A DNA stretch of 35,008 nt from a virus, in the IMG/VR virus record IMGVR_UViG_3300040751_000710, positions 1-35,008 of that record. One strand, given 5' to 3'. The position numbers were made by a program, and so were the translations under genes. Of the stretch, positions 1 to 35,008 are shown piece by piece (within the stretch, counting starts at the first letter, position 1; every line of letters begins with the position of its first letter). Under the pieces are notes generated by a model. That model searched no databases and was not told the DNA's origin. It worked only from the letters and a program-made list of their open reading frames with translations.

Positions 1-142
1 GTTCACACTGGACTGCTTCCATGATATCGCTGTGTTCACCGATACCTGCTGGATTATGCATATAGACTTCTACGTTTGCTTTGTGCAGTTCAATTTCGCC
101 TTTGGCATGTGCCATAAGTGCTTTTACCATTGTCTGTCTCAT
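1..142 (-). CDS. conserved phage hypothetical protein, C-terminus beyond window
   Basis: Partial gene: the ATG is at 142-140 and 47 codons (MRQTMVKALMAHAKGEIE...) run off the left edge without a stop. The visible part is a charged, probably helical segment that continues ...NPAGIGEHSDIMEAVQ. I recognise this N-terminus as common in T4-like marine phages, but I know no function for it. The upstream gene (90-281) overlaps its first 53 bases, so an internal start at Met5 or Met10 is possible. Confidence 0.7.
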   Translation of the reverse strand, partial: MRQTMVKALMAHAKGEIELHKANVEVYMHNPAGIGEHSDIMEAVQCE

Positions 143-281
143 TGATTTCTCCATTTAGTTTTCTAAGTAAATAACCAACTACGTTCTTCCAGTAGTTGTG
201 TGACCATGTACCCTCTTCACAATAGTTCATGGCTTGCATAGCATTGTCTATGCGCTTCTCTGTCAGTTCAATCGGATGCAT
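90..281 (-). CDS. small conserved phage hypothetical protein (63 aa)
   Basis: Starts MHPIELTEKRIDNAMQAM and contains a GTWSHNYWKNVVGYLLRKLN segment. Short proteins with an NYWxxVxxxLxRKLN-like core are frequent in marine myophages; function unknown. The frame extends upstream only to a TTG at 314, so the ATG at 281 is preferred. It overlaps the end of the 268-879 gene by 14 bases and the start of the next gene by 53 bases. That second overlap is long for this genome, so the last 15 or so residues may be poorly conserved. Confidence 0.65.
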   Translation of the reverse strand: MHPIELTEKRIDNAMQAMNYCEEGTWSHNYWKNVVGYLLRKLNGEINETDNGKSTYGTCQRRN

Positions 282-879
282 TTTGTTCTGCTTTATACTC
301 TTTATAGCCTTCAATCATGCCTTTGATATCTTCACATTGAATGTCCCATATTTTTTCATATGATTCACTCGTATCAAAGTCATCAGGCTCTGGTCCGTCT
401 TCTTCTTCATCCCAGAAGAATTTGAGATTGTGGTACTTATAGTTCTCTTCATCCCAATATTCTTCATCATACATTTCACCATCAGCATATAAGCCAGAGC
501 CAAAGAAGTTTGGCATCTCATCTTCGTATGTGATAGAGAAAATGCAGTCTGGGTCGATGGCGTATGCCTCTTCTGCGATGCGTTGAAATAGCGCACCCGG
601 ATAGCCCCAAGCAGATTCAAACATCATCGAGTCGTCTGTACAATCTTCAATGTGACACCACTTAGCGCCAATGTTGTCGATATACCAACCATATGTTGTA
701 TCTGGATCTTCTTCTGAGTCCCAGTTGTTGAACATCATATGCACAGGCTTAAACATTGAGTGATAGCCTTGCTGATCTTCTTCTGGTGCTTCCATATTTA
801 CAAATAGTGCTTCAACCCATTCTGTAACTCTTCTGTTACCTTCTACAAGTTGAATACGGCTGGTTACATGATTTGCCAT
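268..879 (-). CDS. YubB/DUF1281-like ferredoxin-fold protein
   Basis: 203 aa. The opening MANHVTSRIQLVEG and the repeated aromatic/acidic pattern (AWGYPGALFQRIAEEAY, then a run rich in Asp, Glu and Tyr) resemble the DUF1281/YubB 'ferredoxin-like' family found on plasmids and phages, whose biochemical role is unknown. The C-terminal third is very acidic. The ATG has a strong GAGGAG ribosome site. The gene begins 16 bases after the CCA end of tRNA-Arg, so the two probably share a transcript. The family call is from motif memory and moderately sure. Confidence 0.7.
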   Translation of the reverse strand: MANHVTSRIQLVEGNRRVTEWVEALFVNMEAPEEDQQGYHSMFKPVHMMFNNWDSEEDPDTTYGWYIDNIGAKWCHIEDCTDDSMMFESAWGYPGALFQRIAEEAYAIDPDCIFSITYEDEMPNFFGSGLYADGEMYDEEYWDEENYKYHNLKFFWDEEEDGPEPDDFDTSESYEKIWDIQCEDIKGMIEGYKEYKAEQNASD

Positions 880-895
880 TATATACTCCTCAAAT

Positions 896-972
896 TGGCG
901 ACCTCGGCAGGACTCGAACCTGCAACCTACGGCTTAGAAGGCCGTTGCTCTATCCAGTTGTGCTACGAGGCC
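896..972 (-). tRNA. tRNA-Arg (anticodon TCT)
   Basis: 77 nt. The acceptor strands GGCCTCG/CGAGGTC pair throughout (one G-U), the discriminator is G, and CCA is encoded at 898-896. The anticodon stem ACGGC/GCCGT encloses loop CTTCTAA, giving anticodon TCT (reads AGA/AGG). The T arm contains GTTCGAG. AGA/AGG are favoured arginine codons in AT-rich phages, so a supply role for the phage's own codons is likely. Confidence 0.95.
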
Positions 973-1064
973 AAACTCATTAGCATGGAATGGATCTCGT
1001 GGAACAGTGCAAAGTTATCATATGCTAGAAATGCAAACACTGTGATGCCGATTACCCATTTCAT
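963..1064 (-). CDS. 33-aa membrane micro-protein
   Basis: MKWVIGITVFAFLAYDNFAL..., with one hydrophobic segment at about residues 3-16 and a short polar tail. A GGAG ribosome site sits 8 or so bases before the ATG at 1064. The stop codon TAG lies inside the tRNA-Arg gene, overlapping its 5' end by 10 bases. The same frame is open upstream to ATGs at 1118 and 1115, which would add 18 residues and place coding sequence in the long hairpin at 1079-1172; the ribosome site favours the short form. No homolog recognised. Confidence 0.5.
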   Translation of the reverse strand: MKWVIGITVFAFLAYDNFALFHEIHSMLMSLAS

Positions 1065-1078
1065 ATTACAATCTCCAA

Positions 1079-1172
1079 GTTGTGTATCAGAGAGGGCAAC
1101 TTCACCCCACACCATCATTATGGAACTTTCACTGTGGGCCAACCAACCTCAATGCCCTCTCTGATTTACAAC
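1079..1172 (-). ncRNA. long imperfect hairpin in the leader of the 33-aa gene
   Basis: Arms 1079-1098 and 1153-1172 are complementary at 18 of 20 positions (core ATCAGAGAGGGCA/TGCCCTCTCTGAT). The 54-nt loop holds a further possible pair, CCCAC 1106-1110 with GTGGG 1134-1138. It lies between a terminator-like hairpin (1186-1213) and the ribosome site of the 33-aa gene, so it would form in that gene's 5' leader. I could not match it to a known riboswitch class; regulatory function is inferred. Confidence 0.45.
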
Positions 1173-1185
1173 TCATAATAACAAA

Positions 1186-1213
1186 AAAAGAGGGCCATGT
1201 CAAGCCCTCTTTT
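1186..1213 (-). terminator. intrinsic terminator, possibly bidirectional
   Basis: Ten-base-pair perfect stem (AAAAGAGGGC/GCCCTCTTTT) with an 8-nt loop. On the minus strand it is followed by a U tract (the A run at 1183-1189). The other strand also ends in TTTT, so it could work both ways. It closes the transcription unit containing 1687-1220. Confidence 0.8.
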
Positions 1214-1219
1214 GCATTT

Positions 1220-1261
1220 TTATGATAAAAAATCGTTTTCTTCTTCCGTGTATGGCCACAT
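1220..1261 (-). CDS. 13-aa mini-ORF before the terminator
   Basis: ATG at 1261, then WPYTEEENDFLS and TAA. It is preceded by AAGGA, 7 bases before the ATG, and the AAGGA overlaps the stop of the upstream 58-aa gene (TAAGGA). The terminator hairpin begins 6 bases downstream. The good ribosome site and termination coupling argue for translation; the tiny size argues against certainty. I recall similar acidic WPY-type short peptides in marine phages but cannot verify that here. Confidence 0.35.
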   Translation of the reverse strand: MWPYTEEENDFLS

Positions 1262-1271
1262 TTTTATGTCC

Positions 1272-1448
1272 TTATCCGCTTACATAGATTTTGTCTTTAG
1301 GGCGATACCAATTTTTCTGGTGATAAAACTTTGCTAGTAGTTGACTTACTTGTCTGGCTTCTTCAGGATTATGATGCATGAAGCCTCTAAGTGCAGTTTC
1401 TACAAGTTTTAATTCCTTTGGTGTAAGATGAAATTCCTTGTTGTACAT
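1272..1448 (-). CDS. small hypothetical protein (58 aa)
   Basis: MYNKEFHLTPKELKLVETAL..., ending ...WYRPKDKIYVSG. Predicted mostly helical and basic, with no Cys and no membrane segment. A complete frame with ATG at 1448 and TAA at 1274-1272, preceded by an AAGAGAG stretch. It sits between the 54-aa gene and the 13-aa mini-ORF, downstream of the promoter at 1725-1752. Function unknown. Confidence 0.6.
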   Translation of the reverse strand: MYNKEFHLTPKELKLVETALRGFMHHNPEEARQVSQLLAKFYHQKNWYRPKDKIYVSG

Positions 1449-1522
1449 AGAGGTCTCTCTTATAGATCAATTTTGCTCTGGCCGTAAAATTGCATTATTT
1501 GTTCTCCATCATGATTCTTTTT

Positions 1523-1687
1523 TTAGCGATAATCTTTGCCATTCGGAAATCTTCCTGTTCTGTAATAGTATGATTTTGCCCAGTTTGCATCTGTGCCGAA
1601 CTCTGTTTTTGCCCAAATTTCAATATCTCGACTTGGCGGCCGCCGGCCGAGAATATCTACTAGGGCACCAAAAAATTTGGTAGCCAT
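1523..1687 (-). CDS. small hypothetical protein (54 aa)
   Basis: MATKFFGALVDILGRRPPSR..., ending ...YYYRTGRFPNGKDYR. Basic and aromatic-rich, with a short hydrophobic N-terminus followed by a GRRPP turn. A GGAG ribosome site precedes the ATG at 1687. It is the first gene after the promoter at 1725-1752. An alternative ATG four bases upstream (1691) would give only a 23-residue peptide and is rejected. Function unknown. Confidence 0.6.
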   Translation of the reverse strand: MATKFFGALVDILGRRPPSRDIEIWAKTEFGTDANWAKSYYYRTGRFPNGKDYR

Positions 1688-1724
1688 TCATAGTCTCCTA
1701 AAATAGGTATTTTGTATGTAAAAG

Positions 1725-1752
1725 AAAATAGTGCCGACAAAGATTTTGTCAA
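1725..1752 (-). promoter_or_regulatory. sigma70-like promoter TTGACA-16-TATTTT
   Basis: A perfect -35 TTGACA (1752-1747), a 16-base spacer and -10 TATTTT (1730-1725) lie in the gap after the glycan operon and about 38 bases before the 54-aa gene. It would start a separate transcript for the small genes down to the terminator at 1186-1213. Confidence 0.6.
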
Positions 1753-1805
1753 CACTTGTATATATAATTAGTCAGTATTGCTGTCCTAATAGTCTCGATT
1801 CAGTA

Positions 1806-2786
1806 CTATTTAAGTTTCATAAACGTACCGATGTCCGAAGCATTGTAACAAATTTTACCGAAGTACCAATTATAAAATTTCGCATATAAATCGACCATAA
1901 TTTTTTTATTAATTTTTTGAATTTTATTGTAAGTTTCATGTAAATCTGTTACACGGCCCTTGATTACGGCGTCATTGTACTCTGCGTTACCGAATCTAAC
2001 CACTGGCACTTCATGTGTCATTGCTTCGATGCCTGTGCCAGAGTTGATCACATAAACTGCCTCAAGATTTTCTTGTGACATAATGTGATGAATGTTTGCA
2101 TTGTCAACCCAGATCACCTTATTACGACCTGATGCAATCTTCTTTAGTGGCTCCATACTGCCTGGGTTGACAGGATGTCCTTTGAACACAACAGCATGAT
2201 CATATCTATCTGACCAAGCACAAAGGCTTTCTACCAGTTCATCACACTTAACTCTACTGTGCCACTTGATAGTCTCATCGTGTGGTATCTGTAAAGGACA
2301 GAAGATAAATGGCTCAGAACAATGAAACGTGTTATCGTTTGGCTGTTCAAATTTGCTTTCACCACGATTCATACGCTCTTTGAATTGGTTGAAGATATCT
2401 CTATCTGCATATTGATCTGTATCAAAGTCTTCGCCAACGAATGAGCCACCACCAGCCCAGCCTTGATGATCAATCGTAAACATCCATGGTACAACTGTCT
2501 GCATGTAATATAAACAATTGTCACCACCTTGAAAATTGTGCTTCTCAACATGAGGAATATATGCAACGTCAGGACTGTATCTATCTACGAGTGAAACATC
2601 AAACATCCATCGTTGTGCTTCTATAAGAACAACCTTATCGCCCATACGCTCGTGGTGCGCTTTCAATGTATCTACAAACTTAGACCACCAGACACGAATG
2701 GGTGGCAGATTTGGATTAGAAATCTCTAACCCAAACTTCTTGAATGGCATATCCAAACGTGGTTTTAATATCAATATTCTTCTCAT
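1806..2786 (-). CDS. KpsC/KpsS-like capsule glycosyltransferase
   Basis: 326 aa from the ATG at 2786, whose ATGA overlaps the stop of the upstream glycosyltransferase gene. Motifs match the 'Capsule_synth' family (PF05159): PLQIPHD at about residues 164-170, FKGHP at 201-205, and NSGTGIEAMTHEVPVV from 248. Bacterial KpsC and KpsS are retaining beta-Kdo transferases that build the lipid-linked Kdo stem of group 2 capsules, acting at the cytoplasmic face. Whether this copy uses CMP-Kdo is inference, but the phage also carries kdsA (27560-28321). It is the last gene of the glycan operon. The C-terminus is Lys/Tyr-rich and may be membrane-peripheral. Confidence 0.75.
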   Translation of the reverse strand: MRRILILKPRLDMPFKKFGLEISNPNLPPIRVWWSKFVDTLKAHHERMGDKVVLIEAQRWMFDVSLVDRYSPDVAYIPHVEKHNFQGGDNCLYYMQTVVPWMFTIDHQGWAGGGSFVGEDFDTDQYADRDIFNQFKERMNRGESKFEQPNDNTFHCSEPFIFCPLQIPHDETIKWHSRVKCDELVESLCAWSDRYDHAVVFKGHPVNPGSMEPLKKIASGRNKVIWVDNANIHHIMSQENLEAVYVINSGTGIEAMTHEVPVVRFGNAEYNDAVIKGRVTDLHETYNKIQKINKKIMVDLYAKFYNWYFGKICYNASDIGTFMKLK

Positions 2787-3520
2787 GCCCAACACCTTTG
2801 AGTCGCAGTCGGCAAGCGATTGAACTCTTTCTTTTTCATAACATATACAGGATTTTCGTACTTACGAGGACCTTTGCCAGTCCAGATAGTCGTACCTTCT
2901 TTGAACTCCCAGTCCATAAAGTCAGGACCAAACTTTCTTACTTGGCTGTCATCAACCCTAGCAAAAGATTGTGATAAAGCGACTTGATCTAAGAACCATT
3001 GCCATGGCCCCTCACCAATGCGTTGTGCTACTGCTTTGGCAAGGTCAACTGCACGATGATCCATGTAAACAGCACCAGCGGCGACTTTTGTACCTTGTGC
3101 TTCCCATCCCACAGTGCCAGCAAGTGGCTCTCTTGGAAAGTAACCAGCAGGCTCTTCAGGCCAATCAAAGTCTTTCATCATCAGTCCATCAACATCTACA
3201 GTCAACACCTTTTGAGCGTGTGGTAGAATTAGTGGCAGTACTAAAAACCGCAAACATGAATAGTATGTGCGTTGACCTCTGCCCATGTTCTCTTTATCAT
3301 TGTAAGAGAATGTCACCTTTACATCCGTATCTGTTGCTAGAATATTAGCGATGTTATATGCATCTTGGTCTGCTTCAGTGATATGGATGTGAATGTCTTT
3401 ACCAATATCGTTTGACGAATATACCAGAGATGGTGCGTGTTCTTTGAAATAATGATTATCGCAAGCCGCAAACACCACAGGATGTGTGGGAATCTCGCCA
3501 TAAATTTTTACTTCACTCAT
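2783..3520 (-). CDS. GT8-like glycosyltransferase
   Basis: 245 aa. An N-terminal nucleotide-binding start (HPVVFAACDNHYF) leads to the metal-binding DxD motif in KVLTVDVDGLMMKD (Asp109/Asp111), as in GT-A fold enzymes of the GT8 or general nucleotide-diphospho-sugar transferase type. Later, AGAVYMDHRAV and WFLDQVALSQ match the conserved acceptor-side pattern of such enzymes. Acceptor and sugar are unknown. It overlaps both neighbours by an ATGA, so it is translationally coupled with a second DxD transferase upstream and the KpsC-like enzyme downstream. Confidence 0.75.
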   Translation of the reverse strand: MSEVKIYGEIPTHPVVFAACDNHYFKEHAPSLVYSSNDIGKDIHIHITEADQDAYNIANILATDTDVKVTFSYNDKENMGRGQRTYYSCLRFLVLPLILPHAQKVLTVDVDGLMMKDFDWPEEPAGYFPREPLAGTVGWEAQGTKVAAGAVYMDHRAVDLAKAVAQRIGEGPWQWFLDQVALSQSFARVDDSQVRKFGPDFMDWEFKEGTTIWTGKGPRKYENPVYVMKKKEFNRLPTATQRCWA

Positions 3521-4245
3521 TTACCAATGATCCCATAATTCACACCACGATTGACAGCATAATCCTCAAGTTTGTAGCCAGCATCTAGTGCCGCTTGATA
3601 TGCATCGTGAAATACATCTACTAGATCAGGTCGTGGATGATTTTGTGCTTCACCAGTAAACCATGCCGGGGCCCAAGGTTGTGTTGGCATGTGTGTATAG
3701 TGCAACTGCCAAATTTCATCTGTATCACCATCGTGACTGTTCCAACGAGGGTCAAGCCAACCAACTAGATTCTGCTTAATGAACAACTCAATGTACTGAT
3801 GATGGGCTGTGACAATATCTTTCCACTGTTCAACAGGAGCAATACGACCATTAAACTTAGCACAATCAAAAAGAATTACACAGAACTCTTTGCCACCAAA
3901 ACGCTTACCATCTCTAGCAAGCATCATCTTATCATCAGGAATGCTCAAGTCCATCAATTCGCCAATATCACGCATATTGATCATATCACAATCTGTGTAG
4001 ATTGCTTTACCCTCAAAACCACACGCTTCTGGAATACCCCAACGATATCCACTAAATGGCGTTGACCAATTCATATCATTCCAACCATGCCAGAATGAAT
4101 CTGGGTCAGTTGTCTGACGCATCCATGTGATCTGAACTTCTCTATCAGTGTTACTTCTCAGTGAATGTTCGTATGCCATTTCAATCTTGGCATCTTCACC
4201 ATTGGATGACGTACCGATAAAAATTCTAACTGGATCAGAACTCAT
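3517..4245 (-). CDS. DxD-type glycosyltransferase
   Basis: 242 aa. Opens VRIFIGTSSNGEDAKIEMAYEHSL, a pattern of GT-A transferases similar to GT8, with the DxD motif in AIYTDCDMINM (Asp85/Asp87). The start is the ATG at 4245 with GAGGAG about 9 bases upstream; the frame extends only to a TTG at 4251. It overlaps the end of the sulfotransferase gene by 11 bases and the next transferase by 4. It is a distant relative of the following gene rather than a duplicate. Substrate unknown. Confidence 0.7.
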   Translation of the reverse strand: MSSDPVRIFIGTSSNGEDAKIEMAYEHSLRSNTDREVQITWMRQTTDPDSFWHGWNDMNWSTPFSGYRWGIPEACGFEGKAIYTDCDMINMRDIGELMDLSIPDDKMMLARDGKRFGGKEFCVILFDCAKFNGRIAPVEQWKDIVTAHHQYIELFIKQNLVGWLDPRWNSHDGDTDEIWQLHYTHMPTQPWAPAWFTGEAQNHPRPDLVDVFHDAYQAALDAGYKLEDYAVNRGVNYGIIGK

Positions 4246-4813
4246 ATCCAAACTCCTCTATCTCGTTCTTAAATATCTCAGACACAAGAGCCTTTGTTGT
4301 ATCTGTATGTAAATCTCTATAATCTTTTACTTTGCGTGTATTAGATTTCAATTTAGTATTGTACACTTCATTCATTCTAATGTCAAGTGAAAAGTGATAT
4401 CTCATGTACAAATACATTTCCTCCATCTCTTCATACTTAAACACTCTGTCTGCATTGCGGTAGAATGACCAGTCTTCAGGCAGAAGATTGCACGATTTGA
4501 TGTATGTTTCAAAATCCATTCCACCGAATATGTGTGGTTTGATATGTTGATGCCAGTAGTAACTACTTACCACTTTATCATATGGATTTCTTTCGATGGA
4601 GAACACAAAATAATCGTCTGGATATTCTGCGGGAGATGGTACTCTATGACCGTTTGTATCTGCTGGACAGTTTAGTGGTGGGGTATCATCTCTCGTTGAG
4701 CCAGTGCAGAAGTCATCTTCACCAAGCAGTGGCCTTAGCACCTTCTCTAGTGTTGACCCTGCCGTCTTGCGTGTTTTAATAAATACAAATTTCTTTGAGT
4801 GTGAGATAATCAT
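4235..4813 (-). CDS. sulfotransferase family protein
   Basis: 192 aa. KFVFIKTRKTAGSTLEKVL near the N-terminus is the 5'-phosphosulfate-binding loop of PAPS-dependent sulfotransferases. FSIERNPYDKVVSSYYW (Arg75, Ser83) is the 3'-phosphate-binding segment. The length suits the short family-2-like enzymes that sulfate glycans. The sulfate donor would be host-made PAPS, since no PAPS synthesis gene is visible here. It starts with an ATGA overlap after the methyltransferase gene. The context suggests the acceptor is a sugar built by the neighbouring transferases. Confidence 0.8.
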   Translation of the reverse strand: MIISHSKKFVFIKTRKTAGSTLEKVLRPLLGEDDFCTGSTRDDTPPLNCPADTNGHRVPSPAEYPDDYFVFSIERNPYDKVVSSYYWHQHIKPHIFGGMDFETYIKSCNLLPEDWSFYRNADRVFKYEEMEEMYLYMRYHFSLDIRMNEVYNTKLKSNTRKVKDYRDLHTDTTKALVSEIFKNEIEEFGYEF

Positions 4814-5511
4814 TTTTCTACTATCACCGTTCCTGATTGATGCACATCCCTTAATAGGGGTCTAACTTTTCTTCGTTTCTTAGTGAGCCAATCGTTCAAT
4901 GCTTTAAACTCGCCTTGTTCCCATGCCTCATATGTATTAAGCATGTGGTGCGTCTGTGTGTTGGCAAAGTGTAGATGCCAACTGGTCAACTCATCAAAGC
5001 GAATGATTGTTCCTGGTTTGATCAGTTTATTCAAAATCATCAGAGATTCAAATGCGGCCCCGTACTCATCGCAATCAACATGCAAAAATGAAATGTACTG
5101 CTTCGGCCACCTTGATGCTACCCAATCTGGCAGTGTATCTTTGAACCAACCCTCAACGGCTTCAACATTATCCTCAAATACTGCCTCAGCCATCTCATAG
5201 TCTTTGTCTTTGATATTCCAGTCTACACCGACCTGATATACTCTTTCATCACTAAAATGCCAGTTTCGTTCTAGACCCAGAAATGAATCAAATCCCCAAA
5301 ACACTCTGTTACGTTTCTTCTTAGCACAGATATTAATAGTTTCGCCTTTGTACACGCCAAGTTCAACGAATAAAGCATTTTGATCGTCTTTACAATCTTT
5401 CATTATCTGCTCAAGTTGCTTTTCTCTGCAACGCTCAACAGAACCCATTCCTATACCAAATACAAGGCATTTATTGTCTTTTGAAAAATCTGTGATATTA
5501 ATTTTAGGCAT
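4810..5511 (-). CDS. TylF/MycF-like class I SAM methyltransferase
   Basis: 233 aa. NALFVELGVYKGETINICA is the SAM-binding motif I; VFWGFDSFLGLERNW, SFLHVDCDEYGAAFESL and KPGTIIRFDEL are the signature blocks of TylF/MycF-type sugar O-methyltransferases, including the Asp residues that bind metal. Such enzymes methylate sugar hydroxyls in antibiotics and surface glycans. The next upstream gene is a paralog with the same blocks and a similar C-terminal QSGTVIV ending. The pair probably arose by tandem duplication. Target unknown. Confidence 0.8.
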   Translation of the reverse strand: MPKINITDFSKDNKCLVFGIGMGSVERCREKQLEQIMKDCKDDQNALFVELGVYKGETINICAKKKRNRVFWGFDSFLGLERNWHFSDERVYQVGVDWNIKDKDYEMAEAVFEDNVEAVEGWFKDTLPDWVASRWPKQYISFLHVDCDEYGAAFESLMILNKLIKPGTIIRFDELTSWHLHFANTQTHHMLNTYEAWEQGEFKALNDWLTKKRRKVRPLLRDVHQSGTVIVEK

Positions 5512-5518
5512 GATATAC

Positions 5519-6211
5519 CTATTGAGTTACGATAACTGTACCAGATTGAAACCAGTTACGACATAGTGGTACGATCTTTCTGTCGTACTTCTGCATCCAT
5601 TCTTTTGTCGCTTTCCACTCATGGTCTGCCCATGTAGTGTATAGGACCCGTGATAGATCAGACGGAGATGCTTCACTAAATGCATAACGCCAACAGCAGA
5701 TTTCATCAAAGCGAATGATTGTCCCAGGCTTGATGTAATCGTTTAACTCATCAAAGACGGTGACAGCAGAAGAATAAATATCGCTATCAATGTGTAAGTA
5801 AGATATACTCTGATTTTCTGATCTGGGTCGTTCATAACCATCCTCTGCTTGTTCTTTTAGCCATTGTGGGATTGATGTATCAAAGAATCCTTTGACTAAT
5901 GATACGTTTTCAGCAACTTCTGGCATTTCGCCACCCCGATCAAACGCCGCTGTCGTGACTGTCTTTTGACCCATATCCCAATCTTCTGGAAGACCCTCAA
6001 ATGAATCAAAGCCCACAAACTGAAGGTCTTTGCGATGAAGTGCCAAACAGTTAATTGTTGAGCCAGTATGTACACCGAACTCAAGATTCCATCCATCATT
6101 TCTGATAAATGGTGCAAGCCATGCCAACTCTCTGAACCTTACGTCCATCGTGCCTTTATCGCCTCTTATGTATGGAAATTTGTATACTTTTTCAAAGTCG
6201 GAAATCTTCAT
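5519..6211 (-). CDS. TylF/MycF-like class I SAM methyltransferase (paralog)
   Basis: 230 aa from the ATG at 6211, which follows an AAGGG site. It carries WNLEFGVHTGSTINCLA, LQFVGFDSFEGLPEDW, SYLHIDSDIYSSAVTV and KPGTIIRFDEICCW, the same order as its downstream neighbour. Both end FQSGTVIV or HQSGTVIV. The two differ enough to suggest different acceptor sugars or positions. Its start overlaps the end of the GIY-YIG gene by 20 bases, tying it to the same operon. Confidence 0.8.
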   Translation of the reverse strand: MKISDFEKVYKFPYIRGDKGTMDVRFRELAWLAPFIRNDGWNLEFGVHTGSTINCLALHRKDLQFVGFDSFEGLPEDWDMGQKTVTTAAFDRGGEMPEVAENVSLVKGFFDTSIPQWLKEQAEDGYERPRSENQSISYLHIDSDIYSSAVTVFDELNDYIKPGTIIRFDEICCWRYAFSEASPSDLSRVLYTTWADHEWKATKEWMQKYDRKIVPLCRNWFQSGTVIVTQ

Positions 6212-6647
6212 TGTATATTCGCCCTTCAACTATGTGGTCTGCTTTTCTGTACCACTTACCATTGATATTGTCGTTATAATATATAGTATTCTCAAGAACA
6301 TCGTTCTTAAACTGTTGCTTTACTTCTTCATAGTTACAATCGCCCTTAGTCGTATGAAGCGATAGTATTACTCTTTTAAATTTGTCTTTGCCTAACGCCT
6401 TAACATCAGCCTTAACATCTCCACTACTGCCATAATACTTTTTCCAATCCGACTCTCGGCGAACTCTTTTTGCCTTGCCCTTTTCTTTGCGTAGTGTGTG
6501 GAAATACTTTCTGCCGATATAGCGTCTGCCGCTATCTTGCCGAATAATGACATAAACGAAACCTACATACTTTTGTATGTCCTCTGTTGTAAATGGTTTG
6601 CCGTTAAATGTCCAGGGATTTTCGTAATCAGTCTCTATAATCGTCAA
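6192..6647 (-). CDS. SegE-like GIY-YIG endonuclease
   Basis: 151 aa. A variant GIY-YIG core runs FVYVIIRQDSGRRYIGRKYF (about residues 30-49), followed by SDWKKYYGSS, which is typical of the T4 SegE-like branch. Arg46 after YIG fits the catalytic Arg. A later NYEEVKQQF supplies a possible catalytic Glu. Phage members are usually free-standing homing endonucleases. No ATG exists in the first third, so translation probably starts at the TTG at 6647, overlapping the zinc-ribbon gene by 20 bases. Its place at the head of the glycan operon fits homing-driven exchange of that operon. Confidence 0.75.
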   Translation of the reverse strand: MTIIETDYENPWTFNGKPFTTEDIQKYVGFVYVIIRQDSGRRYIGRKYFHTLRKEKGKAKRVRRESDWKKYYGSSGDVKADVKALGKDKFKRVILSLHTTKGDCNYEEVKQQFKNDVLENTIYYNDNINGKWYRKADHIVEGRIYNEDFRL

Positions 6648-6834
6648 AATCTAACTCATCATACTCATCATCAATATCTTGGATAAAATCTTCTTCTTCG
6701 TCAATATCAATATCAGATCCACAGAATGGGCAGTAAACAGGTTCATTTTTTTCTGTTTCATCTACTGCAACTTCGTATGTCATACCACATGAGTCACACT
6801 CTAAGTCGTATACCATTTCGTCTACTGGTTTCAT
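6628..6834 (-). CDS. small zinc-ribbon protein (68 aa)
   Basis: Two CxxC knuckles, LECDSCGMTYEV and VYCPFCGSD, about 22 residues apart, form a zinc-ribbon like those of small phage and RNA-polymerase-associated proteins. The tail is almost wholly Asp and Glu. The ATG at 6834 follows AAAGG; a longer frame to 6876 would need a TTG start. The acidic tail could mimic nucleic acid or contact a basic partner, which is inference. Function unknown. Confidence 0.7.
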   Translation of the reverse strand: MKPVDEMVYDLECDSCGMTYEVAVDETEKNEPVYCPFCGSDIDIDEEEDFIQDIDDEYDELDFDDYRD

Positions 6835-6892
6835 TGATAGTGCCTTTCTGTTGAAGATTCGTGAGTATTTAGACAATCAAAATTTTGACACT

Positions 6893-7087
6893 TTAGAGAT
6901 GTTTTAAGTCTTCCTTCTCTAGAATATTCCAATCCTTGGCACATTTTTGTGTTATTTTCTTATAGGAAGAGATAGCGGCGAGTAAAACTTCATCATCGTT
7001 TTGCTCTACTACCACCCATTCTTTCTCTCCCGACTTTGACTTGATAATGTTGCCCACCCTCAGGCAGGTGTGTGATATTTTTTTCAT
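6893..7087 (-). CDS. small hypothetical protein (64 aa)
   Basis: MKKISHTCLRVGNIIKSKSG..., with a beta-rich segment EKEWVVVEQNDDEVLLAA that looks like a small SH3-like or barrel fold, then a Lys-rich helix. ATG at 7087. It overlaps the 3' end of the DUF1289 gene by 95 bases in another frame, which lowers confidence that both are full length. Function unknown. Confidence 0.5.
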   Translation of the reverse strand: MKKISHTCLRVGNIIKSKSGEKEWVVVEQNDDEVLLAAISSYKKITQKCAKDWNILEKEDLKHL

Positions 7088-7259
7088 TAGATTTCTTTCG
7101 CTGTTGACATTCTTTCATAATATTTGCTTTTGATTCGTCAAGCATTATGATCCAATCACGAATTTCATCTTGAGTCCGAAGGCATCCCACACAATATGAA
7201 ATGCCTTCAGAATTTTTCTCAAGTGTGCATGTACGAATGCACGGTGTTAGATTTCGCAA
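6993..7259 (-). CDS. DUF1289-like Cys-rich protein
   Basis: The segment TPCIRTCTLEKNSEGISYCVGCLRTQDEIRDW has the four-Cys pattern and the closing RTxDEIxxW of DUF1289, small bacterial proteins of unknown role. There is no ATG before the motif. I propose the TTG at 7259, giving 88 aa and a 13-base overlap with the end of the RNR gene; the frame stays open inside RNR to 7334 but that part would be a shadow. The C-terminal 30 residues are basic and overlap the next gene. Start uncertain, domain call fairly sure. Confidence 0.6.
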   Translation of the reverse strand: MRNLTPCIRTCTLEKNSEGISYCVGCLRTQDEIRDWIIMLDESKANIMKECQQRKKSNEKNITHLPEGGQHYQVKVGRERMGGSRAKR

Positions 7260-9157
7260 GCGCCTGCTACACAAGCCAACTCTTGTGCGCCTTCCGTCAT
7301 ATCTGACTTCTCGTAGAGGCTCAATGTAGACCAATCTACGTTCTTAGGCATTTTGTCTAGTTCCGTGATATATGTTTTTTCATCACAGTCTTGATATGGG
7401 GCTTGCTTATATACATGCTCACTGAATGGCAAGAACGATACGCCGCTCATCCACTCAAAGTTCTCATAGACCCATGCGCCTACTTCCATCCATTCATGCT
7501 CCTTCACAGAGATGGTTACAGATGGCTTATGCTCACACCAGTTCTTTTGATATTCAAGCCATAGTTCTAGTTGCTCTAGGGCTGTCATGTCAGTACGCAT
7601 CACCGCTTCTTGTGGTGCCTTCATTGGAAATGAGAAAACATAAGTATGCTCTGGCTTCATTACATCTTCTTCTACAGGAAAACCAGCATCTTTCATAAAG
7701 ATAGCAAGCGGGTCTTTCTTATCTGCACGAACAGTACGAATGTAGTAAGGGTTATGACGGGCATGAATACCAGATGCTGAATCAACCAACTGGCTCACGG
7801 TACCTGAAGGCTTTACGCAAGTGATAGCAGTTGATTGCGGAATACCTAGTTTGGCTGACCACTCTTCATTTGTTTTGATAGCAACTTGTTTTAGTTCTTC
7901 AAGTCTCTTATCGAGGCCTTCTTCTTTGCCATTAGTGAGAGTGCTATCCATAATACCAGTAAGAGAAACACCAAGTAGTCTCTCTTCTCTTGTATTATTG
8001 GTCCATGAACTAGAAAGGTATTTAAAGTTCGTTAAGGTTGATTGAAATGTGCCAAGAATTGTCGCAATCTCAACTTTCTTTTTAAGCGTTTTCATTGTGT
8101 CAGATGCACGAATGACTACCTCTGAAAGATTGCAAAATTGCTTTGATCTTAGGATGATTTCGGAACAGGGGTTTGTGCCGAAATCCCAGTCAGATTGTCG
8201 TCTACCGTTACGTTCAGCCTGTTCTTGGGCAGACTTACGGTTGAAGATGCCCCGTTCTCCAGATTTCGAGTCGTAAAGGGATTTCCATTCGTCCATGAAG
8301 ATACCGATTTCCGGTTTCTCCGTGTAGCATGCCGAGTTGTTTGCGAGGGCCCTTTGTGCATGATCTTCCCACCATTGTCCTGATTTAGCGACCCGCATAC
8401 GGTCATCGCTTAGATTTGAAAGAGAGATCAGTGCAGAACGGCGAACACCACCAACCACAACTACCTCAGCGATTTTGCATACCAAGTCGTGGCATTCTAG
8501 TGATGACAACTTACGTCCTGGTGCGTTCTTAAAGATATTTACTGTAAAACGAAACAACTGATCTAGTGGCTCTGGACCTGATGCACGACCACCAAATGTT
8601 TTTAGTGGAGCACCAGCAGGCCGAACTTTGCTTAGATCCCAGTTTGGAATCTGACCAGCGTATAGCATAGCAATAAGTTCTTTGAGTGATTTCGCCCAAC
8701 CTAATTTGCTATCTGGTACAACAATGGTTGTATCTGTAGAATGAAACTCATCAGCGACAAATGGTAATTTTGATACGTCTTGGCGTTCTACAGAGAAGCC
8801 AACACCTGTGCCATTCATTAGAATGTATAGAATCTCATCAAACACACGAGGATTATCAACAGCAACATATGAACAGTTATAGCCAGCGATATTCTCACGG
8901 CGTAGTGCTTCACCAGCAGACATAAGACAACGCATTGATGGCATAGTGTTCAAGCCAAGAACAGCCTGTTCTAGTTCTTTTCTCTCTGCCTTTGTCAATT
9001 CATAGTCACATTGTTCATTCAGTTGACGCTCAAAGAAGTCAAAATACCGACCAACAGTTTCATCCCAAGTTTCTCGACGGCCTAGTTCTGGTTGCCATCG
9101 ACTATATCGTGATAGGTGGATGAACGATTGATATTCTGTTGGCAGATAGTTATTCAT
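7247..9157 (-). CDS. nrdJ: adenosylcobalamin-dependent (class II) ribonucleotide reductase
   Basis: 636 aa. It reduces ribonucleotides to deoxyribonucleotides using a cobalamin-generated thiyl radical, without oxygen dependence. Key residues are visible: Cys95 in GYNCSYVAV, Cys331 and Glu333 in NPCSEII, Cys342 in QFCNLSEVV, and a C-terminal CVAGAC pair (629/634) that relays reducing power. The layout is closest to the monomeric Lactobacillus-type triphosphate reductase, somewhat shorter than that protein's roughly 740 residues. No class I nrdA/B is present here, so B12 must come from the host or sea water. It overlaps thyX by 8 bases. Confidence 0.92.
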   Translation of the reverse strand: MNNYLPTEYQSFIHLSRYSRWQPELGRRETWDETVGRYFDFFERQLNEQCDYELTKAERKELEQAVLGLNTMPSMRCLMSAGEALRRENIAGYNCSYVAVDNPRVFDEILYILMNGTGVGFSVERQDVSKLPFVADEFHSTDTTIVVPDSKLGWAKSLKELIAMLYAGQIPNWDLSKVRPAGAPLKTFGGRASGPEPLDQLFRFTVNIFKNAPGRKLSSLECHDLVCKIAEVVVVGGVRRSALISLSNLSDDRMRVAKSGQWWEDHAQRALANNSACYTEKPEIGIFMDEWKSLYDSKSGERGIFNRKSAQEQAERNGRRQSDWDFGTNPCSEIILRSKQFCNLSEVVIRASDTMKTLKKKVEIATILGTFQSTLTNFKYLSSSWTNNTREERLLGVSLTGIMDSTLTNGKEEGLDKRLEELKQVAIKTNEEWSAKLGIPQSTAITCVKPSGTVSQLVDSASGIHARHNPYYIRTVRADKKDPLAIFMKDAGFPVEEDVMKPEHTYVFSFPMKAPQEAVMRTDMTALEQLELWLEYQKNWCEHKPSVTISVKEHEWMEVGAWVYENFEWMSGVSFLPFSEHVYKQAPYQDCDEKTYITELDKMPKNVDWSTLSLYEKSDMTEGAQELACVAGACEI

Positions 9158-9779
9158 TATTGTCTCCTTCGATTAAGTATTTCCATGAAATGGGAAATAG
9201 TTTCTGCGTTTCTTCACTTATTTGGTTTGCTATAATTTGTGTCTCAGCTTGAGTGTCGCTCTTACATCTAAGATTGCATACCCTAGCAAATGCGAATAGT
9301 GTACCACTCCAATACCATTCAGTCATCATGTTTTGTGGTAGTACCATTCTCGCCATTTCTGGCGCAATATTCTTGTTCAATAGATTCTCATATGTCTCCT
9401 TACAGTATAACATCGTTGAAGCAATGCTGTGTTCGACTGTTTCATCGCTACTACCTTGCTTCTTGTCTTCTGCTTTCAGGCGCCACTCTTTTGGAATATA
9501 AAACTCCGGTTCGTCATCCACATATCTGCGGCTGACTTCGTTCCATACTAGACCAACTTGATGCTTTACAAGTTGTCTGGCTACAAATATTGGGGCTTTT
9601 ATGTGGAATTGCAATGACGCATGACCAAAAGGAGACCAATGATTATGTTGTGCTAGAAAACGAATGAGTCTTTCATCTTTGTCTGTACTGAACTCCTTGT
9701 GTTCTTTTGCGAATGATACTCTTGCGGCATTAACTACCGATAGGTCAGTACCCATACTATCTACCAAAGTTACTTTCAT
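9150..9779 (-). CDS. thyX: flavin-dependent thymidylate synthase
   Basis: 209 aa from the ATG at 9779. ThyX makes dTMP from dUMP with FAD and methylene-tetrahydrofolate. The signature region reads ARQLVKHQVGLVWNEVSRRY, a common variant of the RHRxxSxNExSxR motif with Ser83 intact. HNHWSPFGHASLQF upstream is the FAD-binding block, and NLRCKSDTQAETQ near the C-terminus is also typical. The gene is sandwiched between primase (ending 2 bases upstream) and RNR, a replication/dNTP-supply operon. Confidence 0.95.
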   Translation of the reverse strand: MKVTLVDSMGTDLSVVNAARVSFAKEHKEFSTDKDERLIRFLAQHNHWSPFGHASLQFHIKAPIFVARQLVKHQVGLVWNEVSRRYVDDEPEFYIPKEWRLKAEDKKQGSSDETVEHSIASTMLYCKETYENLLNKNIAPEMARMVLPQNMMTEWYWSGTLFAFARVCNLRCKSDTQAETQIIANQISEETQKLFPISWKYLIEGDNNE

Positions 9780-9780
9780 A

Positions 9781-10788
9781 CTATACTTTTCTCCATTCAC
9801 TTAACTTTGCTTTCGCTTTTAGATTTGAAAACGTGTTAGCATTTATAATACCAATAACCTCTGGAATGCTTCTTCCAGACAGTATCATATCATTTATATC
9901 TTTTTCTTTCAAATAATTCGGCCAGATGCACACCGAGTGTCCAGATGAAATATTTTTATCTATTTTACTCAATATATGTACGGATCTCGGTTCATTGTCG
10001 TAAATATACACAACATCTTGTATGTCCAGAGATTTCATATCTGACCCAGCCATAGCAAGACTATTAGATAAGAACATACTATCTATCGGTCCCTCGGTGA
10101 CATAAACTCGTTTGCGCTTGTCTACCTCTTCTAGCCCAAACACCTTTGTTGCATTCTCATCTACCATGATCGTAATGTATTTGACTGCCGACTTGCCAAA
10201 TGCACGACCTTGAAAGCCGATTAGATTCTCACGCTCATCAAAGAATGGTATGATTAGTCTAGGCTCATCTCTCTTCTCATCTAGTTTGTTTGGCACCACA
10301 GAATTTACGAACTTAGCAAATTTGGGTGCATAGAATAATTTACGATGATACTCTTTTGGTATCATGCGCTTCTCAACATACTTCTTCGCAGGATGATCTG
10401 GGTCTAACTGAGAAATCTTTTTAAGCGTTTTAAGAGGGGTGTTTGTGTAATATTTTCTCTTGGTGAACTTTATCCCAGTCTTCCCCGTCTGTCGCTCCAC
10501 GGGCTTCCTACCCTTGTCCACAAAGCGTTCAGTGCGGTACTCTCGATGTAACTCATTGTTTACATGAGATATTAACCGGTCGATGTTTGCGCTAGTGCCG
10601 CAGTTGTGGCATTTGTACAAATATGCACCCTCAACCAGAAACACATAGCCTCTGGCTTTGAGTTTGTTGCTCTGACTGTCACCGCAAAATGGACAGCGAA
10701 AGTTGAATAGATTGTTGTCCTTTCGCTTGAACTGCGAAAGTTGACCTGACAAGATATTCAGGTATTTCAAATCAATGTAATTGCTCAT
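9781..10788 (-). CDS. DNA primase, gp61-like
   Basis: 335 aa. An N-terminal zinc-ribbon (Cys32, Cys35, Cys60, Cys63: RCPFCG and KCHNCG) recognises template. A TOPRIM catalytic core follows, with RVYVTEGPIDSMF (Glu) and VVYIYDNEPRS (DxD-like). Between them, PRLIIPFFDERENLIGFQGRAFG is the usual linker block of phage and DnaG primases. It synthesises RNA primers with the gp41-type helicase encoded at 33008-34423. A near-perfect promoter directly precedes the ATG. Confidence 0.9.
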   Translation of the reverse strand: MSNYIDLKYLNILSGQLSQFKRKDNNLFNFRCPFCGDSQSNKLKARGYVFLVEGAYLYKCHNCGTSANIDRLISHVNNELHREYRTERFVDKGRKPVERQTGKTGIKFTKRKYYTNTPLKTLKKISQLDPDHPAKKYVEKRMIPKEYHRKLFYAPKFAKFVNSVVPNKLDEKRDEPRLIIPFFDERENLIGFQGRAFGKSAVKYITIMVDENATKVFGLEEVDKRKRVYVTEGPIDSMFLSNSLAMAGSDMKSLDIQDVVYIYDNEPRSVHILSKIDKNISSGHSVCIWPNYLKEKDINDMILSGRSIPEVIGIINANTFSNLKAKAKLSEWRKV

Positions 10789-10798
10789 AATGTAAAAG

Positions 10799-10827
10799 AT
10801 TATATAAGATTAATGTCTTCTTGTCAA
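10799..10827 (-). promoter_or_regulatory. consensus sigma70 promoter TTGACA-17-TATAAT
   Basis: -35 TTGACA (10827-10822), 17-base spacer and -10 TATAAT (10804-10799) all match consensus. Transcription would begin about 7 bases on, near 10792, leaving only about 4 bases before the primase ATG at 10788. The mRNA would be almost leaderless. The -35 overlaps the stop codon of the preceding gene. This is the boundary between the late and replication units. Confidence 0.8.
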
Positions 10828-11099
10828 GTAAAAATTTTCTGAATAGCCTCGAGGCCACCAGATAGTGCAAAGCCAATGACAATGGCTCCACCTACAATAG
10901 ACCACTTCCAGCGTTCAAGATGAGTAACCCGATTATCCATGCGCTTATTAATCGCATCCTGGTCTTTACGAATCTCTTTCATCTCAGCCAGAAGTTCATC
11001 CTTCATGTCTGAAACTCGTTTGTGTAACAATTCGTGTTCTGCCTTTGATTCTTTTCTTAGATCGTTTATGTAATCAAAGAGGGCGTCATTGTCAGGCAT
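10824..11099 (-). CDS. coiled-coil membrane protein, XhlA/holin-accessory-like
   Basis: 91 aa. A long charged coiled coil (about residues 5-65) is followed by a single C-terminal membrane segment SIVGGAIVIGFALSGGLEAI. This architecture matches XhlA-type proteins that sit beside holins. Its place at the end of the spanin/lipase cassette fits a lysis role, by context only. It overlaps the previous gene by 8 bases. Confidence 0.6.
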   Translation of the reverse strand: MPDNDALFDYINDLRKESKAEHELLHKRVSDMKDELLAEMKEIRKDQDAINKRMDNRVTHLERWKWSIVGGAIVIGFALSGGLEAIQKIFT

Positions 11100-11403
11100 C
11101 TTCGTCTTCCTTCACGATTGGTGGGCATGAGCATAACTTTACCTCAAGCCTTGCCTCTAGTTCGTCTATTTTTTTAGTAATGTGTGGGTATTTCTTACGC
11201 CACGCATCTTCTGGCTGTTCAAGCCAAGTCCATCCCCAACGCTTTATCAAGAAATCGCATGTCAAATCAAACTTTGCATAGAGCCACAACCCAAGTCGTG
11301 TGCTTTGAAAATAAGTCGAAAATGCAAGCCCAAACAGTGAGCCTACAAGTGCAGTGTAAATCCACAAGCGATCACTCGCCATTCTCTCAATTATTTCCCA
11401 CAT
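11092..11403 (-). CDS. small membrane protein in lysis cassette
   Basis: 103 aa. One or two hydrophobic stretches lie in the first half (WIYTALVGSLFGLAFSTYF and LGLWLYAKFDLTCDFLI), then an amphipathic WGWTWLEQPEDAWRKKYP segment and a charged coiled-coil-like tail. It could be a holin or antiholin; there is no motif to decide. It begins 5 bases after the lipase gene ends. Confidence 0.5.
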   Translation of the reverse strand: MWEIIERMASDRLWIYTALVGSLFGLAFSTYFQSTRLGLWLYAKFDLTCDFLIKRWGWTWLEQPEDAWRKKYPHITKKIDELEARLEVKLCSCPPIVKEDEDA

Positions 11404-11408
11404 CTGTT

Positions 11409-12152
11409 TTATTTATTCTCTTCTAGATTTTTGCCAAGTTTCTTAACGTACAGTCCCATAGAATGATCAAATGCACCATCAAAAGGTTGACCCTTTGATA
11501 ATGCTCTAAGGCGACCTCTGATTTTATCTTTTAATCTCTGCCACCAAGTCATTCTGCGTATATTACCATACATATTGATATATGTCAAGTCGCCATGATG
11601 TCTATAGAACATAATCATTGGTGGGACTGTGGTGACAATATCATTATTATTTACAATACGATAATGTGGTGTTTTAATTTCATCTATAAAACTCTGGGTG
11701 CCCGCTCTTGGTGAACCAAAAGTATACAACTCCCATACCTTAACTATGTTTTCAAAACGAGAACAAGCAATGGTTGCCATAGCCGCACCAAGTGAATGGC
11801 CAGTAATGTAGAATTTTTTGTTTTTATGTTTCACATGGTGATCTTTAATCTGTGGCCAGAGTTTGTCTAGTTCGCCTCTGAAGCCTGCATGTACCCAGCC
11901 ATCAGTCTGACTTTGTACAGGCTTTGCATTAAGGTCTGCGAGTACGTCACCAATCTCTGTTGGCTCTGTGCCTCTGAAACATAAGACATATTCACTTCTA
12001 TTCCATACAGCATAGCATTGTGCGCCATCAACTTCAAAAAACTTTGACCCAAGATATCCCATCTTGAAATATAGTTGCTGAACTGCTTCACCTTCATCTA
12101 GATATGCGGCCTCACTTAGTTTCGCCATTCGGTGTGCTATTTGTAGATTCAT
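11409..12152 (-). CDS. class 3 (fungal-type) lipase
   Basis: 247 aa alpha/beta hydrolase. The nucleophile elbow FYITGHSLGAAMA places Ser120. Asp171 in NNNDIVTTVPP and His230 in FDHSMGLY complete the triad, and YVLCFRGTEP near residue 55-64 supplies the oxyanion block. This is the full set of the lipase class 3 family (PF01764), which cleaves acylglycerols or phospholipids. There is no signal peptide, so it would reach membranes only after holin action or from inside. It directly follows and overlaps (41 bases) the o-spanin gene, suggesting a role in lysis or envelope damage. Confidence 0.85.
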   Translation of the reverse strand: MNLQIAHRMAKLSEAAYLDEGEAVQQLYFKMGYLGSKFFEVDGAQCYAVWNRSEYVLCFRGTEPTEIGDVLADLNAKPVQSQTDGWVHAGFRGELDKLWPQIKDHHVKHKNKKFYITGHSLGAAMATIACSRFENIVKVWELYTFGSPRAGTQSFIDEIKTPHYRIVNNNDIVTTVPPMIMFYRHHGDLTYINMYGNIRRMTWWQRLKDKIRGRLRALSKGQPFDGAFDHSMGLYVKKLGKNLEENK

Positions 12153-12543
12153 TCCCTTGATCTCCGTCGTCTGTCACGGCTTCTTCATAATAAAGGATAA
12201 TCTGTGTTTGCTGATTGATGAATCGCCGCATCTCTGCGACATTCAGTGCTAAGTTTTCGTAGTCTTTTATGCTCAATGCAACGAATGCTAGTTCGCCATT
12301 GACACTCTTAAACTCTTCAATGAAGACCTGAAGTGTCTCCTTGTTTACAACGTAAATCTTAGTGTCAATCAGATTTACTGGCTTCGGTCTCGCTACTGTC
12401 GGTATTGTTGTCTTTTCGATCTTGGTCACTACCTTGATCTCCGGCTCCGGCATCACTCGACTGCAACCAACTAGGGAGAGGCTTATCGCCGCTACCGCCA
12501 GTATCTTCCATGATTTTACGCCAAATCTTTGCTGTTGCACCAT
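12112..12543 (-). CDS. o-spanin-like outer-membrane lipoprotein (Rz1-like)
   Basis: 143 aa. The N-terminus has basic residues, a hydrophobic stretch and a lipobox SLSLVGC, placing the lipidated Cys at 27. The mature part is largely extended with a polar C-terminal tail. Its first 179 bases overlap the end of the upstream membrane coiled-coil gene in another frame, the classic Rz/Rz1 arrangement. Spanins join inner and outer membranes to destroy the outer membrane at lysis. It is longer than lambda Rz1. AAGGA precedes the ATG. Confidence 0.7.
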   Translation of the reverse strand: MVQQQRFGVKSWKILAVAAISLSLVGCSRVMPEPEIKVVTKIEKTTIPTVARPKPVNLIDTKIYVVNKETLQVFIEEFKSVNGELAFVALSIKDYENLALNVAEMRRFINQQTQIILYYEEAVTDDGDQGNESTNSTPNGETK

Positions 12544-12868
12544 TCATCCGTCCTTCTAAATCTTCTGCATCAGTCAATGCATCCTTGAGTAAATCAAGTT
12601 CTCTTAACTTGTTACGCAGGTTATCACCATATTCTTCGGCTTTCTTTAAGTCGCCCTGTAATGTCTTATTTAGATCGCCCAGTCTTGCCATGTCTGCCTG
12701 AAGAGTGTTTACGCTATCGTTTGCTGTCTGTACAGCGATTTCAAGTTGAGCGTTGTTCTTCTGCAACGTGGCTATTTTATTTTGTGTCGTATCGTAATAA
12801 TACTTGGCACCGTAACCTACAGCACCAAGTATTCCGATTACAATGACCATAGCATAGAGTTTAATCAT
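12365..12868 (-). CDS. i-spanin-like inner-membrane coiled-coil protein (Rz-like)
   Basis: 167 aa. A single N-terminal membrane anchor (about residues 4-22) is followed by a long periplasmic coiled coil rich in Gln, Lys, Leu and Asp (QNKIATLQKNNAQLEIAVQT...), then an acidic, low-complexity tail. This is the Rz topology, and the o-spanin-like gene starts inside its 3' end. The ATG overlaps the stop of the 41-aa membrane protein (ATGA). The acidic tail is forced partly by the overlapping o-spanin frame. Confidence 0.7.
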   Translation of the reverse strand: MIKLYAMVIVIGILGAVGYGAKYYYDTTQNKIATLQKNNAQLEIAVQTANDSVNTLQADMARLGDLNKTLQGDLKKAEEYGDNLRNKLRELDLLKDALTDAEDLEGRMNGATAKIWRKIMEDTGGSGDKPLPSWLQSSDAGAGDQGSDQDRKDNNTDSSETEASKSD

Positions 12869-12990
12869 ATATTTTTCTTAATCCATCTGTATCCAGCATA
12901 TGCGGCGAGTAGAACAATAATTGTTCCAATACCATCAACCCATGACGTATTATTAATTGCGTCTATTAATTCTGCTGTAATCCAATCCAT
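12865..12990 (-). CDS. 41-aa membrane protein, holin candidate
   Basis: MDWITAELIDAINNTSWVDG, then a hydrophobic segment GTIIVLLAAYAGY and a basic end RWIKKNI. One membrane span with a positive C-terminus, directly upstream of and coupled (ATGA) to the i-spanin-like gene. Position and topology would suit a pinholin or accessory holin, but this is inference. Confidence 0.55.
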   Translation of the reverse strand: MDWITAELIDAINNTSWVDGIGTIIVLLAAYAGYRWIKKNI

Positions 12991-13152
12991 TTATTCGGAC
13001 TTCCAGATTGTCCATGCGCCCCATGCGATTGCTATGCCAGCGGCGATCTTAGCGAGTGGTGCCATGAACAGAACGAGGCATCCAAGTACGATGAGCATTC
13101 CGCCATCCCATGATGTCCGCTCTTTTGCTCTTGTTTTCATCCAATTTAACAT
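12991..13152 (-). CDS. 53-aa membrane protein, holin candidate
   Basis: Starts MLNWMKTRAKERTSWDGG at the ATG at 13152, which has an AAGGAG ribosome site; an in-frame extension to 13194 is not favoured. Two hydrophobic segments follow (MLIVLGCLVLFMAP and IAAGIAIAWGAWTIW), with a basic N-terminus. Together with the 41-aa protein just downstream it is a plausible holin pair. Its first 104 bases overlap the end of the preceding structural gene. Confidence 0.55.
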   Translation of the reverse strand: MLNWMKTRAKERTSWDGGMLIVLGCLVLFMAPLAKIAAGIAIAWGAWTIWKSE

Positions 13153-13591
13153 TTGTAAACTCCTTAAAAGTTTTCTTTCCTTGCTTAGACACATCGTTTT
13201 TCAAGACTTGCCTTACTTCTTCTACAGCAAAGGTCTTGTTCGATGTTTTGAAGTCTTTCTTACGCATGATAGTTTTAGCAACCAACTCAAGTTCTTGACC
13301 AGATAACTTTAGAACAAAGGGCATGTTAATATCAGTCTGCATATCTTTCATTACTGCTTCGGCATCTGGGCCGAGTTTAGCAATAGGCTTACCAAACTTC
13401 TTGAATACCTGTTTGAATATACGAGTTAGTTCGGCAACTGTGATTTGCTTCTTGTTTCTTTCATCATTCACACGATCAAGAAAATGTCTTGTAAACTCAA
13501 CATCAATACCAACTTTGGCAAACAACTTGTCAGCATATTTTTCAATCTGCGCCAAGTCTTGTCTTGTGATTGTTTTCTCTGTTATATACAT
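13049..13591 (-). CDS. conserved T4-like marine phage protein, function unknown
   Basis: 180 aa from the ATG at 13591 (TAATG overlap with the upstream stop). Blocks such as IDVEFTRHFLDRVNDERNKK, KKFGKPIAKLGPDAEAVMKD and MRKKDFKTSNKTF recur in cyanophage and other marine T4-like genomes, where the protein is found near tail or structural genes. It is Lys-rich and helical, with no transmembrane segment. The last 34 residues overlap the 53-aa membrane gene. Confidence 0.65.
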   Translation of the reverse strand: MYITEKTITRQDLAQIEKYADKLFAKVGIDVEFTRHFLDRVNDERNKKQITVAELTRIFKQVFKKFGKPIAKLGPDAEAVMKDMQTDINMPFVLKLSGQELELVAKTIMRKKDFKTSNKTFAVEEVRQVLKNDVSKQGKKTFKEFTNVKLDENKSKRADIMGWRNAHRTWMPRSVHGTTR

Positions 13592-14898
13592 TATCGTGTA
13601 ATCTCTTCCCAATCCAATGAAGCGAAAACATCTTCAGCATCAGTTGCCGGAGCAATCAAAAACGAAAGTGGTTCCCTAACACCAGCAAATGAATCTCTCT
13701 CTAACTGAAACTTGAATAGCGCCTCTTTTAGAATATTCATCGTGGGAGAACCTTGATTAGAGGAATTTAAATACCCCTGTGCAAGAACTCTACCACCACC
13801 ATCATGTGCAGTTCCAGATATGGTGTATTCGACTGAAGAATCGGCACCGGCACTTGTCCAAGCAGATGTTGTTACCACCCCGCCCGCAACAACTCTCCAT
13901 GAGAAGTTTACACCATTACCAACCCCCAATAGAGACAATGCAGTCAAAATAACAATTGCATCCTCTCGGCCAGATTTCAGTCTAATAGAAACTACAGGAT
14001 AATATGTTCCGGCAGTGGTCAGATCGTATGCATCTGTAATTGGTGTTCCAACAGCGTGTTGTCTACCTCTTAGTTCATATCCACCTTCAGCGATAACACT
14101 GCTACAAATTTGTTTTGCCTGACTTGCACCAGAAGTTGCACCAGTGTTTGTAATTTCTTGTCTTAATGGCAAAGATGCAGTTGTCATGTATGTGGAATCA
14201 ATTTCATTTGCATGATGGAATACATGACACACAATAAACTGTCCATTGACTACAAACCCAAAACGCACACTACCAGCACCAAGCCACTCAAAGTCAAACC
14301 ACATAAGTTGAACCTTAGTCAAATCTAAAGTCACTCCACTGGGCCCAGTGCCATCTAATGGGTCAACATTCCAGTTTGCCTTTGCAATTTTTGTATCAAC
14401 TACACTACCAGTTACTTTACTTCGCAATACCACTGATACATCGCTATCGTCTTGTTCTAAGAAGATACCATTTTCAGAACCAAAATAACCAACTCGCTGT
14501 CTAAGATTAGTTTTTGATGTAGCAAATAAAAAACTTGAAAGAATCAATAGACTTTTGCCGGGTTGATATGAAAATGTCTTATTAGATTCTCTTAGAATTT
14601 CATCACCAGAACTTGAACCAACATCTAACTCAATAAGTCCTTCATCACCGTTAAATGTCGATGATGCTGTTCCTGTTGTGTCCTCTGCAAAGAGTCCGTT
14701 GTCAGCGTATCTATGACTACTATCAAACAAAGTAAGTGGTTGTGAGACTCTCATTCTACCAAAAGAATCAGAAGATGTGTTTAGATTGCCCGCATTAACA
14801 TATGTTGAGGGGCCAGCCTGACCAGCAACCATAACAACTTCATAGATTGTTTTGTTGCCAGGAAGAAATTCGCTAGTGTCTGTTCTGAATTGCGCCAT
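13591..14898 (-). CDS. virion structural protein, tail/fibre-like
   Basis: 435 aa from the ATG at 14898. Starts MAQFRTDTSEFLPGNKTIYE. Rich in Ser, Thr, Gly and beta-forming residues, with SFGRMRVSQPLTLFDSSHRY near residue 45, a block I associate with structural proteins of marine T4-like phages. No catalytic motif is visible. Likely part of a tail, baseplate or fibre assembly. The frame runs 69 bases further upstream but only through the end of the preceding gene, so the later ATG is chosen. Confidence 0.65.
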   Translation of the reverse strand: MAQFRTDTSEFLPGNKTIYEVVMVAGQAGPSTYVNAGNLNTSSDSFGRMRVSQPLTLFDSSHRYADNGLFAEDTTGTASSTFNGDEGLIELDVGSSSGDEILRESNKTFSYQPGKSLLILSSFLFATSKTNLRQRVGYFGSENGIFLEQDDSDVSVVLRSKVTGSVVDTKIAKANWNVDPLDGTGPSGVTLDLTKVQLMWFDFEWLGAGSVRFGFVVNGQFIVCHVFHHANEIDSTYMTTASLPLRQEITNTGATSGASQAKQICSSVIAEGGYELRGRQHAVGTPITDAYDLTTAGTYYPVVSIRLKSGREDAIVILTALSLLGVGNGVNFSWRVVAGGVVTTSAWTSAGADSSVEYTISGTAHDGGGRVLAQGYLNSSNQGSPTMNILKEALFKFQLERDSFAGVREPLSFLIAPATDAEDVFASLDWEEITR

Positions 14899-14899
14899 T

Positions 14900-15478
14900 T
14901 TACAATCCCATTCTCTTACGCATCTCTTCTTTCTTAGCAATCTCTTCACGCTTTGCTCTACGCTCAAGATATGCTTTGAGATATGCTTTCATTTCTTTTT
15001 TACGGCCATCCTTTTCGACAACCTTCTTCTTTTTCTTGACTACAACAGTGTCGGCATCATCGCCTGTACCCACTACACCAGCAGTTGATGTTGTCGGCGC
15101 ATCTTCAAGTAGGCTCTTCAGTGTCTTCTTGTCATGTTTCGCAAGGTAGTCCATGTTCTCCTCCAACGCTTGCATGATTTCTTCGTCTGTATAATGCTCT
15201 TTTGGGTTTGCGCTTTCTTTGATCAAAAATAAGGCAGCACCATATGATGCAAGTTTTGATTTACCGCCAGGAAGTCTTTCGACAATTTTTTTGATGTTGA
15301 ATATGAGGCGATTGAAAGTAGAAAATGCAAGTTCTTCTTTGGCATTCTCTGGATCTTTAATCTTTTTACCACGCTCATCAATAATACCTAGTTTGAACGC
15401 ATCCGTTTCATCAAATGGCGTTACGAGCCTCTTGATGAAATTGTATGCTAGTAATAGGTCTCCAAATTTACTGGCCAT
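14900..15478 (-). CDS. conserved phage structural-type protein
   Basis: 192 aa. The first 110 residues form a helical domain (FGDLLLAYNFIKRLVTPFDE..., LPGGKSKLASYGAALFLIKE) that I recall from marine T4-like virion proteins. The rest is a low-complexity linker followed by a strongly basic coiled coil (Lys/Arg/Glu). Ends 2 bases before the start of the next gene. It overlaps the upstream gene by 11 bases. Probably structural; exact role unknown. Confidence 0.6.
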   Translation of the reverse strand: MASKFGDLLLAYNFIKRLVTPFDETDAFKLGIIDERGKKIKDPENAKEELAFSTFNRLIFNIKKIVERLPGGKSKLASYGAALFLIKESANPKEHYTDEEIMQALEENMDYLAKHDKKTLKSLLEDAPTTSTAGVVGTGDDADTVVVKKKKKVVEKDGRKKEMKAYLKAYLERRAKREEIAKKEEMRKRMGL

Positions 15479-15863
15479 TTAACTCTCTTAACTTTTGTGC
15501 TATTCCAATATCGACTGGAATATCACTGTCTATAATTTTCTTACCATCAAGTTCACCCAGATCAGTTCTCCAATAATTTAAGAAGATTAGGAACGGCTTC
15601 AAGTATTGAAGTTGATCATCTAATTTATAGCATAACATTCTTGTCATGGCTCTGTGATCAAACACATTGTATAAAACGATAAGATGATTGAATATCAATC
15701 TGTCTTTTAAATCACCAGACTGTTCATATTTTTTAAATAGTCTTTTAATATAGCGTATTCTCTTCAAATCATCGTGAAACTCTAACAAATCTGTGCAGTG
15801 TGCGTTTTCATAATATTTTGCGGCGAATAGCATATAGTTATCATCATTTAAATTTTCAAACAT
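15468..15863 (-). CDS. conserved phage hypothetical protein (131 aa)
   Basis: MFENLNDDNYMLFAAKYYEN..., a helical protein with FHDDLKRIRYIKRLFKKYE and LKDRLIFNHLIVLYNVF. The same type of protein accompanies tail or structural genes in T4-like marine phages. No enzymatic motif. It overlaps the fibre-like gene upstream by 1 base and the gene downstream by 11. Confidence 0.6.
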   Translation of the reverse strand: MFENLNDDNYMLFAAKYYENAHCTDLLEFHDDLKRIRYIKRLFKKYEQSGDLKDRLIFNHLIVLYNVFDHRAMTRMLCYKLDDQLQYLKPFLIFLNYWRTDLGELDGKKIIDSDIPVDIGIAQKLRELNGQ

Positions 15864-16981
15864 TAAAATGTACTCAACTGAACCCTTTTAATTGTATTAC
15901 TATCAGTAACAACGTACAAATATGTATTACTATAATAAATAGACCCTGCCGTTACACTTTCTGTTACAGCATTTGATGTAGAAAAATCTGCTACTTTAGT
16001 AGTAACTCTAAAGGTGCCATTAACATCTAGATTTGCTGTCTTTGTTGTACCTGTGAATGTTTCACCAGAAGTGAGGGCGCTATTTCCGGATCTGGTCGGT
16101 AGAGTGACCAGAAGATTGCCGCTATAGGCAGCATGAACTGGTGCCTGTAGTCTTACTCTATGTGCATTGTTCACTTCACAATAAAGATCAATATATGATG
16201 GCGCACCAGTTGCACTAAACAAAGAAATGGCACCGTTAGAAATATGTATGCCAGATGTAGCAGTGTTGCCAGTAGTAATACCATCAATTATAAGATTTGC
16301 CGACATAATTTGTGTATCATTCGATATTCTATTGACTGCATTAGCAACCTGTATACGATCATTTACAGTTGTATTCGTGTTAGCAATGACTGCTAACGTG
16401 TTAGTAATGGATGAATTTAGATTTGCAGTAATATTCGTATGCAATGCTTGTGTGTTTGCAACGGACATTTTGCCTGCAATCAGACTTCTTGCGACTGTAT
16501 TAGCGATAGGCTTTGTTTGCATCATCGCTTCTGTAATAGTTCCAGAATTTATACTATTATTGGCATGCAATTTACCATTTGTTCCAATGATGTTGGTTCC
16601 GTCAGATAAGACAGAACCTGTCACATTGATATTACCATTTGCTGTAGTTGTACCATTTACAATTAAACTGCCACCAAATACATTTACATTCGTATTAGAG
16701 AATGTGGCGCCTTGATTGAATGTTATACCGTTGTTATAAGTTACCGTTCCATTAAAAGTAGAGTTAGCAGACACGGTCAATGTTGTACCACTGATTGTCG
16801 TATTAGCCCTAAAAGTGGTTAGCCCTTTGTGTGTAGTCGAAACGGCTACATTTCCAAAAAGATTTCCCACCGTAATTTTTTTACTGGCTGGTGAGCCAGA
16901 CGGATCATTAACAACCATCAACAAATCATCGCTAGTGAGATTTGTAATAGCCCCTAATTCACTGACTTTTTTGTCTGCCAT
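15863..16981 (-). CDS. tail fibre-like protein
   Basis: 372 aa. The N-terminus MADKKVSELGAITNLTSDDLLMVVND is the standard attachment-type start of phage tail fibres and fibre-associated proteins. The middle is a repetitive Asn/Thr/Ile/Gly shaft (ANTTISGTTLTVSANSTFNG...), typical of beta-helical fibres. The C-terminus (SNTYLYVVTDSNTIKRVQLS) resembles trimer-tip ends. GGAG ribosome site. It may bind the host receptor or form a shaft on which another adhesin sits. The length is modest for a receptor-binding fibre. Confidence 0.7.
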   Translation of the reverse strand: MADKKVSELGAITNLTSDDLLMVVNDPSGSPASKKITVGNLFGNVAVSTTHKGLTTFRANTTISGTTLTVSANSTFNGTVTYNNGITFNQGATFSNTNVNVFGGSLIVNGTTTANGNINVTGSVLSDGTNIIGTNGKLHANNSINSGTITEAMMQTKPIANTVARSLIAGKMSVANTQALHTNITANLNSSITNTLAVIANTNTTVNDRIQVANAVNRISNDTQIMSANLIIDGITTGNTATSGIHISNGAISLFSATGAPSYIDLYCEVNNAHRVRLQAPVHAAYSGNLLVTLPTRSGNSALTSGETFTGTTKTANLDVNGTFRVTTKVADFSTSNAVTESVTAGSIYYSNTYLYVVTDSNTIKRVQLSTF

Positions 16982-17003
16982 TGTCTACTCCTAATTAGGA
17001 TTC

Positions 17004-17750
17004 TTATTCAGGTAGTTTGCTATCGTCACGACCGTCAGATGAAACTGAAGATGCGGCTACAAGTGTTTCGTAGAATACACGACCTGCACGACCACCAGAA
17101 CCTTCGGTTCTTAGATTCCAACCAGCGTGTGTGATGCCAAGCATTTCGTCTGATTGTAGTGCGGCAGTAGCAGTAGCAACACCAGCGATTGTAGTATTAC
17201 CACCAGTGAAAGAAACTGTTGGTACTGAACGATATCCTTCGCCGTCATTTGTTACTGTAATTGCATTCACCGCATTCGATGAAATGGTAGCAGTAGCAGT
17301 TGCTTGAACTCCATTAGGATGCTCAGGTGCTGAAATTACTACAGTCGGTGCAGATGTGTAGTTAGCACCACCAGATGTGATAGTGATAGTTGCTGAGATG
17401 GGTGAACCCTCCATTTCTCCAACATCAACACCATATACATTGTTAGCATCTAGGCCAACTGAAGCAAAAGCAACTGATAGTGGCTTCTCTTGGACTGTGT
17501 AAACAGCATTTGATTGTGCGCCAATAAGTGTGCCACCGGTTTCTCCAACCGTAACTGTTGCTACAGTAGCGTTAGCGATAGCAGTAAAAACATAGTCGTT
17601 CTTACCGACATTTAGAAAGTCGCCAACTGCAAAGTCGGTGCTTAGTTTTGTGTTTACGCCGACAACGGTTGCATTGGCGGCAGTTACAGTGATAGTAGCA
17701 GTAGCCGTGTTTGACTGTGCCTTTCCATCATTCATTCCCCAAAGTGACAT
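17004..17750 (-). CDS. virion structural protein with SAPTV-type repeats
   Basis: 248 aa. Starts MSLWGMNDGKAQSNTAT; Ala/Thr/Val-rich beta domain. Two related repeats, TSGGANYTSAPTVVIS and NDGEGYRSVPTVSFTG, occur around residues 124-185. The C-terminus (GWNLRTEGSGGRAGRVFYETLVA) is a block I recall from marine T4-like structural proteins. AAGGAG ribosome site and an upstream late box at 17809-17816. Likely abundant in virions (decoration or tail), by inference. Confidence 0.65.
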   Translation of the reverse strand: MSLWGMNDGKAQSNTATATITVTAANATVVGVNTKLSTDFAVGDFLNVGKNDYVFTAIANATVATVTVGETGGTLIGAQSNAVYTVQEKPLSVAFASVGLDANNVYGVDVGEMEGSPISATITITSGGANYTSAPTVVISAPEHPNGVQATATATISSNAVNAITVTNDGEGYRSVPTVSFTGGNTTIAGVATATAALQSDEMLGITHAGWNLRTEGSGGRAGRVFYETLVAASSVSSDGRDDSKLPE

Positions 17751-17767
17751 TTTAATTCTCCTTGTCT

Positions 17768-18247
17768 TTATTTGAGTATCCGTTTTAATTCGGATATTGT
17801 TTTGCTAGTATTTATATGCGTGACAGCCTGTCCGCCAGCCTTCTTAAACTCACTGGTATTTTTACCGTGGTCATCTACGAGGATGCTATCTGCATCAGCG
17901 TAATTCTGTTTGTCTTCTCTGCGAACAAGATGTATCTTGGCAGGCTTCTGCTTTAGATTCTTAGCGATCCAAACTCTCTTGCCTCTTTTGCAAGATGGAT
18001 CCCATGAAGCATATGCAGACAAGATCATCACCTCAGCACCTTCGATACTGGTCAAATAGTTCCACAAATCTTTGCCGCCGGGAGCCCAATCAAGATTATC
18101 CCAAAAACCTTTAGTAGCCACAATCATGGCTTTCTTTTCGTCTTTGGTATATTTTCCATCTTTTTTTGGAAACGGCTCTCCTGCAACCTTCTCAGCACCT
18201 TTAAGAAAGTCACAGAGAACCATGTCCATATCGCAGTATATTTTCAT
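17768..18247 (-). CDS. HAD-family 5'(3')-deoxyribonucleotidase-like phosphatase
   Basis: 159 aa. The catalytic motif is DMDMVLCDF (nucleophile Asp6, acid/base Asp8). VMILSAYAS serves as motif II, a Lys-rich stretch as motif III and SILVDDHGKN (Asp-Asp) as motif IV. The closest pattern is the NT5C/deoxyribonucleotidase group, which dephosphorylates dNMPs. In a phage it could balance dNTP pools with RNR and ThyX. It lies among structural genes, which is odd for a nucleotide enzyme, but its coding region also holds a late promoter box. Confidence 0.8.
   Translation of the reverse strand: MKIYCDMDMVLCDFLKGAEKVAGEPFPKKDGKYTKDEKKAMIVATKGFWDNLDWAPGGKDLWNYLTSIEGAEVMILSAYASWDPSCKRGKRVWIAKNLKQKPAKIHLVRREDKQNYADADSILVDDHGKNTSEFKKAGGQAVTHINTSKTISELKRILK
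17809..17816 (-). promoter_or_regulatory. T4-like late promoter box TATAAATA
   Basis: Exact TATAAATA on the minus strand, inside the end of the HAD gene and about 59 bases upstream of the structural gene starting at 17750. The same octamer appears before three other late units here, supporting the call. Confidence 0.6.
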
Positions 18248-19521
18248 TACTTTGTTTCTTCTTTAATTGTAGGGTCGATTTGAACTGGCTCTTTTTTACC
18301 CTTGTCCTTATCTTCCTTCTCTTCTTTTTTAGTAGGCTTCTCCTCATCCATCTTAGATGCTACTTTCTTAGCAGTGTCCTTCTTGATGGTTACAGGATAC
18401 TCTTTATCGCCAAACTTAAATGTCTTCTTGCCGGCTTGGGCAGCCTTTGATGCCGCACCAATGAAGTCAGCAACGTCATCATCAAGGATCTCTTCTGGAA
18501 TATCCTTTCTTTCAGCGACTGGCTTCTTACCAGAGAGAACTGCCGATACTGCATCAACGAGGCTCTTTGATACACCAAACGGTGTCATTGATACTTTCTC
18601 TTCATCAAGTTCAGGCTTCTCATGTGTATAACCCTTCTTAGTCAGTTTATCGTGATCTTCTGGTGTCTTCGCTTCTACACCTTCGCCGGTCTTAGGATCA
18701 TACATCATGTGAGGATACTTTACCTCTGCTTCTTGTAGTGCTTCTTCAATAAGATTGTCTAAATCTTCCATTTCAACTTCTTCTGCCATCAACTTAGTAA
18801 TATCTCCACCACCAATATAGTCTGGTAATACCTTTTCTAGTGACTTTTTGATATTCATTGAAGTCTTTACATCGGCTTTAAACTTGTCTGCAAAGGGTTT
18901 CATATTTTTGTCTTTTTTCATTTTTGTATAAACAGATGCAATCTTCATTGCAAGGTCTTTCATTTTACTTTCATCAAGTTCAACTTCTTCTTTAATGCCA
19001 ATGGAATATACAATTTCATTTCCATACTTATCATCAAAATCTCTATTAATCATCATATCACCTGTTCTTGGTGCCATAGGCTTCTTGAGTTTAACAACTT
19101 TTGCCTTATTTCTACCAGCTACACCTTTACCTTTACTTGGCGAATCCATTGTATGTCCACGCCTTGCCATATCTTTTGCATCTCCTTCGTCAGATGCAAA
19201 TCCAATAACTTTACCAAGACGATCTACTGCCGCAAAATTGTATTTGACTGCCTCATCAAGTTCAACTTCTTCCTTTTGCTCTGTTGGATTTGACAGATAG
19301 TCATTCAACTTGTTCATGCTGTTTGCCGCAATCGCAAGTTTGTTTGTCCACCAAGTAGGGAGTGCATCTTCATCGTTCATGCCATCTAGAACACCTATGA
19401 TGGCTTGAGCATCTTCCATAGCAGTTTTGCACTGTCTCTTAGCAGAAGCGACATCTGTGTGTCCATCTTCTTTGACGACTTTACTTTCAGTCATCATTCT
19501 TATTGTGCTTTCTAGTGACAT
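18247..19521 (-). CDS. acidic/lysine-rich prohead or structural protein
   Basis: 424 aa from the ATG at 19521 (TAATG overlap with the upstream stop). The first 80 residues (DGHTDVASAKRQCKTAMEDA..., TWWTNKLAIAANSMNKL) form a domain I recall from marine T4-like phages. The rest is Lys/Glu-rich with repeated EEVELDE elements and one LDNLIEEAL motif (about residues 254-262). The composition resembles scaffold or encapsidated proteins. No enzyme motif. Ends in a highly charged tail. Confidence 0.6.
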   Translation of the reverse strand: MSLESTIRMMTESKVVKEDGHTDVASAKRQCKTAMEDAQAIIGVLDGMNDEDALPTWWTNKLAIAANSMNKLNDYLSNPTEQKEEVELDEAVKYNFAAVDRLGKVIGFASDEGDAKDMARRGHTMDSPSKGKGVAGRNKAKVVKLKKPMAPRTGDMMINRDFDDKYGNEIVYSIGIKEEVELDESKMKDLAMKIASVYTKMKKDKNMKPFADKFKADVKTSMNIKKSLEKVLPDYIGGGDITKLMAEEVEMEDLDNLIEEALQEAEVKYPHMMYDPKTGEGVEAKTPEDHDKLTKKGYTHEKPELDEEKVSMTPFGVSKSLVDAVSAVLSGKKPVAERKDIPEEILDDDVADFIGAASKAAQAGKKTFKFGDKEYPVTIKKDTAKKVASKMDEEKPTKKEEKEDKDKGKKEPVQIDPTIKEETK

Positions 19522-19799
19522 TATTCTTCTTCCCATATTTTGATTTTTAAATCAGTTGCTTTTGTTCCTTTGAGAAGTCTGTGATACTCATCCTTCTCTA
19601 TTTCGTAAATCTTACCTTTTTGTAGTTCGACTGGCATCTTATTATCTTCTTGAAACCACCAGTCTTGTCCTTCTAATACTGCAAAGTGTCTGTTCTTTTC
19701 GTCCCTGTGCCATACAAGTTCGTCACTATCAAGTGTTGTATCGAACTCTCTAATAAAGACATCTTCAGAAACGATTGTGTCTTTATATGGTTTTACCAA
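19521..19799 (-). CDS. cupin-like small phage protein (92 aa)
   Basis: The conserved spacing of VWHRDEKNRHFAVLEGQDWWFQ, LQKGKIYEIEKDEYHRLLKG suggests a single-domain cupin or beta-barrel with possible metal ligands His and Glu. I recall similar small proteins in marine T4-like genomes; function unknown. It has no early ATG: the start is a TTG at 19799 with a strong GGAGG site 8 bases before it, overlapping the end of the 843-aa gene by 7 bases. Confidence 0.65.
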   Translation of the reverse strand: MVKPYKDTIVSEDVFIREFDTTLDSDELVWHRDEKNRHFAVLEGQDWWFQEDNKMPVELQKGKIYEIEKDEYHRLLKGTKATDLKIKIWEEE

Positions 19800-22324
19800 A
19801 AGTACTTTCCTCCGCCTTCTAATCCTAGTGATTTAGCAAACCAAGGCAAACGACATGCCCAATATCCAGGCTTTGTCTTGTCGTTCTTGGTATCACACTG
19901 ATGACGAGCCGCAAAACTTCTTGCCGCATCCCTATCATTGATCTTTGCTTTTAGGCCAGTGGTATCACCAAACTCGACCTTAATCACGTTACCCTTATCA
20001 CTCTTTACATAAACGTAAAACTTCTTATTACCACCACGCTTAGGCTTATTCAATTCTACATCTTTGTCTGCTTCCATAAGCGGGCAATCAAGTGGCACTT
20101 CAGCGTTCTCATAGATGCCAAACAGACCAATATCAGATTGTAGTATTTGCTTATCTACAGCATCTAGATTTTCAAACTCATCGTTTCTGTATCTAACTCT
20201 TGCCTCTTGAAAGAAACGGTAGAATGATGGTGAATCATGTCTAAAGATATTATCAGAAAATGGTACACCAGTATCTAGATGATATTGGATACCCTCATCT
20301 ATCTGATTCTTTTTTTTTATAACGTCCTTAAACTTCTTTACTGGCTTACCACCAAAATCATCATCAACATTATATGCGGCAGCCAGAGGTGTACCTTTTT
20401 TACGATCTTGTCTTGCTTTGCTTCTAGCAAGTGTCTGTTTCGCTTGTCTTGCAGATTTACCTGTGGCAATTTTTAGATTGGGCAACTTCTTATCTTTAAC
20501 AGTCATCTCATCAGTTTGCCCTGGTGTCATATCTTTAGTGTGGTCAGTATACTCATCTGTGCCCAGTTCATAGGCTTCTTTAAGTTTCTTACCCTCACTA
20601 TCATATCCTGGCTTGCCTGCTTTTTCTTTCTTTGCAATTGCAATAGCGGCTTGCTGTGCTGGATTAGCACCCTCATCAGGCCCCATTTCACCACCGGCTT
20701 CGATGTATGCGGCAATGGCCATCTGCTTCTTTTTAGCATCTGACTTACCAGCAAACTGAGGTGCATCTGACTGCAAGAAGTCTTTGATCCATGCGCCAAC
20801 GCCATCAGAGACTTTTAGTTTCTCTTCAAGAGATTCTTTGCGACCCTTTGCTTTCGCCCATAGATCAGCATCAGCCGTTGTGCGTGTTTTACCACCAGTT
20901 AAGAATGAGTTTACTCTGGCAAATGCCCACTGTTGTGGTGTCGTTCCAGGGCGATGACCAGTCTTCCATGCGGCCATGCCTCTGTCATAGACTTTCTTTA
21001 GAATGCCGTATGAGATACCAGACTTCTCTGCTTTGGTAACAAGTCCTTTAATCTTCTCATCAAGTTGCTCTTCACCAAACATCTGTTTGTATTTTTTGGT
21101 GTGTACCGACGGCTTCGTTTTCGCATCAGCATCACCTGGTGCTGGCTTATACGCATCAGGATTATCATTATCCATCTTCGCTTGTTTTTTGAAAGCGGCA
21201 TCACGCTTGGCTTTTGTAGATTTAGCAAGACCAGAGAAATATTTTGAAGGCTGTGTGCCATCTCTGTCTTTAATGTCTGTGTCTTGTTTGACTTCAATTA
21301 GAGCCTCTTCGATAAGATTATCTAGTTCAAAACTCTCGGTCTTTGATCTAGCGGCTTTAACTCGTTCTTGTTCGCCCTTTTTTACTTTAGGCATAAGTTT
21401 CTTAGCAATCTTTTGAACCATGCCAGACTTCTTTGCTACCATCTTGTCTACTGATTGCTTCTCGCCTGGGCTTAAATCTTTGTAGCGTATACCCTTCTCA
21501 CCAGCAACTTTTTTACGAACTATTTGAATCGCTTGTTTTTGAGCCCGTTTCTTTAATTGTTCAGCACCAGCCTGCCGCTTCGCCTTCTGTTTGCGAATAC
21601 GAGCAATCTTAGGAGCAAGGCGTTTCATTAGTTGCGCCCGCTTCTTCCTCTGTGCTGTTGATAGTGGTGCCTCTGTGAGGTCTAGTGTTTCTATTTCTTC
21701 ATATAGCAATGTGTCTTCGTCTGTCCATTCAGCAAACTCAAGGTCTTCTTTAAGTGCTTTGCCTACCATGTCCATCATTTTCTTCTTATCTCTGTCAGAG
21801 AGTTTAGAGGCGGCGGCACTACCGAAACCAAATTGTTTTTTACCATCCTCATCTGTGTAATCGTCAAACTGACCTTTTTTAGCAAGCCCTCTTAGTTTAG
21901 TGCCTGACATGCCCTCAACACCCTCTGCATCAGGATCACGCTTACCAGCAGAAACGACTTTGATGCTATCGAAATCATAGTCACCTTTGCCGTTGTATTT
22001 TTGTAGGATTGTTTTGAACTCGGTTACACGATCAGATCCAACCACCATGATGATGTCTGTGTATCCTTCTTCGTATAATTCTTTAACGATTTGGAAGATT
22101 TGCTTTGCGTTTGTCTTTTTAACAATTCCAAACGCCTTCTTTGCAAAAGCAAGTTTTTGCTGGTAGGATAGCGGGTCTTTAATTGGGTTCTGTGTATGGG
22201 AGAGATAGATTCTAGCATCGGCTTTCTCCTGCTTCGCTACTGCCTTAATCTTGTTGGCAAGTTTTTCATGTCCAATAGTAGGCGGGTTCATTCGTCCGAA
22301 TGTGAATACAACTTTTTTACTCAT
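19793..22324 (-). CDS. 843-aa nucleotidyltransferase fusion protein
   Basis: Residues 1-150 form a cytidylyltransferase/NMNAT-like fold: FTFGRMNPPTIGH (TIGH as the HxGH variant, 16-19), MVVGSDRV, and GMSGTKLRGLA (138-148) as the ISxTxxR-type motif. A Lys/Arg-rich coiled middle contains SFELDNLIEEALIE (332-344). A domain around 455-520 (KKVYDRGMAAWKTGHRPGTTP, FARVNSFLTGG) and a C-terminal domain around 770-843 (RHQCDTKNDKTKPGYWACRLP) match uncharacterised phage domains. The likely reaction is NMP transfer to a phosphorylated substrate, unproven. It sits under a late promoter among head genes, so it may be packaged in the virion. AAGGA ribosome site. Confidence 0.7.
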   Translation of the reverse strand: MSKKVVFTFGRMNPPTIGHEKLANKIKAVAKQEKADARIYLSHTQNPIKDPLSYQQKLAFAKKAFGIVKKTNAKQIFQIVKELYEEGYTDIIMVVGSDRVTEFKTILQKYNGKGDYDFDSIKVVSAGKRDPDAEGVEGMSGTKLRGLAKKGQFDDYTDEDGKKQFGFGSAAASKLSDRDKKKMMDMVGKALKEDLEFAEWTDEDTLLYEEIETLDLTEAPLSTAQRKKRAQLMKRLAPKIARIRKQKAKRQAGAEQLKKRAQKQAIQIVRKKVAGEKGIRYKDLSPGEKQSVDKMVAKKSGMVQKIAKKLMPKVKKGEQERVKAARSKTESFELDNLIEEALIEVKQDTDIKDRDGTQPSKYFSGLAKSTKAKRDAAFKKQAKMDNDNPDAYKPAPGDADAKTKPSVHTKKYKQMFGEEQLDEKIKGLVTKAEKSGISYGILKKVYDRGMAAWKTGHRPGTTPQQWAFARVNSFLTGGKTRTTADADLWAKAKGRKESLEEKLKVSDGVGAWIKDFLQSDAPQFAGKSDAKKKQMAIAAYIEAGGEMGPDEGANPAQQAAIAIAKKEKAGKPGYDSEGKKLKEAYELGTDEYTDHTKDMTPGQTDEMTVKDKKLPNLKIATGKSARQAKQTLARSKARQDRKKGTPLAAAYNVDDDFGGKPVKKFKDVIKKKNQIDEGIQYHLDTGVPFSDNIFRHDSPSFYRFFQEARVRYRNDEFENLDAVDKQILQSDIGLFGIYENAEVPLDCPLMEADKDVELNKPKRGGNKKFYVYVKSDKGNVIKVEFGDTTGLKAKINDRDAARSFAARHQCDTKNDKTKPGYWACRLPWFAKSLGLEGGGKYFW

Positions 22325-22397
22325 GGCGTGTTTTCCTTAGACTTAACGCTTGACAATATAATAGAATCAGTGTAGAATGATTCTGTAATCTAACAGA

Positions 22398-22405
22398 TAT
22401 TTATA
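22398..22405 (-). promoter_or_regulatory. T4-like late promoter box TATAAATA
   Basis: Exact TATAAATA, centred in a palindrome (AGATATT-TAT-AATATCT), 73 bases upstream of the 843-aa gene's ATG. A further hairpin (AGAATCA/TGATTCT) lies between box and gene and would be in the leader. Confidence 0.7.
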
Positions 22406-22411
22406 ATATCT

Positions 22412-23662
22412 TTATCTTTGCCAACCTTTCTTTACTTCTGGACTAAAGTTGGCATAACTGAAGTTCATTCTATCAACAAGTTTCACGGCGTTTTTACCCA
22501 TCTTGTCGATTGCAACGAACCCTTCTTGTCCTGTGGCCTTGAATCCCTTATCTGTAAGAAGAAACGTATCAAGGCTTTTTACTTTATTCATTTGCTTAAT
22601 TAGAATCTCTTTTGCATCAACCATATGATTCATTAGCGTCAAGATATTTTCTAAATTTGCTTTATTCTCTACAGAGAAATATTTCATTACTTCGGCTTTA
22701 ACGCCCTCAACTCTTTCTTTCTTTGCCGCTCTACCTTTTTCAGTTTTCAACTCAGCGGCTTGATCCAACTGAAGTTGATATACATTCATAAAGTAGTCGA
22801 CCATTTCAATTACAGTTTTACTCACGTTAGTAATTTTCTGTTGCTTTCTTACTTTAGTATTTAGAAACGTCTTCATACGCTGTAATAGTTCGCCATTATC
22901 AGATATGGCATTCAATGATGCGGCATCAATTTTATTGAATGTCTTACCAGCATCTGAAAGAATGGTATTGATAGCATCTGTATCTTTCTTTGTAAGTGTA
23001 GCACTACCAGCAACATCTTTATATTCAGCATCAACAGACCATACATTTTTAGATGAAGTCAGACTGTCTGCGATGTTCTCACCAAATGTGGCTTTCATTG
23101 TCTCAAATGAATTGCCTGTATATTTTGTATGCCAGACAATACCAATCTTTGTTCTAGTGATTTCTCCAGCAAGTGGTACATCAGTTGGCACAGCATATAC
23201 AATGGTGTTGGGATGAAATGTAATGTATGATTTACCCTTCACTTTCTGCTTCTTCAAATCAGATTTGGCATACAGAAAATCACCTTGAATAACACCTTGA
23301 ATATTCAGATCAGGTAAATACTTTAGGGCTAGTTTGAGTTTCTTTGAAAGATCGCCGCTAGTATCTGCGTCAATTTCTTTATCAGTCTTGTAGACTTTAG
23401 GGTTCTTATTAAAGACACCCTTCTTTGCCACAAAGAACTTGCCGTCACTAGGATCAGTACCGGCAAAGACAGCAGGAGCACCATCCCACTTAACACTAGC
23501 ATTAACAGAAGCATTACTGCCGCCAGCAAGCATATCCCGTATACCTCTAAGAAAGTTAATTGACTCTCTTGCACCTTGTACTCCTCCATTTAACACATTG
23601 TCTTCAATATGCTCCATGTGTGTATTTTTTTCTTCGATTAAAAAAGACGAAAACTTTTTCAT
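22412..23662 (-). CDS. divergent ligase-like nucleotidyltransferase (DUF6267-like)
   Basis: 416 aa. ASVKWDGAPAVFAG holds KxDG at 58-61, the motif I of covalent nucleotidyltransferases such as DNA and RNA ligases, but the usual Arg after DGx is Pro. GVIQGDFLY (123-131) resembles motif III and KIGIVWHTKYTG the motif IV region. KFFVAKKGVFNK lies between, as in ligases. I recall the family in T4-like marine phages as a protein of unknown function. The N-terminal SSFLIEE element resembles the starts of other head-region proteins here. Ligase activity is doubtful until shown. Its stop TAA is separated from the late box by 7 bases. Confidence 0.6.
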   Translation of the reverse strand: MKKFSSFLIEEKNTHMEHIEDNVLNGGVQGARESINFLRGIRDMLAGGSNASVNASVKWDGAPAVFAGTDPSDGKFFVAKKGVFNKNPKVYKTDKEIDADTSGDLSKKLKLALKYLPDLNIQGVIQGDFLYAKSDLKKQKVKGKSYITFHPNTIVYAVPTDVPLAGEITRTKIGIVWHTKYTGNSFETMKATFGENIADSLTSSKNVWSVDAEYKDVAGSATLTKKDTDAINTILSDAGKTFNKIDAASLNAISDNGELLQRMKTFLNTKVRKQQKITNVSKTVIEMVDYFMNVYQLQLDQAAELKTEKGRAAKKERVEGVKAEVMKYFSVENKANLENILTLMNHMVDAKEILIKQMNKVKSLDTFLLTDKGFKATGQEGFVAIDKMGKNAVKLVDRMNFSYANFSPEVKKGWQR

Positions 23663-24420
23663 TATGACAGCCTTTCAAATGGGTTCTTCTTACTTGTCCC
23701 TGGTTTACATGAATATTTACTGTCAGGCATTTGCATGATCTTTACTTCTGCTTGAACCTCGTAGTATTTTGAGCGAGTAGCAATACGAACTTTGAAAGGA
23801 CCTTGACCACTCAATACAGGAACATCTTTTGGTACACCGAGAGGATTAGTTCTACCAACCATGTAGAAGTCATCACCCGCTTGCATATAAAATGCTGGCT
23901 CTGCTTTGCCTTTTAGATAATGATCAGTTACGACCTTACCCAAATCAACATTCGGTAGCGTTGTGATATAGCGATTGATCCCAGGCTGAGAGAAATATTC
24001 CTTCATAACATCAAGCGGCACGGCTTTTTTATCTCTAAGACCAGTCTTGGTCGTTGGGATTAGCGGCGCTTTAATGCCTGAGAACTTTTCGATTGCTTTG
24101 ATGAAGTCAGAGGCTTCTTGTGACTTATTCATAATCTCAACCGCCCTCTTAGCGGCAGTGGTATTATAAGTCGTGTCCCACTTTCTACCAGTATAAAAGA
24201 TACGAGGATTTGTCAGATTGTCTGTGTGATTCATTTTAACTTCAAGCCAAGCAACCTCACCACCATCCAGTGTGAGTTTCACATCTGAATATTTGGTTGA
24301 AACCTTAGGACGCTCTGCACTGATACCTTCCATTGCATCAATATTCATTGCAACATCTGCTTCATATCTATCAGAAGCAGGTGATTCCATAAGTGTCATA
24401 TGTTCTTTTAACGTAATCAT
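23662..24420 (-). CDS. putative PD-(D/E)XK-type nuclease-like protein
   Basis: 252 aa. KYSDVKLTLDGGEVAWLEVKMNH shows Asp then ExK (EVK) at the spacing expected for a PD-(D/E)XK nuclease core; GRKWDTTYNTTAAKRA follows. The C-terminal half (FYMQAGDDFYMVGRTNPLGVP) looks like a beta-rich binding domain. I recall relatives next to the ligase-like gene in marine T4-like phages, without known function. The pairing of nuclease-like and ligase-like proteins under one late promoter (24447-24454) is notable. Overlaps the next gene by 1 base. Confidence 0.5.
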   Translation of the reverse strand: MITLKEHMTLMESPASDRYEADVAMNIDAMEGISAERPKVSTKYSDVKLTLDGGEVAWLEVKMNHTDNLTNPRIFYTGRKWDTTYNTTAAKRAVEIMNKSQEASDFIKAIEKFSGIKAPLIPTTKTGLRDKKAVPLDVMKEYFSQPGINRYITTLPNVDLGKVVTDHYLKGKAEPAFYMQAGDDFYMVGRTNPLGVPKDVPVLSGQGPFKVRIATRSKYYEVQAEVKIMQMPDSKYSCKPGTSKKNPFERLS

Positions 24421-24446
24421 GGTATCCTCGTTTTATAATTCTACAC

Positions 24447-24454
24447 TATTTATA
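24447..24454 (-). promoter_or_regulatory. T4-like late promoter box TATAAATA
   Basis: Exact TATAAATA 26 bases before the ATG at 24420. It lies immediately downstream of a terminator (24459-24488), so it restarts transcription for the nuclease-like and ligase-like pair. Confidence 0.7.
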
Positions 24455-24458
24455 ATAT

Positions 24459-24488
24459 AAAAAAAGGGCTGACCAAAGTCAACCCCTT
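24459..24488 (-). terminator. intrinsic terminator
   Basis: Eight-base-pair stem GGGTTGAC/GTCAGCCC (one G-U) with a TTTG loop, followed on the minus strand by a run of seven U. It ends the transcript of the small secreted-protein gene 24535-24732. Confidence 0.85.
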
Positions 24489-24534
24489 TTCGCCCAGGTG
24501 ACACCAGCCACTGAATTATTAAGTAGCAGTGGCA

Positions 24535-24732
24535 CTACTTTACCAGTTTGTGACATACGAAACTCTTGCCTGTTGGCGTATCAATCGTAATCGCTGGTAA
24601 ACCTTCTGTTGCTTGTCGGCATTCGATTTGTGACCATTTATAACCATCAGTCATTTGCTCATTCACTGTCTTTACAAATTCTGCATTAGTAGAAAACCAT
24701 AGTGCAGAAATTAATCCAATTGCAAAAATCAT
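24535..24732 (-). CDS. small secreted protein (65 aa) with signal peptide
   Basis: Starts MIFAIGLISALWFSTNAEF at the ATG at 24732 with a GGAGAG site; a hydrophobic signal segment ends near Ala18. The mature part is about 47 residues with two Cys, possibly disulfide-bonded in the periplasm. A 48-base upstream extension of the frame is rejected because it crosses the poly-A run and hairpin. It has its own terminator downstream and a late promoter and hairpin upstream. Function unknown. Confidence 0.65.
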   Translation of the reverse strand: MIFAIGLISALWFSTNAEFVKTVNEQMTDGYKWSQIECRQATEGLPAITIDTPTGKSFVCHKLVK

Positions 24733-24742
24733 TTTACTCTCC

Positions 24743-24780
24743 AAAAAAAAATAGGGTGTGGAGCTAACCATCGGCTCCAC
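24743..24780 (-). terminator. terminator-like hairpin with U9 tract just before a start codon
   Basis: Stem GTGGAGC/GCTCCAC (24758-24764 with 24774-24780) with a 9-nt loop; the minus strand then reads ACCCTA and nine T (24751-24743), and runs straight into the GGAGAG ribosome site of the 65-aa gene. It could end an upstream short RNA or act as an attenuator. The 6-base gap between stem and U run makes it weaker than a textbook terminator. Confidence 0.55.
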
Positions 24781-24918
24781 TCGAGTCTATTGAGCGACCA
24801 ACCTTTGCATTTGGCTAGGTTTCTAACGAAGGATTGCCTTACCTTTATTCCTACCTGCGTCTTAATTTTATAGTCGTTACAGGCTTAACCGTGTTTATAC
24901 TCACTCGACTTTTCAACA
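24781..24918 (-). ncRNA. candidate small RNA between late promoter and terminator-like hairpin
   Basis: About 140-175 bases lie between the TATAAATA box (24924-24931) and the hairpin/U-run at 24743-24780, with no open frame longer than 7 codons. It is next to the tRNA cluster, as are the stable RNAs of T4 (species C and D), which is an analogy and not homology. I see several short complementary segments but cannot fix one fold by eye. It may instead be a long leader of the 65-aa gene. Confidence 0.4.
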
Positions 24919-24923
24919 AACTT

Positions 24924-24931
24924 TATTTATA
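24924..24931 (-). promoter_or_regulatory. T4-like late promoter box TATAAATA
   Basis: Exact TATAAATA, followed by the gene-free stretch and then the 65-aa secreted-protein gene. A possible -10 TATAAT also lies just upstream (24937-24942 region), so an early start is conceivable. Confidence 0.6.
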
Positions 24932-24972
24932 GATTATTATACCATACTTTTTCAGTATTGTACACTATTATT

Positions 24973-25046
24973 TGGAGCGGGCAGAGAGAATCGAACTCTC
25001 ACGTTCTCGTTGGCAACGAGATAGGCTACCTTTACATCATGCCCGC
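24973..25046 (-). tRNA. tRNA-Gly (anticodon GCC)
   Basis: 74 nt. Acceptor GCGGGCA/TGCCCGC perfect, discriminator U, CCA encoded. Anticodon stem TCTCG/CGAGA with loop TTGCCAA gives GCC. The T arm GAGAG-TTCGATT-CTCTC is perfect. The D stem is weak. Last gene of the cluster. Confidence 0.93.
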
Positions 25047-25050
25047 ATAA

Positions 25051-25126
25051 TGGTGCTGGAGGAGAGACTCGAACTCCCGGCCTGATGATTACAAATCAAC
25101 TGCACTACCAACTGTGCTACTCCAGC
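25051..25126 (-). tRNA. tRNA-Thr (anticodon TGT)
   Basis: 76 nt. Acceptor GCTGGAG/CTCCAGC perfect, discriminator A, CCA encoded. Loop TTTGTAA gives TGT. D arm GCAC...GTGC intact. The anticodon stem has one U-U mismatch. Four bases separate it from tRNA-Gly. Confidence 0.93.
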
Positions 25127-25129
25127 GTT

Positions 25130-25205
25130 TGGCTCCCTGAGCAAGACTCGAACTTGCGACATATGGATTAACAGTCCACCGTTCTACCAACTGAACTATC
25201 AGGGA
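25130..25205 (-). tRNA. tRNA-Asn (anticodon GTT)
   Basis: 76 nt. Acceptor TCCCTGA/TCAGGGA perfect, discriminator G, CCA encoded. Anticodon loop CTGTTAA gives GTT. T arm GCAAG-TTCGAGT-CTTGC perfect. Three bases separate it from tRNA-Thr, so the cluster is processed from one transcript. Confidence 0.95.
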
Positions 25206-25211
25206 ACATCA

Positions 25212-25296
25212 TGGTGCGGCTGGAGGGACTTGAACCCCCACTCCGTAAGGAACAGGTACCTAAAACCTGCGTGTCTACCAATTTCACCACAGCCGC
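25212..25296 (-). tRNA. tRNA-Leu (anticodon TAG)
   Basis: 85 nt with the long variable arm of leucine tRNAs. Acceptor GCGGCTG/CAGCCGC perfect, discriminator A, CCA encoded. Anticodon stem CAGGT/ACCTG with loop TTTAGGT gives TAG, reading CUN codons. First of the four-tRNA cluster. Confidence 0.95.
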
Positions 25297-25309
25297 TTTA
25301 CTTAACTTC

Positions 25310-25504
25310 CTACAGAATGGATATGGAAAAGCATATGTATGTAACAGTATCCCAATCACCATCTGCGGGAATTTCTGTGTACATATCAAGCATTTCATAA
25401 CAGCCTTCTTTAGTATCAAACCACTGAATGTCTTGTTCGACACACATTGATCCTGAACAGACTGTTAGTAGAATATGCCATGTTGTTGTCCAAATTATTT
25501 CCAT
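25310..25504 (-). CDS. small Cys-containing, probably secreted protein (64 aa)
   Basis: A hydrophobic start MEIIWTTTWHILLTVCSG is followed by MCVEQDIQWFDTKEGCYEML and a DGDWDTVTYIC block with four Cys in all. I recall similar short CVEQxxxWFxTxExC proteins in marine phages. The N-terminus could be a signal peptide and the cysteines periplasmic disulfides; function unknown. TAATG-type overlap with the upstream gene. It ends 13 bases before tRNA-Leu. Confidence 0.6.
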   Translation of the reverse strand: MEIIWTTTWHILLTVCSGSMCVEQDIQWFDTKEGCYEMLDMYTEIPADGDWDTVTYICFSISIL

Positions 25505-25767
25505 TACTTTACTACGATAACATATCCTTCATCTTCTTGAATAAATCCTTTGATCTTGTATCCTACAAATTCTTCAGGAGATTCAATTGTATGAGTTTTA
25601 ACTAAGCATGGACCTCCGGGCGGATCAACAAGGGTTATTTCACCAGTGTCTGTATCTACACCAATACGTTCCATTTCTCTACAACCACGCCACATGATAT
25701 TCCCATCATCAGTCCATTCAAATGACTGTGTGTCTCCATATCTATTTTTAAACAGTTTTCGTGCCAT
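25504..25767 (-). CDS. small hypothetical protein (87 aa)
   Basis: MARKLFKNRYGDTQSFEWTD..., a beta-rich protein with repeated acidic turns and the block DPPGGPCLVKTHTIESPEEF. No membrane segment or known motif. It overlaps the upstream gene by 20 bases. One of a run of short overlapped genes expressed from the promoter at 27163-27191. Confidence 0.6.
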   Translation of the reverse strand: MARKLFKNRYGDTQSFEWTDDGNIMWRGCREMERIGVDTDTGEITLVDPPGGPCLVKTHTIESPEEFVGYKIKGFIQEDEGYVIVVK

Positions 25768-25999
25768 AACTACAGTAATCCTCTGCTATGTGTTTTGCTT
25801 CTTCATATGTATTGCGTGTTAAAAAAGCAATACGTTTCTTATCTTCAGTGATTTCAATATGAAACACTTTAGGAACTGCTGTAATCTCTTCGGGCCATTT
25901 TACAATACTGTTTTCACCGGCGGGCGCATATGATGGATTTTCCATCAGTTTCTCCGACAACTCATATCTAGCACCAAAGATTCTATATCGTCTATTCAT
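25748..25999 (-). CDS. small hypothetical protein (83 aa)
   Basis: MNRRYRIFGARYELSEKLME..., ending with a helix NTYEEAKHIAEDYCSYG. The C-terminal EEAKxxAED pattern resembles small phage proteins with an alpha/beta fold that presents a modified surface. Start ATG at 25999 (8-base overlap with the upstream gene) rather than the GTG at 26020. Function unknown. Confidence 0.6.
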   Translation of the reverse strand: MNRRYRIFGARYELSEKLMENPSYAPAGENSIVKWPEEITAVPKVFHIEITEDKKRIAFLTRNTYEEAKHIAEDYCSYGTKTV

Positions 26000-26237
26000 T
26001 CTCTGCTTCCCAAGTTTCACTTTCCCAATGGTTAATCAGATTAGAGAAGCCCCATTGCATTGTACTATATTCATTTAGTTCATCTCTGAAGTTTTCAACT
26101 TCTTTGATTTGTTCTTCTGTCAACTCTACGATTTCATCGACACCATAATGTTCCATAACATATTCATAAACTGAATCTGTAACATCTGATTCGATACGTT
26201 CTTCCCATTTGTGTATTCTTGGCCAATCAAAACTCAT
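25992..26237 (-). CDS. small acidic hypothetical protein (81 aa)
   Basis: MSFDWPRIHKWEERIESDVT..., with the central helix YGVDEIVELTEEQIKEVENFRDEL and an aromatic end (WGFSNLINHWESETWEAE). Strongly acidic. I recall similar proteins with a VELTEEQIxEVxxFRxEL core in marine phages; function unknown. The ATG overlaps the upstream stop (ATGA). Confidence 0.6.
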   Translation of the reverse strand: MSFDWPRIHKWEERIESDVTDSVYEYVMEHYGVDEIVELTEEQIKEVENFRDELNEYSTMQWGFSNLINHWESETWEAENE

Positions 26238-26647
26238 TTCTGAAACCTCAATGTATATTGTTTACCATTATTATAAAATGTTGCTGTCGAGTGGGAGTAA
26301 ACTCTCACACTCTCTTCATTATAACGTGTTTCTAGTCTACAGGAAGTTTTAGTGCCTCCAGTAGCATTGCTATTTGCATGCCCAAGCATGCCGCCAATAA
26401 TAGCACCAATAGCACCACCGTTCTCTTCTCCCTTAATATTATTGCCTAACAAACCACCAATGATTGCGCCTTTCATGGCATCACCGGTTTTATCTCCAGA
26501 TTGAGATACTTCTGTACACACTTCTACTTGGTATGGTGTACGATTAATAATCGTTTTATAGTGATCTGTGACTGTTTGACCATATGCTGTGGTAGCAAGA
26601 AACGAACAAGACCAGATGCCAATAAGACCAATTGCAATATCTCTCAT
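26234..26647 (-). CDS. glycine-zipper 2TM-like envelope protein
   Basis: 137 aa. A signal peptide (about residues 1-23, ending ...TTAYGQ) precedes RTPYQVEVCTEVSQ. A glycine zipper follows: GDAMKGAIIGGLLGNNIKG and GGAIGAIIGGMLGHANS. This matches the Rick_17kDa_Anti/OmpA-like glycine-zipper family (PF05433) of outer-membrane-associated proteins. C-terminal part TSCRLETRYNEESVRVYSHS gives a second Cys. It may insert in the host envelope and alter it during infection, perhaps against superinfection, by inference. Its leader contains the pseudoknot-like RNA at 26670-26753. Confidence 0.75.
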   Translation of the reverse strand: MRDIAIGLIGIWSCSFLATTAYGQTVTDHYKTIINRTPYQVEVCTEVSQSGDKTGDAMKGAIIGGLLGNNIKGEENGGAIGAIIGGMLGHANSNATGGTKTSCRLETRYNEESVRVYSHSTATFYNNGKQYTLRFQK

Positions 26648-26669
26648 TTCACATTATCTCCAATTAGAG

Positions 26670-26753
26670 GCAGGACTTACATCAGAAGAAAGGAATAAGA
26701 CTGAATGCCTGCGGGCCCGACTTTGTAAGTGATTGAGAGAGAGGTAGTCGGGC
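26670..26753 (-). ncRNA. two-hairpin RNA with complementary loop (possible pseudoknot)
   Basis: In the 132-base gap before the glycine-zipper gene, GCCCGACT (26753-26746) pairs with AGTCGGGC (26722-26715), and GCAGG (26712-26708) with CCTGC (26674-26670). ACTTACA in the first loop (26730-26724) is the exact complement of TGTAAGT in the second (26681-26675). The 7-bp contact would join the hairpins. Candidate cis-regulator; no known class recognised. Confidence 0.5.
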
Positions 26754-26779
26754 TGAAACCAAATCTCGTAAATTTATGA

Positions 26780-27118
26780 CTAACGCAAGTACGCTGGGCC
26801 AGTCCACCTAACTGCAACAAAATCTTCAGTCAAAACATTGCCACGGGCAGCGTTACGGGCTGGTGTTTTCCAACCAGCGGCCATGAGAATATCACCAAAC
26901 TGAAACTTCTTGTCGGTATCGGTGTTGACTACAAAGCCCCAAACCCGCTCACCTCTTTCGGTAACTTTGATATATTTTTGACCTACAATGACTTCAAGAC
27001 TTTCACGAAAATCTTCAGCGGTGCGACCTTTAATATTCGCACGTCCGGCCCAACCTTCATAATCTTTAGCAATAGCGTCAAACAACTTCTCAATCTTCTG
27101 TGTCATTACTTCGTTCAT
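26780..27118 (-). CDS. conserved phage hypothetical protein (112 aa)
   Basis: Starts MNEVMTQKIEKLFDAIAKDY at the ATG at 27118 after AGAGG; an in-frame ATG at 27133 lies over the ribosome site and is rejected. The blocks VWGFVVNTDTDKKFQFGDIL and APARNAARGNVL are ones I recall from marine phages. The C-terminal half looks like a small beta-barrel. Function unknown. First gene after the promoter at 27163-27191. Confidence 0.65.
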   Translation of the reverse strand: MNEVMTQKIEKLFDAIAKDYEGWAGRANIKGRTAEDFRESLEVIVGQKYIKVTERGERVWGFVVNTDTDKKFQFGDILMAAGWKTPARNAARGNVLTEDFVAVRWTGPAYLR

Positions 27119-27125
27119 GTCTTCA

Positions 27126-27191
27126 CCTCTCATTGCGAATCACTTAACTAACTTACTCTTACAATATAGCAAATTCATTAGCTTTTGTCAA
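27126..27191 (-). promoter_or_regulatory. extended -10 promoter with shared leader motif (copy 1)
   Basis: TTGACA (27191-27186), 17-base spacer, TGC then TATATT (27168-27163). Downstream come AGTAAGTT, AGTGATTCGCAA (27144-27133) and GAGAGG (27131-27126), the same order as at 29174-29237 and 31155-31220. Drives 27118 and the following small genes. Confidence 0.75.
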
Positions 27192-27197
27192 GCACTT

Positions 27198-27563
27198 TTA
27201 TCGTCTTTTTCCAGTATTTTCATCTTTTTGTTCGGCCGCACTTAATACGACCAGACCACCTTTGTTATATGCTTGACCAATTACAACATTACCACGATAT
27301 TTATGTGGTTCTTTGACGAAGCCATTACCAACTTTATCTGATGTTGGAATGGCAGAGGAGCAAGGAATTGAACCCTGTCTTACGGGGTTGGAGTCCGTTG
27401 TGCTACCGTAACACCTCTCCTCTTTAGGAACATACCCCATCTTCTTCAAATATTTCTGATGCTCTGCTTGAGCAACTTTCAACTTTGCGCTGGTCTTCTT
27501 TGCCTTGCGCTTTTTCTGATTCGTTGTGGTGTAAAACACCGGCAACATATGCATACCACTCAT
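27198..27563 (-). CDS. basic hypothetical protein whose frame contains a tRNA gene
   Basis: 121 aa. The first 45 residues are very basic (NQKKRKAKKTSAKLKVAQAE...), and the C-terminal half starts IPTSDKVGNGFVKEPHKYRG and ends ...AAEQKDENTGKRR. Both ends look like a conserved small marine phage protein. Residues 47-72 are encoded by the tRNA-Trp gene on the same strand, without a stop or frameshift. The start overlaps kdsA by ATGA. Either the tRNA landed in a variable linker of a real protein, or the frame is open by chance. Function unknown. Confidence 0.55.
   Translation of the reverse strand: MSGMHMLPVFYTTTNQKKRKAKKTSAKLKVAQAEHQKYLKKMGYVPKEERCYGSTTDSNPVRQGSIPCSSAIPTSDKVGNGFVKEPHKYRGNVVIGQAYNKGGLVVLSAAEQKDENTGKRR
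27350..27423 (-). tRNA. tRNA-Trp (anticodon CCA)
   Basis: 74 nt. Acceptor AGAGGAG/CTCCTCT perfect, discriminator G, CCA encoded at 27352-27350. D stem GTGT/GCAC. Loop CTCCAAC gives CCA, with one A-C mismatch at the top of the anticodon stem (31-39). T arm CAGGG/CCTTG with a G-U. Lies wholly inside the 27198-27563 frame and far from the main tRNA cluster. Confidence 0.88.
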
Positions 27564-28321
27564 AATATATGCCTCGCTATCTGACTTACTACATTCTCAA
27601 AATCCATCAGTCTGACCATATTAGGCCCATCTGATGGTGCATTGTCTGGGTCTGGATGAACTTCAATAAAAAAGTTTTTCACGCCCATTGCGGCACCTGC
27701 TCTTGCTAGTCCCGGGACAAAATCTCTGTTACCACCTGAAGATCCGCCATTGCCGCCGGGCTTCTGGACTGCATGAGTAACATCAAAGACGATATCATGG
27801 TCAATGTTATTAAGCATATAATCAAGGCCTGTGAAATCAACGACCAGAGTGTTATATCCAAAACTGGTACCTCTCTCTGTGACCCAAACTTCTTTGGCGC
27901 CTTCTGTCTTAGTCAGAACACCATGCATATCCCACGGTGCTAGAAACTGACCCTTCTTAATATTTACAATCTTATCGGTCTTCGATGCGGCGACTACTAG
28001 ATCGGTCTGCCTGCAAAGAAAAGCGGGTATCTGTATTACATCAATATAATCTAGTTCACTAATAATTTGAACTTGTTCGACAGTATGTACATCGGTCAAA
28101 GTCTGGACATCATATGCATTCTTGATAAAACTGAATGCGGTCATGGTTTCATTGAAGCCGATGCCTCGTTTACCACTCATGCTAGAGCGATTGGCTTTAT
28201 CAAAACTAGCCTTGAAGATATATTCAAAGCCATATTTATCACAAACCCGTTTACACTCTTCAGCGATAATTGAAGATGATACTGCATTTTCGTGTTGGCA
28301 TGGTCCTGCTATAATTCTCAT
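27560..28321 (-). CDS. kdsA: 3-deoxy-8-phosphooctulonate (Kdo-8-phosphate) synthase
   Basis: 253 aa. Condenses phosphoenolpyruvate with arabinose 5-phosphate to Kdo-8-P, the committed step to the Kdo of lipopolysaccharide and some capsules. Nearly every family block is present: IFKASFDKANRSS, LTDVHTVEQ, PAFLCRQTDL, VNIKKGQF, FDVTHAVQ, LARAGAAMG, FIEVHPDPDNAPSDGPN. GPC near the start (Cys8) with the later His, Glu and Asp marks the metal-dependent class, unlike the Asn of E. coli KdsA. Slightly shorter than bacterial forms (about 270-285). ATGA-overlapped with both neighbours. The phage may boost or redirect Kdo supply. Confidence 0.95.
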   Translation of the reverse strand: MRIIAGPCQHENAVSSSIIAEECKRVCDKYGFEYIFKASFDKANRSSMSGKRGIGFNETMTAFSFIKNAYDVQTLTDVHTVEQVQIISELDYIDVIQIPAFLCRQTDLVVAASKTDKIVNIKKGQFLAPWDMHGVLTKTEGAKEVWVTERGTSFGYNTLVVDFTGLDYMLNNIDHDIVFDVTHAVQKPGGNGGSSGGNRDFVPGLARAGAAMGVKNFFIEVHPDPDNAPSDGPNMVRLMDFENVVSQIARHIL

Positions 28322-28437
28322 GTGAGAATCTCAATGATTGCTACAACATAAAATAATGCAACTACACCTAATACGGATCCTACCATGAGCATTTCAATGT
28401 CATCGTGTGTTTTCAAAAATTCGATAATTTTTTTCAT
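28318..28437 (-). CDS. 39-aa membrane micro-protein upstream of kdsA
   Basis: MKKIIEFLKTHDDIEMLMVG, then a single hydrophobic segment SVLGVVALFYVVAIIEIL. A GGAGG ribosome site precedes the ATG at 28437, and its stop overlaps the kdsA ATG (ATGA), so it is translationally coupled to kdsA. Could tether or regulate at the membrane; function unknown. Confidence 0.6.
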   Translation of the reverse strand: MKKIIEFLKTHDDIEMLMVGSVLGVVALFYVVAIIEILT

Positions 28438-28607
28438 GTTATGCTGCCTCCAATCGGACAAATAGTTTTTACAATCTTAAAAGGATCGTTGCTACGAAAG
28501 ATGTTGCACTGAAAACCTGTTTTGCGAGCCATTTTAATAGCCTGCTCAAGTGTTTTATATGCACCACAGGTATAACGCTGATTAATCAAGTACACTTCAT
28601 ACAACAT
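28434..28607 (-). CDS. small hypothetical protein (57 aa)
   Basis: MLYEVYLINQRYTCGAYKTL, then EQAIKMARKTGFQCNIFRSND. Alpha/beta look with three Cys. The ATG at 28607 overlaps the upstream stop (TAATG) and its stop overlaps the next ATG (ATGA). Function unknown. Confidence 0.6.
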   Translation of the reverse strand: MLYEVYLINQRYTCGAYKTLEQAIKMARKTGFQCNIFRSNDPFKIVKTICPIGGSIT

Positions 28608-28984
28608 TATGAAACTCCTAACAGTCTGTGAAATGATTGAGCGAGTGGAGTAAATCCAACATTATGGACTACACTACAATTGCCATCTTCATCCTCGATG
28701 ATATCACCAACAGAAAGTGAGCGTACCCTATCATTGATACGTTCAATGCGATCCTCTGGTCCGATGTTACCTACCTCAAACACATGGTTCAGATCATCAG
28801 CAAGAATAGTGGCGACATGATCATAACAGTCATGCATTATACCAGCTTTAACATCGCCGTGTACCAGTGCTTCTGTATAGGCAACTGCCTTGGGATGGCA
28901 CTTCCAACCTTCCTTGTTGATAAGATCAGAAAGGTGATCATCAATAACAATCTGGTGAATCTTAAAAAACTGAGGTTTAATCAT
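28607..28984 (-). CDS. conserved phage hypothetical protein (125 aa)
   Basis: Starts MIKPQFFKIHQIVIDDHLSD at the ATG at 28984 after GGGAG; the upstream codon at 28999 is TTG. The block VFEVGNIGPEDRIERINDRVRSLSVGDIIEDEDGN is one I recall from many marine phages. Small alpha/beta protein, no catalytic motif. Function unknown. Overlaps the 61-aa gene by 4 bases. Confidence 0.65.
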   Translation of the reverse strand: MIKPQFFKIHQIVIDDHLSDLINKEGWKCHPKAVAYTEALVHGDVKAGIMHDCYDHVATILADDLNHVFEVGNIGPEDRIERINDRVRSLSVGDIIEDEDGNCSVVHNVGFTPLAQSFHRLLGVS

Positions 28985-29166
28985 ATGTTGTACTCCCAAA
29001 GTTTACCAATTAGTTCCCAATCGTAGGTCACTTCTTTGGTCTTGCGGTTACGCTCATAAGCCATTTCAATACCGGTATAATCTTCAAGATAGGCTACTGC
29101 CTCTTTGACATTTTCAAACTCTTTTAGACCGTTATTGTTATTCATATTTGGTTTTGCTACCCACAT
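28981..29166 (-). CDS. small hypothetical protein (61 aa)
   Basis: MWVAKPNMNNNNGLKEFENV..., with a KEAVAYLEDYTGIEM helix and WELIGKLWEY end. ATG at 29166 after GAGAGG; a GTG at 29190 in the shared leader is not favoured. First gene after the promoter at 29210-29237, which also serves kdsA. Function unknown. Confidence 0.6.
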   Translation of the reverse strand: MWVAKPNMNNNNGLKEFENVKEAVAYLEDYTGIEMAYERNRKTKEVTYDWELIGKLWEYNI

Positions 29167-29173
29167 ATTTTTA

Positions 29174-29237
29174 CCTCTCTTGCGAATCACTCTATCAACT
29201 TACTTGTTAAATATAGCAGGATTTATGGAATTGTCAA
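29174..29237 (-). promoter_or_regulatory. extended -10 promoter with shared leader motif (copy 2)
   Basis: TTGACA (29237-29232), 16-base spacer, TGC-TATATT (29215-29210), then AGTAAGTT, AGTGATTCGCAA and GAGAGG (29179-29174). It drives the 29166-27198 operon that contains kdsA. The sequence just upstream is an A/T run after the DUF262-HNH stop. Confidence 0.75.
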
Positions 29238-29255
29238 CCCCTTTTTTTTATTTTT

Positions 29256-30599
29256 TTACAATAATTCTTTATATTGGTCGATTGACATGCTACCCATTTT
29301 AGAATTATGGTCTGCCGAGATCATAGCCAGATTTTCATAAGTCGTCTTTCCACCCTCTGAATGCGCTACGATATGGCCGCCTTGCGCCGTCTTCATAGTC
29401 AACTTTTCACCAGATACGGCACACTTGAAGTCCTGTTCAATAAGTTTTGCTTCACGCCACTCACGGGGAAAGAGTCTTTGTGGATCCTTTAATGTTACAA
29501 GATCAAGCATGTTCACACGATTCAGCATCCACATCAGAGTTTCAAATATCGCTTCTTTTGAACGATGCTCACCCAATGTATCTTTGAATTGTTGACCTCG
29601 TGTTTTATTACTGTCAAATGGTGAAGTTTGTTGTAGTTCTTTAGGCTGCCTATCTAGAGGCAACGTGAAAGGTTGCAACGCTTTTGCAATAGCACAATAA
29701 AACTCATCAATATCGTTGATCTTAAAGGATCCGTACTCCTCTTCCATATACATCCAGATACGAGTGAATAGAGAAAACTCTTTCTGATTCAGACCTTGTG
29801 TTTGATACCGTTTGCGGACCTCAGAAATATCAAGAAGAAAATTTAAGCACTTATTTACCTTTTCAGTAATTTTTTCCACCTCATCAGAATTTGCTTCTGA
29901 TTGATACATATATTCTAAATTCTTATCATCAGCGGAACCAAGCCCACCACCATCATAATAACGATAGAATATGCGAGCCACAATTTGATCAATTTTAAGG
30001 CGCTTATTGTCAAACTGAATATTCAAAAAGTTCTTTGGTTTGCCATCACGCTGGCTAAACTCAAATAGATTATGAAATTTGTTATTCACACCATGTACTG
30101 GTCGTACAGTATTTCTAACTGCATTGGCGATAGGAATATTGCCATATGAATTAAGCATCTCTTGATGATTGACATCAGTGGTTTTATTGAGAGACCGAAA
30201 GATATGGCCAATATCCCAAACATTCATGCCCTTGCTATAAATGACAAATGACAATTCAGTGTTCAGAAAATGATCTTTCTCTTCCTTAGATAGATCCCGA
30301 TAAAACTTACCATTTACCCGAAACTTATTTTCAAAATATGATTTAATATACCGCTTTCGGTGACCGCCATCAATACTCTCATAGACATAATCACCGTCAT
30401 TAACTTCATGCACGGTAATCTGGCCCAAATCTATTCCTATTAAAATAGAATTGATTATACCTTGAGCCTTTGTCTCACGGCTACCAGATTCAAAGGATGT
30501 TTCAGTATCAAGTCTCTGGCCTACCGGCTGACAATCAATCTCACCATAACGCAAAATAAACTCTTTGATGGTCATGGATGTTTTAGTGTAACTGTACAT
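29256..30599 (-). CDS. DUF262-HNH nuclease
   Basis: 447 aa. An N-terminal DUF262-like (ParB/Srx-fold) domain is marked by CQPVGQRLDT near residue 23 and the nucleotide-site variant SIDGGHRKRY (77-84, normally DGQQR). A helical middle follows. The C-terminal HNH domain (about 395-447) runs FKCAVSGEKL, GGHIVAHSEGGKTTYENLAMISADHNSKMGS. The architecture resembles GmrSD-type modification-dependent and other NTP-stimulated restriction enzymes. A phage may use it against rival phages or host DNA. The first zinc-type Cys pair is incomplete, so metal binding may differ. GGAAAT precedes the ATG. Confidence 0.75.
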   Translation of the reverse strand: MYSYTKTSMTIKEFILRYGEIDCQPVGQRLDTETSFESGSRETKAQGIINSILIGIDLGQITVHEVNDGDYVYESIDGGHRKRYIKSYFENKFRVNGKFYRDLSKEEKDHFLNTELSFVIYSKGMNVWDIGHIFRSLNKTTDVNHQEMLNSYGNIPIANAVRNTVRPVHGVNNKFHNLFEFSQRDGKPKNFLNIQFDNKRLKIDQIVARIFYRYYDGGGLGSADDKNLEYMYQSEANSDEVEKITEKVNKCLNFLLDISEVRKRYQTQGLNQKEFSLFTRIWMYMEEEYGSFKINDIDEFYCAIAKALQPFTLPLDRQPKELQQTSPFDSNKTRGQQFKDTLGEHRSKEAIFETLMWMLNRVNMLDLVTLKDPQRLFPREWREAKLIEQDFKCAVSGEKLTMKTAQGGHIVAHSEGGKTTYENLAMISADHNSKMGSMSIDQYKELL

Positions 30600-30608
30600 T
30601 TAAATTTC

Positions 30609-30782
30609 CTATTCGCACATTTCTTCAAAGATTTTTTCAACCATATTCTCAACAATTTCATCAATAACGGTGATTCCTTCTATCTTTCTTTGTATCATAG
30701 CATTTTGAAGGTCTTGAACAGTCATTGTTAATACTTCATCAAGAATAGTTTCTTTCATCATTTCATTATGCATATTGCTCAT
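30609..30782 (-). CDS. small acidic hypothetical protein (57 aa)
   Basis: MSNMHNEMMKETILDEVLTM..., entirely helical and Met/Glu-rich, ending VEKIFEEMCE. AGAGAGG ribosome site; stop 9 bases before the DUF262-HNH gene. Because the pair would share one mRNA, a regulator or immunity partner of the nuclease is conceivable, but nothing in the sequence proves it. Confidence 0.6.
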   Translation of the reverse strand: MSNMHNEMMKETILDEVLTMTVQDLQNAMIQRKIEGITVIDEIVENMVEKIFEEMCE

Positions 30783-30794
30783 AATATAACCTCT

Positions 30795-31148
30795 CTAAGT
30801 AGTTTGAACGTAAGCCTTGTTCCACTGACCAACATGAATGTCGATCCAGTAAGCGGTATCAAAGTAGTCGGTCTGATAATCACTCTTGTTGTACCACTTA
30901 GTACCTTTCATAGCCATGAGAAGTTCAGTTAGAAAAGCAGTTTCTTTGGTGCCTTCACCGTAGAACTTTTCAATGTGGTAATGGTTGACTTGCTCATAGT
31001 CATCAAACTTCAAAGGACCTTCTTTGACCCGAACCCGAAGGCTAGTGTGGTGATCAATACCGATGGTACCTTTCATGTTGTACTTCTTAAGGACTGCTTT
31101 AATAGCAGGAGCAAGTTCTTTCTTGGTGTCTTGTGAAATATAAGCCAT
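30795..31148 (-). CDS. conserved phage protein (117 aa)
   Basis: Starts MAYISQDTKKELAPAIKAVL at the ATG at 31148, behind the shared leader GATTCGCAA-GAGAGAGG. The blocks LKKYNMKGTIGIDHHTSLRV and YFDTAYWIDIHVGQWNKAY recur in marine phages and plasmids. Function unknown. The frame extends to 31220 but across the promoter, so the later ATG is used. First gene of the nuclease operon. Confidence 0.65.
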   Translation of the reverse strand: MAYISQDTKKELAPAIKAVLKKYNMKGTIGIDHHTSLRVRVKEGPLKFDDYEQVNHYHIEKFYGEGTKETAFLTELLMAMKGTKWYNKSDYQTDYFDTAYWIDIHVGQWNKAYVQTT

Positions 31149-31154
31149 AATCAA

Positions 31155-31220
31155 CCTCTCTCTTTGCGAATCACTAATCAACTTACTTATACAATGTAGC
31201 AGGATTGGCCAAAATGTCAA
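31155..31220 (-). promoter_or_regulatory. extended -10 promoter with shared leader motif (copy 3)
   Basis: TTGACA (31220-31215), 16-base spacer, TGC-TACATT (31198-31193), then AGTAAGTT, AGTGATTCGCAA and GAGAGG. The -35 sits inside the end of the metallopeptidase gene. Drives 31148, 30782 and the DUF262-HNH gene. Confidence 0.7.
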
Positions 31221-31590
31221 CCCCTTTTTGCCATTTTTCTAAAATAATTTCTTGTTTTTCGTAAGCCTCAATTTCATGGGGACGCTCATAGTATGGCTTG
31301 TCCCAATCACTTTTACCACCACGCAAGTCTTGCACACAATGCACAACTTCATGGAAGATTGCAGTCAGCAATTCATCGCCCTGCAATTTATTATCAACCT
31401 CAATTTCAAATTCACGGTCACCAGTCTCAACTTGGTCCGCACAAATACCATCTAGTTTGGCAAATACTATTTCAAGGTCCACCTGTTTCTTCATTCTAGG
31501 CATCAGATGTTCAAAAGCAAAGATAGCGGCATCCCTTGCGAGAGCCGCTTTCTTCTTGTTTCTAGTTCCTGTTACGTTGATATAAATCAT
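31183..31590 (-). CDS. small zinc metallopeptidase-like protein
   Basis: 135 aa. The zinc-binding HEVVH motif sits in AIFHEVVHCVQDLRGG (His80, Glu81, His84), with a third ligand candidate Glu107 or Glu111 in ERPHEIEAYEKQ. The order HExxH then ExxAxE is that of SprT-like and other minigluzincin families. Too short for a secreted protease and without a signal peptide, so it acts in the cytoplasm. Target unknown; it might process a phage or host protein. Its mRNA has a leader of about 200 bases. Confidence 0.7.
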   Translation of the reverse strand: MIYINVTGTRNKKKAALARDAAIFAFEHLMPRMKKQVDLEIVFAKLDGICADQVETGDREFEIEVDNKLQGDELLTAIFHEVVHCVQDLRGGKSDWDKPYYERPHEIEAYEKQEIILEKWQKGVDILANPATLYK

Positions 31591-31599
31591 GGTACCTCA

Positions 31600-31793
31600 G
31601 TAGTAGAAAACGAGGGCAGAGGGGAGAAATCATTCAGTGATTCTAGATTTCCAGCCTCTGTCACTTCCCTCTATTGAGTCCAGTCTGCCACCCAGTAAGC
31701 CTGAGATGGGAAACTCTGTCGGCCTTAGCAAAGCCTGTCGAGCGGGTCATTGTTGCTCTCTGGATCAGACCCTAATCCCTTCAACTCAATTAT
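31600..31793 (-). ncRNA. long structured 5' leader with mutually exclusive stems
   Basis: About 200 bases between the promoter (31800-31828) and the metallopeptidase ATG (31590) hold no gene. Stem A: CAGAGG/CCTCTG (31617-31622 with 31655-31660), extended by GAAATC/GATTTC (31626-31631 with 31646-31651). Stem B: GGCAGA/TCTGCC (31615-31620 with 31684-31689). A and B share 31617-31620 and cannot coexist. Further hairpins lie 5' of these. Riboswitch-like by shape only. Confidence 0.45.
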
Positions 31794-31799
31794 GTGTAT

Positions 31800-31828
31800 A
31801 ATATAACAGGCAAATTAAGCATTGTCAA
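31800..31828 (-). promoter_or_regulatory. sigma70 promoter TTGACA-17-TATATT
   Basis: -35 TTGACA (31828-31823), 17-base spacer, TGT-TATATT (31805-31800). The -35 overlaps the end of the preceding 63-aa gene. Predicted start near 31793 gives a leader of about 200 bases before the metallopeptidase gene. It lacks the AGTGATTCGCAA motif of the other three promoters. Confidence 0.75.
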
Positions 31829-32006
31829 CCACTCTATTTAAGTTACTGAAAAATAAAGGTGTTTCTCCATCAAATCCTGACCCATTATTCAACTTTTTGC
31901 AATGCGATTCGCAAGTGATTCGCTTATCAGATTTGAAGATATACTGTTGAGTAGGTTTTTCATAAATCTTATAAGTCTCGCCATGGCGTCTAACTTCGTA
32001 GTTCAT
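31815..32006 (-). CDS. small hypothetical protein (63 aa)
   Basis: MNYEVRRHGETYKIYEKPTQ... A SDKRITCESHCKKLNNGSGFDGETPLFF ending is reminiscent of short phage proteins with a GGGFxGxTPxFF tail. Two Cys. The coding region contains an AGTGATTCGC-type repeat (31904-31923). Function unknown. The promoter for the next transcript overlaps its stop. Confidence 0.6.
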   Translation of the reverse strand: MNYEVRRHGETYKIYEKPTQQYIFKSDKRITCESHCKKLNNGSGFDGETPLFFSNLNRVVDNA

Positions 32007-32080
32007 GTTCTGATACCCTCTTTCTTAGGTCACTTGTAGTAAATCAAAGGTCGATGCTGTAAACCCCACTACCATTTTAA

Positions 32081-32818
32081 TTATCTCCAACAATATACAA
32101 TATTAACCCACGCTCCCTTAGTTTCTTTTCTTGCTTCCACATTAGGGAAATGACTGTGCATCAAGTCCAAGATTTCATTATACTTGGTGTGATGTGGAAT
32201 ATCATTCAAGTGAGCATGATGGAATTCAAATATCAATTGTTGTATATTATCATAATTTTTAAGGGCTTTCAATGCTTCATATTCACCACCTTCGATATCC
32301 ATCTTGACGATAGAAGGATTTACTGTGTCAATAACTTCATTGATATTGACACAATTAACTGTAGTAGTGTCACGACCACGCTTGGCAATAAGTGAATGTG
32401 CGCCCTTGTTCTTCTTAAGGTTGATAGAGAAGTAACGCTCTTTGTCATCGTTGCCAACAACAGCGAGATTATTCAAATACGCTCTATCTGCAACACCATT
32501 CAACTCTACATTCATCTTAGCAAGTTCAAAGTTCTCCTCTTCTGCTTCATATGAATGAACTTCTTTTGCACCACGCTTCAACGCATATGATGTAAACATA
32601 CCAATATTAAGACCAAAGTCAATGATAACATCGTCTGAAGTAATGTTCAGTTTACGATATTCGCCGGACGATACTTCACGCAACACGAATGGATCAGATG
32701 TTTCGGGACGAACATATGCTTTCAAGTCTTTATGTTCATGGAGTTCAAGTTCTGTGTATGTTTCTTCTTCTAAGAATTTTGTCAAATCACCTGCATATGC
32801 CACATTTCTAATCTTCAT
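32081..32818 (-). CDS. FkbM-family SAM methyltransferase
   Basis: 245 aa from the ATG at 32818 (a GTG six bases earlier is possible). VIIDFGLNIGMFTSYALKRG is the SAM-binding motif I, EVHSYEAEEENF the acidic motif, and PSIVKMDIEGGEYEALKAL the FkbM signature. The family O-methylates sugars and polyketides and is common in surface-glycan loci. It overlaps the preceding small gene by 11 bases and sits away from the main glycan operon (1806-6834), beside the helicase gene. Target unknown. Confidence 0.8.
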   Translation of the reverse strand: MKIRNVAYAGDLTKFLEEETYTELELHEHKDLKAYVRPETSDPFVLREVSSGEYRKLNITSDDVIIDFGLNIGMFTSYALKRGAKEVHSYEAEEENFELAKMNVELNGVADRAYLNNLAVVGNDDKERYFSINLKKNKGAHSLIAKRGRDTTTVNCVNINEVIDTVNPSIVKMDIEGGEYEALKALKNYDNIQQLIFEFHHAHLNDIPHHTKYNEILDLMHSHFPNVEARKETKGAWVNIVYCWR

Positions 32819-33011
32819 CTTCACTTACTTCCTTTTTCTCCACATATAGTTGCTTGGGGCACCAGTAAATAGGGTCTGTATAAACTATCTCCGGCTTCTT
32901 TGTATTCTGACATTTGTACACACACATTCTTTCTTTATCATCACTATCTTTGTCAATATTTTGAGAAACCAGATTACAAGATATTGCGGCGGCTATTGCT
33001 ATTTCGATCAT
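32808..33011 (-). CDS. small Cys-containing protein (67 aa)
   Basis: MIEIAIAAAISCNLVSQNID, then KERMCVYKCQNTKKP and DPIYWCPKQLY, with four Cys in all. The hydrophobic first 12 residues could be a short signal or lipobox-like segment, though they lack the usual basic start. The acidic tail overlaps the FkbM gene. ATGA overlap with the end of the helicase gene. Function unknown. Confidence 0.55.
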   Translation of the reverse strand: MIEIAIAAAISCNLVSQNIDKDSDDKERMCVYKCQNTKKPEIVYTDPIYWCPKQLYVEKKEVSEDED

Positions 33012-34423
33012 ACCTTTATACCACTAAAATCCTTTCGTCCCATTTTCTTTGTAGCCCACTTCATAGATTCTTCCTCTTGGTATCTTTCACCAAATTCAGA
33101 ATTATCCATAACAGGACCACTATCTGTTATACCATTTTGTGCTTCTTGTTCTACATCATATAGACGCATCTTTGCCCGATCAACACCCACAACAAATCTC
33201 TTATAGAATGTGGGATCATTATATCTGTTCTTCAACTGCTTGACCATGATCTGGTTGAGTTCTTGCAGTTCTTCAGTACTGATTAAAGCAAACATAAAGT
33301 CGGCCGTTGCTGGCAGACCAAATGATTCAGAAGTATCTTCAAGACCAATATCAGAGTTTGAAAAGCCACTTCTTGTAGTCTGTGTCGCTGATACAATAGG
33401 CACCACTCTCTCAACAGCCAATCCTCTTAGTTCTTCTGCAATCGACTTGATCAGTGTATACGAGTTGACATTGGCACCAGATTTGATCCGTGATGACATA
33501 CAGATATTTAAATAATCAATATAGATAATATCTGGTATAAATGAACGCTTCAATCTCAATTCGTTAAGAAGATGTCTGAAGTGACCGGTGTGTGCCGATG
33601 CTGTAGGATATTCTTTGACAATCAACTTACCAGACGTTTTACCTTTCACTCTAGCAATCTTCTTGTTATACATCTCTTTAGACAGGGCACCAAGATCGTC
33701 CAGCGTGACGTTCAATAGATTGGCATCAATACGTTCGGCAATCTTCTCTTCTGCCATTTCCATAGTGATATAGAGAACATTCTTACCATCTAGAAGATTA
33801 GCAGATGCCATATGGCACATGGCAAGTGATTTACCTACACCAGTACCAGCAAGAATAATGTTCAGTGATTTCTTTGGTAGACCGCCCTTAGTGATTGTAT
33901 TGAGGTATTCAATATCGAATGGAATACGCTCTTCAATGCGATGATAAAAATCCCACCGATCATCACTATCATCCAGAAAGTCGTGACCGACACTAGGGTC
34001 AAAAGACACAGAAAGCGCATCAGATAGTAACTCAGGGATTTCTCCTTTGTCGCTTTTAGCATCTCCTTCAATGATTGATATCGACTGCATGATTGCATTG
34101 TAAATAGCTTTCTCTTGACAGAACTTTTCGGTCTTTTCAATTAACCATTCTTTATCGACCTCTTCCTCAATAGTAAGACCACCAATAAGACTACTACATT
34201 CAGAGAAGTCTTCATCGGATATTTTACTGTTGGTATCAAGTTCAATTATCAATGCTTCCCGTGTCGGAAGAGCATTGTACTCTGAGATATATTTATCTAT
34301 CTCTTCATAAACCGTTCTTTCGTGTCTCTCTTGGAAATAATCTCCTTTGAGATATGGTAAAGTACGTCTGGCATAACCTTCATCATTCAGAAGGTGTTTC
34401 AGTACCATCAGTTCTATTCGCAT
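33008..34423 (-). CDS. replicative DNA helicase, gp41/DnaB-like
   Basis: 471 aa from the ATG at 34423 (GGAG 8 bases upstream). N-terminal helical domain, then a RecA-type ATPase core: Walker A GTGVGKS (about 193-199), the ITMEMAEEKIAERI block typical of DnaB, Walker B in PDIIYIDYLNIC, and IVSATQTTRSG. It unwinds DNA 5'-to-3' as a hexameric ring and loads the primase at 9781-10788. The order uvsX-small genes-gp41 is as in T4. Overlaps a 100-aa gene upstream by 41 bases. Confidence 0.93.
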   Translation of the reverse strand: MRIELMVLKHLLNDEGYARRTLPYLKGDYFQERHERTVYEEIDKYISEYNALPTREALIIELDTNSKISDEDFSECSSLIGGLTIEEEVDKEWLIEKTEKFCQEKAIYNAIMQSISIIEGDAKSDKGEIPELLSDALSVSFDPSVGHDFLDDSDDRWDFYHRIEERIPFDIEYLNTITKGGLPKKSLNIILAGTGVGKSLAMCHMASANLLDGKNVLYITMEMAEEKIAERIDANLLNVTLDDLGALSKEMYNKKIARVKGKTSGKLIVKEYPTASAHTGHFRHLLNELRLKRSFIPDIIYIDYLNICMSSRIKSGANVNSYTLIKSIAEELRGLAVERVVPIVSATQTTRSGFSNSDIGLEDTSESFGLPATADFMFALISTEELQELNQIMVKQLKNRYNDPTFYKRFVVGVDRAKMRLYDVEQEAQNGITDSGPVMDNSEFGERYQEEESMKWATKKMGRKDFSGIKV

Positions 34424-34685
34424 CAACAAAACTCCTAAGCAGATCGTTTAATATTTCACCTAGTATACTAATAAATTTATCGGATGTCAAGTCAAGATTA
34501 TTTTCATTTTTGACTGTAATGAAATTAAAACTGACTGCTGGATCATCACTATCTTCTTCTAAGCGAATATTATCGTACTGAAAGACGACCCCTTCAAAGT
34601 CGCCTTCCGTGATATGGATACATTGTAGGTCTTCATGGAATGCATCATCATGTTGAATTACTTCAAACATCTCGTTTTGCTTCAT
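34383..34685 (-). CDS. conserved phage hypothetical protein (100 aa)
   Basis: Acidic alpha/beta protein: MFEVIQHDDAFHEDLQC..., FEGVVFQYDNIRLEED, VSFNFITVKNENNLDL. I recall similar proteins between UvsX and the helicase in T4-like marine phages, a position held by gene 40 in T4, but I cannot claim homology. The ATG at 34670 is an alternative start. Its last 41 bases overlap the helicase gene. Confidence 0.6.
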   Translation of the reverse strand: MKQNEMFEVIQHDDAFHEDLQCIHITEGDFEGVVFQYDNIRLEEDSDDPAVSFNFITVKNENNLDLTSDKFISILGEILNDLLRSFVDANRTDGTETPSE

Positions 34686-34860
34686 CCCAACTTCGCTCTG
34701 CTACCCAAAGTACAAGCCCGCCAACCATAAGGATTAATAATCCCCAAAATGAATCGCCAAGCCATACTTCACCAACTCTGGCAAATGAATACGCTATACC
34801 AAATGTCACTAAAATTATTGATACATTTTTTGCAAGTTTTGCTAAGAATTTTTCAATCAT
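34663..34860 (-). CDS. small two-span membrane protein (65 aa)
   Basis: MIEKFLAKLAKNVSIILVTF..., with spans at about residues 13-28 and 38-55 (FWGLLILMVGGLVLWVA) and a basic/acidic tail. Its ATG overlaps the preceding stop (ATGA). T4 gene 40 at this locus is also a small membrane-associated protein that links helicase and head initiation; the analogy is by position only. Confidence 0.55.
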   Translation of the reverse strand: MIEKFLAKLAKNVSIILVTFGIAYSFARVGEVWLGDSFWGLLILMVGGLVLWVAERSWDEAKRDV

Positions 34861-35008
34861 GCATCTACTACCTCTTCTATCTGTTTATCTTCTACATCAT
34901 CTTGACCATACAGAAATTCTGCATTTGCGGCCACCTCAAGTTGAGCCATAATTTCATCAGTAAAATATTTCTCAGGGTTCTCATTGATTGCTTTGCCAAA
35001 CACCTTAG
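34857..35008 (-). CDS. uvsX: C-terminus of a UvsX/RecA-like recombinase (partial)
   Basis: Only the last 49 residues lie in the window: KVFGKAINENPEKYFTDEIM..., ending QIEEVVDA and TGA. The NPEKYFTxEIM pattern and acidic tail resemble the C-terminal domain of UvsX from T4-like marine phages, which recruits partners. The synteny (uvsX immediately before the helicase) supports this. The ATPase core is outside the window, so the call is probable, not proven. Confidence 0.6.
   Translation of the reverse strand, partial: KVFGKAINENPEKYFTDEIMAQLEVAANAEFLYGQDDVEDKQIEEVVDA

Follow-up and report, generated by a model that had tools for sequence, protein, structure and literature searches.

The window analysed in this study (positions 1–35,008 of the 35,008-base virus record IMGVR_UViG_3300040751_000710) is part of the genome of a marine T4-like phage, since its helicase is 59–66% identical to those of T4-like myophages (e.g. 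Methylophilales phage Melnitz and Synechococcus phages), its virion structural protein at 13591–14967 shares 58.7% identity with the S-RIM12 cyanophage homologue, and its class II ribonucleotide reductase is nearest to the counterpart in Puniceispirillum phage HMO-2011 (66%). An island of six intact ORFs continues the nrdJ/primase gene run as a single minus-strand series closed by a terminator-like hairpin, and a gene for KdsA lies elsewhere in the window:

1806–2786, minus strand: CapS (starting at an ATG, within an ORF that opens with the GTG at 2795), a probable retaining β-Kdo transferase, KpsC/KpsS-like GT-B
2783–3520, minus strand: GTa, a glycosyltransferase with a GT-A fold (GT8/GT6/glycogenin-like), which 13 relatives carry fused to CapS
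3517–4245, minus strand: GTb (ATG start), a GT8-like glycosyltransferase
4235–4813, minus strand: ST, a PAPS-type sulfotransferase (PF03567), decorator
4810–5511, minus strand: MT1, a TylF-like O-methyltransferase (PF05711), lineage-specific
5519–6211, minus strand: MT2, a TylF/Methyltransf_24 sugar O-methyltransferase (PF13578), decorator
6192–6647, minus strand: SegE-type GIY-YIG endonuclease gene (PF19835, 9.4e-45), the left border of the island
1756–1730, minus strand: terminator-like hairpin 3′ of CapS (pattern match only)
27560–28321, minus strand: KdsA, Kdo-8-P (3-deoxy-8-phosphooctulonate) synthase, the probable Kdo supplier

The original prediction, made from the DNA letters, described the six genes as joined mostly by ATGA junctions and as a complete set for glycan assembly and decoration. 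All six do lie on the minus strand, with 4-bp ATGA overlaps at three of the five internal junctions (MT1/ST, GTb/GTa and GTa/CapS) and an 11-bp overlap between ST and GTb, but MT2 and MT1 are separated by a 7-bp spacer. The word ‘complete’ was an overstatement because the run contains no genes for nucleotide-sugar synthesis, a flippase or an exporter, nor one for a polymerase. No island product has a strong hydrophobic segment typical of membrane proteins, and hence the run includes no Gtr-type flippase or membrane glycosyltransferase. Comparison with relatives gave dN/dS values of ~0.1–0.2 for the five shared genes, which indicates that these are maintained under purifying selection; no internal stops were found. 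Given this selection and the invariant motifs described below, the encoded proteins look like functional enzymes and not inactive remnants. A blastn search with the whole island region returned no match among GenBank phages.

Both glycosyltransferases were correctly anticipated as DxD enzymes, the motif being invariant in GTa (26/26 sequences) and GTb (30/30). The AlphaFold model of GTa (pLDDT 92) has a GT-A fold matching LgtC, GlyE and glycogenin, and that of GTb (pLDDT 93.7) gave Foldseek matches to GlyE, LgtC and LARGE1. Neither protein has a direct Pfam match, including to Glyco_transf_8 (PF01501), a family that is weakly matched by 24 of the 30 GTb homologues (best 2.6e-6) but not by the window GTb, and we therefore refer to both as GT8-like rather than GT8. 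The PAPS-type sulfotransferase is also borne out, as ST passes the Sulfotransfer_2 cut-off (PF03567; 2.2e-7, 31.7 bits against a cut-off of 22) and keeps the PAPS-binding motifs K13-T14-R-K16..G19 and R75-N76-P77..S83. The pair described as TylF-like methyltransferase paralogs was partly supported by Pfam, MT1 matching TylF (PF05711; 2.5e-10, 40.5 bits against a cut-off of 23) and MT2 matching Methyltransf_24 (PF13578; 2.8e-9), with a TylF score for MT2 of 19.1 bits, under the cut-off of 23; profile matches of the methyltransferases include the sugar O-methyltransferases CalS11, MycE and NovP. ‘Paralogs’ is, however, a loose term here, as the two proteins share just 38% identity and thus do not stem from a recent duplication.

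The sixth protein, CapS, had been proposed to be KpsC/S-like, and this was upheld by a match to Capsule_synth (PF05159, 3.2e-11), by hmmsearch matches to KpsC structures and by a predicted GT-B-like fold (pLDDT 92) whose top Foldseek matches in the PDB are KpsC entries (6mgd, 8fuw and 6mgc; TM 0.54–0.60 normalised on the KpsC module). Retaining β-Kdo transferases of families GT99, GT107 and GT140 are characterized by a QXXXD nucleophile motif and a (K/R)XHP CMP-binding motif, and in KpsC, WbbB and KrkA the QXXXD/KXHP motifs provide the nucleophile for catalysis and bind CMP (PMC10148158, PMC12887879). Both motifs, shared with KpsC (GT107), WbbB (GT99) and KrkA (GT140), are invariant in all 26 CapS sequences, at Q169..D173 and K205-H207-P208 (numbered on the 329-aa GTG-opened ORF); E59 and H82, also invariant, are candidates for the general-base Glu and the leaving-group His. 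CapS differs from these three enzymes in its low identity (~15%), its single module, the GT8-like enzyme fused or adjacent to it, its phage-borne location and the lack of a capsule exporter; in the group 2 capsule system, KpsC/KpsS are accompanied by the KpsM/KpsT exporter, which has no equivalent in the window island. It also falls below the cut-off of the KpsS NCBIfam equivalog NF050054 (33.8 bits vs 600). Motifs and model together make CapS a probable retaining β-Kdo transferase, and Kdo as its actual donor is well supported, though at a distance from KpsC too great for proof; the sugar chain built by the core probably contains Kdo.

In 13 contigs, GTa and CapS form a single protein of about 550–580 residues, collinear with the separate window proteins, and distant bacterial homologues of the pair are fused as well. 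With these bacterial fusions as outgroup, the distribution of fused and split forms needs three changes on the tree, the simplest reading of which is that the fusion is ancestral and was split in the lineage of the window and in one other.

Six IMG/VR scans, each with one protein (CapS and the five others), yielded ~55 distinct island contigs, 46 of which contain GTa and form the basis of the gene-order counts, counts that are not fully independent because several contigs are near-duplicates (e.g. L013/L014, L016/L017 and L019/L020). GTb precedes GTa in all 46, and CapS follows GTa or is fused to it in each of the 43 contigs of sufficient length. MT2 was found in 18/46, ST in 21/46 and both in 17, whereas relatives of MT1 were restricted to the window and the near-identical L002 and L009. 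Elsewhere, the decorator slot holds other methyltransferases, a Bax1-I-type membrane protein, a 2OG-Fe oxygenase, radical-SAM proteins or a mannose-phosphate-isomerase-type cupin. MT2 and ST are thus swappable decorators beside a core. The prediction that the genes travel as a block stands for this core, GTb-GTa-CapS, present in every testable relative, but not for the six genes as one unit; that a conserved set was found, rather than genes varying independently, bears out the idea of a glycan assembly-and-decoration block. In all contigs that extend far enough to the left, except L022, the island is bordered there by a SegE-like GIY-YIG gene. Among GenBank phages, tblastn detected no relatives of GTb, CapS or ST, and only a distant relative of GTa, in Ochrobactrum phage POI1126, where it is located among virion genes. 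An FkbM methyltransferase gene (32081–32818) that had been suggested to belong with the six can be set apart: it lies 26 kb away and is absent from eight of the nine island records searched, with no synteny.

The window KdsA passes the TIGR01362 equivalog cut-off (322.3 bits vs 314) and matches a solved KdsA, 3fs2 (phmmer, 2.4e-80). The link to Kdo, through this gene and the QXXXD/KXHP motifs, had not been part of the original prediction, and kdsA and kdsB have already been reported as marine viral genes (PMC5332604, PMC10653327). KdsA is also encoded in 5 of 22 other island records, including both of the longest (146 and 157 kb), most of the others being short fragments. The copies of G002 and G005/G006 are only 41–52% identical to that of the window, which groups with KdsA of non-island marine phages that have no CapS (support 96/100), and the KdsA genes of island phages occupy different sites in different gene neighbourhoods; one shared site in the window and G002–G004 was ruled out by the gene neighbours in G002. 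These differences suggest that island phages acquired KdsA separately at least twice and probably three times, although the AU test did not reject a single origin outright (p=0.116). We did not find KdsA in the sequenced part (72 kb) of the nearest long relative, so the association is supportive rather than obligatory. A PF02348 search gave no KdsB in the island contigs, and formation of CMP-Kdo would then rely on the host; KdsB was present in 10 of the 17 other KdsA records searched. A small ORF beside the window KdsA overlaps a tRNA-Trp and is not the cupin that adjoins KdsA in relatives.

Scanning 84,980 bacterial and archaeal genomes for the CapS motifs revealed three relatives. The corresponding GTa-motif scan returned none, yet this is no proof of absence because the GTa-bearing L148 was later recovered by the CapS-motif scan. 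L148, a Pseudomonadales MAG, holds the closest bacterial copy, with GTb, a fused GTa-CapS and two methyltransferases (48% identity to the window in GTa and 45% in CapS), and a search of some 1,150 proteobacterial genomes turned up a close copy in this one alone. The genes lie inside a flagellar cluster, preceded by fliD-fliS-fleQ and followed by a FleR-type regulator and fliF (all by Pfam; fleS, fliE and fliH were assigned by sequence and position only), and adjoin a gene whose 601-aa product has a TPR domain at its N terminus and the size and layout of FlmG, a flagellin O-glycosyltransferase (PMC7591256). We call this protein FlmG-like on the basis of size, TPR domain and location, as its C-terminal half had no significant match to solved structures. 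In base composition, the stretch differs little from its flanks. In the tree, the L148 fusion nests within the phage clade, a separate phage clade being rejected (AU test, p=0.0005), and this nesting suggests transfer from phages into a bacterial flagellar glycosylation locus. More distant GTa-CapS fusions (28%) in L158 and L159 are found beside ABC-type polysaccharide exporters and GTb-like genes, together with a sulfotransferase (L158) or a methyltransferase (L159), while CapS-only homologues are located beside capsule-export-type genes (L149).

From the computed gene content, motifs, fold, fusion, conservation, KdsA and bacterial context we infer a donor (Kdo), an order of steps, a protein acceptor and a benefit. 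The island may specify a soluble cytosolic phage module, with a β-Kdo-type CapS and decorators, whose acceptor is most likely a virion protein, a reading to which we assign a probability of roughly 0.43. GTb and GTa would add one or two sugars, and CapS, as the split half of a former GTa-CapS enzyme, would add a β-linked Kdo or Kdo-like residue through the double displacement of KpsC/WbbB. The phage KdsA would raise the Kdo supply, with KdsB (CMP-Kdo synthetase) provided by the host, and MT1/MT2 and ST would then place terminal O-methyl and sulfate groups on the chain, with differences from one phage lineage to another. As in the O-glycosylation of flagellin, the analogy on which this reading draws, the acceptor would be a protein synthesised in the infected cell, namely a virion protein of the tube, capsid or fibre, and the particle might benefit by adsorbing differently, by being protected or by being hidden.

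A protein acceptor is favoured because the closest bacterial copy sits in a flagellar cluster by a FlmG-like protein, although this context comes from one MAG only and the phages have no TPR protein. The position of the POI1126 relative of GTa among virion genes and the kinship of MT2 with proteins of Che8-like phages, whose capsids bear glycans, speak for a virion target too. Also counting against a protein acceptor are the location of the island, as a continuation of the nrdJ/primase run, and the lack of an exact T4-type late promoter there; the window has exact TATAAATA only at 17809, 22398, 24447 and 24924, four matches that are not above chance. The same chemistry could instead act on a glycolipid of the host envelope, extending LPS core, O-antigen or capsule, or capping it with a methylated/sulfated Kdo-containing end, at the cytosolic face of the inner membrane, so as to prevent adsorption by superinfecting phages or keep released virions from binding debris. 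This is nearly as likely because the more distant copies occur in ABC-transporter polysaccharide loci, and the two acceptors are close together, protein/virion being slightly ahead. GT8 and β-Kdo transferases classically make LPS and capsule, which agrees with an envelope target, as does the missing late promoter. LPS genes, kdsA among them, have been described from marine phages and interpreted as modifying the host envelope (PMC7029224, PMC5332604, PMC10653327). Against an envelope acceptor, the run has no flippase, polymerase, exporter or membrane segment, though host machinery could serve, and the nearest bacterial copy belongs to a flagellar rather than an envelope locus.

We consider it improbable that the island is a mere gathering of unrelated ‘moron’ genes at a hotspot, with no joint pathway. 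The decorators and the Bax1-I, radical-SAM, 2OG-Fe and DoxX-like genes do come and go, and a GIY-YIG gene stands at the border, but the invariant core order (46/46 and 43/43), the 13 fusions and the purifying selection on all shared genes contradict such a view of the core, leaving it possible for MT1, FkbM and other cargo. Phage DNA, one of the targets originally listed, would be glycosylated through a hydroxymethylated base as in T4, and T4-like phages do include DNA glycosylators. This is the least credible of the alternatives and very unlikely: PF00303 (thymidylate synthase/dCMP hydroxymethylase) is absent from nine island records, including those of 146 and 157 kb, fold searches returned GT8-type and KpsC-type enzymes, and neither sulfation nor Kdo transfer has a DNA counterpart known to us. 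Within the favoured virion-protein reading, a more elaborate and rather doubtful scenario is that virions are coated with an O-linked Kdo glycan, methylated and sulfated in a lineage-specific manner and boosted by KdsA, and that a bacterium later took the fused GT8-like/β-Kdo-type enzyme from phages to glycosylate its flagellin.

As a module that would be cytosolic and independent of a lipid carrier, the phage island resembles the flagellin O-glycosylation islands (Caulobacter FlmG; Maf), and its nearest bacterial GTb, GTa-CapS and methyltransferases are encoded in a flagellar cluster that also specifies a FlmG-like TPR protein, but the phage island has no TPR or Maf initiator. Maf enzymes can use Kdo in test systems. 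Gtr O-antigen conversion operons are likewise phage glycosyltransferase genes, with which the host surface may be altered, but the window island lacks the GtrA flippase, GtrB and a membrane-bound Gtr enzyme. Cyano- and pelagimyophages are, similarly, T4-like marine phages with GT8 and Kdo/LPS genes; the reports describe mixed glycosyltransferases, many in host-recognition regions, unlike the fixed core with its β-Kdo-type transferase beside the nrdJ/primase run. The analysis connects an anonymous ‘LPS-like’ phage gene cluster with one particular sugar, Kdo, and with an enzyme that can be tested, and a phage glycan module emerges with a conserved core and swappable decorators. If the acceptor is on the virion, sulfated Kdo glycans would be, to our knowledge, a new chemistry of phage particles; if it belongs to the host, a sugar-capping strategy would help explain kdsA as a marine viral gene.

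Another likeness is offered by mycobacteriophage Che8 and its kin, which carry a short block of glycosyltransferase genes that includes an MT2-related methyltransferase domain. Capsids of Che8 carry glycans (PMC11256854, in a passage citing Freeman 2023). These phages differ in host and phage type and have no relatives of GTb, GTa, CapS or ST; glycans on capsid/tail proteins are what defines virion glycosylation of the Che8 type. MT2 resembles part of Che8 gp108, and its only relatives among GenBank phages are the gp108-type proteins, annotated as glycosyltransferases, of Che8-like mycobacteriophages.

G001, the closest long relative of the window, contains no FkbM methyltransferase at the corresponding place, and in its sequenced part likewise lacks KdsA (Kdo-8-phosphate synthase), the island methyltransferase MT1 and the 29256–30599 ORF, so the lineage of the window has probably acquired a number of genes.

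32081–32824 (−): FkbM methyltransferase
27560–28321 (−): KdsA
27350–27423 (−): tRNA-Trp gene
6192–6647 (−): SegE-type GIY-YIG endonuclease gene, left edge of the island
L163:7214–7585, L166:9792–10328, L164:9812–10402: cupin gene adjoining KdsA in three island phages
L048:6247–7206, L051:3057–3680, L016:2908–3516: radical SAM proteins and 2OG-Fe oxygenase of other phages
L148:4757–10093: bacterial flagellar cluster with a fused GT8-like/β-Kdo-type enzyme

KdsA was left out of the original prediction. Its relatives were found in at least 80 IMG/VR contigs (67–74% identity, with one at 100%), and 10 of the 17 such records searched also encode a KdsB-type gene (CMP-Kdo synthetase). The cupin is possibly a sugar isomerase, and none of this kind is present in the window. 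The tRNA-Trp gene overlaps the ORF at 27198–27563, which is probably not a real gene.

The SegE-type gene forms the left island edge in nearly all relatives, and its product may have a role in cargo movement or exchange. Other phages carry radical SAM (with a SPASM domain in the L048 protein) and 2OG-Fe oxygenase genes inserted in the same slot of the island. Sequences read by eye at loci L029–L036 display an insert of ~2–3 kb encoding small cupredoxin-like and DoxX-like proteins that separates the glycosyltransferases GTb and GTa and so interrupts the core. The fused enzyme of L148, a Pseudomonadales MAG, is enclosed by the phage clade, and transfer from phage to bacterium is probable.
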